From Aliarcobacter thereius LMG 24486 (GTDB lineage Bacteria > Campylobacterota > Campylobacteria > Campylobacterales > Arcobacteraceae), in assembly GCF_004214815.1 (NCBI RefSeq), contig NZ_CP035926.1, positions 1,426,001-1,490,000 on the forward strand: a DNA stretch of 64,000 nt, read 5' to 3'. The position numbers and the translations under genes are program-made. The notes beneath the pieces were generated by a model. That model did not search any database. It was given only the letters and a program-made list of their open reading frames with translations, and had not been told where the DNA came from. This document shows positions 1 to 64,000 of the stretch, in pieces. Within the stretch, counting starts at the first letter, position 1, and each line of letters begins with the position of its first letter.

Positions 1-64
1 ATAATTGTTTTTATAATATATAAGAGTAATTATATTTATTAATCGGACATAAATTTCATAAAAT

Positions 65-1048
65 TTAATACTTTTCTGAAATTTTTATACTTTTATCTTT
101 TATTTCAATATTTAATGGATATATTTTTTTAAGTTTATTTAGGAAAATATTAAATTGCATTGTTGAGAATTCTCCTGTAAGAAAATATTTCTCTTCATCA
201 TATATTGAATAATCAATACTAAAATCATTATATTTTAAAAACTCTTCTATTGCATCTTTTATATTACTATTATCTAAACTTACTATATTTTTTCTCCAAA
301 GAGCAATCTTATTTATATCTATTTTCTTCTGCTCTATTATTTCTCCATTCTTTGCAAGATAAGTTATACTATCCTCCTTTTCTAGTAGTTTTTTATTTTG
401 TTTATCAATAAAATATTTAGAGTAATATGTTTTTACTTTTCCTTCTTCTACTCTTACTGTAGTAGAGTTTTCTTTATGTACTACTTCAAATTTTGTACCA
501 ACAACTTCTATATTTATATCTTTGTTTCTTATTATAAATGGTCTTTTATCATCTTTTATTACATTGAAAATTGCTCTTCCTTCATTCAAGTTTACAAATC
601 TTTTATTTTCATAAAACTCAACTTCAATATCTGTTTTTGCATCTAAATGTATTTTTGAACCATCTGGTAACTCTGTTTCTAAGAAAGAGTTTAGTTCTGT
701 TTTAAACTCTTTTGAAAAATGTATTTTAAAACTATTCTCATATACTTTTATACTAAAAAAACAGGCAAATATGAGACTTGCAGCAATAGTAAAAGATATT
801 CTAGATTTTTTAAATAACTTTCTTTTACTTATTGTTTTATGTGTATTTTCTAGTAATTTATTTCTATTCTCATTTGAAATATTATTTGATAAACTATGAA
901 TTAATTTCATTCTATTAAAAGCTTTTTGATGCTCTTCATCTTCTAAAAGCCATAAACTAAATCTCTCTTTTTCATCTTTACTAAAACCATCTTTCTCACA
1001 CATTATCCAGAAAATTGCTTCTTCTTTGATTTTAATCTTTCTATTCAT
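65..1048 (-). CDS. FecR-type anti-sigma factor
   Basis: A 327-residue inner-membrane protein of the FecR family. In this family the cytoplasmic N-terminus binds an ECF sigma factor and the periplasmic part receives a signal from a TonB-dependent outer-membrane transporter. Residues 1-50 look like the DUF4880 sigma-binding part (FSLWLLEDEEHQKAF), a membrane segment lies at about 84-100, the FecR domain at about 120-215 (LPDGSKIHLDA, VVGTKFEV), and a secretin/STN-like end follows. The ATG touches the sigma factor stop with no gap, so the two are co-translated. A TonB receptor would be expected just beyond the left edge of the window; this is inference. Confidence 0.85.
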   Translation of the reverse strand: MNRKIKIKEEAIFWIMCEKDGFSKDEKERFSLWLLEDEEHQKAFNRMKLIHSLSNNISNENRNKLLENTHKTISKRKLFKKSRISFTIAASLIFACFFSIKVYENSFKIHFSKEFKTELNSFLETELPDGSKIHLDAKTDIEVEFYENKRFVNLNEGRAIFNVIKDDKRPFIIRNKDINIEVVGTKFEVVHKENSTTVRVEEGKVKTYYSKYFIDKQNKKLLEKEDSITYLAKNGEIIEQKKIDINKIALWRKNIVSLDNSNIKDAIEEFLKYNDFSIDYSIYDEEKYFLTGEFSTMQFNIFLNKLKKIYPLNIEIKDKSIKISEKY

Positions 1049-1522
1049 TTAAAATCCCCTCTTTTCTAATTCTTCTTCAATCTTAAGAGTTGCTCTTTTT
1101 ATAAGTTTTTCAACTGCATTTGATGTAATATCCATCATTTCAGCTATCTCTTTTCTACTATATCCTTCAATTGTAAATAAAATATAAGCTTCTTTTTGTC
1201 TAGGTGCTAATTTTTCTATACTTTGTAAAAAGATATTTTCCTGATCTTCTTGAATTAAAATCTCTTCTGGTTGTTCACATTCTGGCGAAAAACAAATATT
1301 TTCTTCATATATTGTTCTTGATAGTTTTTTATTTTCCATAGCTTCTTGAACTACTATGTTTTTTGCTATTTTATATAAATATGCTCTCTCATTTTTTATC
1401 TCTTTTCTATTTTTTATCTCTATAAATCTACTGTAAGACTCTTGTATTATATCTTTTGCTTTTTCTTGATCTCCAACTAATCTAAAAGAAAAATAGAGTA
1501 ATTCATTATAATATTTCAACAA
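1049..1522 (-). CDS. ECF RNA polymerase sigma factor, FecI type
   Basis: A 157-residue sigma-70 family ECF factor. Region 2 is at about residues 5-65 (DQEKAKDIIQESYSRFIE), and region 4 is a helix-turn-helix at about 105-150 (LAPRQKEAYILFTIEGYSRKE, then TSNAVEKLIKRA). Paired with the following FecR-type gene, it most likely turns on an iron or siderophore receptor operon. The start is a TTG behind a GGGAGAG Shine-Dalgarno with about 7 bases spacing. A second TTG follows at once, so the exact first codon could be one codon later. A Fur-like palindrome lies about 30 bases upstream. Confidence 0.87.
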   Translation of the reverse strand: MLKYYNELLYFSFRLVGDQEKAKDIIQESYSRFIEIKNRKEIKNERAYLYKIAKNIVVQEAMENKKLSRTIYEENICFSPECEQPEEILIQEDQENIFLQSIEKLAPRQKEAYILFTIEGYSRKEIAEMMDITSNAVEKLIKRATLKIEEELEKRGF

Positions 1523-1550
1523 TTTTAAACTCTCCCATTTTTTATATTAT

Positions 1551-1566
1551 TGATAATAGTTATTCA
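1551..1566. promoter_or_regulatory. possible Fur box upstream of sigma/FecR pair
   Basis: TGATAATAGTTATTCA is an imperfect inverted repeat close to the Fur consensus (TGATAAT arms). It sits in the divergent gap between the sigma factor gene and the agmatinase-family gene. Iron control of FecI/FecR systems is usual; that this site is used is inferred. Confidence 0.4.
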
Positions 1567-1611
1567 TATTAATTTGAAATATTAACAAAAAATCTTTAAG
1601 TATATCTTACT

Positions 1612-1617
1612 TATAAT
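1612..1617 (+). promoter_or_regulatory. -10 element of agmatinase-family gene
   Basis: A perfect TATAAT lies 28 bases before the ATG at 1645, after an A/T-rich stretch as is common for Campylobacterota sigma-70 promoters. The gene's Shine-Dalgarno is AGGAAAA just before the ATG. Confidence 0.5.
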
Positions 1618-1644
1618 TGCACTAAATATATATTTAGGAAAATT

Positions 1645-2706
1645 ATGACTTATAGAAATTTAAAAGAAGAGATAGAAGTATTAGAAAAAGGTCTTCCACC
1701 AAAAAAAGATGATGGATTTTTGGGTGGAAGATTAAATCCAGAAGAGGCAAGTTTAGTTTTATTACCAGTTCCTTGGGAAGCTACTGTTTCCTTTGCAGAT
1801 GGAACAGCAAATGCACCTGATAATATAAGAACTTCAAGTCATCAATTAGATGTAGAAAATTATCACTATATAAAAGCTTATCAAGCTGGAATTGCAATGC
1901 TTGAAACAGATAAAAAGATTTATAAACTTAGTAATAAAGCAAGAAAAAAAGCTATAAAAGTAATTGAAGCTCTAGAAGATGGAAAAATAGATAATAAATC
2001 TTTAAAATTTGTAAATAAAGCATCAAAAATATTAAATAATAAAGTTTATGAAAAATCTTTAAATCTTTTAAAAAATAATAAATTTGTAGCTCTCGTAGGA
2101 GGTGATCATTCTTGTCCTCTTGGGCTTATAAAAGCTTTAAATGATAGTTCAAAAGAGGAGTTTGGAATACTTCATGTAGATGCTCATCACGATTTAAGAG
2201 AAGCTTATGAAGGTTTTACTTATTCTCATGCATCTATTTTTTATAATGTTTTAAATGAATGCAACAAAGTATCAAAACTTGTTCAAGTAGGAATTAGAGA
2301 TTATAGCAGTGAAGAAGCAAATAGAATGCTTGAATTAAAAGAAAGAGGCGCTTGTTTATATGATAGTGTTATGCAAAGTCAATTAGCAAGTGGGAAATCT
2401 CTTGAAGAAATTTTTACACCATTTATAAACCAACTTCCACAAAATGTTTATCTATCAATTGATATTGATGGATTAGAACCATTAAATTGCCCTAATACAG
2501 GAACTCCTGTTCCTGGAGGATTAAGATATGCAGAACTTGAACATCTTATATTTATGATTGTAAAATCTGGGAAAAGTATAATTGGATTTGACCTTTGTGA
2601 AGTTGGAGATAGTATTGATGGATGGGATGCAAATGTTGGAGCTAGAGTTTTATATCAACTTTGTGGAGCATTACTTGCAAGTCAAGGGAAAATAGAGTTT
2701 AAATAG
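1645..2706 (+). CDS. agmatinase/arginase family ureohydrolase
   Basis: A 353-residue member of the ureohydrolase superfamily, which splits guanidino compounds such as agmatine or arginine to release urea using two Mn ions. The metal-binding motifs are visible: GGDHS near residue 152, DAHHDLR near 179, and SIDIDGLEP near 276. The sequence around them (EAYEGFTYSHASIFYN, NTGTPVPGG, WDANVGARVLYQLCG) resembles the longer Bacteroidetes-type agmatinase family rather than short E. coli SpeB. The N-terminal 90 residues are an extension over the catalytic core. It has its own promoter and ends at a bidirectional hairpin. The exact substrate cannot be told from sequence alone. Confidence 0.82.
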   Translation: MTYRNLKEEIEVLEKGLPPKKDDGFLGGRLNPEEASLVLLPVPWEATVSFADGTANAPDNIRTSSHQLDVENYHYIKAYQAGIAMLETDKKIYKLSNKARKKAIKVIEALEDGKIDNKSLKFVNKASKILNNKVYEKSLNLLKNNKFVALVGGDHSCPLGLIKALNDSSKEEFGILHVDAHHDLREAYEGFTYSHASIFYNVLNECNKVSKLVQVGIRDYSSEEANRMLELKERGACLYDSVMQSQLASGKSLEEIFTPFINQLPQNVYLSIDIDGLEPLNCPNTGTPVPGGLRYAELEHLIFMIVKSGKSIIGFDLCEVGDSIDGWDANVGARVLYQLCGALLASQGKIEFK

Positions 2707-2711
2707 AGATT

Positions 2712-2739
2712 TAAAAGTTGAGAATTAACTCAACTTTTA
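2712..2739. terminator. bidirectional terminator hairpin
   Basis: Inverted repeat with 11-base arms (TAAAAGTTGAG / CTCAACTTTTA) and a 6-base loop, with T-rich flanks on both sides. It lies between the converging agmatinase-family and leuA-like genes and runs into the leuA stop. Confidence 0.75.
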
Positions 2740-4037
2740 TTTTGAAACTTCTTATATAGTTCTATTATTTCATCTTTTTCTAACTCTCTTTTTAATCTAT
2801 CTGATCTATTCTTAATCACATTAGCAAACTTTATAGTTTCATCTTTGTTCATATTGATCCCAAAAAATTCACTTATTATAAAACTAATTCCACCTTTTCC
2901 AGATTGTGAGTTTATTCTAATAATATTTTCATACCCTCTTTTGATATCTTTTGGATCTATTAATAAATACGGTACATTCCAAATTTTACTTTCACTTTGT
3001 CTATAAAAATCTATCCCTTTTTTAATAGCATCTTGATGTCCACCACTAAAAGCTGTAAATATCATATCTCCAACATAAGGATGCCTTTGATCTACTTTAA
3101 AGTTTGTTTTCTCTTCATACATAGCTTTTACTTCATCAATTATTGATAAGTCTAATTTAGGATCAATTCCTTCTGAATAAATATTAAAAGCAAAATTTAT
3201 AATATCTAAGTTTCCTGCTCGTTCACCATTTCCAAATAAAGTTCCTTCAACCTTATTTGCTCCTGCAAGAACAGCTAACTCTGCACTTGCAACAGATGTT
3301 CCTCTATCATTATGTGGATGAACACTTACAATTAAAGCTTCTCTATATTTTAAATGCTTACACATATACTCTATTCTATCTGCATATACATTTGGAGTAC
3401 AAGCTTCTAAAGTATTTGGTAAATTTATTATCATCTTTTTTTGTTTTGTTGGTTTTACAACATTTATAACTTCATTACATATTTTTATAGCAAAATCCAA
3501 ATTCGTTTGAGAAAAACTCTCTGGTGAATATTGATAAATAACATTTCCTTCAAAATCTTTTGTAAGTTCAAGTAAATACTTCATAGAATCAACTGCCATT
3601 TGGATTATTTCTTCATCACTTTTTTGAAAAACGACTCTTCTTTGAAACTCATTTGTTGGATTATATAAGTGAAAAATACCATTTTTTACACCTTTCATAG
3701 CTTCAACACTCTTTTTTATAAGCTCTTTTTTTGCTGGAACTAAAACTTGAATAGCTACATCTGAAGGAATTAAATTTTCTTCTATTAATTTTCTTGTAAA
3801 ATTAAAATCTGTATCACTAGCACTTGGAAAACTAACCTCTATTTGTTTAAAACCTATTCTCACTAAATAAGCAAAATATTCTAATTTTTGCTCAACAGTT
3901 AAAGGATTTATCAAAGCTTGATTTCCATCTCTTAAATCTACACTACAATAAATTGGTGCTTTTTCTATACTTTTATCTGCCCATTCTCTTTGAAAGTTTT
4001 CAATTTTAGGGTATTTCTTATATTTTGTAAAACTCAT
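2730..4037 (-). CDS. leuA: 2-isopropylmalate synthase-like enzyme without regulatory domain
   Basis: A 435-residue HMGL-fold acyltransferase of the type-2 LeuA group (Corynebacterium/yeast type), which condenses acetyl-CoA with 2-oxoisovalerate in leucine synthesis. Motifs seen: CSVDLRDGNQAL (catalytic Arg-Asp), ASDTDFNFTR, the metal-binding SVHPHNDRGT and GNGERAGNLD. Type-2 LeuA proteins usually run to about 550-600 residues with a C-terminal leucine-binding LeuA_dimer domain. Here the protein ends after the linker helices, so that feedback domain appears absent. It is not obviously cut by a frameshift, because the stop lies in a terminator shared with the next gene. Another condensation (for example a homologous 2-oxoacid substrate) is possible. 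A short leader ORF precedes it. Confidence 0.78.
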   Translation of the reverse strand: MSFTKYKKYPKIENFQREWADKSIEKAPIYCSVDLRDGNQALINPLTVEQKLEYFAYLVRIGFKQIEVSFPSASDTDFNFTRKLIEENLIPSDVAIQVLVPAKKELIKKSVEAMKGVKNGIFHLYNPTNEFQRRVVFQKSDEEIIQMAVDSMKYLLELTKDFEGNVIYQYSPESFSQTNLDFAIKICNEVINVVKPTKQKKMIINLPNTLEACTPNVYADRIEYMCKHLKYREALIVSVHPHNDRGTSVASAELAVLAGANKVEGTLFGNGERAGNLDIINFAFNIYSEGIDPKLDLSIIDEVKAMYEEKTNFKVDQRHPYVGDMIFTAFSGGHQDAIKKGIDFYRQSESKIWNVPYLLIDPKDIKRGYENIIRINSQSGKGGISFIISEFFGINMNKDETIKFANVIKNRSDRLKRELEKDEIIELYKKFQNKS

Positions 4038-4092
4038 AAGTTTTCCTTTTGTTATATTTTTATTTTGTAAATTATTTTGATTGATTGAAGAT

Positions 4093-4149
4093 TTAGAAGA
4101 GAAAGAGAATAGAAAAAGAGATAAAAGTTTTTGTAATATTTACACTCAT
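4093..4149 (-). CDS. putative leader peptide upstream of leuA
   Basis: An 18-codon ORF (MSVNITKTFISFSILFLF) with a strong Shine-Dalgarno, AGGAG, 6 bases before its ATG. It lies on the same transcript as leuA and starts shortly after a TATAAT promoter. Its last codons include two CTC leucine codons, which look uncommon in this AT-rich genome, plus a final TTC. That is the look of an amino-acid-sensing leader, though I find no terminator/antiterminator hairpin between it and leuA. It could alternatively be a meaningless short ORF. No function is proven. Confidence 0.45.
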   Translation of the reverse strand: MSVNITKTFISFSILFLF

Positions 4150-4176
4150 AACAAACTCCTATTTTTAATTTTCTTA

Positions 4177-4182
4177 ATTATA
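4177..4182 (-). promoter_or_regulatory. -10 element of leader-leuA transcript
   Basis: TATAAT on the minus strand, 28 bases upstream of the leader ORF start, preceded by a T-run. Transcription from here would include the leader ORF and leuA. Confidence 0.5.
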
Positions 4183-4219
4183 ACTTTTTAAAAAAATTAA
4201 ATCTTGTACAAAATTAACA

Positions 4220-4999
4220 TTATTTAAAAATATTATTTTGATACTCTTTTGGTGTAATCTGGAAAATTCTTTTAAAACTTCTATTTAAATGACTTTGATC
4301 GAAAAATCCACTATTTTGAGCAACTTCAATAATAGGTTTATTTAAAGATATTAAATCTTTTGCTAGATGTACTTTTTTATTTAAAATATATGAGTGAATT
4401 GGAAGTCCAAACTCTTTTTTAAATACTCGTATTAAATGAACTACACTTAGTTTAAACTCTTTTGCTAAATCATTTAATATAAACTCTTCAAGATAGTTTT
4501 CATCTAAATGTTTTTTAATATTTAAAGCCAATCTTGACTCTTCTTGGAAGTTTTTTATCTTTTGTTCAAATGAAAAGAATGATAAACAAAATATATAAAA
4601 ACTTTCTTCTTTTTCTATTAAAGAAACTTTTTTATCAAGTAAACAATCACATAATTTAATAAAATTTTTATAAATGTTTTTCTGATTTATTAGTTCATAA
4701 GATGAAAAAAAGTTAAAATCTATCTTTTTTAAATACTATTTTTCTAAATACAAAACATATCCATCTTTTGATTCTTTATTTAGTGTTGCACAATGTGGAA
4801 TTTGACTATTTATAATAGCTATTTCGTTTGGTTTTAGTTCACAAGAAGTATCATTGAAAATAAGATTTAGTGAGCCTTTTTTTATTGCAGTTATTGTAAG
4901 TTCTTCGTGTAAATGCATCTTTACACAATTTTCGATATCTTTTACATATCTTAATTCTAAAAAATTTAGTTTTGAATTTTTAAATATTCCTGATTTCAT
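4220..4999 (-). pseudogene. AraC-family regulator interrupted by one TAG codon
   Basis: Read through, this is a 260-codon AraC-type protein. It has an N-terminal cupin-like sensing domain (residues 1-87, with LNFLELRYVKD, MHLHEE and PNEIAIINSQIPH) and a C-terminal two-helix-turn-helix DNA-binding domain (last 100 residues: LAKEFKLSVVHLIRVFKKEFG, and VAQNSGFFDQSHLNRSFKR). The only lesion is an in-frame TAG at 4736-4738. The region between that stop and the second half is open and codes plausible protein (YLKKIDFNFFSSYELINQ and on). The ATG directly follows the sodB terminator, has no Shine-Dalgarno, and an in-frame stop precedes it. The gene therefore looks recently inactivated, unless the TAG is a sequencing error or is read through. 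Confidence 0.8.
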
Positions 5000-5002
5000 T
5001 TA

Positions 5003-5030
5003 AAAAAGTATGGAGAGTTCCATACTTTTT
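5003..5030 (-). terminator. sodB terminator
   Basis: Perfect 12-base arms (AAAAAGTATGGA / TCCATACTTTTT) around a 4-base loop, followed on the minus strand by a T-run. It lies 10 bases after the sodB stop and ends 3 bases before the AraC ATG. Confidence 0.85.
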
Positions 5031-5039
5031 CCTTTAGGA

Positions 5040-5609
5040 TTATGCTAATTTACTAGCAACTACATCCCAGTTTACAAGTTTCCAGAAGTTCTCTAAGAAT
5101 TTTGGTCTTGCATTTCTTGTATCAATGTAGTATGCGTGTTCCCACACATCACATGTTAAAACTGGTGTTAAACCATCAGTTATAGGACATCCTGCATTTG
5201 ATGTAGTAACAATTTTTAAATCTCCACTTGCATCTTTAACTAACCAAGCCCAACCTGAACCAAATTGTCCAATAGCCTTAGCTGTAAACTCTTCTTTGAA
5301 TTTCTCAACACTTCCAAAAGTTTTTGTTAAAGCAGCTTCAACATTTGCTGGAATTGCACCTTGAGTTGGTGTTAAACCATTGAAGAAAAAATCATGATTA
5401 AATACTTGAGCAGCATTATTAAATAATCCTCCATCAGAGTTTTTAACAATCTCTTCAAGACTCATATTCTCAAATTTTGTTCCTGCAATAAGATTATTTA
5501 AGTTTGTAACATATGTATTGTGGTGTTTTCCATGATGATACTCTAAAGTTTCATCAGACATTAATGGTGCTAAACTTGCGTATGGTAATTTCATTAATTC
5601 GTGTTTCAT
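5040..5609 (-). CDS. sodB: iron superoxide dismutase
   Basis: A 189-residue cytoplasmic Fe/Mn-type superoxide dismutase that converts superoxide to oxygen and hydrogen peroxide. The four metal ligands are in place: His25 (LEYHHGKHH), His72 (AAQVFNHDFF), Asp154 and His158 (CDVWEHAYYID). Gln68 in the AAQVFNH context is the active-site glutamine position typical of the iron form. Length is normal. It stands alone with its own terminator, between an MscS channel and the broken AraC gene. Confidence 0.95.
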   Translation of the reverse strand: MKHELMKLPYASLAPLMSDETLEYHHGKHHNTYVTNLNNLIAGTKFENMSLEEIVKNSDGGLFNNAAQVFNHDFFFNGLTPTQGAIPANVEAALTKTFGSVEKFKEEFTAKAIGQFGSGWAWLVKDASGDLKIVTTSNAGCPITDGLTPVLTCDVWEHAYYIDTRNARPKFLENFWKLVNWDVVASKLA

Positions 5610-5682
5610 AATAATTCCTTTTTAATAAATTTAAACTTTAAAGGATACAATATTTTATCTTTGTTTATAGTTAAAATTATTT

Positions 5683-6888
5683 TTATCCATATTGATATGG
5701 TTTTATACCAAACTCACCTAAAACTGAATAGATATGATCGAAAATATCTGATTGAATATTTTCATAATCAATCCAAACTGTTGTAGCTGTAAAACAATAT
5801 ATTTCAAGTGGTAAACCATACTCAGTAGGTGATAGTTGTCTTACCATTATTGTCATAGATTTATTTATTTTTGGATGATTTTTTAAATATGTTTCAAGAT
5901 ATGCTCTTAAAGTTCCTATATTTGTAAGTCTTCTTCCATTTACACTAACACTTAAATCAAAATTATTTTTTTCATTGTAATCTCTTATTTCATCAATTTT
6001 GTACTTTAAGTACGGAGCTAAAAGATTTGCCTTTTCTAATTTTTTTATATCTTCATCTTTTAAAAACTTTATACTATTTATATCTAGTTTTACTGCTCTT
6101 TTAATTCTTCTTCCACCTGATTCTCTCATTCCTCTCCAGTTTTTAAAAGAGTCTGAAACAAGTGCATATGTTGGAATAGTTGTAATTGTTTTATCAAAGT
6201 TTCTAACCTTTACAACATTTATTCCTATATCAAAAACATCTCCATCTGCACCATATTTTGGCATTTCAATCCAATCTCCTATTTGTACCATTTTATTTGT
6301 ACTTAATTGAAGCCCAGCTGTAAATCCTAATATTGTATCTTTAAAAACCAACATTAAAACAGCTGACATAGCTCCAAGTCCACTTAAAATAGCGACTGGC
6401 GATTTATCTGCTAAAATAGATATAACATAAATTAAACATATAATTCCAAAGATTAATTTTATACTTTGGATTATTGTTCTCATTGCGAAAAATGGAACTT
6501 CTGTCGCTGTATGTAGTACTTGAAAAACTTTATCTATGATTGAATATAAAGCTAAAAGTCCAAATATTGATATCCACACAGAAGATAAAGTTGTCAATAT
6601 TTCATAAATATTTCCACTTTCTACCCAAATTTTAGTCTGCCAATGAATAACCATACCTTGAAAAAGTAATGACAATCTTTGAAAAAGACTATATTCTAAA
6701 AGCGTAGATGTTATTATATTTGCTTTCGTTTCATTTATTTTATTTATGCTTTTTAAAATAATTTTATGTAAAACTACATAAATAACTATCGCTGTAAGAG
6801 CCATAATCAGTAGTATAGATATACTTAGTGTTAGAAATGTTGGTTCTATTCCAACATCATTTAAGAAATTTATTAAAAGTTTTTTCAT
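5683..6888 (-). CDS. MscS-family mechanosensitive channel, YbdG-like
   Basis: A 401-residue inner-membrane protein. Several hydrophobic segments fill the first 200 residues, then comes the MscS pore and beta-domain region (VAILSGLGAMSAVLMLVFKD, LGFTAGLQLSTNKMVQIGDW, FDKTITTIPTYALVSDSFKN). The order and length, and the RRIKRAVKLD stretch after the beta domain, match the YbdG miniconductance group, which acts in osmotic down-shock. It follows ppaC but is separated from it by a hairpin. Confidence 0.88.
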   Translation of the reverse strand: MKKLLINFLNDVGIEPTFLTLSISILLIMALTAIVIYVVLHKIILKSINKINETKANIITSTLLEYSLFQRLSLLFQGMVIHWQTKIWVESGNIYEILTTLSSVWISIFGLLALYSIIDKVFQVLHTATEVPFFAMRTIIQSIKLIFGIICLIYVISILADKSPVAILSGLGAMSAVLMLVFKDTILGFTAGLQLSTNKMVQIGDWIEMPKYGADGDVFDIGINVVKVRNFDKTITTIPTYALVSDSFKNWRGMRESGGRRIKRAVKLDINSIKFLKDEDIKKLEKANLLAPYLKYKIDEIRDYNEKNNFDLSVSVNGRRLTNIGTLRAYLETYLKNHPKINKSMTIMVRQLSPTEYGLPLEIYCFTATTVWIDYENIQSDIFDHIYSVLGEFGIKPYQYG

Positions 6889-6913
6889 TTTGTACCTCTT
6901 ATTTTTGTTTATT

Positions 6914-6942
6914 AAAAGGGTACAGAGATTTTACTCTATACC
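6914..6942 (-). terminator. ppaC terminator
   Basis: On the minus strand GGTATAGAG and CTCTGTACC pair (one G-U) around a 6-base loop, followed by CTTTT. It begins right at the ppaC stop codon. Confidence 0.6.
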
Positions 6943-7863
6943 TTATGCAAATGCAGGTTCTAAAAAAGGAATAATCTGTTTTTTTCTACTTAAACATCCG
7001 TCAAGCCAAATTTTTCCATTTTCTAGTTTACAAGAGAATGCTTTTTCAAAAATAGCAGTATCATCTGAAACTACTAAAACTTCACTTCCCTCTTTCATAA
7101 TATCAGTCAATAAAAGTGCAACTGTATGAAGTTTTTGCTCATCTTTTACTTTTTTTATATCTGACATAAGTTCATCTTTAATTTTATCAAATACAGAACC
7201 ATCTACAACTTCAAGTTGACCTACTCCAACTTTTTTACCATGCATATCAAAGTTTTTGTAATCTCTTAATACAAGCTCCCTTATAGGTGTTCCTTCTACT
7301 TCTGATTTCACTTTAAACATTTCCATACCTAAAGCACCATAATCTTCAATATTTGCAATTTTTGCAAGCTCTTTTACAACTTGAATATCAAGTGGTGTAC
7401 ATGTTGGAGATTTGAAAATAACGGTATCTGATAAAATTGCACACATCATAATAGCTGCAATATTTGCAGGAATTTCAACTTTATGATAATCATACATCTC
7501 TTTTACAATAGTATTTGTACACCCAACAGGTCTTATCCAACACTCAAGTGGAGCTGATGTTGTAATATCCCCAAGTTTATGATGATCAACAATTCCTACA
7601 ACTGTTGTTTTATCCATATCTTGTGGAGCCTGTGCCAAATCTGAATAATCAGTTATAAATAGTTCATCTCCTGCAAATGAAGTTTTAAGCAAAGGTGCTT
7701 CAAAACCAAACTTATCTAAAATGAATTTTGTCTCAGGATTTAATTCACCTTGTCTAGCAGGAATTGCTTCTCTTCCAATTTTATTTAATAAATATGCTAA
7801 TGAAATAGCTGAACAAACAGAATCTGAATCTGGAATAATATGTCCACATGTATATAAAGCCAT
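6943..7863 (-). CDS. ppaC: manganese-dependent inorganic pyrophosphatase
   Basis: A 306-residue family II pyrophosphatase (DHH superfamily) that splits pyrophosphate to phosphate and so pulls biosynthetic reactions forward. The N-terminal domain carries GHIIPDSDSVCSAI, ITDYSDLAQ and the signature VDHHKLGD. The C-terminal DHHA2 domain ends near LSRKKQIIPFLEPAF, the substrate-binding SRKKQ motif. Length is standard. It is a single gene. Confidence 0.95.
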   Translation of the reverse strand: MALYTCGHIIPDSDSVCSAISLAYLLNKIGREAIPARQGELNPETKFILDKFGFEAPLLKTSFAGDELFITDYSDLAQAPQDMDKTTVVGIVDHHKLGDITTSAPLECWIRPVGCTNTIVKEMYDYHKVEIPANIAAIMMCAILSDTVIFKSPTCTPLDIQVVKELAKIANIEDYGALGMEMFKVKSEVEGTPIRELVLRDYKNFDMHGKKVGVGQLEVVDGSVFDKIKDELMSDIKKVKDEQKLHTVALLLTDIMKEGSEVLVVSDDTAIFEKAFSCKLENGKIWLDGCLSRKKQIIPFLEPAFA

Positions 7864-7998
7864 AGCTTTTATCCTTTTTTATCTTATTTTTTATTTTTAA
7901 GTATAGATTTTATCTAAAAAGAGGTAAATTTCTTTTAAAATTAAAACTTTAATAATTTTAGAAAGAATAATTTAATTATTTTAATATAAAGGAATATT

Positions 7999-8421
7999 TT
8001 GAAATCTAATGTAAACTCTCTTTGCCCTTGTGGAAGTTTAAAAAAATATAAAAAATGTTGTAAGATTTTTCATGACAATATAAAATTCCCTTCAAATGCT
8101 TTAGAACTTATGAAATCAAGATTTAGTGCTTTTGCCTTTTTAAGAAGTGATTATATTATGAAAACTACTCATAAAAAAAACTGTGATTTTTCTTTAGATA
8201 CTTTAGCTTGGAATAAAGACATTGAACAATTTTGTAAAAATACAAATTTTAAAGAATTAGAAATTTTAGATTTTATCGATGATGACTTTGAAAGCTTTGT
8301 TACATTTAAAGCAAACTTATATCAAAACAAAAAAGATCTCTCATTCATAGAAAAAAGTAGATTTTTAAAAGAGAATAATATTTGGCTTTACGTAGATGGA
8401 GAGTTTTTTAATATAGATTAA
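7999..8421 (+). CDS. YchJ-type SEC-C motif protein
   Basis: A 140-residue protein of the YchJ (UPF0225) family. The N-terminus is a SEC-C zinc-binding motif (CPCGSLKKYKKCC), followed by LELMKSRFSAFAF, the start of the NTF2-like YchJ domain. Its function is not well defined. The start is a TTG, chosen because AAAGGAATA lies just ahead and the motif begins a few residues in. It converges on the chemoreceptor gene through a shared inverted repeat. Confidence 0.82.
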   Translation: MKSNVNSLCPCGSLKKYKKCCKIFHDNIKFPSNALELMKSRFSAFAFLRSDYIMKTTHKKNCDFSLDTLAWNKDIEQFCKNTNFKELEILDFIDDDFESFVTFKANLYQNKKDLSFIEKSRFLKENNIWLYVDGEFFNID

Positions 8422-8443
8422 TATTTAAAATATTAATCTATAT
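8411..8443. terminator. shared inverted repeat at converging gene ends
   Basis: Perfect 15-base arms (8411-8425 and 8429-8443) around a 3-base loop. It covers the last codons and stops of both converging genes. It is AT-rich, so its strength as a terminator is uncertain. Confidence 0.55.
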
Positions 8444-10583
8444 TAGTTTTATCTATTTCATCCTTCTTTTCAAACTCTTTTGTATTTACATTTTCTATTA
8501 TTACTTGTGATATATCATTTACACTTATTGCAATTTCATTTGTTTTTGAAGCTATTGAAGCATTTTGCTGTGTTTGAATATCTAGGCTATTTATTGCATT
8601 TGTAATTTGTTCAATTCCTAATTGTTGTTCTTTTGATGAGTTTGCAATATTTTCCAAGATATCTAAAGTTTTTGTAATATTGTCATTTAATTCTTTATAA
8701 TCTTCTATCATACTATTTGCTATATCTTTTCCTTGATGTGATTTAGAAGTTGCAATCTCAACAATATTTTTAATCTCTTTTGCAGCCTCTGCACTTCTAT
8801 TTGCAAGGTTTCTTACTTCTTGGGCTACAACTGCAAATCCTTTTCCAGCTTCTCCTGCTGTTGCTGCTTCAACAGCTGCATTTAAACTTAAGATATTTGT
8901 TTGAAATGCTATTTGATCAATTACTTCAATAGCTTCATTTATAGAGCTAACTTGTGTATTAATCTCATCCATAGAGTGATTTGTTTCACTAGCTAATAAT
9001 TCACCTTTTTTTACAGAATCTCTTAAAACTTGAGCATTTTTAGACATTAAAACTACATTATCTGCATTTGAATTAACTGTGCTCATAATTTCTTCTAATG
9101 CAGCAGCAGTCTCTTCAAGTGAAACAGCAGCTTTATTTGAAGAAATATTTAAAATATCTACATTTTTTAATAAATTACTAGCACTACTATTTAAGATATT
9201 TCCATTAGATTTATTCTCTTTTAACATCTCAATAATTGTTTTTCTTAAAATCCCAATCTTACAAATAAGTTGTTCTACTGTACTATTTTTATCTACACTA
9301 CAAATATCTAGTTCTTTTATATAATTCATTGATATATAACCATCTAAAGTTTGATTTATCTCTTCAAAATTCAACTTCAAATTCTTTAATCCTGAGTTTA
9401 TTGTATCTTTTAAGTGTATTAATGTTTTTGTTGTAGGGTTTACTTTTATATTTTGATTAAAATAACCAAGCTCTATTTTAGACATAACTTCTTGAACATC
9501 ATTTAAAAACTCTCTATCGCTTTCTAAAGTTTGTTTCACTGATGAAATACCTTCATTTATCCTACTTGCCATCGTATAAAATTCATCTTTTGTATCTATT
9601 CTTATATCTTCAATCTCTTTACTATTTCCTTTTAAGTATTCAAAGAAATTTATAACTCCTGCTTGAAGTTTTGGAAGTGGAGTTAAGGCACTATTTAAAA
9701 TATAAATAAATCCTATAACTGTTAAAATTAAAAATAAAATTGATATTAAAAAGAATTTAATTAAATCTTCATATATTGGAGCAAATGCCTTTTTCTTATC
9801 TATTTGAAGAATCAATGTCCAAGAACTTGTAGAAATTGTAGCCATTGAAACTAAAATATCTTCTTCGTTTATTTTTATCTCTGCAAAATTTTGTTTAGTA
9901 TTTCTTAACTCTTTAAAAATAGGACTCTCTTTTCCTATTAATTCTTCATTCTTATGAACTAAATAGTTTCCTTCCTCATCAACTAAATAAGCAAAACCTT
10001 CTGAACCTAAATCTATATTTAAAACATTATTTACAATATCTTCTAAAAGTAAATCTGAACTTACAACTCCAATTAAATTTTTATCTATATTTATAATTGG
10101 TGAATATATAGAAATAGCTAATTCTTTTGTAGCACTATCAATATATGGTTTTGTAAATCCTGATTTTAATGAACTTTTTGCATCTTTATACCAAGGTCTT
10201 GTTCTTGAATCATAGTTATCAATTTTTGGAGAACTATCTTTCCCACTCCATCTAGTCATTAGTCCATCATCTTCATAACCAATATAGACAGATGAAAATC
10301 CACCTGTTTCTTTCGATAAATTTGAAATTGTTCTTATTTTCTCTAATTCATCATTTTTATCAAATACTACAATCTTATTAGACATAGAATTTATAAGATC
10401 TTTCCTAAATTTTAAAAACTCATCAATAATATGAGCTTCTCTTGAAACAATCCCTATCTCTTTTTCTTTTATATTTTTATAATTTATTTCATAATTATTA
10501 GATAAATTAAAATATCCTAATATAATATATGAAATAGCAATTACTATTACTACTGGTACAAATATCTTAGCCTTTAAATTCAT
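8433..10583 (-). CDS. methyl-accepting chemotaxis protein with Cache sensor
   Basis: A 716-residue chemoreceptor. A membrane segment lies near residues 5-25, followed by a periplasmic double-Cache domain at about 40-275 ([36 protein letters not shown], the usual dCache_1 landmarks). A second membrane segment lies at about 278-300, then a HAMP-like linker. A long cytoplasmic coiled coil follows, with the conserved signalling tip ([36 protein letters not shown]). dCache_1 receptors often bind amino acids or small organic acids; the ligand is unknown. The Shine-Dalgarno AGGGGAAGAG precedes the ATG. No other chemotaxis genes are nearby. Confidence 0.93.
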
Positions 10584-10684
10584 TCTCTTCCCCTAGATTT
10601 TATTGATTTATTATAAAATAATTATATAAAAATACCCTTATCTTATTAAACTAATTTAATAAAACTATTAAAGTTTTATAATCT

Positions 10685-10858
10685 TTATCTATTGATATTT
10701 CTTTCAATCTTTATTCTAATATTATGCAGATCAAATATTATATCTTTAAAAAATCTTTCATCAGCTCTATTGTCTACTTTTTGTTTATTTTTTATTGATA
10801 TATTTTCAAGCTTAAAAATAAGCTTTAGTAGATTTTTATATGCTTTATCTTTTTTCAT
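10685..10858 (-). CDS. hypothetical small charged protein
   Basis: A 57-codon ORF starting MKKDKAYKNLLKLIFKLE and ending NIRIKIERNINR, helical and lysine-rich like real small proteins of this genome. It has no clear Shine-Dalgarno at the ATG, and the frame stays open a further 15 codons upstream, so it may be a fragment of an older gene. Not recognised. The plus-strand ORF opposite it is phenylalanine/leucine-rich and looks like its shadow. Confidence 0.3.
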   Translation of the reverse strand: MKKDKAYKNLLKLIFKLENISIKNKQKVDNRADERFFKDIIFDLHNIRIKIERNINR

Positions 10859-10882
10859 AAATGTATACTTTTTTTGATTTAT

Positions 10883-10954
10883 TTTATCCCCTAGGATAAA
10901 GACTTAAATATTCTATCTTATTAAAGTTTACTTTTTATTTAACCCATAGGATAA
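10883..10954 (+). promoter_or_regulatory. possible operator sites of the XRE regulator
   Basis: TAGGATAA occurs twice, at 10892-10899 and 10947-10954. The first copy is part of a palindrome (TTTATCC, 4 bases, GGATAAA). The second overlaps the Shine-Dalgarno of the XRE gene. Self-repression by the XRE protein is a reasonable inference. Confidence 0.35.
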
Positions 10955-10957
10955 TTT

Positions 10958-11215
10958 TTGCAAGATGTAGATTTTAGTAACAGTTCAAAAGAAGAGATAA
11001 ATAAATTTTATAAAATAATTTCAAATAATATAAAAAAGTGTAGATTAAAAAAAGGCTTATCTCAAGAGAAGGTAGCTCTTGATATAGGAATAAAATCAAT
11101 AGCATTTTACTCTAATTGTGAAAATAATAGATATAACAAAAAATTTAATTTGGAACATATTTATAAGATTTCAAAAACTTTAGATATAAAAATAGAAGAG
11201 TTGTTTAAAGTATAA
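10958..11215 (+). CDS. small XRE-family transcriptional regulator
   Basis: An 85-residue protein that is almost entirely a Cro/C1-type helix-turn-helix domain: IKKCRLKKGLSQEKVALDIG, then IAFYSNCENNR and LEHIYKISKTLDIKIEELF. It starts at TTG, 6 bases after AGGA. It stands alone and converges with the asparaginase-domain gene. Such small XRE proteins can belong to toxin-antitoxin or phage modules, but no partner gene is seen here. Confidence 0.8.
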   Translation: MQDVDFSNSSKEEINKFYKIISNNIKKCRLKKGLSQEKVALDIGIKSIAFYSNCENNRYNKKFNLEHIYKISKTLDIKIEELFKV

Positions 11216-11217
11216 TT

Positions 11218-11718
11218 CTATATGTTTAAGAATTTACCCTCTTCTTTATTTTTTATAAGATTTTTGTAGTTTTTTACACTTCCATGCATTGAAATATAAA
11301 TATCATTTTTAATATTTGAATTTAAAAATCCAACTGCTTGTGAGAAATTTAGAGTAGCTTCTACTTTATTTATAGAAATAGGAAGCATAGCTCCTGTTAA
11401 AACTATATTTTTATTTTTTATTTTTTCATCTAAATATTTTGCAGTTAAGTTCATAGTATCTGTACCATGAACAATAATAATATTTTGATTTTTACAATTT
11501 TGTATAGTTTTTGTGATAAGTTCTCTATCATTTTCATTCATTTCTAAACTATCTTTTGAAATTATACTTATAACTTCAAACTCTGTATTATATGAATAAT
11601 TTATAATTTCTTGAAGTGCCAAAGCATCTTTTGGTACTTCAAGTTCTCCAGTTATAGGATTGTACCTTTTATTAAAAGTACCTCCTGTATTTATAACTGT
11701 TATTTTAAATTTTGTCAT
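11218..11718 (-). CDS. short asparaginase-domain protein
   Basis: A 166-residue protein equal to the N-terminal domain of L-asparaginase. It has both active-site threonine motifs, INTGGTFNKR near residue 10 and VHGTDTMNLTA in the middle. Full asparaginases are about 330 residues; the C-terminal domain is missing, though no frameshift is evident because the product ends cleanly. Short asparaginase-domain proteins of this kind are, to my knowledge, found in other Campylobacterota. The ATG at 11718 was chosen over one 12 codons upstream because the homologous region starts there; it overlaps the aspA stop by 14 bases. Catalytic activity is uncertain. Confidence 0.72.
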   Translation of the reverse strand: MTKFKITVINTGGTFNKRYNPITGELEVPKDALALQEIINYSYNTEFEVISIISKDSLEMNENDRELITKTIQNCKNQNIIIVHGTDTMNLTAKYLDEKIKNKNIVLTGAMLPISINKVEATLNFSQAVGFLNSNIKNDIYISMHGSVKNYKNLIKNKEEGKFLNI

Positions 11719-13111
11719 AGTTATGAACCATGTTTTTTGGTTGTAATAGTTCATCTAGCTCTTTTTCTGTGAAAAGTTTTTGCTCTAATAAAATATCATA
11801 AACTCTTTTTCCAGTTTTTAAAGCCTCTTTTGCAACAGCTGAACTTCTTTCATATCCTAAAATTGGATTTAAAGAAGTTACTAAAGTTGCAGAATTTAAA
11901 ACATTATTCATACAAACTTCAGGATTTGCTGTAATTCCTTTAATACATTTTTCAGCTAAACTTTCAAACGCTCTTCTCATCATATTTATAGAGATAAATA
12001 GTTTATATGCAATAATTGGTTCAAATACATTTAATTGTAATTGTCCATGCTCACTTGCCATTGAAATTGTAACATCTGCTCCAATTACATCAAAAGCAAC
12101 TTGATTTACAACTTCTGGCATTACTGGATTTACTTTTCCAGGCATTATAGAACTTCCTGGTTGCATTGGAGGAAGATTAATCTCATTTAATCCAGCTCTT
12201 GGTCCTGAACTAAGAAGTCTTAAATCATTACAAATCTTTGATACTTTTATAGCAATAGATTTAAATCTACCAGATATTTGTACAAAAGTACTTGTATCTT
12301 GTGTAGCTTCAATCATATCTCTAGCCATAAAATAATCTGTTTTTGTAACATCTTGAAGATGTTTTATTACAAGCTCTTGATACTCTGGTTTTGTGTTAAT
12401 TCCTGTTCCAATAGCAGTTGCTCCTAAGTTTACCTCTTTTAAAGTATCTTGAGCTTTTGCAAGTCTATTTATATCATCATCAATCATTGTTGCATAAGTT
12501 TTAAATTCTTGTCCTAAAGTCATAGGAACAGCATCTTGAAGTTGTGTTCTTCCCATTTTTAAAATATCTTTAAACTCTTTTGCTTTATCATAAAATGAAT
12601 CTCTTAAAATTTGTAAACTATCTTGAAGTTTGAAAATTAGCTCATATAATGTAATTTTAATAGCAGTTGGATAAGCATCATTTGTTGATTGACTCATATT
12701 TACATGGTTATTTGGGTGAATAATTTCATAAGAACCTTTTTTCTCACCTAAAATTTCTAAAGCAATATTTGCTATTACTTCATTTGCATTCATATTTGTA
12801 GAAGTTCCTGCTCCACCTTGAATTGGATCTACTATAAATTGTTCATGAAACTCTCCAGCAATAATTTTATCACAAGCACCAACAATAGCATTTTTTTGAG
12901 TTTGCGTTAAATCACCTAATTCAAAATTTGTTAAAGCACAAGCTTTTTTTACTTTTGCTAAAGATATTATAAAGTTTGGGAATAAGTTTATACCAATTGT
13001 AGTTATATTAAAATTCTCTTTAGCTCTTAAAGTCTGAATTCCATAATATTTATCATTTTCGATCTCTTTTTGACCTAAGAAATCTCTTTCAATTCTGTGT
13101 AGAGTATCCAT
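11705..13111 (-). CDS. aspA: aspartate ammonia-lyase
   Basis: A 468-residue enzyme of the fumarase/aspartase superfamily that deaminates aspartate to fumarate and ammonia. Landmarks: RIERDFLGQKEI at the N-terminus, GGAGTSTNMNANEV, HPNNHVNMSQSTNDAYPTA, and the signature GSSIMPGKVNPVMPEV around residue 320. The Shine-Dalgarno AAAGGATT precedes the ATG. In Campylobacterota, aspartase feeds amino-acid carbon into the citric acid cycle and supplies fumarate for respiration. The overlapping asparaginase-domain gene suggests a linked asparagine/aspartate role. Confidence 0.95.
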   Translation of the reverse strand: MDTLHRIERDFLGQKEIENDKYYGIQTLRAKENFNITTIGINLFPNFIISLAKVKKACALTNFELGDLTQTQKNAIVGACDKIIAGEFHEQFIVDPIQGGAGTSTNMNANEVIANIALEILGEKKGSYEIIHPNNHVNMSQSTNDAYPTAIKITLYELIFKLQDSLQILRDSFYDKAKEFKDILKMGRTQLQDAVPMTLGQEFKTYATMIDDDINRLAKAQDTLKEVNLGATAIGTGINTKPEYQELVIKHLQDVTKTDYFMARDMIEATQDTSTFVQISGRFKSIAIKVSKICNDLRLLSSGPRAGLNEINLPPMQPGSSIMPGKVNPVMPEVVNQVAFDVIGADVTISMASEHGQLQLNVFEPIIAYKLFISINMMRRAFESLAEKCIKGITANPEVCMNNVLNSATLVTSLNPILGYERSSAVAKEALKTGKRVYDILLEQKLFTEKELDELLQPKNMVHNYDKI

Positions 13112-13170
13112 ATAAATCCTTTAAAAAATTTATGGAATTATAGAACATTCCTACACAAAAGAGTATTAAG

Positions 13171-13869
13171 CTATTTTTTTATAAGTTCATCAATAATTTT
13201 TACTAAATAGTCACTAGAAATCTTTGCACTACTATGTAAAAATTCATCAAAATCAAAGTTTGCTTCACCATTTGCACTATCGCTTATTGCTCTTAAAATA
13301 AAAAATGGTACATTTAAAGCATCACAAACAACCGCAACACTTCCACCTTCCATCTCTAAAGCATCAGCTTTAAAAGTCTTTTCTATAAATTCTTTTCTCT
13401 CATTTGAATGTACAAATTGATCACCAGTTGCAATAATTCCTTCTATTACTTTTAAATTATTATTTTGTGCAACTTTTTTTGCAAGTTCTAAAAGTTCTTT
13501 TGAACTATCTACAAGAACCTTTCCCCCTGGAACATATCCATTTGGATGTCCAAAAGCAGTAATATCTAAATCATGTTGGCAAAGTTGTGTTGCTATAACC
13601 ATATCACCTATGTTTAAATTAGGATTTACAGCTCCAGCAACTCCTGAAAAAAGTAAAGTATCACAAGAAAATTTTTGAATCATTGTACTTGCAGTTAAAG
13701 AAGAAAAAACTTTTCCTATTTTTGAATGAGCTATTACAATATCAAGTCCTTTATATCTTGTTTCATAATACTTATTATCAGCATATTCAACTACTTTATA
13801 TTCTTTAAAAAACTCTAAAAGTGGATCTATCTCTTCTTGCATAGCTCCCATAATAGCCAATTTAGTCAT
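13171..13869 (-). CDS. mtnN: methylthioadenosine/S-adenosylhomocysteine nucleosidase
   Basis: A 232-residue nucleosidase (Pfs/MTAN) removing adenine from methylthioadenosine and S-adenosylhomocysteine. Seen: IMGAMQEEIDPLL at the N-terminus, GVAGAVNPNLNIGD, the catalytic DALEMEGGSVAVVC and RAISDSANGEA. In Campylobacterota the same enzyme type also acts on aminodeoxyfutalosine in menaquinone synthesis (family knowledge). It overlaps the fabD 3' end by 8 bases, so the two are translationally coupled. Confidence 0.93.
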   Translation of the reverse strand: MTKLAIMGAMQEEIDPLLEFFKEYKVVEYADNKYYETRYKGLDIVIAHSKIGKVFSSLTASTMIQKFSCDTLLFSGVAGAVNPNLNIGDMVIATQLCQHDLDITAFGHPNGYVPGGKVLVDSSKELLELAKKVAQNNNLKVIEGIIATGDQFVHSNERKEFIEKTFKADALEMEGGSVAVVCDALNVPFFILRAISDSANGEANFDFDEFLHSSAKISSDYLVKIIDELIKK

Positions 13870-14791
13870 TTAAAGCCTTGATTGTTTCATTTAATGTTTT
13901 CATATCTGACACATTTAAAGTTGCTACATCAGTAATTTTTCTATTTAAACCTTTTAAAACTGTACCTTGTCCAAATTCTATAAAACAATCAACTTTTTCA
14001 GCAAAAGCCTTAACAGATTGCTTATATTTTACAGGACTTACAAGTTGTGAAGATAAAAGTTCTATTGCTTCATCTTTTGTTGAATATATATTTGCACTAA
14101 CATTTGAAATAACATTTAAAAACTCATCTTTTAAATATTCCATTAAGTATGGTTTTAAATTCTCAACAGCACTTTCTAATAACTCACAGTGAGATGCAAC
14201 ACTCATATCAAGTACCAAGGCTCTTTTTGCACCAGCACTTTTAAAAGTATCTACAAGGCTTTCTAAATCAGATTTTATTCCTGCAAGAACTAATTGTCCA
14301 TCAAGATTATAGTTTGCTGGCCAAACTTGTTTTCCTAAAGCTCTTTGTTCTGTACAAATTGTTTCAACTTTTTCATCATCAATTCCAACAAGAGCCATCA
14401 TTCCAGCATTTCCACCTTCACAAGCTTCACTCATAAAAATTCCTCTTTTATTTACAAGTTCAATAGCATCTAAATAATCTATTGCTCCTGCTGCTACAAG
14501 TGCTGAAAATTCACCTAAAGAATGTCCCATTACAAATTCTGGTTTTATATTACATTTCTCTTTAAAAACTGCAAGTGCAATACAGCTTACTAATAATATA
14601 GCTGGTTGCGTAAACTCTGTTTTTCCTAAATTATCATTCTCTTCAAAAAGTAATTTAGAAAAATCAATATTTAATCTTTCACTTGCCTTTTCTATCATCT
14701 CTTTTGCAATATCACTATTATCAAAAAAATCTCTTCCCATTCCAAGGCTTTGGCTTCCTTGCCCTGGGAATATAAAAGCTACTTTTTTCAT
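13862..14791 (-). CDS. fabD: malonyl CoA-acyl carrier protein transacylase
   Basis: A 309-residue enzyme that loads malonyl groups onto acyl carrier protein for fatty acid synthesis. Landmarks: FIFPGQGSQSLGMG at the N-terminus, the nucleophile serine in MGHSLGEFSALVAAGAI (about residue 90), and VASHCELLESA with the catalytic histidine near 200. A good Shine-Dalgarno (AAAGG) precedes the ATG. It begins a two-gene unit with mtnN, after the slyD terminator. Confidence 0.95.
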   Translation of the reverse strand: MKKVAFIFPGQGSQSLGMGRDFFDNSDIAKEMIEKASERLNIDFSKLLFEENDNLGKTEFTQPAILLVSCIALAVFKEKCNIKPEFVMGHSLGEFSALVAAGAIDYLDAIELVNKRGIFMSEACEGGNAGMMALVGIDDEKVETICTEQRALGKQVWPANYNLDGQLVLAGIKSDLESLVDTFKSAGAKRALVLDMSVASHCELLESAVENLKPYLMEYLKDEFLNVISNVSANIYSTKDEAIELLSSQLVSPVKYKQSVKAFAEKVDCFIEFGQGTVLKGLNRKITDVATLNVSDMKTLNETIKALND

Positions 14792-14859
14792 TTTTAACCT
14801 TTTTTATAAAATAGATTTTAAAATCACTTTTTAAAGTTTCTTAAAACCCTAAAAAATAA

Positions 14860-14893
14860 TTTTGCCCAAATACACTTAAGTATCTGAGCAAAA
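14860..14893 (-). terminator. slyD terminator, end of the long operon
   Basis: On the minus strand, 14-base arms (TTTTGCTCAGATAC / GTATTTGGGCAAAA, with G-U pairs) form a hairpin with a 6-base loop, followed by TTATTTTTT. It closes the birA-to-slyD gene run. Confidence 0.75.
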
Positions 14894-14916
14894 GTTTATA
14901 TTTTTGAATTATTGAA

Positions 14917-15534
14917 TTAGTTACAACCACATCCACCTGAACCACATCCACCACCGTGGCTATGTCCATGATCTTCTTCTTCACTTGAGCATCCACAACC
15001 ACCGTGTCCACCACCTGTTCCACATCCACCTTGTGATTGAGATCCACCACCACAACATCCACCTGCCATTGCAGCCATTCCACCTACAACACCAGTTTGT
15101 ACTTCTTCTTCTGTTGCATCTCTTAAACTTAATATAGCAACACTAAACATTAAAGTTCTACCAGCCATTGGATGATTATAATCAATTGTTACTTCTGAAT
15201 CTGTAAATGATTTAACTACAACTTGAATTGTTTCTCCATGTTCACCTTGCCCATAAAGACTCATTCCTTCATTTAATTCAATTCCAGCAAACTGCTCTTT
15301 TGGTAAAGTTTGTACAGCTTCTGCATTATACTCACCATATCCATCTTTTGGCTCAACTAAAACATCCGCTTCTTCATTTGCTGACATTTTTACAAGTTTA
15401 TCTTCTAATCCTTGAATTATTTGACCTTTTCCTGAAACAAATTCTAAAGGAGCTTGTCCCACATTTGTATCTAATTGTTCACCAGTTTTTGCATCTTTTA
15501 GAGTATACTCTATTCCTATTACTTTATTTGACAT
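14917..15534 (-). CDS. slyD: SlyD-type peptidyl-prolyl isomerase with metal-binding tail
   Basis: A 205-residue cytoplasmic FKBP-type prolyl isomerase and chaperone. The FKBP part (residues 1-65 and 130-150: LEFVSGKGQIIQGLE, MSANEEADVLVEP, NHPMAGRTLMF) encloses the insert-in-flap domain. The last 50 residues are rich in Gly, Cys and His, with eight cysteines and four histidines (GGCCGGG, GGCGCSS, HGHSH, GGCGCN). In E. coli and Helicobacter such tails bind nickel and help hydrogenase or urease maturation. It follows cpoB by 12 bases and is the last gene of the long operon. Confidence 0.93.
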   Translation of the reverse strand: MSNKVIGIEYTLKDAKTGEQLDTNVGQAPLEFVSGKGQIIQGLEDKLVKMSANEEADVLVEPKDGYGEYNAEAVQTLPKEQFAGIELNEGMSLYGQGEHGETIQVVVKSFTDSEVTIDYNHPMAGRTLMFSVAILSLRDATEEEVQTGVVGGMAAMAGGCCGGGSQSQGGCGTGGGHGGCGCSSEEEDHGHSHGGGCGSGGCGCN

Positions 15535-15546
15535 AAAATATTCCTT

Positions 15547-16401
15547 TTATAATTTATTTAAATTTGTTTTTGCTTCTTTTGCTTCATTACTTTTTGGATA
15601 ATGTTCAATCAAAGTTTTATAAAAACTCTTTGCATTTTCATTATCTTTCAATCTCTCAAATGAAATTCCACAATTTAATAGAAGCGTTGGCATATAACTT
15701 GCCTTATCATACAATATTGCAGATTTCTTATAATATGAAATTGCATCTTCATATTTCTTTCTCTTAAACCACATCTCACCTAAATGAAAATTACTCTCAG
15801 CTGGTTTATAATTTACCTCAACTAATTTTTCAAATTTAGGGATAGCGAAAGTATACATTTTTTCACTAAAATCTTTCTTAGCTTCAGCCATTAAATTTGC
15901 TTTTTCTTCAGCAGTTTTTGGTTCTTTTAGATCATTTTTCTGTGCATTTTTTGGACTAACAGCAGTATTTAAACCCAAAGCTTTTTTTAATGCTTCAAAT
16001 TCTTCTCTTGTAACAAATTGTTGCATATTGTTCTTAAATTCATTAGAAGATACATATTCAGAGTTTATTTTATTTATAAGCTCTGTTATCTTTTTTATAT
16101 GTTCATTTAAAACTTCTATCTCTTTTTTATTTTCATTCACCAAGATAGTTGTATTATTTAATTTTTGAGAATCACCTTCATAAACAGAATTTAATCCTTC
16201 CATTCTATTAGAAAGAGTTTCTACAAGGGTATTTAATTCTTCTACTTTTGAAGATAATTCACTAATATTTGATTGATTTTTTAATATATGTTTTTCTGTA
16301 TTTGTAAGACCATAAGTGCTTTCTTTTGTCGCTTCATAGACCGAAACCTCTTTGGTTACGGCTATTGAAGCTATTACAAGTAGTAATAATAATTTCTTCA
16401 T
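15547..16401 (-). CDS. cpoB: CpoB/YbgF-like Tol-Pal accessory protein
   Basis: A 284-residue periplasmic protein: signal peptide (MKKLLLLLVIASIAVTKEVS), a coiled coil at about 40-125 (heptad-rich, LSSKVEELNTLVETLSNRME), and C-terminal TPR repeats from about 165 (NFHLGEMWFKRKKYEDAISY, ALYDKAS-like and SFERLKDNENAKSFYKTL). In other bacteria CpoB tunes PBP1B and Tol during division. It lies 7 bases after pal, as in many tol-pal operons. Confidence 0.85.
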   Translation of the reverse strand: MKKLLLLLVIASIAVTKEVSVYEATKESTYGLTNTEKHILKNQSNISELSSKVEELNTLVETLSNRMEGLNSVYEGDSQKLNNTTILVNENKKEIEVLNEHIKKITELINKINSEYVSSNEFKNNMQQFVTREEFEALKKALGLNTAVSPKNAQKNDLKEPKTAEEKANLMAEAKKDFSEKMYTFAIPKFEKLVEVNYKPAESNFHLGEMWFKRKKYEDAISYYKKSAILYDKASYMPTLLLNCGISFERLKDNENAKSFYKTLIEHYPKSNEAKEAKTNLNKL

Positions 16402-16408
16402 ATTTGAA

Positions 16409-16942
16409 TTATTTTGCTAATTCTTGCTCAACTCTTCTGTTTTTTGAATAACAAGATTCTGTTGCTTCTGTACAAACTGGATTGCTTTCACCTAATGATT
16501 TAATAGTAATATTTGCTTTAACACCATTACTTACTAAAATATTTTTAACAGCATTTGCTCTTTTTAAACCTAAAGCATAGTTATATTCATCACTTCCTCT
16601 TTCATCAGCATTCCCGTATACTACGATTGTTTCTGATTTAACTTTTGCAAGTTTAGAAGCATTTGAAACTGCTTTATCTTTGTTTGCATTTGATAAAGTA
16701 AATTTATCATAATCAAAATATACATGCTCGATAAATGTTCTTTCACCGTTAATATTATAATAGTTTCCACCATCAGCTTTTTCCAATAAAGCACCTTCTG
16801 CTGCTTGATTGTTTACTGATTTTGAAGAAGCATTACTATCTTCAGAACTTACTGTATTATCTGCATCTACTTCTTTGTTTGCACAACCTGCTGTAAATAA
16901 TAATCCTGCTACTAATAACGAATATAGACCTAGTTTTTTCAT
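16409..16942 (-). CDS. pal: peptidoglycan-associated lipoprotein
   Basis: A 177-residue outer-membrane lipoprotein. The lipobox is LLFTAGC (cysteine near residue 20), followed by a low-complexity Ser/Asn linker. The OmpA-like domain carries YFDYDKFTLS, VYGNADERGSDEYNYALG and KRANAVKNIL, which contact peptidoglycan. It works with TolB and TolQRA to pull the outer membrane inward at division. It stands between tolB and cpoB. Confidence 0.95.
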   Translation of the reverse strand: MKKLGLYSLLVAGLLFTAGCANKEVDADNTVSSEDSNASSKSVNNQAAEGALLEKADGGNYYNINGERTFIEHVYFDYDKFTLSNANKDKAVSNASKLAKVKSETIVVYGNADERGSDEYNYALGLKRANAVKNILVSNGVKANITIKSLGESNPVCTEATESCYSKNRRVEQELAK

Positions 16943-17006
16943 TGTCTTTCCTTAAAAATAAATTTAGCCACCATACTACAAGAAAAAAACTTAATCTATC
17001 TTTATT

Positions 17007-18272
17007 TTACCAATCAATAGATTGTATCTTTTTCCCTTTTAATGGAAATAAATATGTTTTATCAAGATTCAATCTTATTATTCCTAAATCGCTTGAATTG
17101 TTTACTGTTTTTAAAAAAAGAAGACTTTCACCATCACTTGAGAATTTAGCAAACTGATTAACACCATAAGAAGTTAATCTTTTTAAATCATTAGATTTAG
17201 TTGATGCAAGATATAAATTAAAGCTTTTTGAGAATGAATTATCGCTATCTCTACTACTGAAAACTATCTTATCTTTGAATGTTGTAACTGATGAGTTATT
17301 ACTGCTATGAAATACAAATCTTTCAACTGCACTTTTTCCAATCTCTTGTACAAAAACATTTGGTCTTCCTAATCTATCAGAAATAAAAGCTATTTTTGTA
17401 TCATTATCTACAAATTGTCCACCCACATCAATTTCACCATGATATGTAACTTGTTTTTTTGTTTTAGTTTTTAAATCAAATAGAAATATATCTGCTTGAC
17501 CTTCAGGAGCAGCTGTAACTAAAATTTTATCTTCATTTTGGTTTACATCTGAACATACTACCATTCCATCTGAATCCATAATAATCTCTTTTTTACCACT
17601 ATATATATTTAGTTTCATCAAAGTTGGTTTTTTATAATTATATGTTGTATAAAAGATTGAATCTTGTTTCTTATTTGCCCACTTAGGAAATATATTTAAT
17701 CCTCCACCTACAATCTTCTTTGTATATGCTAAAGTATAATCTCCTATCATGATATTTGCTCTATTTGCTCCATCATATGTTGAAAATAAAACATACCTTT
17801 CCATCCAATCTATACTTGGTGCTTTTATATGATTGTTTATATTTATAGCTGTTTTATGAGCTAAGAAAATATATCTATCTTCTGTTGGAGTTGTATAATT
17901 TTTTTCAAGAATCATAAGTTTTTTATTTATATCAAATAGTTTTGTCATTAATGTATAAGAACCATTTTGTTCTTTATTTGCAGTAATATTAAGATATAAA
18001 TCAATTTTTGAATTTGTTAAAGTTAAATAATTTGGTGAACTTGAGTATGAACTTTCACTAATAAAATCTGAAACTTCAAAATTACCACTAATATTTAAAT
18101 CATCAACTATCGTTTTTCTTATTTTACTTAAAATTAGTCTTTCATTACTTTGTATATCCATAGAAACAACTATTTTTGGTTTGTTTGCACCTTGTTTTAC
18201 AATTTCTAGTTTTGCATCAAATGCAAAAACAATATTAATACTTATTAATAAAATTAAAAAAAATCTAATCAT
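17007..18272 (-). CDS. tolB: Tol-Pal system translocation protein TolB
   Basis: A 421-residue periplasmic beta-propeller protein. The N-terminal signal peptide (MIRFFLILLISINIVFAFDA) is followed by the TolB N-domain and WD40-like repeats (VGGQFVDNDTKIAFISDRLG, QFAKFSSDGESLLF). The start at 18272 was preferred over an ATG eight codons upstream because it begins the signal peptide and has AAAAGGATAAAA just ahead; it overlaps tolA by 8 bases. It links Pal to the TolA energy transducer. Confidence 0.92.
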   Translation of the reverse strand: MIRFFLILLISINIVFAFDAKLEIVKQGANKPKIVVSMDIQSNERLILSKIRKTIVDDLNISGNFEVSDFISESSYSSSPNYLTLTNSKIDLYLNITANKEQNGSYTLMTKLFDINKKLMILEKNYTTPTEDRYIFLAHKTAININNHIKAPSIDWMERYVLFSTYDGANRANIMIGDYTLAYTKKIVGGGLNIFPKWANKKQDSIFYTTYNYKKPTLMKLNIYSGKKEIIMDSDGMVVCSDVNQNEDKILVTAAPEGQADIFLFDLKTKTKKQVTYHGEIDVGGQFVDNDTKIAFISDRLGRPNVFVQEIGKSAVERFVFHSSNNSSVTTFKDKIVFSSRDSDNSFSKSFNLYLASTKSNDLKRLTSYGVNQFAKFSSDGESLLFLKTVNNSSDLGIIRLNLDKTYLFPLKGKKIQSIDW

Positions 18273-19023
18273 TTTTATCCTTTTGTTTGAATTCAACTTC
18301 TATTCTTATAATATTTTTCTTTGGTATTGGATATTTTATAGTAAGCTGTTTTTTTAAAAAATCATCTAATGCTATATCAAAAAGTTCATTACCACTTTTT
18401 CTTGAAACAGTGTATGAGAATTTTCCTAAAGAATCAATAGAAACTACCACTAAAGATTTTAACTCTTTGTTTCCACTAATTGGTACCCATTTTGATAACA
18501 GTGAATTTACTTCTTTTAAATATTCATCATCTGAATTATTATTCTCACTATTACTTAAGCTAGTTGTTGTTTTATTATTTTCAAAAACTCTATCAAAAGA
18601 TATACTTTCTCTTTGTTCTTTTTCAAATTTACTTTTAAATCTTTTTGGATCTATCGATTTATTAATATTTTTTATATCTTCTTCGCTTAGCTCTTGACTA
18701 CTCTCTTTGAAGTTAGCAAAAAGAGATTTTACATCAACTTTTTTATTTGAATTTGAAGCTTCTTTAATCTCTTCTTTTATCTGTTCTTCAACTTTTTTCT
18801 CAATCTTTACAATTTTTTCTTCTTTTGGTTTAATACTTTCTTTTTCTTTTGATTTATCTTCAAATACTTGAAGTTCTATCTCAAATGAATCATCTTTAAA
18901 GCTATAAAGTTTTGCTTGTGGAGAGATAACATAAAAAGAGAATAAAAATAGAAGTATAAAATATGTAAAAAAGGCAATTATTCCAGATAAATAAAAATTA
19001 TTACTATTTTTCATATTATCCAT
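18265..19023 (-). CDS. tolA: TolA/TonB-like energy transducer
   Basis: A 252-residue protein anchored by one N-terminal membrane segment (about 12-35, FFTYFILLFLFSFYVI). It has a Lys/Glu-rich middle (KSKEKESIKPKEEKIVKIEK) and a C-terminal TonB/TolA-like domain (VSIDSLGKFSYTVSRKSGN, LDDFLKKQLTIKYP). Position between tolR and tolB makes TolA the best call. It is shorter than E. coli TolA (421). It spans the periplasm and passes proton-motive force from TolQR to Pal/TolB. Confidence 0.82.
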   Translation of the reverse strand: MDNMKNSNNFYLSGIIAFFTYFILLFLFSFYVISPQAKLYSFKDDSFEIELQVFEDKSKEKESIKPKEEKIVKIEKKVEEQIKEEIKEASNSNKKVDVKSLFANFKESSQELSEEDIKNINKSIDPKRFKSKFEKEQRESISFDRVFENNKTTTSLSNSENNNSDDEYLKEVNSLLSKWVPISGNKELKSLVVVSIDSLGKFSYTVSRKSGNELFDIALDDFLKKQLTIKYPIPKKNIIRIEVEFKQKDKND

Positions 19024-19405
19024 CTGTTAAAAGTGAAACTTTTGTAAATCCTGCCTCTTTTACAGATTTTAAAACAAATATCACATCATTATATTTAAGA
19101 TTTTTATCAGCTCTTATTGTTACCGAACTTTTTTGATCTTTATCTTTTGAGTATAATATAAAATCATCAGCAAATGTTTTTATATCAAAACTTTTTTTAT
19201 TTATACTTACTTTTCTATCTTTAGATATTGTAATAGATATATTTGCAATAGTTTGTACTTGTTTTGTAGCACTTCCTTTTGGAAGATTTATAGGTTCTTC
19301 AAACTCTATTACAGGTGCTGTTACCATTAATATAGCTAGAAGAACCAACATAATATCAACTAATGGAGTAATATTTAAATCTGGTTTTTGGTTGTAATCA
19401 AACAA
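19016..19405 (-). CDS. tolR: TolR/ExbD family protein
   Basis: A 129-residue protein with one membrane helix starting at about residue 12. It carries the conserved aspartate in NITPLVDIMLVLLAI, which conducts protons with TolQ, and a periplasmic C-terminal domain (VTIRADKNLKYNDVIFVLKS). It lies 4 bases downstream of tolQ and overlaps tolA by 8 bases. Confidence 0.92.
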   Translation of the reverse strand: MFDYNQKPDLNITPLVDIMLVLLAILMVTAPVIEFEEPINLPKGSATKQVQTIANISITISKDRKVSINKKSFDIKTFADDFILYSKDKDQKSSVTIRADKNLKYNDVIFVLKSVKEAGFTKVSLLTDG

Positions 19406-19409
19406 AAAA

Positions 19410-19970
19410 TTAACCTTTTGCTATTAAAATTTCGCTTTGTGCTTTTAAGTAAACATTTAACTCATAAACTTTTCTTGAGATTATTTGATGAAATGTATAA
19501 GCAAAAATAGCTACAAAAATACCAGCTGCTGTTGCAACAAGAGCTTCACTAATAGCAGGAGCAATTACAGAGAATGCAACTTTTGACTCATTTGCAAATT
19601 TTGCAAAAGATTCTAATATTCCAACAACTGTTCCAAACAATCCTATAAATGGTGAAGTTGAAGATATAATAGCTAGCCAAGATAAGCCAACACTTGCATC
19701 TTTTATTGTATTTATCTCACAAGCATGTAAAATTTCTTTAATATTATTCCCACCAGAACACTGATTTAGAAGAGATAAAGAAGTAAATCTATTTTGTCCA
19801 GATGTTAATCCATCTAAAACTCTTTTCTCATTTTCAATAACTCTTTTTAGTGTATTAAATCTATAAAGAAATATCCAAAAAACAATAATTAAGTAGATTG
19901 ACAATAGCGCTAATACTATTAAAGTAATAGCGCTACTATTTGTCAAATAATTTAGTAATGTAGAAATCAT
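19410..19970 (-). CDS. tolQ: TolQ/ExbB proton channel subunit
   Basis: A 186-residue inner-membrane protein with three membrane segments: residues about 15-35, 95-120 (SPFIGLFGTVVGILESF) and 135-160 (ISEALVATAAGIFVAIFAY). These are the hallmark MotA/TolQ/ExbB motifs. Together with TolR it forms the proton-driven motor. It lies 7 bases after atpC, so Tol expression is tied to the ATP synthase transcript. Confidence 0.92.
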   Translation of the reverse strand: MISTLLNYLTNSSAITLIVLALLSIYLIIVFWIFLYRFNTLKRVIENEKRVLDGLTSGQNRFTSLSLLNQCSGGNNIKEILHACEINTIKDASVGLSWLAIISSTSPFIGLFGTVVGILESFAKFANESKVAFSVIAPAISEALVATAAGIFVAIFAYTFHQIISRKVYELNVYLKAQSEILIAKG

Positions 19971-19977
19971 GTTTTAT

Positions 19978-20358
19978 TTATAGTGCAAAAGAGTTAATTC
20001 TTGCTTCAACTGATGCAATAGAAATAGTAGTATCTTTTACAGAGTTTACTAGTTCTTTAGCTGCTTCAATATTTTTAGCAATTTCAGAATCTTTTCCACT
20101 TGTTAATGCAATAGCTCCATCAACTAAAACATCAACACTATTTTCATCTACTTTCACATGTCCCCAATTAATAGCAACAGCTTCAGTAGAATCAACTTTT
20201 TCTATAATAATTACACCAACACTTAAAGTAGATACTAGTGAAGAGTGACCAGGAAGAACTCCAAACTCTCCCTCTTTCCCAGGGAGAGTTACACTTTTAA
20301 TTTCACCAGAAAACAAACTTCCAGATGGAGTAACTATTGATAATTTCATTGTATCCAT
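19978..20358 (-). CDS. atpC: ATP synthase F1 epsilon subunit
   Basis: A 126-residue subunit of the central stalk, with the beta-sandwich domain (LSIVTPSGSLFSGEIKSVTL, GEFGVLPGHSSLVSTLSVG, WGHVKVDENSVDVLVDGAI). The C-terminal helical part is short. It is involved in inhibiting ATP hydrolysis. Last atp gene, followed by tolQ. Confidence 0.95.
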   Translation of the reverse strand: MDTMKLSIVTPSGSLFSGEIKSVTLPGKEGEFGVLPGHSSLVSTLSVGVIIIEKVDSTEAVAINWGHVKVDENSVDVLVDGAIALTSGKDSEIAKNIEAAKELVNSVKDTTISIASVEARINSFAL

Positions 20359-20374
20359 TTTAGACCCTTATGGT

Positions 20375-21769
<1,395 letters not shown>

Positions 21770-21790
21770 TTAGGGCGTCTCCTTCTTAAA

Positions 21791-22675
21791 TTATTTTAAT
21801 GCTTCAACACCACTGATAATCTCTATCAGCTCTGTTGTAATTGCAGCTTGTCTTGCTTTGTTATACTCAACCGTTAAACTATTAACTTTCTCTTTTGCAT
21901 TCTTTGTAGCAGCTTCCATAGCTTGCATTCTAGCACTATGTTCAGCAGCTAAAGAGTCAATTAATGCATAATACATATTAAAATCAATATATTTATCAGT
22001 TAATTCTCTTAAAACTTCGTCATCATCATCTGGCTCAATATTAAGCATAGATGTAGCTTCAGTAATCTCAACTTTTTCTAAACTAATAGGTAAAAGTTCT
22101 CTTACTCTCATCTCTTGAGTAAGCATATTTAAAAACCCATTATAAACAATTATAACTTTATCAGTAAGTTCATTTTTAAAGTCTTCAACAGACTCTTTAA
22201 TAAACTCTGAAGCTTTTTCATATGATGGAGCTGAAGATAACTCTATTGCTTTTTGTTCTAAAGTTTGCCCTTGAAATGTAAAGAAATCAATCCCTTTTCT
22301 TCCAGCAGCTCTTAATCTTACTTTTGAGCCTTTAGCTTCATATTCGCTTATTAATTTATTAACAGTTTTAATAGTATTCATATTAAAACCACCACAAAGT
22401 CCTTTATCAGCTGTTACAAAAACTATATCAACTGTTTTTGGATTTTCATTTTGAACAAATGCTCGTCCTAAATTACCATCCTCTTGAACTTTGCTAACTC
22501 GTGCTGCAATATCAGATAAAACTTCATTAATCTTTACTGCATAACTTCTAGATTGTTCAGACAATTGTCTTGTTCTAGTAAGTTTTGCAGAAGATACAAG
22601 CTTCATAGCTTTTGTAGTTTTCTCTGTATTCTTTACACTTCCAATTTTTATTTTTATCTCTTTTAAGTTAGCCAT
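21791..22675 (-). CDS. atpG: ATP synthase F1 gamma subunit
   Basis: A 294-residue central-stalk rotor subunit. N-terminal helix (IKIGSVKNTEKTTKAMKLVS), TADKGLCGGFN in the middle, and the C-terminal helix with the signature EIISGVEALK. It couples proton flow to catalysis. Gaps to neighbours are 10-21 bases. Confidence 0.97.
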   Translation of the reverse strand: MANLKEIKIKIGSVKNTEKTTKAMKLVSSAKLTRTRQLSEQSRSYAVKINEVLSDIAARVSKVQEDGNLGRAFVQNENPKTVDIVFVTADKGLCGGFNMNTIKTVNKLISEYEAKGSKVRLRAAGRKGIDFFTFQGQTLEQKAIELSSAPSYEKASEFIKESVEDFKNELTDKVIIVYNGFLNMLTQEMRVRELLPISLEKVEITEATSMLNIEPDDDDEVLRELTDKYIDFNMYYALIDSLAAEHSARMQAMEAATKNAKEKVNSLTVEYNKARQAAITTELIEIISGVEALK

Positions 22676-22685
22676 AGACTAATCC

Positions 22686-24203
22686 TTAATTTGCATTAAA
22701 TACAGTTTTAAACTCTTCTAATGCAGCTTTTAATTTTGTTTCTGTACCTTCGTCAAGTTTTTGACTTGATTTAATAGCACTTAAAATATCTGAATATTTT
22801 TGCTCGATGAATGGATGTAACTCGTTTTCAAATCTTACAACATCTTTAACTGCAATGTCATTTAAATAACCTTTTGTTCCAGCATAAATGATTACAATTT
22901 GTTTTTCAATAACAAGTGGTTTATTTACACCTTGTTTTAAAACTTCAACCATTCTTTGTCCAAGTTCTAACTCTTTTCTTGTAGCTTCATCAAGATCAGA
23001 TGCAAACTGTGCGAATGCTTCTAGCTCTCTATATTGTGCTAAAGAAAGTTTTAGTGTACCAGCAACTTGTTTTGTAGCTTTAATTTGTGCAGCTCCACCA
23101 ACTCTTGAAACTGATAAACCAACATTAATTGCAGGTCTAATTCCTGAGTTAAATAAGTTTGTTTCTAAGAATATTTGTCCATCAGTAATAGAAATTACGT
23201 TTGTTGGAATATATGCAGCAACATCTCCTGCTTGAGTCTCAATGATTGGTAGTGCAGTCATAGAACCAGCACCTTGTTCATCACTCATTTTTGCAGCTCT
23301 TTCAAGTAGTCTTGAATGTAAGTAGAATACATCTCCTGGGTAAGCTTCTCTTCCTGGAGGTCTTCTTAAAATTAATGACATTTCTCTATATGCAACAGCA
23401 TGTTTTGATAAATCATCATAAATAATTAATGCGTGTTTTCCATTATCTCTAAAGAATTCACCCATTGTAACACCCGCATATGGTGCTAAAAATTGTAATG
23501 TTGATGAATCAGCAGCACTTGCATTAACAACAATTGTATAATCCATAGCTCCTGCTTCTTCAAGTGTTCTTACAACTGAAGCAACTGAAGATGATTTTTG
23601 ACCAATTGCAACATAAATACAAATTACATTTTCACCTTTTTGGTTTAAAATTGTATCAATAGCAACTGTTGTTTTACCTGTTTGTCTATCTCCAATAATA
23701 AGCTCTCTTTGTCCTCTTCCAATTGGAACTAATGCATCAATAGCTTTAATACCAGTTTGTAATGGTTCGTGAACAGATTTTCTAGCCATAATTCCAGGAG
23801 CTTTTTCCTCAACATATCTTCTTTCTGTTGTAGCAATAGCACCTTTACCATCAATTGGTTCACCAAGAGCATTTACAACTCTTCCAACTAATGCTTCTCC
23901 AACTGGAACTTCAAGTAGTTCTCCAAGTCTTTTACAAGAAGTACCTTCTCTAAGTCCATTTCCACTTCCAAGAACAACAATACCAACTGAAGATTCTTCT
24001 AAGTTCGAAGCCATACCTTTTTCGCCATTCTCGAACTCAACCATTTCACCAGCCATAACATTTTTAAGACCGTAAACTTGAGCAATTCCATCTGCATAAG
24101 AGATAATCTTACCAGTTTCATTTACATCTACATTTAATTCAAAGTTATCAATTCTTTCTTTAATGATCGAACTGATTTCGTCTGCTTGAATCTTTGCACC
24201 CAT
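22686..24203 (-). CDS. atpA: ATP synthase F1 alpha subunit
   Basis: A 505-residue regulatory nucleotide-binding subunit. P-loop [15 protein letters not shown] near residue 170, the signature [17 protein letters not shown], and the N-terminal beta-barrel ([19 protein letters not shown]). Typical length. Confidence 0.98.
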
Positions 24204-24225
24204 TCAATTTCTCCTTTATTAAGTT

Positions 24226-24756
24226 CTAAACTGCTTTTAAAATATGATTGATTAACTGAGTTTTTAATCTATCTTTAGAAAAAGATATTTCAACACCAAG
24301 CCCATCAATATCAACTTTAATTCCATCATAGTCACAAACATTTTGTGATAATGAAAGTTTTACATCAAATTTTTTACTAAATTGTTCTTCAATAGAAGTA
24401 ATACTTTTTGTTGGAAGTTCTTTATTTGTATAAATAACACCAATAAAATTATTATTTAATTTTGCAATTTGATTTTCTAACTCTGTTGCAACAAATGGAA
24501 TAATTTCTAATCTTCTTTTTTCACCAAGAAGTTTAATAAAATTTTCCAAAGATTTTTCAGGGTTTTCAATTATAGATAAAACAAACTCAACTTTTGCAAC
24601 TTCATTTATCTCTGAAGAAGCTAAAATTGATTTAAATTTATCATTAGAAAACGCTTTTGCAACACTATTTAGTTTTTTACTAAAACTACTAATTTCTTTA
24701 AGATCTCTTGCTTCAAGTAAAGCTTTTACATATCTTTTTGCTACTAAATCCTTCAT
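24226..24756 (-). CDS. atpH: ATP synthase delta subunit
   Basis: A 176-residue peripheral-stalk subunit (OSCP). N-terminal helical domain (VAKRYVKALLEARDLKE) and C-terminal FSKDRLKTQLINHI region; the central part is divergent, as is usual. Its ATG shares one base with the atpF stop (TAATG). Confidence 0.92.
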   Translation of the reverse strand: MKDLVAKRYVKALLEARDLKEISSFSKKLNSVAKAFSNDKFKSILASSEINEVAKVEFVLSIIENPEKSLENFIKLLGEKRRLEIIPFVATELENQIAKLNNNFIGVIYTNKELPTKSITSIEEQFSKKFDVKLSLSQNVCDYDGIKVDIDGLGVEISFSKDRLKTQLINHILKAV

Positions 24757-25280
24757 TATGCTACCTTTTTAAGAACAATATCAACTAATTCATCTTGTGA
24801 TAAATTAATAGTATCAGAATTTAATAGTTCATCAAGAATTGAAGCTACAACATCTTTTTTCACTTTTGAAAGTTCAACTTTCATCATCTCGTCAAAATTT
24901 TTATTTAAATTTGCAATCTCTGCTTCAACAGCCACTAAAACTTTTTGTTTAATAGCATCAATATCAGCTTTTGCACTTTCAATAATTTCAGCTGAAATTC
25001 TTTTTGCATCTTCTGATTTTTTAACTGCTTCTAGTTTTTTCTCTTCTGAAGCTTTTTTTGTATCTTGAACTTTATCTAATTCAGCTTGAATACCTAAAGT
25101 TCTAGCAACAAAAAATGCTTTAATTCTATTAGCAAGTAAATACCAAATAATTGAAGCAAAAATTATAAAGTTAACGGTTCTTTGAACTATATCATAGTTC
25201 GTTTCCGCACCATCATTTGCAAATATTGCAACTGGTAACATAGCTAGGGCTACAATTAAAATCGCTTTATACATCATCAC
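24756..25280 (-). CDS. atpF: ATP synthase Fo subunit b
   Basis: A 174-residue peripheral-stalk protein. The N-terminus has a signal-peptide-like hydrophobic stretch (residues 4-22, KAILIVALAMLPVAIFAN), then a second membrane helix at about 33-47 (NFIIFASIIWYLLANRIK). A long charged coiled coil follows. A leading cleavable segment on subunit b is unusual next to E. coli. It is paired with atpF' so the stalk is likely a b/b' heterodimer. Confidence 0.9.
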   Translation of the reverse strand: MMMYKAILIVALAMLPVAIFANDGAETNYDIVQRTVNFIIFASIIWYLLANRIKAFFVARTLGIQAELDKVQDTKKASEEKKLEAVKKSEDAKRISAEIIESAKADIDAIKQKVLVAVEAEIANLNKNFDEMMKVELSKVKKDVVASILDELLNSDTINLSQDELVDIVLKKVA

Positions 25281-25283
25281 TTC

Positions 25284-25706
25284 CTAAATAGAATTTAGCT
25301 TGTTTTTCAAGCTATCATTAAATTGTGGCATTGATGACAATAAAGAGGATTTTAATGCTTTTGCTTCGTCCTGTAAGCTATTTTTAAATTCAGCCACTTT
25401 CGTATCTAAATTTAATCTTTCACTTGCAAGTTTAACATCTGCACTATCTTTTGCTTCTTTGTAAGCTTGTTCTCTAATAGCTGCTGCTTCTCTTTTAGCT
25501 TTTGAGATAATCTCATTAGCTTCCACTAAAAGCTCATCAACATCACTGCTGTTTGATTTTGCTTCTTCTAAATCATCTTTAATTTGAGAACTTCTCATAT
25601 CCATATGATTTAATAGTGGTTTGAATAGACGACTATTTAGTATAACAAGAACTATAAGAAAGATAATAGCTGAGCTAAGCATTAGTATAGGACTTATGTC
25701 TAACAT
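25284..25706 (-). CDS. atpF': ATP synthase Fo subunit b'
   Basis: A 140-residue protein with one N-terminal membrane helix (residues 5-25, LMLSSAIIFLIVLVILNSRLF) and a long coiled coil (SKAKREAAAIREQAYKEAKD). The b/b' arrangement is known in Campylobacterota and photosynthetic bacteria. First gene of the atp group; subunits a and c (atpB, atpE) are not in the window. Confidence 0.9.
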   Translation of the reverse strand: MLDISPILMLSSAIIFLIVLVILNSRLFKPLLNHMDMRSSQIKDDLEEAKSNSSDVDELLVEANEIISKAKREAAAIREQAYKEAKDSADVKLASERLNLDTKVAEFKNSLQDEAKALKSSLLSSMPQFNDSLKNKLNSI

Positions 25707-25728
25707 TCATTCCTCCATATTTTTACAG

Positions 25729-25760
25729 TTTAGTTTAACTAAAACGTTTATATTTTAGCA
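25729..25760 (-). promoter_or_regulatory. promoter and inverted repeat before the atp genes
   Basis: An extended -10 (TGCTAAAAT) lies at 25752-25760 on the minus strand. Between it and the atpF' start is an inverted repeat, TTTAGTT / AACTAAA (25729-25743, 1-base centre), which could be an operator or a small mRNA hairpin. So the atp group has its own promoter in addition to any read-through from parB. Confidence 0.45.
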
Positions 25761-25812
25761 AATAAATATATAAGGAAATATTAAAAAGGGATAAATTTAT
25801 AGTTTTTTTTAT

Positions 25813-26673
25813 TTATTGTATATTTAAGTAACTAATAATTCTATCTATATCCTCTTGAGAATTAAATGTTATTTTAATTGAGTTTTTATCTATCTTAGCT
25901 TTGATTTTATCTTCTTTTAATATATTTAAAAAACTCTCAAGAGTTTGAGTATTGTAACTTTTTGTAACAATATTACTTTTTACTTTGTTTTTACTCTCTT
26001 TAAAATCTTTGATTAGTTTTTCACATTGTCTTACAGATAAATCTTCTTCAATAATTTTATCACAAATAGTTTTTTGCATTTCATTATCTAGACCAATCAT
26101 AACTTTTGCATGACCTGCACTAATTTTTGAAGATGATAAATATTGTTGAACATACGAACTTAATTGTAATAGTCTTAATGTATTTGTAATAGAAGTTCTA
26201 CTTTTTGAAACTTTTTTTGATAACTCTTCATGAGTTATATTATGTTCATTTAAAAGCTGTGCATAGCAAAATGCTAGTTCTATTATATTTAAATCTTCTC
26301 TTTGAATATTTTCTATTAAAGCTAATTCTCTTAACTTTAGTTCATCACTATTCATTATAACAGCATTTATTTCATCAATAGATGCCATTTTATGTGCTCT
26401 TAACCTTCTTTCTCCAGCAATAAGAGTATAAGTTTCATCATCATTTTTTGTAACAACAATAGCTTGTAAAAGCCCATGCTCTTTTATAGAATCACTTAAT
26501 TCTTTAAGTTTATCTTCATCAAATATTTTTCTTGGCTGATTTGGATTAACTTTTATTAAAGAGATTTTTATTTTATTTATATCATTATTTGATACATTTT
26601 TATTTGAATTTGAATTCCCATAAGCAGTTTCAACTTCTCCTAAAAGTTCTCCTAATCCTCTTCCTAATGCCAT
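25813..26673 (-). CDS. parB: chromosome partitioning protein ParB
   Basis: A 286-residue CTP-dependent DNA clamp that loads at parS sites. Landmarks: ALGRGLGELLGE, NPNQPRKIFD, the CTP-binding GERRLRAHKMA, ENIQREDLNIIE, then the HTH (THEELSKKVSKSRTSITNTL). Start set at ATG 26673 because AGGAAG lies just ahead and MALGRGL is the usual N-terminus; an ATG six codons upstream has no good site. Confidence 0.94.
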   Translation of the reverse strand: MALGRGLGELLGEVETAYGNSNSNKNVSNNDINKIKISLIKVNPNQPRKIFDEDKLKELSDSIKEHGLLQAIVVTKNDDETYTLIAGERRLRAHKMASIDEINAVIMNSDELKLRELALIENIQREDLNIIELAFCYAQLLNEHNITHEELSKKVSKSRTSITNTLRLLQLSSYVQQYLSSSKISAGHAKVMIGLDNEMQKTICDKIIEEDLSVRQCEKLIKDFKESKNKVKSNIVTKSYNTQTLESFLNILKEDKIKAKIDKNSIKITFNSQEDIDRIISYLNIQ

Positions 26674-26696
26674 TTTACTTCCTATTTTCATAACAA

Positions 26697-27473
26697 TTAA
26701 CCAATTATTGCTTTTGCTAAATTTTCATAAGCTTTTGTGCCAATGCTTGAGATATCATAAAGCATAATAGGTTTACCAAAACTTGGACTTTCTGCTAATT
26801 TGATATTTCTTGGAATAACAATATATGAATCATCATCAACCTTAAAAAGTTTATTCTCAAAATGTTGTGCAAGATCTGCAAAAACTTGCTTTGAAAGATT
26901 ATTCTGAGAAGAGTACATTGTTGGTAAAAAACCTTTTATCTCTAAATTTTTATTAATAGTTTGTCTTACTAATTTTATTGTATTTAAAAGCTGTGCTAAA
27001 CCTTCTAATGCAAAAAACTCACATTGAATTGGTATCAAAACAGAAGTTGATGCACCTAAAGTATTTATTGTAATTGGTCCTAAAGCAGGTGGAGAATCAA
27101 TAATTACATAATCATAATCATCTTTTACCGTATCAATTTTTCTTTTTAAAACAAGTTCTCTCTCATTTGTATTTTTGTAGAATTCTTTTTCAATTCCAAC
27201 TAAGCCAATATTTGAAGGAGCAACTTTTAGATTTTCTATTTCAGAATCTAAAATAATTTCTGATAGTTCTTTTGTTCCTAGCATAACATGATAAATATTA
27301 TACTCATATGTATCTCTATGAAAACCTAAAGAAGTTGTTGCATTTGCTTGTGGATCTGCATCAATTAAAAGCACTTTCTTACCATCAAGTGCAAGAGCTG
27401 CACTTAAATTTACAGCAGTAGTAGTTTTTCCTACTCCACCTTTTTGATTTGCTATTGAAATAATTTCTGTCAT
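26697..27473 (-). CDS. parA: chromosome partitioning ATPase ParA/Soj
   Basis: A 258-residue P-loop ATPase with the deviant Walker A KGGVGKTTTAVNLSAALA at residue 11, Walker B-like VIIDSPPALGPIT, and DADPQANATTSLG. It segregates the chromosome origin with ParB. ATGA overlap with birA; parB follows directly. Confidence 0.96.
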   Translation of the reverse strand: MTEIISIANQKGGVGKTTTAVNLSAALALDGKKVLLIDADPQANATTSLGFHRDTYEYNIYHVMLGTKELSEIILDSEIENLKVAPSNIGLVGIEKEFYKNTNERELVLKRKIDTVKDDYDYVIIDSPPALGPITINTLGASTSVLIPIQCEFFALEGLAQLLNTIKLVRQTINKNLEIKGFLPTMYSSQNNLSKQVFADLAQHFENKLFKVDDDSYIVIPRNIKLAESPSFGKPIMLYDISSIGTKAYENLAKAIIG

Positions 27474-28105
27474 CTTAAACTAAACACCTTTTTATCTTCA
27501 ATTTGTATAGAACCATCGCTATTTAAAATAGCACTCGCAAGTGAATGTTTCTTCCCATCAATATTTACTTGGAATTCTTTTGAATGTCTAAATTCTATCT
27601 GAAAAATACTAAAAATTTGCTTCCATGAGATTTTTTTCTCTACTATTTCGAAATACTCTTTTAGTAAATCTTCTATATTAACTTCTATATCCAAAACCCC
27701 AAACTCTTCACTTGTTTTTACAAGATTTAAACCTATTCCACAAAACAGAAAATCTTTTGTTGTTGATGTAATTGCCCCACCTATTTTCTTATTTTCTAAG
27801 TAAAAATCATTTGGCCACTTTATAAATAGTTTTGATGATTTTTTAGACAATATATCTTTTAAAATAGTTGTAAAATAAATTGTTGCACTTTGAAGTGGTA
27901 AATCTTCTGGCAAATCTTCTCTTTTTACAACAAAAGAAAAAAGAAGATTTCCTTCAACAGCACTCCAAGAATTTCCTCTGCTTCCAACTCCATCTGTTTG
28001 CATATTAGCAAGGATACAAGTTGCTTCTTCAAAGCCATTTTTTTCTACATACTCTTTTAAATACTTTTGTGTTGAATCAACTGTTTTTAATCTTAATATT
28101 TTCAT
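27470..28105 (-). CDS. birA: biotin-[acetyl-CoA-carboxylase] ligase
   Basis: A 211-residue biotin protein ligase without the N-terminal DNA-binding domain, so not a repressor. Visible: DGVGSRGNSWSAVEGNLLFS (biotin/AMP loop), SATIYFT and IKWPNDFYLENKKIGGAI (conserved KWPND with catalytic lysine). It attaches biotin to carboxylase carrier protein. It overlaps parA by 4 bases. bioA lies far away at 42 kb. Confidence 0.93.
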   Translation of the reverse strand: MKILRLKTVDSTQKYLKEYVEKNGFEEATCILANMQTDGVGSRGNSWSAVEGNLLFSFVVKREDLPEDLPLQSATIYFTTILKDILSKKSSKLFIKWPNDFYLENKKIGGAITSTTKDFLFCGIGLNLVKTSEEFGVLDIEVNIEDLLKEYFEIVEKKISWKQIFSIFQIEFRHSKEFQVNIDGKKHSLASAILNSDGSIQIEDKKVFSLR

Positions 28106-28174
28106 TTTGTAATTATATATAATTTATTTAAAAGAGTTTATTAATTATAATCAAATCTTTTAAGGAGAATAAGT

Positions 28175-29068
28175 ATGCTAGACCCCGTTTTACCGATAGC
28201 TGTTTTTCTTTTGATTGGTTACTTATTTAAAGTATTCTTTCAAGACAATTCAAAACAGCTTGTAGATTTTATTATCTATTTTTCGCTTCCAGCGATTGTT
28301 TTTTCGAAAATTTATCCACTTGATTTAAATTTGAATATATTGTGGTTAATTTTAATGTTTAATGCAATAATTTTTGCTAATTTATTTTTATCTTATTTAA
28401 TAGGTAAGTTACTAAAACTAAACAGAATATCACTTGCTACATTTATGATTATGGCTACTTTTGGTAACACATCTTTTATAGGTTTTTCATATATTGATGC
28501 ATTTTATGGTCAAGACTTTATTGTATATGGTTTGATTTATGATATTTTTGGTTCATTTTTAATCTTAGTTTCTGTTGGAATGATGATAATTACTTGGGGA
28601 AGTGGAAGAAAAAATAGTATTAATTCTATATTCAAATCTATTTTTCTTTTCCCACCAGTTATTATGTTTTTTATCACTATTCTTGCAAAAAATTTTGAAA
28701 TACCTAAGTTTATACTTTTTACAAGTGAAAACTTAGCTTCAACTTTAGTTCCAATAGCAATGATTGCAATTGGTATGAAACTTGAACTTAAAAATATTTT
28801 CTCAAAATTCCATATTGTAACTATTGCTGTTATTCTAAAAATGATTTTCGTACCTATTGTTGTACTTTTTATATTTAATCATTTTTATAATATTGATGAA
28901 ACTTGGATAAAAGTAACTATAATTGAAGTTGCTATGCCACCTATGACTATGGCTGCTGTTTTGGCTATAAAAGGTGGATTAGATGAAAAGATAGCTATAA
29001 ATTCATTGGTTTTAGGTGTAATTGTAAGTTTATTTACAATTACTTTATTTACAAACTTCTTGGCATAA
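28175..29068 (+). CDS. AEC family transporter (auxin efflux carrier-like)
   Basis: A 297-residue inner-membrane protein with about ten hydrophobic segments, including PVLPIAVFLLIGYLFK, MATFGNTSFIGFSY and MIAIGMKLELK, typical of the AEC/malonate permease family. The substrate is unknown, probably a small organic acid. It has AAGGAGAA before the ATG and a strong terminator directly after. Single gene, opposite to birA. Confidence 0.87.
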   Translation: MLDPVLPIAVFLLIGYLFKVFFQDNSKQLVDFIIYFSLPAIVFSKIYPLDLNLNILWLILMFNAIIFANLFLSYLIGKLLKLNRISLATFMIMATFGNTSFIGFSYIDAFYGQDFIVYGLIYDIFGSFLILVSVGMMIITWGSGRKNSINSIFKSIFLFPPVIMFFITILAKNFEIPKFILFTSENLASTLVPIAMIAIGMKLELKNIFSKFHIVTIAVILKMIFVPIVVLFIFNHFYNIDETWIKVTIIEVAMPPMTMAAVLAIKGGLDEKIAINSLVLGVIVSLFTITLFTNFLA

Positions 29069-29098
29069 AAAAAGCTCAGTTACAAACTGAGCTTTTTT
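29068..29098. terminator. strong bidirectional terminator
   Basis: Perfect 14-base arms (AAAAAAGCTCAGTT / AACTGAGCTTTTTT) with a 3-base loop and runs of A and T at the two ends. It serves the AEC gene on plus and fmt on minus. Confidence 0.92.
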
Positions 29099-29116
29099 AT
29101 ATTTATTAATATTTTT

Positions 29117-30040
29117 CTATTTTAAAATATCTTTAATTTTTAATCTTTGACCTTTTATATAATCAACACTAGATATTGTATTTTTTGAAGGAGCTTGAAG
29201 AGTTTTTATTTTTATACTACCTTTTTTACATCCTACAATAATATTATCACTATTTATATCTAAAATTTCACCTTCAATGTTTTGTGAATTCTCTTCTATT
29301 AATTCAATCTCTTTTAATTTTAATCCTGAAGATAAAAATATCTGTGGCCAGAAACTATATGCTTTATATTTTAGAAATAGATCTTTAGCACAAGAAAAAT
29401 TTACTTCTCCATTATCTTTTTTGATTTTTTTACAGTAACTTGTTTTGCTACTGTTTTGTTTTATTGGACTCAATTTATCATAATTATCTAAAGTTATTAT
29501 TGTAAGATTTGCAGCTATTATTGACAACTTTTCAAAAGCCTCACTCACATATAAATCTTTTTGATTCTTTAAATATGAAAAACCTAAAATATCTCCACAA
29601 TCTAATCCTTCTTCCATAAACATAGAAGTAACTCCAAGATATTTATCATCATTCAAAATTCCTTCTTGAATAGGACTAGCTCCTCTATATTTTGGAAGAA
29701 TTGAAGCATGTAGATTGATACAAGGAGCAATAGCTAAAATCTCTTTTGGTAATATCTGTCCATAAGCTGCAACTATGATAAAATCGGGTTCAAGCTCTTT
29801 TATTGAAATATATGCTACTAGATTATCTTTTAATTTTTTTGGCTGTAAAATAGGAATATCTAACTTATTATCAAGGCAATATTGCTTTATATGTGGTGGA
29901 GTTAAAATCTGTTTTCTTCCTACTGGTTTATCTTCTTGTGTAAATATTCCTACAACTTCATATTTATCATTATTTTTTAATAACTCTTCTAAAATTTTAC
30001 TTGCATAAGATGGAGTTCCCATAAAAACTATTCTTTTCAA
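29117..30040 (-). CDS. fmt: methionyl-tRNA formyltransferase
   Basis: A 307-residue enzyme that formylates initiator Met-tRNA. Seen: IVFMGTPSYASKILEEL, the formyl-folate motif NLHASILPKYRGASPIQEGI (catalytic His/Asn region) and MEEGLDCGDIL; the C-terminal tRNA-binding domain follows. The start is TTG with AAGGAGAGAA just before. It is the last gene after obg-proB. Confidence 0.95.
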   Translation of the reverse strand: MKRIVFMGTPSYASKILEELLKNNDKYEVVGIFTQEDKPVGRKQILTPPHIKQYCLDNKLDIPILQPKKLKDNLVAYISIKELEPDFIIVAAYGQILPKEILAIAPCINLHASILPKYRGASPIQEGILNDDKYLGVTSMFMEEGLDCGDILGFSYLKNQKDLYVSEAFEKLSIIAANLTIITLDNYDKLSPIKQNSSKTSYCKKIKKDNGEVNFSCAKDLFLKYKAYSFWPQIFLSSGLKLKEIELIEENSQNIEGEILDINSDNIIVGCKKGSIKIKTLQAPSKNTISSVDYIKGQRLKIKDILK

Positions 30041-30060
30041 ATTCTCTCCTTACTTAATTA

Positions 30061-30825
30061 CTATTTTTTAAATAGTGTTCCACTATTATGTTTTCCATAA
30101 AATAAAAAATCATAAGCATTTGTTAAATCAAAACCACTACTTAAATACATTGGTATATTATTTTGCATTAAAAAATCTGCTGCTTTCAGTTTTGTAACTA
30201 TTCCACCTGTTGCAAATTTTGAGTTTGCACTTGGTTTTTTATCTAATTCTTCTTCGCTTATACTATTTACTATTTTAAACATTTTAGCATCTTCATTTTC
30301 TCTTGGATTTTTATTATAATATCCATCAATATCAGTAAAAATTGCTAAAATATCTGCTTCAAAATAGTGTGTAACATAAGCAGCTAATTGATCATTATCT
30401 CCTATTAATTCATCAGTTGAGATTACATCATTCTCATTTATAATTGGTAAAATTCCATTTGAAAGAAGAGTTTCCATAACATTCTTTGCATTTTGTGATC
30501 TTTTTCTTGAATCAAAATCATCAGCTGTAAAAAGCATTTGAGCAATAGTTATATCATATTCTTCAAACATTTCTTGATAGCTTCTCATAAGTTTTGGTTG
30601 CCCTATTGCTGCTAAAGTTTGTTTATTCGACATAATCGACTTATCTAATTTTATAGTCGTATATCCACATCCAACAGCTCCTGAACTTACCAAGATAACT
30701 TGCATATCCTTCTCTTTTTTTAACTTTGCTATAAGTTCTACTAGATTTTTCATTCTATTTGTTGCTAAAGCGAAATCTTGAGTTAAAACAGCAGTTCCAA
30801 CTTTAATAACTACTCTATTATGCAT
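30061..30825 (-). CDS. proB: glutamate 5-kinase, PUA-less form
   Basis: A 254-residue enzyme for the first step of proline synthesis. Amino-acid-kinase fold: [68 protein letters not shown]. The C-terminal PUA domain of E. coli ProB is absent, as in some other Campylobacterota. The start at 30825 follows AAGGGAAAGAAG and overlaps the obg 3' end by 8 bases. Confidence 0.94.
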
Positions 30826-31912
30826 CTTCTTTCCCTTGCATATCATATAAAGCATAAGTCAATGACTTAATATTTATTTTTGTTAAAGATGAAATTGGTA
30901 ATACAAAATATGGTTTTGTATGATCAAATTTATTATAAACTAAATCTTGAACATAATATGGCAAAGTTTCATCAAATTTAAACTCATTTTTAGATGAGTT
31001 TTCAAGATTTATAGCTTTTAAAAATTGTTTTATATCTTCTTCTAAGTTTTCACCATAATATCCATCAATTTTACTTAAAACTATTGCAAAATCTCTTCTA
31101 CTTAAATCTTCTGAAAATTTTTGTAATTCACTCTTTAAAACACTGTATTGGTCAATCATTGTTCTATAATTTGAAACATCTATTACAAATAGAAGTGTTT
31201 TTGTTCTTTCAATATGTTTTAAAAACTCTAGTCCTAAACCTTTTCCTTCACTTGCATCATCAATTATTCCTGGAATATCAGCCATAACAAATGAACTATA
31301 ATCACCAACATTTACAACTCCAAGCTTTGGAGTAAGTGTTGTAAATTCATAATTTGCAATTTCAGGACTTGCATTTGATGTTACAGAAATTAAAGTTGAT
31401 TTACCAACATTTGGATAACCAACAAGTCCAACATCTGCAATTAATTTAAGTTCTAATCTTATATTTCTTGTAATTCCTGGAAGACCTGGTTGAAAATATG
31501 TAGGTGCTTGATTTCTTGAGTTTTTAAAGTGTACATTTCCCAATCCACCTTTCCCACCTTCAAGAAGAAGAACTTTCTCTCCAACTTCTACTAAATCATA
31601 TAGTACTTCTTGTGTATCATCATCAATTACTTGTGTTCCTGGAGGTACGATTAACACCAAAGATTCAGCACTTTTACCTGTTTTTTGTCTTCCCATTCCT
31701 GGTTGACCTTTATCAGCTTTAAAAACTCTTTTACCTTTATAAAAAGATAGTGTATCTGTATTATTATCTACTAAAAAATATACATCTCCACCTTTTCCAC
31801 CATCTCCACCATCTGGTCCACCTTGAACAATGAATTTTTCTCTTCTAAAAGATGCACATCCTTGCCCACCTTTTCCCGAACTTACACTAAATTTTGCACT
31901 ATCTATAAACAT
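30818..31912 (-). CDS. obg: Obg family GTPase
   Basis: A 364-residue ribosome-assembly GTPase. The Gly-rich Obg fold covers residues 1-158 ([35 protein letters not shown]), then the G domain: P-loop [29 protein letters not shown], and ISS near the end. The start at 31912 has AAGGAAAAAA directly ahead; the longer ORF start would put coding through the terminator upstream. It follows rpmA as in many bacteria. Confidence 0.95.
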
Positions 31913-31931
31913 TTTTTTCCTTATAAATAAA

Positions 31932-31963
31932 AAAAGGGTGTATGACAAAGCATACACCCTTTT
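31932..31963 (-). terminator. intercistronic terminator between rpmA and obg
   Basis: Perfect 13-base arms (AAAAGGGTGTATG / CATACACCCTTTT) with a 6-base loop, followed on the minus strand by TTTTTTTATT. It sits between rpmA and the obg Shine-Dalgarno, so it probably lowers obg-proB-fmt transcription relative to the ribosomal proteins. Confidence 0.85.
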
Positions 31964-31984
31964 ATAGAAAAGCTAATTATCTAC

Positions 31985-32242
31985 TTACGAAGCTGCGTAA
32001 ACAGATACTTTTTTTCTTTTCTTATCTTTAATTTCAAATTTAACAACACCGTCAATTAAAGAGTAGATTGTATGATCTTTTCCCATTCCAACATTATTTC
32101 CTAAGTGAACTTTTGTTCCTCTTTGTCTAATAATGATGTTTCCAGCACTTACAACTTCACCACCATATTTTTTAACCCCAAGTCTTCTACCAGCTGAGTC
32201 TCTATTATTCTGAGTACTTCCTTGACCTTTTTTGTGAGCCAT
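31985..32242 (-). CDS. rpmA: 50S ribosomal protein L27
   Basis: An 85-residue protein with the classic start [20 protein letters not shown] and [10 protein letters not shown]. There is no cleavable N-terminal extension of the Firmicutes kind. It lies near the peptidyl transferase centre. It follows rplU by 28 bases. Confidence 0.98.
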
Positions 32243-32270
32243 TTTGTTTCTCCTTAATCTTTTTTAATGC

Positions 32271-32588
32271 TTACGCAGCAATTTTTGTAATTCTAATTTT
32301 TGTGAAGCTTTTTCTGAAACCTCTTTTTAATTTAGAATCTTTTCTTCTTAATTTTTTGTAAATAACTACTTTTCTAGCTCTATTTACACCTGTTCCATCT
32401 AAAACTACAACTGCTTCAACTTTTGCTTTAGATACTGCTTCACCTGTTTTTAGCTCTCCATTGTTGATAGCTATAACATCAGTAATTTCTAAAGTCTCTT
32501 TTGCAGTCTTTCCTGTATAATCGATATCTAAAACATCACCTTCAGATACTTTATACTGTTTCCCACCACATTTGATAATTGCGTACAT
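32271..32588 (-). CDS. rplU: 50S ribosomal protein L21
   Basis: A 105-residue protein starting MYAIIKCGGKQYKVSEGD, with KKLRRKDSKLKRGFRKSFT near the end, the usual L21 signature. AGAGGAAAAAAG precedes the ATG. It begins the rplU-rpmA-(terminator)-obg unit. Confidence 0.98.
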   Translation of the reverse strand: MYAIIKCGGKQYKVSEGDVLDIDYTGKTAKETLEITDVIAINNGELKTGEAVSKAKVEAVVVLDGTGVNRARKVVIYKKLRRKDSKLKRGFRKSFTKIRITKIAA

Positions 32589-32692
32589 CTTTTTTCCTCT
32601 TATTTTTTACAAGCATAATTTAGGTTAATTTATACTACTTTTTTTATTTTAGAACGGAAATATTATCCAAGTCTTTATTAAAGTTTCTTTAA

Positions 32693-34327
32693 TTATAGAT
32701 TGAATTTTATAAGTTTTCCTTGCTTTAATTCATATAAATTATCTTTTGTCTTTTTTATTAGGCTAACTTTCTCTTTAAAATCCAAAATATTGTTATTTTG
32801 TAAACTTATTAATTTATTTGAATAAAATCTATGTAAAAGAGGTAAAAGCTCTTTTGATAATCTTTCATCATCATAAACTTCCAGTTTTTCATTTAATATA
32901 ATTTTATTTAAAGAGCTGTTTTTTGGATCATTTAAAATTGTTTCAAACTCCTCTTGATGATGTTCAAACATTGAAGGAGTAACTAAATCTAAAACAATAT
33001 CTAATCTTTTTGGTTCTTCAAGTATAGTTTTTAAAATACAAAGTTCTGCAATATCATATTTTATAAAACTCTTTTCATCTCTTTTTACTCTAATATTTTG
33101 AGTTCTTATTAAACTCTCTTTTATATTTAACTTTTGTGCAATATATCTTTTATACTCTTCTTGCAATAGTTTATCAAGAGTATTTAAATATTCATTTGCT
33201 TCCTCAAGAGCTTTTTTCTTCTCTAAAGGGTCATTTAAATCATAATTTAAAACAATATAATCTATACAAAAATCTATAAAAGGTTTAGTATCTGATAGTT
33301 TTTTTGATAGTTCTTGAACTCTTTTATCTTTTACCATATCAGCTGGATCCAATCCATCTTCAAAAACTGTAACTCCTCCTGCAAATCCAGATTGACTTAG
33401 CATTAAAGATGCTTTAAAAGCAGCTGCTAATCCTGCTTTATCTCCATCATAAGCTAAAGTAATTTTAGGTTCACCTCTTCTTAAAAGTGGTAAATGTTCT
33501 TTTGTAAGTGCTGTACCAAGTGTTGCAACTGCATTTGAAAACCCAGCTTGATGAAGCATAATAACATCTAAATAACCTTCACAAACTATAAGTTCTTTTA
33601 CTTTATATATTTTCTCTTTTGCCAAAGAGTAACCATATAAAAGTTTTGATTTATTAAATATTGGAGTTTGTGGAGAGTTTACATATTTTGCACCATGATT
33701 AGTAAGTGTTCTTCCACCAAAACCAACAAGTTTTGAATTTATAGAATATATTGGAAAAATAACTCTATCTATAAATCTTGCATAAAGTCCATTGTCTCCT
33801 TGGCTTATAACTCCCAATTCTATTGCATCATTTAATTTATAATGATTTTGTTTTAAAAATTCAATTGTACTTATAGAGTTTCCTGCATATCCTATTTCAA
33901 ACATCTCAATAGAACTTTCATAAACTCCTCTATCTTTTAAATAATCTATTATTGATGAATTATCTAAAAGCTGTTTTCTATATAACTCTTTTGTAGCTTC
34001 TAAAACTTTTGTATCTGTTCTTTTATTTGTCTGTGTTTCATAAGAAAGTGTAAAATTTGTGATATTTGCTAGTTTTTCAATAGCTTCAGGATATGAATAT
34101 TTTTCATACTCCATAACAAATTTTATACTATCTCCACCTACTCCACAACCAAAACAATGATAAATCTGTTTTGCTGGACTTACTACAAATGATGGTGTTG
34201 CTTCATTATGAAATGGACAACAAGCTTTATAGTTTGCACCATTTTTTTTAAGTTCTATGTATTGGGAAACAACATCTACAATATCTAAGTTATTTTTTAA
34301 ATTTTCTATTGACTCTTTTTTTATCAT
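32693..34327 (-). CDS. dnaG: DNA primase
   Basis: A 544-residue primase making RNA primers at the replication fork. Zinc-binding domain at residues 38-65 (CCPFHNEATPSF, HCFGCG), catalytic TOPRIM domain at about 245-330 (VCEGYLDVIMLHQAG, LAYDGDKAGLAAA), and a C-terminal helical DnaB-interaction part. Normal length for the group. Divergent from the TPR/zinc-ribbon gene. Confidence 0.96.
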   Translation of the reverse strand: MIKKESIENLKNNLDIVDVVSQYIELKKNGANYKACCPFHNEATPSFVVSPAKQIYHCFGCGVGGDSIKFVMEYEKYSYPEAIEKLANITNFTLSYETQTNKRTDTKVLEATKELYRKQLLDNSSIIDYLKDRGVYESSIEMFEIGYAGNSISTIEFLKQNHYKLNDAIELGVISQGDNGLYARFIDRVIFPIYSINSKLVGFGGRTLTNHGAKYVNSPQTPIFNKSKLLYGYSLAKEKIYKVKELIVCEGYLDVIMLHQAGFSNAVATLGTALTKEHLPLLRRGEPKITLAYDGDKAGLAAAFKASLMLSQSGFAGGVTVFEDGLDPADMVKDKRVQELSKKLSDTKPFIDFCIDYIVLNYDLNDPLEKKKALEEANEYLNTLDKLLQEEYKRYIAQKLNIKESLIRTQNIRVKRDEKSFIKYDIAELCILKTILEEPKRLDIVLDLVTPSMFEHHQEEFETILNDPKNSSLNKIILNEKLEVYDDERLSKELLPLLHRFYSNKLISLQNNNILDFKEKVSLIKKTKDNLYELKQGKLIKFNL

Positions 34328-34405
34328 AAATAAGATTATACTCTTTTATTTTTTTATATGTACTTTTATGTTAGGATATTCCTTATAAATTCAAAAAGGA
34401 ACAAA

Positions 34406-35452
34406 GTGGATAATTTAGTTTTAGAGTTTAGAGATCCAATTGTCAGCATAATATTTTTCTTTTTTCTTATATTTTTAATTTCATTTATTACTTATTCATA
34501 TGGTTTATTTAAAGAGAGAAATTCAAGAAAAGAGTATAGAAAACTTTCAAAAAGATTTGAACTAGGAAAACTAAAAGAGAATGATTATGTAAATCTATAT
34601 AAAACATATAATCTTCCTTTTGATTCCATTTTACTTCTAGCAAATACTTTTTTACATAAAGGTGATTTAAATAAAGCAATATCAGTATATTTAGCGCTAT
34701 TAGAAGTAGTTAAAGATAAAGTAAAAGAGGAAGAGTTACTTGAAATTCTTGGAACAACTTATCTAAAAGGTGGATTCTTACAAAGATCAAATGATATATT
34801 TCTAAAAATATTAAAATTTTCACCAAGAAATAAAAATGCTTTAAAAAATTTAATTTTAGTAAACGAAAAGATGAAGAATTATACAAAAGCAAGAGAAATA
34901 TGTAATTCTCTTGAAGAGTTAAATATAGATTTGAGCCTAGAGAAAATATATTTTGATGCAATGATTACTTTAAATGATCCTGTTTTAACAAATGAAAAAA
35001 GAACAAAAATTTTATATAATCTTTTTTTAGAAAATAGAATTCTACAAAGAATTTTTGTAAGTTTTATAATAACTTATAATAAAGAGTTTTTTTATAAGCA
35101 TATAAAAGAGTTTGACTATAAAGAGTTCATAGATATTTTATGGTTTTTACAAAAAGAGGATATTGATTTTAATAAAATAGAAAATATAAGTTTTTTACAA
35201 GAACTTTATAGTGCAAAAGCTTATTTAAATAGTGCAAATAGTAGTTCTGACTTTGATTTAGATGTTTTAATTTTAATAAAGAATCATAAAAAAGAGCAAG
35301 GGAATCTAAGTTTTAAATTTATATGTAGTTCATGTAAAGAGTCTCATCCATTTTTTGAATCAAGATGTCCAAATTGTCACTCAATTTTGAGTTTAAATGT
35401 TAAACATCAATTAGTAAAGAGCTTTGCAAATTTAAACCAATCATTACAATAG
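34406..35452 (+). CDS. LapB/YciM-like TPR protein with zinc ribbon
   Basis: A 348-residue protein: an N-terminal membrane helix (about 15-35, [16 protein letters not shown]), a cytoplasmic TPR array from about 60 to 170 (ALLANTF-like helix pairs, [37 protein letters not shown]), and a C-terminal rubredoxin-like zinc ribbon ([20 protein letters not shown]). The same order is found in LapB/YciM, which in enteric bacteria promotes LpxC degradation and controls LPS synthesis; transfer of that function is inference. GTG at 34406 was chosen because AAGGA lies 6 bases ahead; the longer ATG start has none. Confidence 0.75.
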
Positions 35453-35499
35453 ATAAATATTTTTGTGATATACTTATAAAAAATTTTAAAGGGGCTATT

Positions 35500-36180
35500 T
35501 TGAGCGATTATTCAAAGCTTGAAAAGTGTTTGGCTTATCAGTTTAAAGACAAAAACCTGATAATCGAAGCACTTACACATAAAAGTTATAAAAAACCATA
35601 CAACAATGAAAGACTAGAGTTTTTAGGAGATGCTGTTTTAAACTTAATTGTTGGAGAATATCTATACAAAAAATTTCCAAAATCAAATGAAGGTGAACTT
35701 AGTAAAATAAGGGCTAGTTTGGTTAATGAAACTGGTTTTACAAGACTTGCAAATGAGATAAACTTAGGTGATTATATATTTATTTCTGTTGCTGAAGAGA
35801 GAAATAAAGGAAGAACTAAATCATCTATTCTTTCTGATGCCTTTGAAGCAATAATGGGTGCAATTTATCTTGAAAGTAGTCTTGAAACTTTAAAACCTAT
35901 AATTCTTAATTTATTGGAAAACTCTTATGACAAAATAAATCTTGATGTACTTTTTAGTGATTATAAAACTGCTTTACAAGAGATAACACAAGCAAAATTT
36001 GGTTCTATTCCTGAATATATTATTGAAGGTTCATATGGTCCTGATCATAAAAAAGAGTTTGAAGTATCTATTTGCATAGAAGGTAAAAACTATGGAAGAG
36101 CTCAGGGTAAAAGTAAAAAACTAGCTCAACAAGCTGTTGCTAAAATAGCTATTGATAAATTAAATGAGGAAGAAAATTGA
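35500..36180 (+). CDS. rnc: ribonuclease III
   Basis: A 226-residue double-strand RNA endonuclease. Catalytic signature [19 protein letters not shown] at about 40, [14 protein letters not shown] at about 115, and a C-terminal dsRNA-binding domain ([31 protein letters not shown]). It starts at TTG after AAAGGGG. It processes rRNA and structured mRNAs such as the hairpins noted in the ribosomal operon. TTGA overlap with aroC. Confidence 0.95.
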
Positions 36181-37250
36181 ATAGTTTTGGACATAGATTT
36201 AAATTTACAACATTTGGAGAATCACACGGAAAAGCTTTAGGTTGTATTGTTGATGGTGTTCCAGCTGGTATAAAAATTGATTTAGACTTTATTCAGGCTG
36301 AAATGAATAGAAGAAAACCTGGACAAAATGAGTTTGCAACAAAGAGAAATGAAGGTGATGTTGTTGAAATTTTAAGTGGAGTTTTTGAAGGAGTTACAAC
36401 TGGTACAAGTATCTCTATGATTATTTTTAATGAAAATCAAAAATCAAGTGATTATTCAAATATTAAAGATCTTTTTCGTCCAGGTCATGCTGATTTCACA
36501 TATTTTAATAAATATGGAATCAGAGATTACAGAGGTGGTGGAAGAAGTAGTGCACGAGAAACAGCAGCAAGAGTTGCAGCAGGTGCTATTGCGAAACTTC
36601 TATTAAAAGAGTTAAATATTGATATAAAAAGTGGAATTTGTGAGATAAATGGTATCAAAAGTGAATCTTTTGATTTTGATTATGTAAAAAAAAGTCCTAT
36701 TTATGCTCTTGATAAAAAGTTTGAAGAAGCTCAAAAAAATGCTATTTTAGATGCAAAAAATTCACATAATAGTGTTGGTGGAGTTGCTTTAATAAATGTA
36801 AAAAATTGCCCCATAGGACTTGGTGAACCAATTTATCATAAACTTGATAGCCAAATTGCATCTGCTATGATGAGTATAAATGCTGTTAAAGCTGTTGAAA
36901 TTGGTGATGGCATTTTAGCTTCAAGAGTTTTAGGATTTGATAATAATGACCAAATAAGAGAATCTGGATTTAAAACAAATCATAGTGGTGGGATTTTAGG
37001 TGGGATTTCAAATGGTGATGATATAAATGTAAAAGTTTACTTTAAAGCTACACCATCTATTTTTATAGAACAAGATACGATAGATACAAACAATAATGAA
37101 GTTATTTGTAAATTAAAAGGAAGGCATGATCCTTGTGTTGCTGTAAGAGGAAGTGTTGTTGCTGAATCTATGATGGCTTTGGTTCTTGCTGATATGCTTT
37201 TATTAAATTTATCTTCTAAAATAGAAAATATTAAAAAAGTTTATAATTAA
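36177..37250 (+). CDS. aroC: chorismate synthase
   Basis: A 357-residue FMN-dependent enzyme for the last step of the shikimate pathway. Landmarks: [44 protein letters not shown], and [11 protein letters not shown] near the end. The start is TTG, overlapping the rnc stop (TTGA) with GAGGAAG ahead; translation is likely coupled. Confidence 0.96.
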
Positions 37251-37253
37251 CTT

Positions 37254-37284
37254 TTACACAAGGTTTATATTAAACCTTGTGTAA
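37254..37284. terminator. inverted repeat between aroC and PPK2 gene
   Basis: Perfect 14-base arms (TTACACAAGGTTTA / TAAACCTTGTGTAA) with a 3-base loop, between the converging genes and overlapping the last PPK2 codons. Probable shared terminator, although T-runs are short. Confidence 0.65.
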
Positions 37285-38170
37285 TTCCTGCTTTCTTTTT
37301 ATAATCCATAATTTCTAACTCTTTTTTAGCTGTAATTACTATATCTTTATCAATTTCATAATCAAGTCTTGGATCTCTTCCTTCATAATCAACAGAGTTT
37401 AAAATAACTTTTATAGAGTTAAGTCTTGCTAGAAATTTAGTATCACTTCTTATAATTGTCCATGGAGATTTATCTGTATTTGTCTGCTTCAACATATCAT
37501 ATTTTTTTTGAGTAAACTCTTCCCATCTACTTTGCATCTGCATATCAATTTCACTTAATTTCCACTGTTTTAATGGATTTTCTTCTCTCTCTTCAAATCT
37601 TCTTGCTTGTTCATCTTTTGAAACAGATAGATAGATTTTTAGAAAATGTATTCCATGATCAATTAATTCCTCTTCAAATCTAGGCACACTTTTCATAAAA
37701 ATTTCATACTCTTTTTGTGAACAAAAACCAAATACAGGTTCAACCATAGCTCTGTTATACCAAGATCTATCAAAAATTACGATTTCTCCACCTTTTGGAA
37801 ACTGCTCAACATATCTTTGATAATACCACTGTGTTTTTTGAACATCTGATGGTTTCCCTAAAGCTACAACTCTATAATGCTTTTCATTCATATATCTAGT
37901 GATTCTTCTAATAGCTCCACCTTTTCCAGAAGCATCTCTTCCTTCCATAAGAATTATCATTTTTTCTTGATTTTTCTCTAAATGCTCTTGAAGTTTAATA
38001 AGCTCAACTTGATATGGTTTTAATATTTCATCTTTAGTTCTATACATATATTTTGAATGCAATTCACTAATAAAACTTCCATTTGCATCTTGTATTTTTT
38101 CTGTAAACTCATCTAAACTTAAATTTACATTTGCTCTATTACTTTTTTCATAAAATTTATCAAATGACAT
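37265..38170 (-). CDS. polyphosphate kinase 2 family protein
   Basis: A 301-residue PPK2-type kinase that moves phosphate between polyphosphate and nucleotides. Walker A MEGRDASGKGGAIRR at about residue 75, Walker B IVFDRSWYNRAMVEPVFG at about 135, followed by the lid module (ARRFEEREENPLKQWKLS). Start at 38170 follows AGGGGGAAAA; an upstream in-frame start lacks one. Whether it prefers GDP, ADP or NMP cannot be read from sequence here. Confidence 0.92.
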   Translation of the reverse strand: MSFDKFYEKSNRANVNLSLDEFTEKIQDANGSFISELHSKYMYRTKDEILKPYQVELIKLQEHLEKNQEKMIILMEGRDASGKGGAIRRITRYMNEKHYRVVALGKPSDVQKTQWYYQRYVEQFPKGGEIVIFDRSWYNRAMVEPVFGFCSQKEYEIFMKSVPRFEEELIDHGIHFLKIYLSVSKDEQARRFEEREENPLKQWKLSEIDMQMQSRWEEFTQKKYDMLKQTNTDKSPWTIIRSDTKFLARLNSIKVILNSVDYEGRDPRLDYEIDKDIVITAKKELEIMDYKKKAGITQGLI

Positions 38171-38263
38171 TTTTCCCCCTAAATATTGAATTAAAAACAA
38201 AATTATACTAAAAACTCTATCCTATTTAAATTAATTATATTTTAAATTACAGAAAAGTTACAA

Positions 38264-38563
38264 TTAAATCAAACTTTGCACAGATTCAATTTTACTTTTC
38301 ATTCTATTAAGACCCTCTTTTCTAATATCAAAATTTACACTTATATATACTCTATCACATCCTATTTCATCTAGTTTTAAATAACATAAATCTATTAAAT
38401 CTAAAAGTTCTTTAAGTGTTTTTGCTTCAACTATTGTGTTCATTGAAGTAAGTTCATAGTTTAATCCACTATCTCTTATCACTTTTAAGATTTCACTTAC
38501 ATCTTTACTTTTACTTCCAATTTTGTTTGTAGGAAACATTGCTAAACTCATTATAACTGACAT
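38264..38563 (-). CDS. MTH1187/UPF0045 thiamine-binding family protein
   Basis: A 99-residue protein with the family pattern: SLAMFPTNKIGSKSKDVSEI, YELTSMNTIVEA and a late RVYISVNFDIRKEG. Members of this family form tetramers and bind thiamine or related molecules; the role in this organism is unknown. Single gene. Confidence 0.75.
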   Translation of the reverse strand: MSVIMSLAMFPTNKIGSKSKDVSEILKVIRDSGLNYELTSMNTIVEAKTLKELLDLIDLCYLKLDEIGCDRVYISVNFDIRKEGLNRMKSKIESVQSLI

Positions 38564-38636
38564 TTATTTATCCTTTTAAATCAAATTTTTAAATTTCTTT
38601 TGCTAGTATATTAAAATTTCAATAAAAAGGATTTTT

Positions 38637-38978
38637 ATGCAAATAGAAATATCTGCTGAAGTAATATTATCTCAGCTTGCTTATTCAAAAAATGAAGCAT
38701 CTTTAAATCAAGCTCAAAAAACAATAGACAATACAAAAAACTATGAAAAATTTGCAAAACATATATTAACTTTAAATGACCACTTAAAAAAGTTGAATGC
38801 CTATGTTGCACTATCAAATTCAAATGATTATTTTAAGATAAAATGTGAAGAGAATGACTCAAAAGAGATTATAGATGCCTTTCACGATATAGTTTGGAAG
38901 TGGGCAAAAAAATACAATGTAGATTTAGAAAGATTAGATAAAAGACCTGTTTATTATATTTTAGGAGCTTCTAAGTAA
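38637..38978 (+). CDS. conserved-looking hypothetical protein
   Basis: A 113-residue soluble helical protein that I do not recognise. It has AAAAAGGA before the ATG and normal codon use. Notable stretch: AFHDIVWKWAKKYNVDLERL. No signal peptide, membrane segment or cysteine cluster. Its last 8 bases overlap the 3' end of msrA on the other strand. Confidence 0.7.
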   Translation: MQIEISAEVILSQLAYSKNEASLNQAQKTIDNTKNYEKFAKHILTLNDHLKKLNAYVALSNSNDYFKIKCEENDSKEIIDAFHDIVWKWAKKYNVDLERLDKRPVYYILGASK

Positions 38979-39459
38979 AAATCTCTTTTTTACTGTGGCA
39001 ATATGGTATTTTATTATATCTTTTATAGTAATTTTGATGATAATCCTCAGCTTTATAAAAAGTTGTTTCAAAGTGCAAAGTAGTTGCTACTTTGTACCCT
39101 TTTTTATCCAATTCTAAAATCAAATTTTGTGCTATATTTCTTTGATTTTCATCTGTATAAAAAATTGCACTTAAATATTGACTTCCTATATCTGGTCCTT
39201 GCCCATTTGTTTGAGTAAAATCATGAATTTCAAAAAATAGTTTTGCAATTTTTTCATATGATATTATACTTTCATCAAAAACAAGCTCAACTGCTTCAAG
39301 ATGTCCACTAAATCCACTACAAACTATCTCATAACTAGGATTTGGTATATGTCCACCCATATATCCAGAAACCACACTTAAAACTCCTTGCTCTTTTTGG
39401 AAAAAGTACTCAACTCCCCAAAAACAACCAGCACAAAAATAAGCTTTTTTAATACTCAA
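38971..39459 (-). CDS. msrA: peptide methionine sulfoxide reductase A
   Basis: A 162-residue MsrA reducing the S-form of methionine sulfoxide. The active-site motif AGCFWGVEYFF starts at about residue 10, with GYMGG and GHLEAVELVFD following. The start is TTG with AAGGTAGAGA ahead. It lies 12 bases after a Sel1-repeat gene on the same strand. MsrB is two genes further upstream. Confidence 0.95.
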   Translation of the reverse strand: MSIKKAYFCAGCFWGVEYFFQKEQGVLSVVSGYMGGHIPNPSYEIVCSGFSGHLEAVELVFDESIISYEKIAKLFFEIHDFTQTNGQGPDIGSQYLSAIFYTDENQRNIAQNLILELDKKGYKVATTLHFETTFYKAEDYHQNYYKRYNKIPYCHSKKEIFT

Positions 39460-39471
39460 ATCTCTACCTTT

Positions 39472-40080
39472 TTATTTTATATCTTTAAAACTATAACAAG
39501 AGTCTTCAATCCCATAGTCACAAGCTTTTTTAAAAAACTCTTTTGCTTTTACTAAATCTTGTTTTACTCCATCAGCATTTTCATACATAAATCCAAGATT
39601 ATAACAAGATAAAGCAACTCCATCTTCACAAGCTTTTATAAAGAGTTCTCTTGCTTTAGAAAAATCTTGTTCAACTCCTTGTCCTGTTGCATACATAGTT
39701 CCTAAATTATGACATCCTAAAATGTTTTCTCCATCACAAGCTTTTTTATAATAGTTTAAAGCTTCTTTATAATCTTGCTCCACTCCTGTTCCATTTTCAT
39801 AAATAACTCCTAAATTATGACATCCTGAAAAATTATTACTATAACAAGCTTGTTTATGAAGTTCCACAGCTTTTAAATAATTTTGCTCTACTCCTTCACC
39901 ATTTTCATACATAACTCCAAGGTTATAACATCCTAAACTTTTACCATCATTACAAGCTTTATTAAATAGCTCTGATGCTAATTCATAATCTGCTTTTACA
40001 TAAGCTTCTGCTCCATTATAAACATCATCTGAAAACAACAATACAAACATTCCAAATAAAAATACAAATACTTTTTTCAT
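39472..40080 (-). CDS. exported Cys-rich Sel1-repeat protein
   Basis: A 202-residue protein with a signal peptide (MKKVFVFLFGMFVLLFS) and about four to five Sel1 (TPR-like) repeats of 36 residues, each with a CYNLG or CHNLG start and a cysteine placed to bridge the next helix (KACDGENILGCHNLGTMY). This matches the Helicobacter cysteine-rich (Hcp) type of exported Sel1 protein. Function unknown. It sits between the msrB side and msrA. Confidence 0.88.
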   Translation of the reverse strand: MKKVFVFLFGMFVLLFSDDVYNGAEAYVKADYELASELFNKACNDGKSLGCYNLGVMYENGEGVEQNYLKAVELHKQACYSNNFSGCHNLGVIYENGTGVEQDYKEALNYYKKACDGENILGCHNLGTMYATGQGVEQDFSKARELFIKACEDGVALSCYNLGFMYENADGVKQDLVKAKEFFKKACDYGIEDSCYSFKDIK

Positions 40081-40092
40081 CTTTTACCTTTT

Positions 40093-40320
40093 TTAACTTT
40101 GTTTTACAATAATATTTACAATTTTTCTAACTCTAGGGGCAACAAAAGCAATTATAGGAATAGCACAAAAAGCTGCTTTATAAAAAGCTTCCATCCATCT
40201 AAAAAAGAAATTATCCACAAATCCTAAGTTTATAAAAGTAATTATAAAACTCATAATACAGCTCATAACTGTTCCCATAATAAGTGCAAATACATATTTA
40301 TCATATTTTTTATCTATCAT
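40093..40320 (-). CDS. DUF2798-like small membrane protein
   Basis: A 75-residue protein with two membrane helices: KYVFALIMGTVMSCIMSFII and AAFCAIPIIAFVAPRVRKI. The pattern fits the DUF2798 family, whose function is unknown. TAGGATT precedes the ATG. It follows msrB by 13 bases. Confidence 0.7.
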   Translation of the reverse strand: MIDKKYDKYVFALIMGTVMSCIMSFIITFINLGFVDNFFFRWMEAFYKAAFCAIPIIAFVAPRVRKIVNIIVKQS

Positions 40321-40333
40321 TTAAAATCCTAAA

Positions 40334-40693
40334 TTAATTTTTTATAAATTTTAGTGATATTGAGTTTACACAATGTCTTATATTTTTTGAAGTAAATCCT
40401 TCATTTTCAAAAATATGTCCTAAATGTCCATTACAATTTGAACAAACAATCTCAACTCTTCTACCATCAATATCAGGAACTCTTTTAATAGCTCCTTTTA
40501 TCTCATCATCAAAACTTGGCCATCCACAAGCTGATTTAAACTTATCTTCACTTTTATAAAGTTCTGCTTCACACTTTTTACAAATATATAAACCATCTTC
40601 ATAAAAATCATTATATATTCCTGTAAAGGCTCTTTCAGTTCCTTTTTCTTCTATTACATATCTCTCTTTTTCATTTAATTCATTATATTTCAT
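40334..40693 (-). CDS. msrB: peptide methionine sulfoxide reductase B
   Basis: A 119-residue MsrB reducing the R-form. Zinc-binding CKKC and CSNC pairs, ACGWPSFDD, GHLGHIFENEGF and the catalytic cysteine in IRHCVNSISLKF near the end. It is in line with the DUF2798, Sel1 and msrA genes. Confidence 0.95.
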   Translation of the reverse strand: MKYNELNEKERYVIEEKGTERAFTGIYNDFYEDGLYICKKCEAELYKSEDKFKSACGWPSFDDEIKGAIKRVPDIDGRRVEIVCSNCNGHLGHIFENEGFTSKNIRHCVNSISLKFIKN

Positions 40694-40702
40694 ATCTTTT
40701 TC

Positions 40703-41317
40703 TTAACTTACAACAAACTCTTGTTTTAATATAACTTCATTTTCATATAGAATTTTTCCTAAAAAAACATCACCTTTTATAAGTTTTCCAACACCTTTTG
40801 GAGTTCCACTCATTAAAATATCTCCATCTTCAAAACTTGAAAATGTTTTAAACTCTTTTATAATATCTTTTGGCTTGTGTATCATCATTGAATAATCTGC
40901 TTTTTGCTTTAATTCATTATTTATATATAATTCAATTCCTAATTTTGAAATATCATCTTTAAACTCTATAAAATCTGAAAAAACAGCAGATGCATCAAAA
41001 GATTTTGCTCTTTCCCAAGGAAGTCCTTTATTTTTTAACTCTGTTTGAATATCTCTTAAAGTTAAATCTAAACCAAAAGCAAGTCCAACTATTTTATCTT
41101 TTTCTATTAAAAATGATATTTCTGCTTCATAATGACAAGAACTATCTATATTTGGTATAGATAATTTATCTGTAATGGAAGAGTTTGCTTTCATAAAAAA
41201 AACCATAGAAGATGGTAATTCATTGTTTAATTCTTTTATATGTTCTATATAATTTCTTCCTATACAAACAAGCTTTGAAGGAGTAACTTCTATTTTATTA
41301 AATATTATCTTATTCAC
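40703..41317 (-). CDS. fumarylacetoacetate hydrolase family protein
   Basis: A 204-residue FAH-family enzyme. Motifs: CIGRNYIEHIKELNNELP, FFMKANSSI, HYEAEISFLI (metal-binding glutamates) and LMSGTPKGVGKL. Close in size to YcgM-like acylpyruvase/oxaloacetate-type enzymes. Substrate not known. It leads the msrB group with a gap of 9 bases. Confidence 0.88.
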   Translation of the reverse strand: MNKIIFNKIEVTPSKLVCIGRNYIEHIKELNNELPSSMVFFMKANSSITDKLSIPNIDSSCHYEAEISFLIEKDKIVGLAFGLDLTLRDIQTELKNKGLPWERAKSFDASAVFSDFIEFKDDISKLGIELYINNELKQKADYSMMIHKPKDIIKEFKTFSSFEDGDILMSGTPKGVGKLIKGDVFLGKILYENEVILKQEFVVS

Positions 41318-41444
41318 TATAAACCTCTATTCCTTAAAAAGTGTATTGTAACATATTGAAACTAGATATTTTAAAGATAAAATAGTTCTAAAAATAGTAT
41401 GATATTGCTTTTAAAATATTTATTTAATTTTTTAAGGAGATAAT

Positions 41445-41789
41445 ATGCAAAAAGAGAATTTGCTATTGGTTTGGACAAATGGAGATATTGAAGTTGCAAA
41501 CAACTTTCCTCTTTTATATTCAAGTGTTGTTTTAGATAGAAATTATTGGAAAACTGCTCACTTAATGTTATGGGGTCCTTCTATTTTACTTGTAAAAAAT
41601 CATAATTTTATAAAAGAGAAAATAATACATATTTTATCAACTGGTGTAAAAATGAGTGCTTGTATAGTTTGTGTTGATGATTATGGTGCTAAAGAAGAGT
41701 TAGAAAAACTTGGAATTGAAATTACTCATACAGGAGAGCTTTTAACAAATGCTTTAAAAGACCCTAGTTTTTCTGTTTTAACTATTTGA
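41445..41789 (+). CDS. DsrE-like protein
   Basis: A 114-residue protein of the DsrE-like fold: LLLVWTNGDIEVANNF at the N-terminus and STGVKMSACIVCVDDYGAKEELEKLGIEI. The cysteines of SACIVC lie where family members carry a reactive cysteine. Role unknown; possibly sulfur-related. A strong AAGGAG precedes the ATG. Confidence 0.7.
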   Translation: MQKENLLLVWTNGDIEVANNFPLLYSSVVLDRNYWKTAHLMLWGPSILLVKNHNFIKEKIIHILSTGVKMSACIVCVDDYGAKEELEKLGIEITHTGELLTNALKDPSFSVLTI

Positions 41790-41795
41790 TTTTAT

Positions 41796-41823
41796 AAAGA
41801 AGAGATATTTTTAGCTCTTCTTT
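41796..41823. terminator. bidirectional terminator
   Basis: 9-base arms (AAAGAAGAG / CTCTTCTTT) with a 10-base loop, between the DsrE-like gene and bioA, overlapping the bioA end. Confidence 0.65.
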
Positions 41824-43085
41824 TCTAAACTATATATAGCTTTTACCATAGTTTTACATATTTTTTTAAGCTCTTTTTCTTTGATTGTATAAGATACAAT
41901 AGAGTAAAAAAGTTTTCCAAAAGGACGAATCCAAATACCATTTTGTACACAAAAATCTTGAAGTTTAGCTGCATAAATATTATCTTTTAATTCAACAACT
42001 CCGATACTTCCAATAACTCGCACATCTTTTACAAAATTATTATCTTTTAAAACTTCTAACTCTTCTTTAAATATTTTCTCTATTTTTTTAACTCTTTTTT
42101 CCCAATTTATCTTAGTAAAAGCTTTTATAGCAGCATTTGCAACACTACATGCAAGTGGATTTGCCATAAATGTTGGTCCATGCATTAGAACTCCAATTGA
42201 ACTATTTGAAATTGTATCACTTATCTCTTTTTTTGTAAGCATTGCAGCCATTGTCAAAGTTCCACCTGTTAATGCTTTTCCAATAGTTAAAATATCTGGT
42301 CTAATATCTGTATGCATAAATGCAAACAATTTCCCAGTATGTCCAAATCCTGTTGCAACTTCATCAAAAATCAATAAAACACCATATTTCTCACAAAGTT
42401 TTTTTGCTTCATTTAAATATTTTGGATTATATATTCTCATTCCACCAGCACCTTGAACAACAGGCTCTACAATAAAAGCAGCTACTTGTTCATGATATTT
42501 TTCTAGCTTATTTTCTAAATCTTTTATAGCAAAAGAATAATCTGCTTCAAAACCTAAATTTGGAGTTTCTACAAAGATATTTTGACTTAAATAATCTCCA
42601 TAAAGTGAATGCATAGAATTTTCTGGATCACAAACACTCATTGCTCCTAAAGTATCTCCATGATACGAGTTTTTTAAAGCAATAAATTTTGTTTTCTCTT
42701 TTCCTTTTGACTTTTGATATAAAATAGCTGTTTTTAGTGCAACTTCAACTGATACTGAACCACTATCACACAAAAATAGAGATGGATATCCTGTCATTTT
42801 TACTAAACTCTTTGCAAGTTTTACTGCTGGTTTATGAGTTAATCCTCCAAACATAACATGAGGCATAATTTTTGCTTGTTTTTTTATAGATTTATATATA
42901 TCTTTATTGTTATATCCTAAAATTGCACTCCACCAAGAGCTCATTGAATCTATTAAAACTCTTCCATCTTCTAAATATATTTTGCAATTCTTTGTCTTTT
43001 TCACAGCCAAGATTGGTGTTTTTGTTGGCAAAGAGTTATATGGATGCCATATATGTTTTTTATCAATTTCTAAAATATTTTTCAT
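41811..43085 (-). CDS. bioA: adenosylmethionine-8-amino-7-oxononanoate aminotransferase
   Basis: A 424-residue PLP enzyme of biotin synthesis. N-terminal HIWHPYNSL, SWWSAILGYN, SYHGDTLGAMSV, and the PLP lysine in ILTIGKALTGGTLTMA at about residue 270; HGPTFMANPLACSVA follows. It overlaps the upstream histidine kinase by ATGA, so translation is coupled. No other biotin synthesis gene is adjacent. Confidence 0.94.
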   Translation of the reverse strand: MKNILEIDKKHIWHPYNSLPTKTPILAVKKTKNCKIYLEDGRVLIDSMSSWWSAILGYNNKDIYKSIKKQAKIMPHVMFGGLTHKPAVKLAKSLVKMTGYPSLFLCDSGSVSVEVALKTAILYQKSKGKEKTKFIALKNSYHGDTLGAMSVCDPENSMHSLYGDYLSQNIFVETPNLGFEADYSFAIKDLENKLEKYHEQVAAFIVEPVVQGAGGMRIYNPKYLNEAKKLCEKYGVLLIFDEVATGFGHTGKLFAFMHTDIRPDILTIGKALTGGTLTMAAMLTKKEISDTISNSSIGVLMHGPTFMANPLACSVANAAIKAFTKINWEKRVKKIEKIFKEELEVLKDNNFVKDVRVIGSIGVVELKDNIYAAKLQDFCVQNGIWIRPFGKLFYSIVSYTIKEKELKKICKTMVKAIYSLEKKS

Positions 43086-45013
43086 TTTTTAATCACATCT
43101 AAAACTATTGTTAGTTTAGCTCCTTTATATTTTTTATTTTTATATTCAAAATCAATATTTTTCATAAAAATTTCACCTTTCATATGTTTAGTTACAATTT
43201 CACTTGACATATATAGCCCTATTCCTGTACCACTGTACTGATGTTTTGTAGTAAAATATGGTTCAAATACTTTATGCAATATATCATCTTCTATTCCTAA
43301 AGCACTATCTATAAACTCAATATACACTTTTGAGTTCTTTTCTATTAAATTTATAATTATTAATTTATCTTCAATATTCTTTTGTGTCAAAGCATCTTTT
43401 GAATTATTAATTGCATTTATAAATACTTGAATAAGTTCTGTTTCATATCCAAATATATCTATATCTTTCTCTTCAAATATAAGTTTTATATCACTATTTT
43501 CAAAGCTTAATTTAGAAAGCTCAATACTTTTATAAATAGATTTACTTAAACAGAATATATCTTTCTCCTTTCTTGGTCTAAAAAAGTCTCTAAAATCATC
43601 TATTGTTTGTGAAAGATATGTTGCTGTATTAAGTATTTGTTCAAGAGCTTCATTTAATTCATCTTTTTCAAGCATTTTAAGATCATTTTTAAGCTTTATC
43701 ATACTTGCTCTTGTACTGATTATTGATAAAGGCTGTCTCCATTGATGAGCTATATTCTCTATCATTTGTCCCATTGATATCATTTTTTGTTGTTGTGCTA
43801 AAATTCTATCTTTTTCTAAATTTATCTCTAGCTCTTTTTTGATTCTATTTGCTAATTTTTGATTCATTATTTTTAATCTATTTGTCTTTATTTTTACTAG
43901 ATTCTTGAGCTTTTTATTTACTTTTGTTATAAGGTATTGTCTATATACAACTAATATTGATAAAACAAAAATAACAATTATCATATTCCAAATAAATGCT
44001 AAATCTATTTTTTCTATAATATTTGTAATTATCCATCTATTAAATTTATTCTCTTCTTTTGTAAAAATAAAACCATCAATATTTGAATCCTTTGGAACTA
44101 AACCTAAAAGATTATATAAATCAAAAATTCTTTGAACTTTATCTTGCTTTATCTCTCCTAATTTACTTCCATTTAAATAGGATAGATATTTCAACTCATT
44201 TGCTTCAAATATAAGCTCATCTTTTGTTAAGTTTTGTCTATTATATTTTTTTAAAATTAAATCAACACTTTTTTCTATATTATTATAAGCATATTCCCAA
44301 CCTTTTAGTGATGCTTGTTTAAAATTATTAACACTTTTATAATTATGTTTTACAAAATTAATATTTGTTATTAAGAAATCACTATACATATCAAAACCAT
44401 AATCTTTTGGATAAAAGACATTATATTTAATACTATTTTTTTGAAGTATATATGGTGATTTTGAAGTATATGCTGAGATAATATCTACTTTATTATTTAT
44501 TAAATCATATATATTATGTGTATGTTCTATAAATTTCATAGATTTTAGATTTACATTATTTGAAACCATCATAGCTTTTAATGATATCTCATTTTCATCA
44601 TCTTTTGTTGCCATTATAGTTTTGTTTTTAAATTTAAAAATAGAATCTATTCCAGATTTTTCTGTTGTTAATAAAATAAGTGGACTTGCTTGAAAAATTG
44701 AATAAAGTGCAGTTATATTTTTATATCTAGTTTTTTCTAGAATTAAATTTTCTCTTCCTATTGAAAAATCAACAATATTTTCATTTACCATTTTTGGTAT
44801 ATTTAATCCAAATTCAAAAGGAATTATCTCTACATCTAAACCTATATCCTCATAATATCCCATCTCTTTTGCCATATAATATCCAGCAAACTGAAATTGA
44901 TCAAACCAAGATAATTGTAATGTTACTTTTTTTAACTCTTTTGAATATATATTTGTATGTAAAAGTAAAAGAAAAATATATATATAAATCTTATGCTTTA
45001 TAGAAAAATTCAA
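43082..45013 (-). CDS. histidine kinase with NMT1/THI5-like periplasmic sensor
   Basis: A 643-residue sensor kinase. A signal-like N-terminus is followed by an NMT1/SsuA-type substrate-binding domain (residues about 25-290: VTLQLSWFDQFQFAGYYMAK, DVEIIPFEFGLNIP, DFSIGRENL). Then come a membrane helix at about 335-355 (IWNMIIVIFVLSILVVY), a coiled coil, the phosphorylated histidine in IAHQWRQPLSI, and ATPase boxes (FINAINNSKDAL, GTGIGLYMS). NMT1-type proteins bind thiamine precursors, sulfonates or similar ligands. TTG 45013 is preferred over ATG 45040 because AAAGGAA lies 6 bases ahead and the ATG sits inside a hairpin. Overlaps bioA; no response regulator nearby. Confidence 0.86.
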   Translation of the reverse strand: MNFSIKHKIYIYIFLLLLHTNIYSKELKKVTLQLSWFDQFQFAGYYMAKEMGYYEDIGLDVEIIPFEFGLNIPKMVNENIVDFSIGRENLILEKTRYKNITALYSIFQASPLILLTTEKSGIDSIFKFKNKTIMATKDDENEISLKAMMVSNNVNLKSMKFIEHTHNIYDLINNKVDIISAYTSKSPYILQKNSIKYNVFYPKDYGFDMYSDFLITNINFVKHNYKSVNNFKQASLKGWEYAYNNIEKSVDLILKKYNRQNLTKDELIFEANELKYLSYLNGSKLGEIKQDKVQRIFDLYNLLGLVPKDSNIDGFIFTKEENKFNRWIITNIIEKIDLAFIWNMIIVIFVLSILVVYRQYLITKVNKKLKNLVKIKTNRLKIMNQKLANRIKKELEINLEKDRILAQQQKMISMGQMIENIAHQWRQPLSIISTRASMIKLKNDLKMLEKDELNEALEQILNTATYLSQTIDDFRDFFRPRKEKDIFCLSKSIYKSIELSKLSFENSDIKLIFEEKDIDIFGYETELIQVFINAINNSKDALTQKNIEDKLIIINLIEKNSKVYIEFIDSALGIEDDILHKVFEPYFTTKHQYSGTGIGLYMSSEIVTKHMKGEIFMKNIDFEYKNKKYKGAKLTIVLDVIKK

Positions 45014-45034
45014 TATATGTTCCTTTATAAAATT

Positions 45035-45059
45035 ATTCATATCCTAAAAGGATATGAAT
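45035..45059 (-). terminator. hairpin between purH and the kinase gene
   Basis: 10-base arms (ATTCATATCC / GGATATGAAT) with a 5-base loop, starting just after the purH stop. On the minus strand a short AATTTTAT follows. Probable weak terminator; it also masks an ATG at 45040. Confidence 0.55.
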
Positions 45060-45060
45060 T

Positions 45061-46593
45061 TTAATGTAAGAAGTGTCTAATTCCTGAGAAATAAAGTGCC
45101 ATTTCATATTCATTTGCAGCTTCAATAATTTCATCATCTCTAATACTTCCACCTGGTTCAATAACACATTTAACACCAGCTTTTTGTGCTTCATCAATAC
45201 TATCTCTAAATGGAAAAAATGCTTCACTTGCCAAAACTGCTCCCGTAACATCAATTCCCATATCACTAGCTTTTCTTAAAGCAGCTTTACTAGCATCAAC
45301 TCTACTTGTCATTCCCATTCCAACAGCAAGCATAGCAGAATTTTTAACATAAACTACGCAGTTTGATTTAGTCAAAGATGCAATTTTATAAGCAATTTCC
45401 ATATCTTTTATCTCTTGCTCACTTGCAACTCTTTTTGACATAAGTTTAGAGTTTCTAACTTCATCTTCTAAAACTTTATCTGATTCTTGATAAACAAATC
45501 CACCATCAACTCTTTTAAAATCAATATCATCATTAGCTAATTCTAAATATTCTGTATCTTGTGCAAATAGTTTAATTCTTTTTTTACTTTCAAATACTTC
45601 AATAGCTTCAGCTGTAAAGTTTGCAGCAAATACAACTTCTAAGAAAATTTCATTCATCTTTTGTGCTAATTTTTTATCAACAGTTCCATTTACAGCAACT
45701 ACTCCACCAAAAGCAGAAACTGGATCGCATCTTAAAGCTTCAACATAAGAATCAAATAGTGTTTCTTTTATAGCAAATCCACATGGATTTCCATGTTTTA
45801 CTATACAAACTGCCTTATCTTTCCCAAAAGATGCAGCAATTCTTGCAGCTCCACTTATATCTCCCATATTATTAAAACTAGGTTCACCTTTTACTATTTT
45901 GAATTTATTAGAAAATTGCTTATCAAACTCATATAAAGCACCTTTTTGATGTGGATTTTCACCATATCTTGTATCAAATACTTTTGAACCAACAATAAAT
46001 TGTTTATCTCCAAAACCATTATTAAATCTTTTATTCATATAATTTGCAATCATAGAATCATAAGAAGCTGTATGCTCATAAGCTTTAATCATTAGATCTC
46101 TTCTAAACTCAAGCGTATTTGTATTGTTTTTAAGATTATTTAAAACTAAATCATAATCAATAACATCTGTTACAATAATAACTGAATCAAAGTTTTTAGC
46201 AGCACTTCTTACCATTGCTGGTCCGCCAATATCTATATTTTCAATAATCTCTTCGAAATCATTAGTTTTTTCTATTGTTGCTTTAAATGGATATAAATTT
46301 ACACAAACAAGGTCAATACCTGTAATTCCAAGCTCTTTCGCCTGATCTAAATGTGATTGTTTATCTCTTCTATGTAAAATTCCACCGTGAATAAACGGAT
46401 TTAGAGTTTTTACTCTTCCTTCAAAACACTCAGGAAATTTTGTAACTTCATTTGCTTCAATTACTTTTATTCCTTCATCTTTTAAAACTTTATATGTTCC
46501 ACCTGTTGAAATAATTTCATATCCTAAATTTACAAGTTCCTTTGCAAAATTTACAACACCACTTTTATCGCTTACACTAATTAATGCTCTCAA
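45061..46593 (-). CDS. purH: bifunctional AICAR transformylase/IMP cyclohydrolase
   Basis: A 510-residue enzyme for the last two steps of IMP synthesis. The N-terminal MGS-like cyclohydrolase domain has [29 protein letters not shown] and the C-terminal transformylase domain [35 protein letters not shown]. Follows purL after a terminator hairpin. Confidence 0.97.
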
Positions 46594-46636
46594 AACTCAA
46601 TTCCTTTTTTTTCTTGATTTTTAAATATAAAATAAA

Positions 46637-46664
46637 AAAAGTCAAACCTTATGGTCTGACTTTT
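46637..46664 (-). terminator. intercistronic terminator between purL and purH
   Basis: On the minus strand AAAAGTCAGACC pairs with GGTTTGACTTTT (one G-U) around a 4-base loop, followed by a T-run. It lies between the purL stop and the purH start, so purH is partly uncoupled from purL. Confidence 0.75.
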
Positions 46665-46674
46665 AAAAGATTTC

Positions 46675-48888
46675 TTAGTTATCTTGTTCTATAACTTCTC
46701 TGAATTTATTAAAATAGATATCACTTACTTTATCTAGCTCTTTATAGATATCATTGATGATTATCTTATCTCCTCCTGTTTTACCTATTGCTATGCAAGT
46801 AATATTATTTGAAGAAGCAAGTTTTTCAAAAGTTTCACAATTTTTTAGTTCAACTTCAACTATTGCTCTACTTAAAGACTCAGCAAAGATATCTTTTGAT
46901 TCATTTAGTGATATATTTGCTTCAACTCCAATTTCTCCAACTACTGCCATTTTTGCTAAAGCTACTGCAATTCCACCAACATTTACATCTTTTGCAGATT
47001 TTAAAAGCTTAGCTTTATTTGCTTCAATAACAGTATTCCAAAGTGCTAATTCTTTCTCAAAATTTACTTCTGGATGAGTACCAGCTACTTTTCCAAATAG
47101 TTTTTTAAGATATAAACTTCCACCAAATTCAGATTTTGTATCTCCTAAAAGATATAATATATTTCCACTAGCTTTAAATTTTGAAGTTAAAACATTTTGT
47201 GAACATTCATTTACTCCAACCATAGCAATTGATGGTGTTGGGAAAATACTTACACCATTTGTTTCATTATATAAAGATACATTTCCACTAACAACTGGTG
47301 TATTTAAAGATTTACAAGCATTCTTAATACCTTCACAAGACTCTTTAAATTGCCACATAACTTCAGGATTTGTTGGATTTCCAAAATTTAAACAATCTGT
47401 AATAGCTTTTGGAACAGCTCCACTCATAGCAACATTTCTTCCACTCTCCATAACAGCTGCAGCTGCACCTAATTGTGGATTAATATAACAAAATCTTGTA
47501 TTACAATCAGCACTCATAGCTAAAGCTCTTCCTGTCTCTTTTACTCTAATTGAAGATGCATCTAAACTTCCAGGACCTTTAATTGTATTTGTTTGCACCA
47601 TTGAATCAAATTGAGTATAAATCCAAGATTTATCTACAACTTCCATATCACTAAAAATTTTATCAAATGCAATTTGATTTGATATCTCTTTATCCATAGA
47701 TATATTTTTAATAGTCTCTAAATATTTTGGTTCAGATATTGGTCTATCAAGCATTGGAGCTTCTTCAGATACAGGTTGAACTGGCATATCAGCTACTTTT
47801 TCACCGTGCCAAAATAATTCCATATTTCCTGTATCTGTAACTTCACCAATAACAGCAACATCTAATTCCCATTTTTCAAAAATATCAATAACAGCTTGTT
47901 CACAACCTTTTTTAGCACAAATAAGCATTCTTTCTTGTGATTCGCTAAGCATAAAATCGTAAGGAGTCATTCCCTCTTCACGTGCAGGAACCTTATCAAG
48001 ATGCATAATCATACCAGAACCACTTCTTCCAGCCATTTCAAATGAACTTGAAGTAAGACCTGCTGCTCCCATATCTTGAATTCCAACAATTAAATCAGTT
48101 TTAAATAACTCTAAACAAGCTTCTAAAAGTAATTTTTCTGTAAATGGATCTCCAACTTGAACTGTTGGTCTTTTGCTTTCACTATCTTCATCAAATGCTG
48201 CACTTGACATAACTGCACCACCTAATCCATCTCGTCCTGTTTTACTTCCTACATAAATAACAGGATTTCCTATTCCTTCAGCTTTTGCATAGAAAATCTC
48301 ATCAGCCTTTGCAAGTCCAAGAGTAAATGCATTTACAAGATTGTTTCCAGCATAACACTCTTCAAAACTTGTTTCTCCACCAATAGTTGGAACTCCCATA
48401 CAGTTTCCATATCCACCAATCCCAGCAACAACACCTTTTAAAAGATATCTATGTTTTTTTGAAGTTTCACTATTTCCTTCTATTGAAGCAAATCTAATTG
48501 AGTTTAAACTAGCAACTGGTCTAGCTCCCATTGTAAATACATCTCTTAAAATTCCACCAACACCTGTTGCTGCTCCTTGATAAGGTTCTATAAAACTTGG
48601 GTGATTGTGTGATTCCATTTTAAATACAGCTGCATATCCATCACCAATATCAATTACTCCAGCATTTTCTCCTGGACCTTGAATAACCCATGGTGCTTTT
48701 GTAGGGAAACCATTTAAATATTTTTTACTTGATTTATATGAGCAGTGTTCGCTCCACATTGCAGAGAAGATTCCTATTTCTAAATAATTAGGCTCTCTTC
48801 CAAGAATTTTTTTAATATGTTCAAATTCATCTTTAGTTAAAGAGTGTGCCAAAGCTATCTCTTCTATACTCATCTCTTTTTTTTGCAT
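46675..48888 (-). CDS. purL: phosphoribosylformylglycinamidine synthase subunit PurL
   Basis: A 737-residue protein of the small (three-subunit) form, needing PurQ and PurS. Motifs: [63 protein letters not shown] and [12 protein letters not shown]. It makes FGAM in purine synthesis. A hairpin at 48893-48920 covers its Shine-Dalgarno. Confidence 0.97.
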
Positions 48889-48892
48889 TTTT

Positions 48893-48920
48893 CGCCTTAA
48901 ATTTTGGAAATTTTAAGGCG
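48893..48920 (-). promoter_or_regulatory. hairpin masking the purL Shine-Dalgarno
   Basis: On the minus strand CGCCTTAAA and TTTAAGGCG form a 9-base stem with a 10-base loop. The AAGG of the second arm is the only candidate Shine-Dalgarno, 5-7 bases before the ATG (AAGGCGAAAAATG). There is no T-run after it, so it is not a normal terminator for the upstream gene. Confidence 0.55.
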
Positions 48921-48950
48921 ATTATATCTAAAAAAGAATTAAAATAGTTT

Positions 48951-49910
48951 TTAATCCTCGTTTAAAATCTTTATTTTACCATTTATCACTTCTAGATATA
49001 GTTCTTTTTTACCAATATATTTAACTGCTGGACTATAATACTCTTCATCCATAACAACTCTATATAAATTTTTACCTAAAGAGTTTGGATATGGACTTAT
49101 ATCAAAGTTAAATAATTTAATAATTTTATCCTCTTTTTTAGCAAATATATTTCTTTTTTGTGCAGAGAAAAATTCAAAATCAGTTTTATCTATTCTTTTA
49201 AAATCTTTTGAATAAAAAGATAAATATGTTTCAAGATCTGAATCTTTCCAAGCATCTTTCCATTTAAAAATTGAACTTAGTATAATAGCTAAATCCTCTT
49301 TTTTAGCCTCAATCAAATCATCATGACTTGTTAATAAAACAGATTTTCTAAAATCAATACTTGATTCTAAAGTTTGTAACTTATCATTATTTATTGCTAA
49401 ACATCCTTGTGTAAAAAGCTCTCTATTTCCATTTAAAGGCATACCATGTATCCATATTCCATGTCCTTTTTTATTTAAACTTCTATCAAAAGAGTTTGGA
49501 TATGAAGTTACAAGAGCAAAAGGTCCATAAAACTGATCTAAACCTGTTCTTTTTTGTGTTAAATCATAAGCACCTTCAGGAGTTTTAAGATCTCCTTCAA
49601 ATACTTTGTCACCAGCTTTTTCTCCAATAATCATATTATCATTTGATAGCTTTATAAAATTTGTTCCTTCTTTTTTATAAAGTGCCATATCTTTACTATG
49701 TTTTGTTGCAACAATAATAAAGTTTTTATTTTCATAATATCCAAATCTTGTATCTAGTTTTTCAAGATATTTCATCCAAGAATCTTTTTCTCTTAATTCA
49801 GTTTTTAATTCATTTTCAACACCACTTATTCCCTCTGTTTTATAAATAGTGAAATAATCTTTTGCAAAAAGAGTTATTGCAAAAAAAGTAAAAAATAGTA
49901 TTTTTTTCAA
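48951..49910 (-). CDS. L,D-carboxypeptidase/transpeptidase, Csd6/Pgp2-like
   Basis: A 319-residue exported protein: signal peptide MKKILFFTFFAITLFAKDYF, then a YkuD-type catalytic domain at about 55-210 with the histidine in GIWIHGMPLNG and the catalytic cysteine in FTQGCLAIN. It ends with an NTF2-like domain (WKDAWKDSDLETYLSFYSKD). This order is that of Csd6 (Helicobacter) and Pgp2 (Campylobacter), which trim peptidoglycan tetrapeptides and set helical shape. Start is TTG with CGGAGCTACC ahead. Divergent from an M23 peptidase of the same shape system. Confidence 0.85.
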   Translation of the reverse strand: MKKILFFTFFAITLFAKDYFTIYKTEGISGVENELKTELREKDSWMKYLEKLDTRFGYYENKNFIIVATKHSKDMALYKKEGTNFIKLSNDNMIIGEKAGDKVFEGDLKTPEGAYDLTQKRTGLDQFYGPFALVTSYPNSFDRSLNKKGHGIWIHGMPLNGNRELFTQGCLAINNDKLQTLESSIDFRKSVLLTSHDDLIEAKKEDLAIILSSIFKWKDAWKDSDLETYLSFYSKDFKRIDKTDFEFFSAQKRNIFAKKEDKIIKLFNFDISPYPNSLGKNLYRVVMDEEYYSPAVKYIGKKELYLEVINGKIKILNED

Positions 49911-49986
49911 GGGTAGCTCCGTATAGTTTTAAGTTAGGTGATTGTATAATGTTTGTCCTAATTTTTTGATAAAAGAAGAGCTGTTT

Positions 49987-51177
49987 ATGTTTAAAAAAAT
50001 TATATTATTGTTTTTATTATCTTTTAATACACTTTTTTCATCTCAAGTAGAAGAGTTATTATGGCCAAAAGGAGATAGTTTCTTATCATTTCTAGAAAAA
50101 AATGATATTCCTCTAAGGCTTTTTTATAATTTAGATAAAGAGGATAAAGAACTTTGTAGTGAGATTCAATCTGGAAGTAGATTCTACTTATATTCAGATA
50201 GTGAAGGTAATTTTCAACAAGTTTTAATCCCTGTATCAAATGAAATTCAACTACATATTTATAAAGACGATGATGAGTATAAATTTCAAACTCTTCCTAT
50301 AAACTATACAGAAAAAACAGAATTAATAGCAGTTCCTATAAATGAATCTCTTTCAAGCGATCTTCAAAAAGCAACTGGCGACATTGCAATACCTGCACTT
50401 ATAGGACTATTATTTAAGCATAGTCCAGTTGATTTTAAAAAAATGAAAAAAGGTGATTATGTTGTTGTTGAATATACTCAAAAAGTATATTTGGGTAAAC
50501 TTTTAGGTTTACCTAACATAAAATCTGTAATGGTTGAAATAAATAAAAAACCAAATTATAGATTTAAAAATGAAAAAGATGAAAAATACTATGATGATAA
50601 AGGAATTTCATATACAAAAACTTACCCTTTTCAAATTCCTTTAACTTATACTAGAATATCTAGTCCTTTTCATAATAAAAGATATCATCCTGTCTTAAAA
50701 AGATATAGAGCTCACCTTGGAACTGATTTTGCAGCTCCAACAGGAAGAAATGTTTATGCAGCTTCTGATGGTAGAATAAGCTTTGTTGGAAATAGAGGTG
50801 GTTATGGTAAAACAGTTATAATTAATCATGCAAATGGATACAAAACTCTTTATGCTCATCTTAGCCGTTATGCTTCAAATGCAGTTTCTGGAAGAACTGT
50901 AAAAAAAGGAACTTTAATAGCACATGTTGGTTCAACTGGTGTTAGTACTGGTCCTCATTTACATTTAGGTTTATATAAAAATGGTGTAGCAGTTGATCCT
51001 ATGAAAACATTAAAAAAACCAAAAGTTGAAGTTTTAAGTAAAAAAGAGAAAGATATTTTCATGGCAAATAGTAAAAAAACCATTGAATTATTTAAAGAAA
51101 AAATTGATCTAAATGAACAAATAAATCCTGAGAAATTAGATAGAATTTATGATAGAACTATAATAAATCTATTCTAG
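49987..51177 (+). CDS. M23 peptidase, Csd3/Pgp3-like
   Basis: A 396-residue exported protein: signal peptide MFKKIILLFLLSFNTLFS, then an N-terminal inhibitory and substrate-binding region (SGSRFYLYSDSEGNFQQVLI, HIYKDDD). A LytM zinc peptidase domain at about 225-340 carries HLGTDFAAPTG and GPHLHLGLYKNG (metal ligands). It resembles Helicobacter Csd3/HdpA, a DD-endopeptidase and carboxypeptidase affecting cell shape. Start set at ATG 49987 (AGAAGAG ahead, start of signal peptide); the longer ORF start has none. Confidence 0.87.
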   Translation: MFKKIILLFLLSFNTLFSSQVEELLWPKGDSFLSFLEKNDIPLRLFYNLDKEDKELCSEIQSGSRFYLYSDSEGNFQQVLIPVSNEIQLHIYKDDDEYKFQTLPINYTEKTELIAVPINESLSSDLQKATGDIAIPALIGLLFKHSPVDFKKMKKGDYVVVEYTQKVYLGKLLGLPNIKSVMVEINKKPNYRFKNEKDEKYYDDKGISYTKTYPFQIPLTYTRISSPFHNKRYHPVLKRYRAHLGTDFAAPTGRNVYAASDGRISFVGNRGGYGKTVIINHANGYKTLYAHLSRYASNAVSGRTVKKGTLIAHVGSTGVSTGPHLHLGLYKNGVAVDPMKTLKKPKVEVLSKKEKDIFMANSKKTIELFKEKIDLNEQINPEKLDRIYDRTIINLF

Positions 51178-51179
51178 CT

Positions 51180-51389
51180 TTATTTATCTTCTAAGTTATT
51201 ATTACTCTTTTTAAAGAAGCTCTCTATAAACTCTTTTTTTTGAGTTTTATTTACTACTTTTGTCTCTTCTTTTGAGTTCTCAAGCTCTTTTCTATATTTA
51301 CGATCTTCTAAATATACATATGTTGAGATAAAAGTTAATAATATAAATATACTAGCGATTACTGTATAAATTATTATATTTTCTCTCAT
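51180..51389 (-). CDS. hypothetical single-membrane-helix protein
   Basis: A 69-residue protein with one membrane helix (ENIIIYTVIASIFILLTFIS) followed by a charged tail (KELENSKEETKVVNKTQKKE). AAGGATATT lies before the ATG. Not recognised. It faces the M23 peptidase gene tail to tail with 2 bases between. Confidence 0.6.
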   Translation of the reverse strand: MRENIIIYTVIASIFILLTFISTYVYLEDRKYRKELENSKEETKVVNKTQKKEFIESFFKKSNNNLEDK

Positions 51390-51502
51390 CCCATAATATC
51401 CTTTTAGTTAAGTTATATTTCTTTCTTATAACTATGTATTCTCTCTAAAAATAGATATTATTAAACTTAATTACTCATTTTTATTTTTGTAAGTGTGTAT
51501 TT

Positions 51503-51790
51503 TTAGCTATTTGCTAATAGTTTTATAGGAACTATTTGTATATTATCATAATCCCAAACTTTATTTATAACATAAACTTCATTTTCAAGCCATTTTTCAA
51601 GTTCATCATCACTACTAAAATCTACAAAAAGTGATGAACCTACCATTTTATCATTTTCTATTAATGCACCTGCATTTATAATCTTTTTTTCATTCATTAA
51701 TTTCTTTGTATTTTTTACATGTTCATCTCTACAAGCCATTCTTCTATCAAGAGCATCTTCATAATCATATGCGATAACCAAATATTGCAT
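51503..51790 (-). CDS. YciI-like protein
   Basis: A 95-residue YciI-family protein: YLVIAYDYEDALDRRMACRDEH-type start (shown in part), MVGSSLFVDFSSDDELEKWL and VWDYDNIQIVPI. YciI proteins are dimeric ferredoxin-like folds of unclear function. Start at 51790 follows AAGGAAT; the longer ORF start lies inside the preceding membrane-protein gene. Confidence 0.83.
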   Translation of the reverse strand: MQYLVIAYDYEDALDRRMACRDEHVKNTKKLMNEKKIINAGALIENDKMVGSSLFVDFSSDDELEKWLENEVYVINKVWDYDNIQIVPIKLLANS

Positions 51791-51809
51791 TTTATTCCTT
51801 TTTTTAAAT

Positions 51810-52190
51810 TTAGTAAGTTGACAATAAGAACAAACTAGGATATAAAAATACATTTAAATATTTTAAAGTTGCTCCTATTTTAACATCAATTGGTATTATT
51901 GAATTTAGTTCTTCACCTTTTGAGATTTTATTCATAATTGATAATTTAAAAGCAATATCAACAAACTTTAGCACAATTATAGAACTTAAAAAAAACCCAA
52001 AATTATTTAAAGTAACAGCTAAATATATAGTATAAATAAATGAGCTATGAAGTATAAAATATAAAAAAATATTTCTTTTATATATAGTAAAATTATTCTT
52101 TAATATTCCATATAGTGTGTCAGATTTTTGCCAGTTTGTTTCAAAAAGTTCAATAGCAATAAAAAATATAAATAGGTAGAAAATTGTCAT
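51810..52190 (-). CDS. hypothetical membrane protein
   Basis: A 126-residue protein with three or four hydrophobic segments (IFYLFIFFIAIELFE, LYFILHSSFIYTIYLAV, FFLSSIIVLKFVDIAF, LNVFLYPSLFLLS). Not recognised. The ATG lies a few bases after the rpoC terminator and has no Shine-Dalgarno, so expression level is doubtful. The yciI gene follows. Confidence 0.55.
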   Translation of the reverse strand: MTIFYLFIFFIAIELFETNWQKSDTLYGILKNNFTIYKRNIFLYFILHSSFIYTIYLAVTLNNFGFFLSSIIVLKFVDIAFKLSIMNKISKGEELNSIIPIDVKIGATLKYLNVFLYPSLFLLSTY

Positions 52191-52195
52191 TTATA

Positions 52196-52220
52196 AATAT
52201 ATAGGGTAAAACCCTATATA

Positions 52221-52222
<2 letters not shown>
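52196..52222 (-). terminator. rpoC terminator
   Basis: Perfect 12-base arms (AATATATAGGGT / ACCCTATATATT) with a 3-base loop, starting in the rpoC stop codon. Confidence 0.75.
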
Positions 52223-60924
<8,702 letters not shown>

Positions 60925-60954
60925 TTATAAAGCACAAAAGCATCCATAAAGGAT

Positions 60955-60984
60955 AAGGTTAAAATTCTTATAAATTTTAACCTT
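60955..60984 (-). promoter_or_regulatory. hairpin in the rplL-rpoB gap, proximal to rpoB
   Basis: Perfect 12-base arms (AAGGTTAAAATT / AATTTTAACCTT) with a 6-base loop, flanked by further partly paired bases (GCATC / GGATGC on the minus strand). No T-run follows. Likely an mRNA processing or attenuation structure. Confidence 0.6.
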
Positions 60985-61006
60985 AGCCTTCAAAGATGCT
61001 AAGCTT

Positions 61007-61028
61007 ATATAGGGAAGGTTCCCTATAT
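61007..61028 (-). promoter_or_regulatory. hairpin just after rplL
   Basis: 10-base arms (ATATAGGGAA / TTCCCTATAT) with a 2-base centre, 19 bases after the rplL stop. Similar core (TATAGGG) to the rpoC terminator. No T-run follows; likely partial terminator or processing site. Confidence 0.55.
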
Positions 61029-61046
61029 ATCCTTAAGTTTAAAAAC

Positions 61047-61418
61047 TTACTTAACTTCTACTTTAGCACCAGCTGCTTCAAGTTGAGCTTTGATTGTATC
61101 AGCATCAGCTTTAGAAATTCCTTCTTTAATTGTTGAAGGAGTTTGCTCAGCTGCATCTTTAGCTTCTTTTAATCCAAGACCTGTAATTGCTCTGATTTCT
61201 TTAATTACATTAATTTTTTTATCTCCTGAATCTAAGATAATTACATCAAATTCAGTTTTTTCTTCAGCAGCTTCAACAGCAGCAACTGCTCCACCAGCAA
61301 CTGCAACAGGTTGTGCAGATACACCAAATTTTTCTTCAAATTCTTTTACTAACTCTGATAATTCTAATACTGATAATCCAGAGATAAATTCTAAAACGTC
61401 TTCTTTAGAAATTGCCAT
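61047..61418 (-). CDS. rplL: 50S ribosomal protein L7/L12
   Basis: A 123-residue stalk protein: N-terminal dimer domain ([20 protein letters not shown]), Ala-rich hinge ([16 protein letters not shown]) and C-terminal factor-binding domain ([20 protein letters not shown]). Follows rplJ by 42 bases. Confidence 0.99.
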
Positions 61419-61460
61419 TTTCTATCCTTTTTATATTTTTAATTTTAATAACTTAAATAA

Positions 61461-61949
61461 TTAAGCAGCCTCTTCTTCTTTTTTTCTTCTAAGAGCATCA
61501 AGACCGATAGTAAAGTTTCTAACTGGTCCCATCCATACAGATGCAAGCATTCCAAGAAGTTCTTCTTTTGATGGTAATTTAGCAAATGCATTAACTTTTG
61601 CAGCATCAACAATCGTACCTTCAATAATTCCTGATTTAATTGAGAACTTATCTTTCATTGAAGTAACAAATTTATCAGCTACTTTACAAGCTGAAATTTG
61701 ATCTTCAGACCAAAGATAAATATTTGTTCCAGATAAATCAATATCTCCTAATTCTGCTGCTTTAACAGCCTTAGCTACCAAAGTATTTTTAATAACTTGA
61801 ACTTTAGTATTATTATCTCTTGCATTTTTTCTTAAAGTTTCTAACTCTTTATGAGTAAGCCCTTTATAGTCACAAACAACAACAGCTAAAGAGTTTTTAA
61901 ACTCAGCAGATAGAGAATCAATAATTTCTGATTTTTCTTGTCTTGTCAT
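61461..61949 (-). CDS. rplJ: 50S ribosomal protein L10
   Basis: A 162-residue protein anchoring the L7/L12 stalk: VVVCDYKGLTHKELETLRKN, KVQVIKNTLVAKA and GMLASVWMGPVRNFTIGLDA. A strong GAAAGGAGGAA precedes the ATG. An L10-type leader lies upstream. Confidence 0.98.
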   Translation of the reverse strand: MTRQEKSEIIDSLSAEFKNSLAVVVCDYKGLTHKELETLRKNARDNNTKVQVIKNTLVAKAVKAAELGDIDLSGTNIYLWSEDQISACKVADKFVTSMKDKFSIKSGIIEGTIVDAAKVNAFAKLPSKEELLGMLASVWMGPVRNFTIGLDALRRKKEEEAA

Positions 61950-61954
61950 TATAT

Positions 61955-62060
61955 ATTCCTCCTTTCAAAACATCATCCTAGGCGGGACTTACAAAAGAAC
62001 GAGGAGTTCTTTTACCAGCTGTCTTCAGTTTTATTTCAGTGCTTTGAACACTCAAAAATA
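61955..62060 (-). promoter_or_regulatory. ribosomal protein L10 leader
   Basis: The 5' region of rplJ carries CTGAAGACAGCTGG, then an 8-base hairpin (AAAAGAAC / GTTCTTTT), then TGTAAGTCCCGCCTAGGATG. This matches my memory of the L10 leader family, where the L10-L12 complex binds its own mRNA and blocks translation. Boundaries are approximate. Confidence 0.75.
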
Positions 62061-62087
62061 TTGATTTTATCAACACTATTGAATGTT

Positions 62088-62119
62088 AAATTAGATAAGG
62101 ATTTGACCTTATCTAATTT
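62088..62119 (-). promoter_or_regulatory. hairpin at the rplA end
   Basis: Perfect 13-base arms (AAATTAGATAAGG / CCTTATCTAATTT) with a 6-base loop. The rplA stop codon is inside the stem. No T-run follows on the minus strand, so processing or 3'-end protection is more likely than strong termination. Confidence 0.6.
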
Positions 62120-62807
62120 CTAAAAGTTCCATGTTGTCTAAAACAACTGATGGGCTCATAGTTAAACTAATAGCTGCATTAGCAATATATCTACCTTTTG
62201 CAGTCGATGGTTTTGCTTTATTAATAGCTGAAATAAAAGCTTCTACATTTTCTTTAATAGCTTCTGCTGAAAAAGATACTTTCCCAACAGCTGCTTGCAT
62301 ATTACCTTTTTTATCAACTCTATATGTAACTTGACCACCTTTTGCATCATTAACAGCTTTTGTTACATCCATTGTTACAGTTCCAGTTTTTGGATTTGGC
62401 ATTAAACCTTTTGGCCCAAGTATTCTACCCACTTTACCAACAATACCCATACAATCAGGAGTTGCTACTAGAACATCAAAATTAATATTTCCAGCTTGGA
62501 TAGCTTCAGCTAAATCATCATTTCCAACAATATCAGCACCAGCTGCTTTAGCTTCATCCATTTTTACACCTTTTGCAAAAACAGCAACTCTTACAGTTTT
62601 ACCTGTACCATTTGGAAGAACAACTGCTCCTCTAATCATTTGATCTGCATGTCTTGGATCAACATTTAAATTAAGTGCAACTTCTACACTCTCATCAAAC
62701 TTAGCAGATTTTAAATCTTTTATTAAATTACAAGCTTCTTCTAAAGAGTATTTTCTATCTTCAACTTTAGAACTTAATGCTTTATATCTTTTTGAAATTT
62801 TTGCCAT
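62109..62807 (-). CDS. rplA: 50S ribosomal protein L1
   Basis: A 232-residue L1: [40 protein letters not shown] and [19 protein letters not shown]. Start at 62807 follows GGAGTAAAAAT; an ATG five codons upstream overlaps that site. L1 commonly represses its own operon by binding the rplK leader. Confidence 0.98.
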
Positions 62808-62879
62808 ATTTTTACTCCGCAATTTTTATTTTAATTTGCTTCCACTTTTTTAAGGTCTTGTGGTTAGACTCTTGTAGAA

Positions 62880-63305
62880 TTATAGTTCTACATCAACTCC
62901 GATTGATCTAGCTGAACCAGCAACAATTTTTGCAGCTTGTTCTTTATCATCAGTATTTAAATCTTTGATTTTTAAATCAACGATCTCCATGATTTGTGCT
63001 TTTGATAATTTTCCAACTTTATTTTTAAGTGGATTATCACTACCTTTTTTAATTCCTGAAATTTTTTTAATCAATTCAGTCATTGGTGGTTGTTTAACTT
63101 CAAATGTAAAACTTTTATCTGTAAAAATTGTGATAACAACTGGCAATCTATAACCTGCTTTATCTTTAGTTTTTTCGTTAAATGCTTTACAAAACTCCAT
63201 AATATTAACACCTCTTTGTCCTAAAGCTGGACCAACTGGAGGTGATGGATTTGCAGCTCCTGCAGGTATTTGTAGTTTTAAATAACCTTGAATTTTCTTA
63301 GCCAT
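62880..63305 (-). CDS. rplK: 50S ribosomal protein L11
   Basis: A 141-residue L11 starting [20 protein letters not shown], with [20 protein letters not shown] and [15 protein letters not shown] at the end. AAAGGAAT precedes the ATG. Preceded by a long hairpin after nusG. Confidence 0.99.
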
Positions 63306-63339
63306 TGCTATTCCTTTAAAAAATTTAAATAATTAATGA

Positions 63340-63394
63340 TTAGACATTAGGCAAAAAAACTAAAAAGAAGCTAGTTTCTTTGCCTAATGCCTAA
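63340..63394 (-). promoter_or_regulatory. long hairpin between nusG and rplK
   Basis: Arms of 23 bases (63340-63362 and 63372-63394) pair along their whole length on the minus strand with two G-U pairs, around a 9-base loop. It is the strongest RNA stem in the window. It could be an RNase III site, an attenuator or an L1 target. Confidence 0.7.
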
Positions 63395-63403
63395 ATTAAT
63401 TTT

Positions 63404-63931
63404 TTATACTATTCTCTCTACTTGAGTGTAAGATATCTCAACAGGAGTATTTCTTCCAAAAATAGAAACATTCAGTTTCAAAATTCCTGAAACCAGATCA
63501 AAGTCTTCAACAATACCATTAAAGTTTGCGAATGGTCCTTCGTTTATTCTTACCATTTCACCTTCATCAAAAGATATTTTTGGTTTTGCTGCTGCTTTAT
63601 TTTTAGCTTTTTCTAAAATAAGATTAATGTCTTTTTCACTTAAAGCTGTTGGTTTTTTTGATTCACCAATAAATCTTCCAACTTTTGGCATTGATTGGAT
63701 TCTATGCCAAAGTGCTGTATCTAAATCAATTTTTGCAAATGCATAAGCTGGGTAAAGCGGCCTTTCTATAATTACTTTCTTACCTTTTTTTACTTCTATT
63801 AAATCTTCTGTTGGAACTAGAACTTCAGCTATTCTATCATCTTCCATTTCATCTGCTAATTTTAATATTGCTCTCTTTACAGCTAACTCACTTCCAGAAT
63901 AAGTCTGTATTGCGTACCATTTATGTGCCAT
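63404..63931 (-). CDS. nusG: transcription termination/antitermination factor NusG
   Basis: A 175-residue NusG: N-terminal domain (HKWYAIQTYSGSELAVKRAI, PLYPAYAFAKIDLD, VGRFIGESKKPTALS) and C-terminal KOW domain (FDEGEMVRINEGPFANFNGI). It binds RNA polymerase and Rho or ribosomal protein S10. GGAAGATAA precedes the ATG, 9 bases after the secE stop. Confidence 0.98.
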   Translation of the reverse strand: MAHKWYAIQTYSGSELAVKRAILKLADEMEDDRIAEVLVPTEDLIEVKKGKKVIIERPLYPAYAFAKIDLDTALWHRIQSMPKVGRFIGESKKPTALSEKDINLILEKAKNKAAAKPKISFDEGEMVRINEGPFANFNGIVEDFDLVSGILKLNVSIFGRNTPVEISYTQVERIV

Positions 63932-63940
63932 TTATCTTCC

Positions 63941-64000
63941 TTATCCTAGTATCATTGATAGTCCAAGAGACATAGCACCATCAATTAAAGCTAAAAATAT
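63941..64000 (-). CDS. secE: SecE, 3' end only
   Basis: The last 19 codons of a hydrophobic protein (IFLALIDGAMSLGLSMILG, then TAA) run in from the right edge. Position directly before nusG and the hydrophobic helix point to SecE, a subunit of the SecYEG protein translocase. Only the C-terminus is visible. Confidence 0.75.
   Translation of the reverse strand: MFLALIDGAMSLGLSMILG

Follow-up and report, generated by a model that had tools for sequence, protein, structure and literature searches.

The enterobacterial leu attenuator (leuL; Rfam Leu_leader) consists of a leader peptide with rare Leu codons located before leuA. Leader control can also be Rho-dependent, as in E. coli tnaC, where free tryptophan is sensed through the nascent peptide. 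In Campylobacter jejuni a leader peptide termed LeuL, with 28 aa and 5 rare Leu codons, was proposed before leuABCD, and the sections of that report used here describe a LeuL RNA that ends shortly after the stop codon and place LeuL in most Epsilonproteobacteria genomes with leucine genes, the comparison covering 40 other genomes, 3 of them of Arcobacter (PMC3847290, 2013). Start-site ribosome signals at C. jejuni LeuL were subsequently reported by Ribo-seq, and in the sections of that study used here tBLASTn generally detected leuL only in C. jejuni or related Campylobacter (PMC11955535, 2025). For Actinobacteria, excerpts of a further report describe a LEU element before leuA in which, within a pseudoknot, the Leu run is base-paired to the Shine-Dalgarno sequence of leuA, mention leaders of cys operons without obvious terminators, and recount that mutations in a Streptomyces leuA leader did not behave as attenuation predicts (PMC1262725, 2005).

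We analyzed a leuA locus of Aliarcobacter thereius LMG 24486 within a window of 64,000 nucleotides, meaning the whole stretch of DNA that was studied. The initial annotation had described a TATAAT promoter, an AGGAG site and an 18-residue ORF with two CTC codons before leuA, and all of these elements were located on the minus strand. Read along this strand, the order is AraC-family gene, box, TATAAT, AGGAG, 18-codon ORF, 55-nt spacer and leuA, with the following features:

2712..2739, minus strand: terminator-like hairpin at the end of leuA
2730..4037, minus strand: accessory leuA, 435 aa, PRK03739 type, with HMGL-like and IPMS_D2 domains and no LeuA_dimer allosteric domain
4038..4092, minus strand: leader-leuA spacer, 55 nt, G-poor and A-rich, no terminator found
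4044..4048, minus strand: leuA Shine-Dalgarno sequence AAGGA, assigned by eye
4093..4149, minus strand: leader ORF of 18 codons, MSVNITKTFISFSILFLF, a reduced LeuL (ATG at 4149, TAA ending at 4093)
4101-4099, minus strand: codon 17, CTC; Leu in 16/17 alignable leaders of the genus, Phe in G006
4107-4105, minus strand: codon 15, CTC; Leu in 17/17 alignable leaders of the genus, encoded by CTC, CTT or CTA
4160-4156, minus strand: Shine-Dalgarno sequence AGGAG of the leader
4182-4177, minus strand: -10 box TATAAT; a -10-like hexamer is also present in relatives
4197..4217, minus strand: near-palindromic box TTAATTTTGTACAAGATTTAA, a likely operator
4220..4999, minus strand: gene of an AraC-family regulator; an in-frame TAG at 4736-4738 interrupts it

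The earlier observation that no terminator hairpin precedes leuA held as well, with two scans of the window agreeing that there is no intrinsic terminator between the leader ORF and leuA. Rfam yielded 0 matches at gathering score in the window, and the sub-threshold matches between 3900 and 4400 were two unrelated ones (E 0.1 and 1.8). When ribosome-site-led ORFs of 12-50 codons were collected from both strands of the 64 kb, the leader ORF was the sole candidate with at least two CTC codons in its last eight codons among 67 start/stop combinations, some of them nested; dinucleotide shuffles (n = 20) contained 0.1 such ORFs on average. CTC was the rarest Leu codon in the window: in the 49 ORFs with 150 codons or more, it accounted for 6 of the 1701 codons for Leu. 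Both Leu codons of the window leader are CTC and thus rare in the genome, as is expected of a LeuL. The eight longest tRNA candidates lay in seven stretches, in which ARAGORN identified one gene each for tRNA-Leu with anticodons GAG, TAG, TAA and CAA; since all four were found as single copies, the GAG gene does not stand out by copy number.

Examination of the downstream gene revealed a match to PRK03739 2-isopropylmalate synthase over positions 2-431 of 550. The canonical LeuA, encoded elsewhere in the same genome, comprises 517 aa and contains LeuA_dimer; because this allosteric domain is missing from the window protein, the window leuA is an accessory copy. Accessory leuA was identified in 43 of the 104 family genomes searched and was split in one of them (G025). 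A profile search of contigs with a 10-protein LeuA alignment returned 593 loci, the best 80 of which were mostly from other phyla; the top match among these best 80 was an Aliarcobacter MAG (83%).

The 5' regions of all 43 orthologous loci were read, with a ribosome site as a condition of the leader scan. Many of the leaders identified in this way had 20-33 aa with 3-8 Leu, and a few had 15, 17, 18 or 19 aa; the window leader was classed as a reduced LeuL because it has 18 aa with only two, non-adjacent Leu. In the initial annotation, the leader reading was to be given up if close relatives did not share the ORF or its CTC codons. We found a leader upstream of accessory leuA in 37 of the 43 family loci, with CTC as its commonest Leu codon (CTC 82, CTT 25, TTA 17, CTA 16 and CTG 10 of 150 in total), and these results support its interpretation as a leucine leader peptide. 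In contrast, CTC was used for 0 of 1287 Leu codons in the 43 orthologous leuA genes; this difference, together with the low count in the window ORFs, argues that the leader did not arise by chance.

Accessory leuA was present in 22 genomes of the window's genus, 18 of which carried a leader. Seventeen of these leaders align (G019 was left out), and changes in them were counted by parsimony on the leuA tree. In codons 9-17, this analysis revealed 10 silent changes and 9 replacements, compared with 1 and 19, respectively, in codons 2-8 (Fisher P = 0.0012, for a codon 8/9 boundary that was picked after seeing the data and for 17 related rows with few sites). Within codons 9-17, 10 of 19 changes were silent, compared with an expected quarter (P = 0.009). 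The last ten codons of the 17 leaders consisted of 54% T, 33% C and <2% G, and other C-ending codons were over-used there (TTC 31/54, ATC 6/8, TGC 8/8), TCC (0/31) being an exception. Nucleotide-level pressure may therefore add to the Leu signal, and this T/C-rich, G-poor composition with its C-ending non-Leu codons could be taken to mean that the ORF is a chance one or that a pyrimidine tract is kept as nucleic acid and not as peptide. We consider this very improbable given that the silent changes are frame-specific, that CTC is favored among the Leu codons, and that leaders of relatives run to 20-33 codons with 5-8 Leu.

Leaders were also examined outside the family, in 14 loci taken from 298 genomes drawn from the class and chosen for a match that ends at 432-516 of 550, short of the C-terminal end of the profile. 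Eleven of these outgroup loci belonged to one genus of f10 and 3 were second copies in f7; the loci of G278, G286 and G374 lay within open frames of ~700 codons. All 14 possessed a leader, with 5-8 Leu codons. The f10 leaders contained runs of Val and Leu (for example NASLVVVLLLKLR) and thus may sense two branched-chain amino acids. Among the f10-genus leaders of PRK03739-type leuA (L075-L085), LVVVLLLKLR and similar runs were observed.

A hairpin followed by U-rich sequence was identified in 14/14 outgroup loci, with scores of at least 15.9. For four of these hairpins, 40 shuffled sequences each were scored: no shuffle attained the score of three of them, and 3 shuffles attained that of the fourth. 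The family loci without an AraC gene (n = 3, two of them close sisters) displayed a weaker hairpin (13.8-16.2), and the two that were tested were reached by 0/40 shuffles each, though shuffles came close. Among the leader-bearing AraC loci (n = 34), 30 scored zero, two scored <4 and two scored 12, a value attained by 2 shuffles out of 40 in one case and by 8 in the other. A score of at least 12, a threshold set afterwards, was observed in 14/14 outgroup loci, 3/3 family loci without AraC and 2/34 leader-bearing AraC loci, an association between terminator absence and AraC that is confounded by shared ancestry. Judged from sequence, the leader of accessory leuA has been reduced: it is shorter, has fewer Leu, and has mostly lost the terminator where the AraC gene and box lie upstream. 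Of the overall interpretation given initially, the leucine leader peptide was upheld, and the accompanying argument that absence of a terminator calls for another mechanism applies to the window copy and to 30/34 leader-bearing AraC loci.

An AraC-type gene was detected upstream by protein motif in 40/43 loci. The in-frame TAG of the window gene may reflect a pseudogene, a sequencing error or recoding; in the other 39 loci, the frame was open in 38 (249-283 codons) and comprised 139 codons in G025. The AraC helix-turn-helix was present in the protein of a relative. The box was found with at most 4 mismatches in 39/40 AraC-bearing loci, with G056 carrying a variant copy (TTAATTTTGTGCAAG...), and was absent, within the ~700-1000 nt examined, in the 3 family loci without AraC and in 14/14 outgroup loci. 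The distance from the start of the box to the -10-like hexamer was 35 nt in 38/40 AraC-bearing loci. Assuming a transcription start 7 nt after the -10 hexamer, the box is centered near -40 and would therefore be positioned as for an activator that touches polymerase. Across genera the box was almost invariant, kept a constant spacing to the -10 and occurred only where an AraC gene was upstream. A genome search allowing at most 3 mismatches returned 16 matches compared with 1 for the reversed control, and only the leuA site was exact. A wider box regulon was considered and dropped: of the four other matches examined (of 15), two were inside listed ORFs and two were coding-like by eye.

The leader was missing in five loci (G004, G023, G025, G028 and G055), where the box starts 67-74 nt from leuA, and G081 has ATA where ATG aligns, although translation could still begin at an ATG further along the same frame. 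These six losses of the leader or its start were scattered over the leuA tree (42 of the 43 loci, G025 being left out), and the AraC motif and box were retained in all six. The leader is thus dispensable, and the pattern of loss, with AraC motif and box kept each time and no terminator at most AraC loci that still have a leader, is what would be seen if the ORF were a decaying relic. This is the main rival explanation, in which an attenuator remnant, maybe still translated, no longer provides useful regulation of leuA, has passed its job to the AraC-type regulator and is being lost. The surplus of silent substitutions across codons 9-17, the invariance of Leu at codon 15 and the retention of CTC despite its near-zero background all argue against it, and we regard a relic as unlikely.

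We consider it probable that the ORF is translated and acts as a leucine leader peptide, namely a second and reduced LeuL that reports leucine supply to the accessory leuA. Conservation, codon bias, silent excess, terminator absence and the association with box and AraC gene are legible in the sequence; from them we infer translation, pausing, the direction of regulation and an output through Rho or RNase. Under this reading, scarcity of leucyl-tRNA would cause the ribosome to pause at the CTC codons, which would be read by tRNA-Leu(GAG). In the outgroups the pause probably kept the intrinsic terminator from forming, and in the lineage with AraC gene and box the terminator would have been mostly lost and the leader shrunk. 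A ribosome paused on the window leader most likely shields pyrimidine-rich, G-poor RNA from Rho or nucleases, so that leuA would stay expressed, and promoter control through the box would act in addition to the leader. A rho gene is present in the genome. The C-minus-G excess of the leader end plus spacer was modest, being reached by 7.8% of 78-nt stretches of the window (G006, G029 and G080 were left out of the C-minus-G table), and therefore lends little weight to the use of Rho.

A paused ribosome could also act at the level of translation, if the CTC stretch of the leader paired with the leuA Shine-Dalgarno sequence and pausing freed the site, a model put forward for the actinobacterial LEU element. 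When 15 sequences were folded, minimum-energy folds of some (G060, G067 and G049) did show base pairing between the end of the leader and the Shine-Dalgarno sequence of leuA. However, across 37 loci the native leader/Shine-Dalgarno duplexes were weaker than swapped ones (mean -5.5 compared with -6.0 kcal/mol), 99.6% of 5000 permutations were at least as strong as the native pairs, and the leuA Shine-Dalgarno sequence of the window was mostly unpaired (0.66). Sequestration of the Shine-Dalgarno sequence by the CTC run was rejected as the main mechanism on account of the weaker native pairs, and we give translational control of this kind very little credence.

The canonical leuA of the same genome is preceded by its own, longer LeuL, MKIFNISQNNFIQSANSLLLLKLL (L216, G000:C1:410000-411200), so that the genome holds two leucine leaders, one before each leuA. 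A leader was found at canonical leuA in 39 of 41 genomes examined (of the 43); at the two exceptions, the gene start was not located (G031) or no leader was seen (G045). The Leu codons of the canonical leaders were CTT 86, CTC 60, CTG 27, CTA 16 and TTA 6 (195 in total). The same hairpin scan revealed no strong terminators at the 10 canonical LeuLs tested (scores 0-7.7). Terminator absence is therefore not tied to the AraC locus alone, and these scores count against a simple take-over by AraC. A TATAAT was present between the canonical leader and leuA in 37/39 genomes, following a T-tract and an A-tract by eye; it resembles a further promoter, located 3' of the leader.

A broader scenario, which we put forward tentatively, is that a single attenuator is seen at several stages of dismantling. 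Outgroup loci would retain leader and terminator; most AraC-bearing loci would have a leader without a terminator, with Leu codons under selection and the sensor still working through another output (Rho or mRNA decay); in some species the leader would be deleted; and an AraC-type gene with a fixed-position operator would stand alongside. The natural series of leader plus terminator, leader alone and neither makes the role of a terminator-less leader peptide testable. The arrangement also suggests that, for an isopropylmalate synthase that lacks the allosteric domain, control by leucine is exerted on expression instead.

No description of the reduced accessory leader was found in a search of the Arcobacter leader-peptide and leuA literature, with supplements outside its scope and PMC3847290 alone relevant by title. 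The window leader resembles the enterobacterial leu attenuator in its rare Leu codons before leuA and differs from it in the absence of an intrinsic terminator and of an Rfam match above threshold. Like tnaC, it is a leader ORF without an intrinsic terminator at which ribosome stalling could mask a site of Rho loading, the use of Rho being putative here; unlike tnaC, which senses free tryptophan via the nascent peptide, it would read leucine supply at CTC codons. With the actinobacterial LEU element, as described in the excerpts used, it shares a Leu-rich leader peptide before leuA, but pairing of the Leu run with the Shine-Dalgarno sequence, the one property by which the two were compared, was not supported across 37 loci. 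The closest likeness is to C. jejuni LeuL as described in the sections used: a short ORF with a ribosome site directly before leuA and genome-rare Leu codons (CUA, CUC, CUG) at the C-terminal end. In contrast to the 28 aa, 5 Leu and leuABCD of that system, the window leader has 18 aa and 2 Leu, precedes an accessory leuA and has no terminator that could be found. Taken together, the kind of leader, LeuL, is already known; what is new is its position before an accessory leuA without the leucine-binding domain, in a genome that has a separate, longer LeuL at its canonical leuA, and the reduction of the accessory leader.
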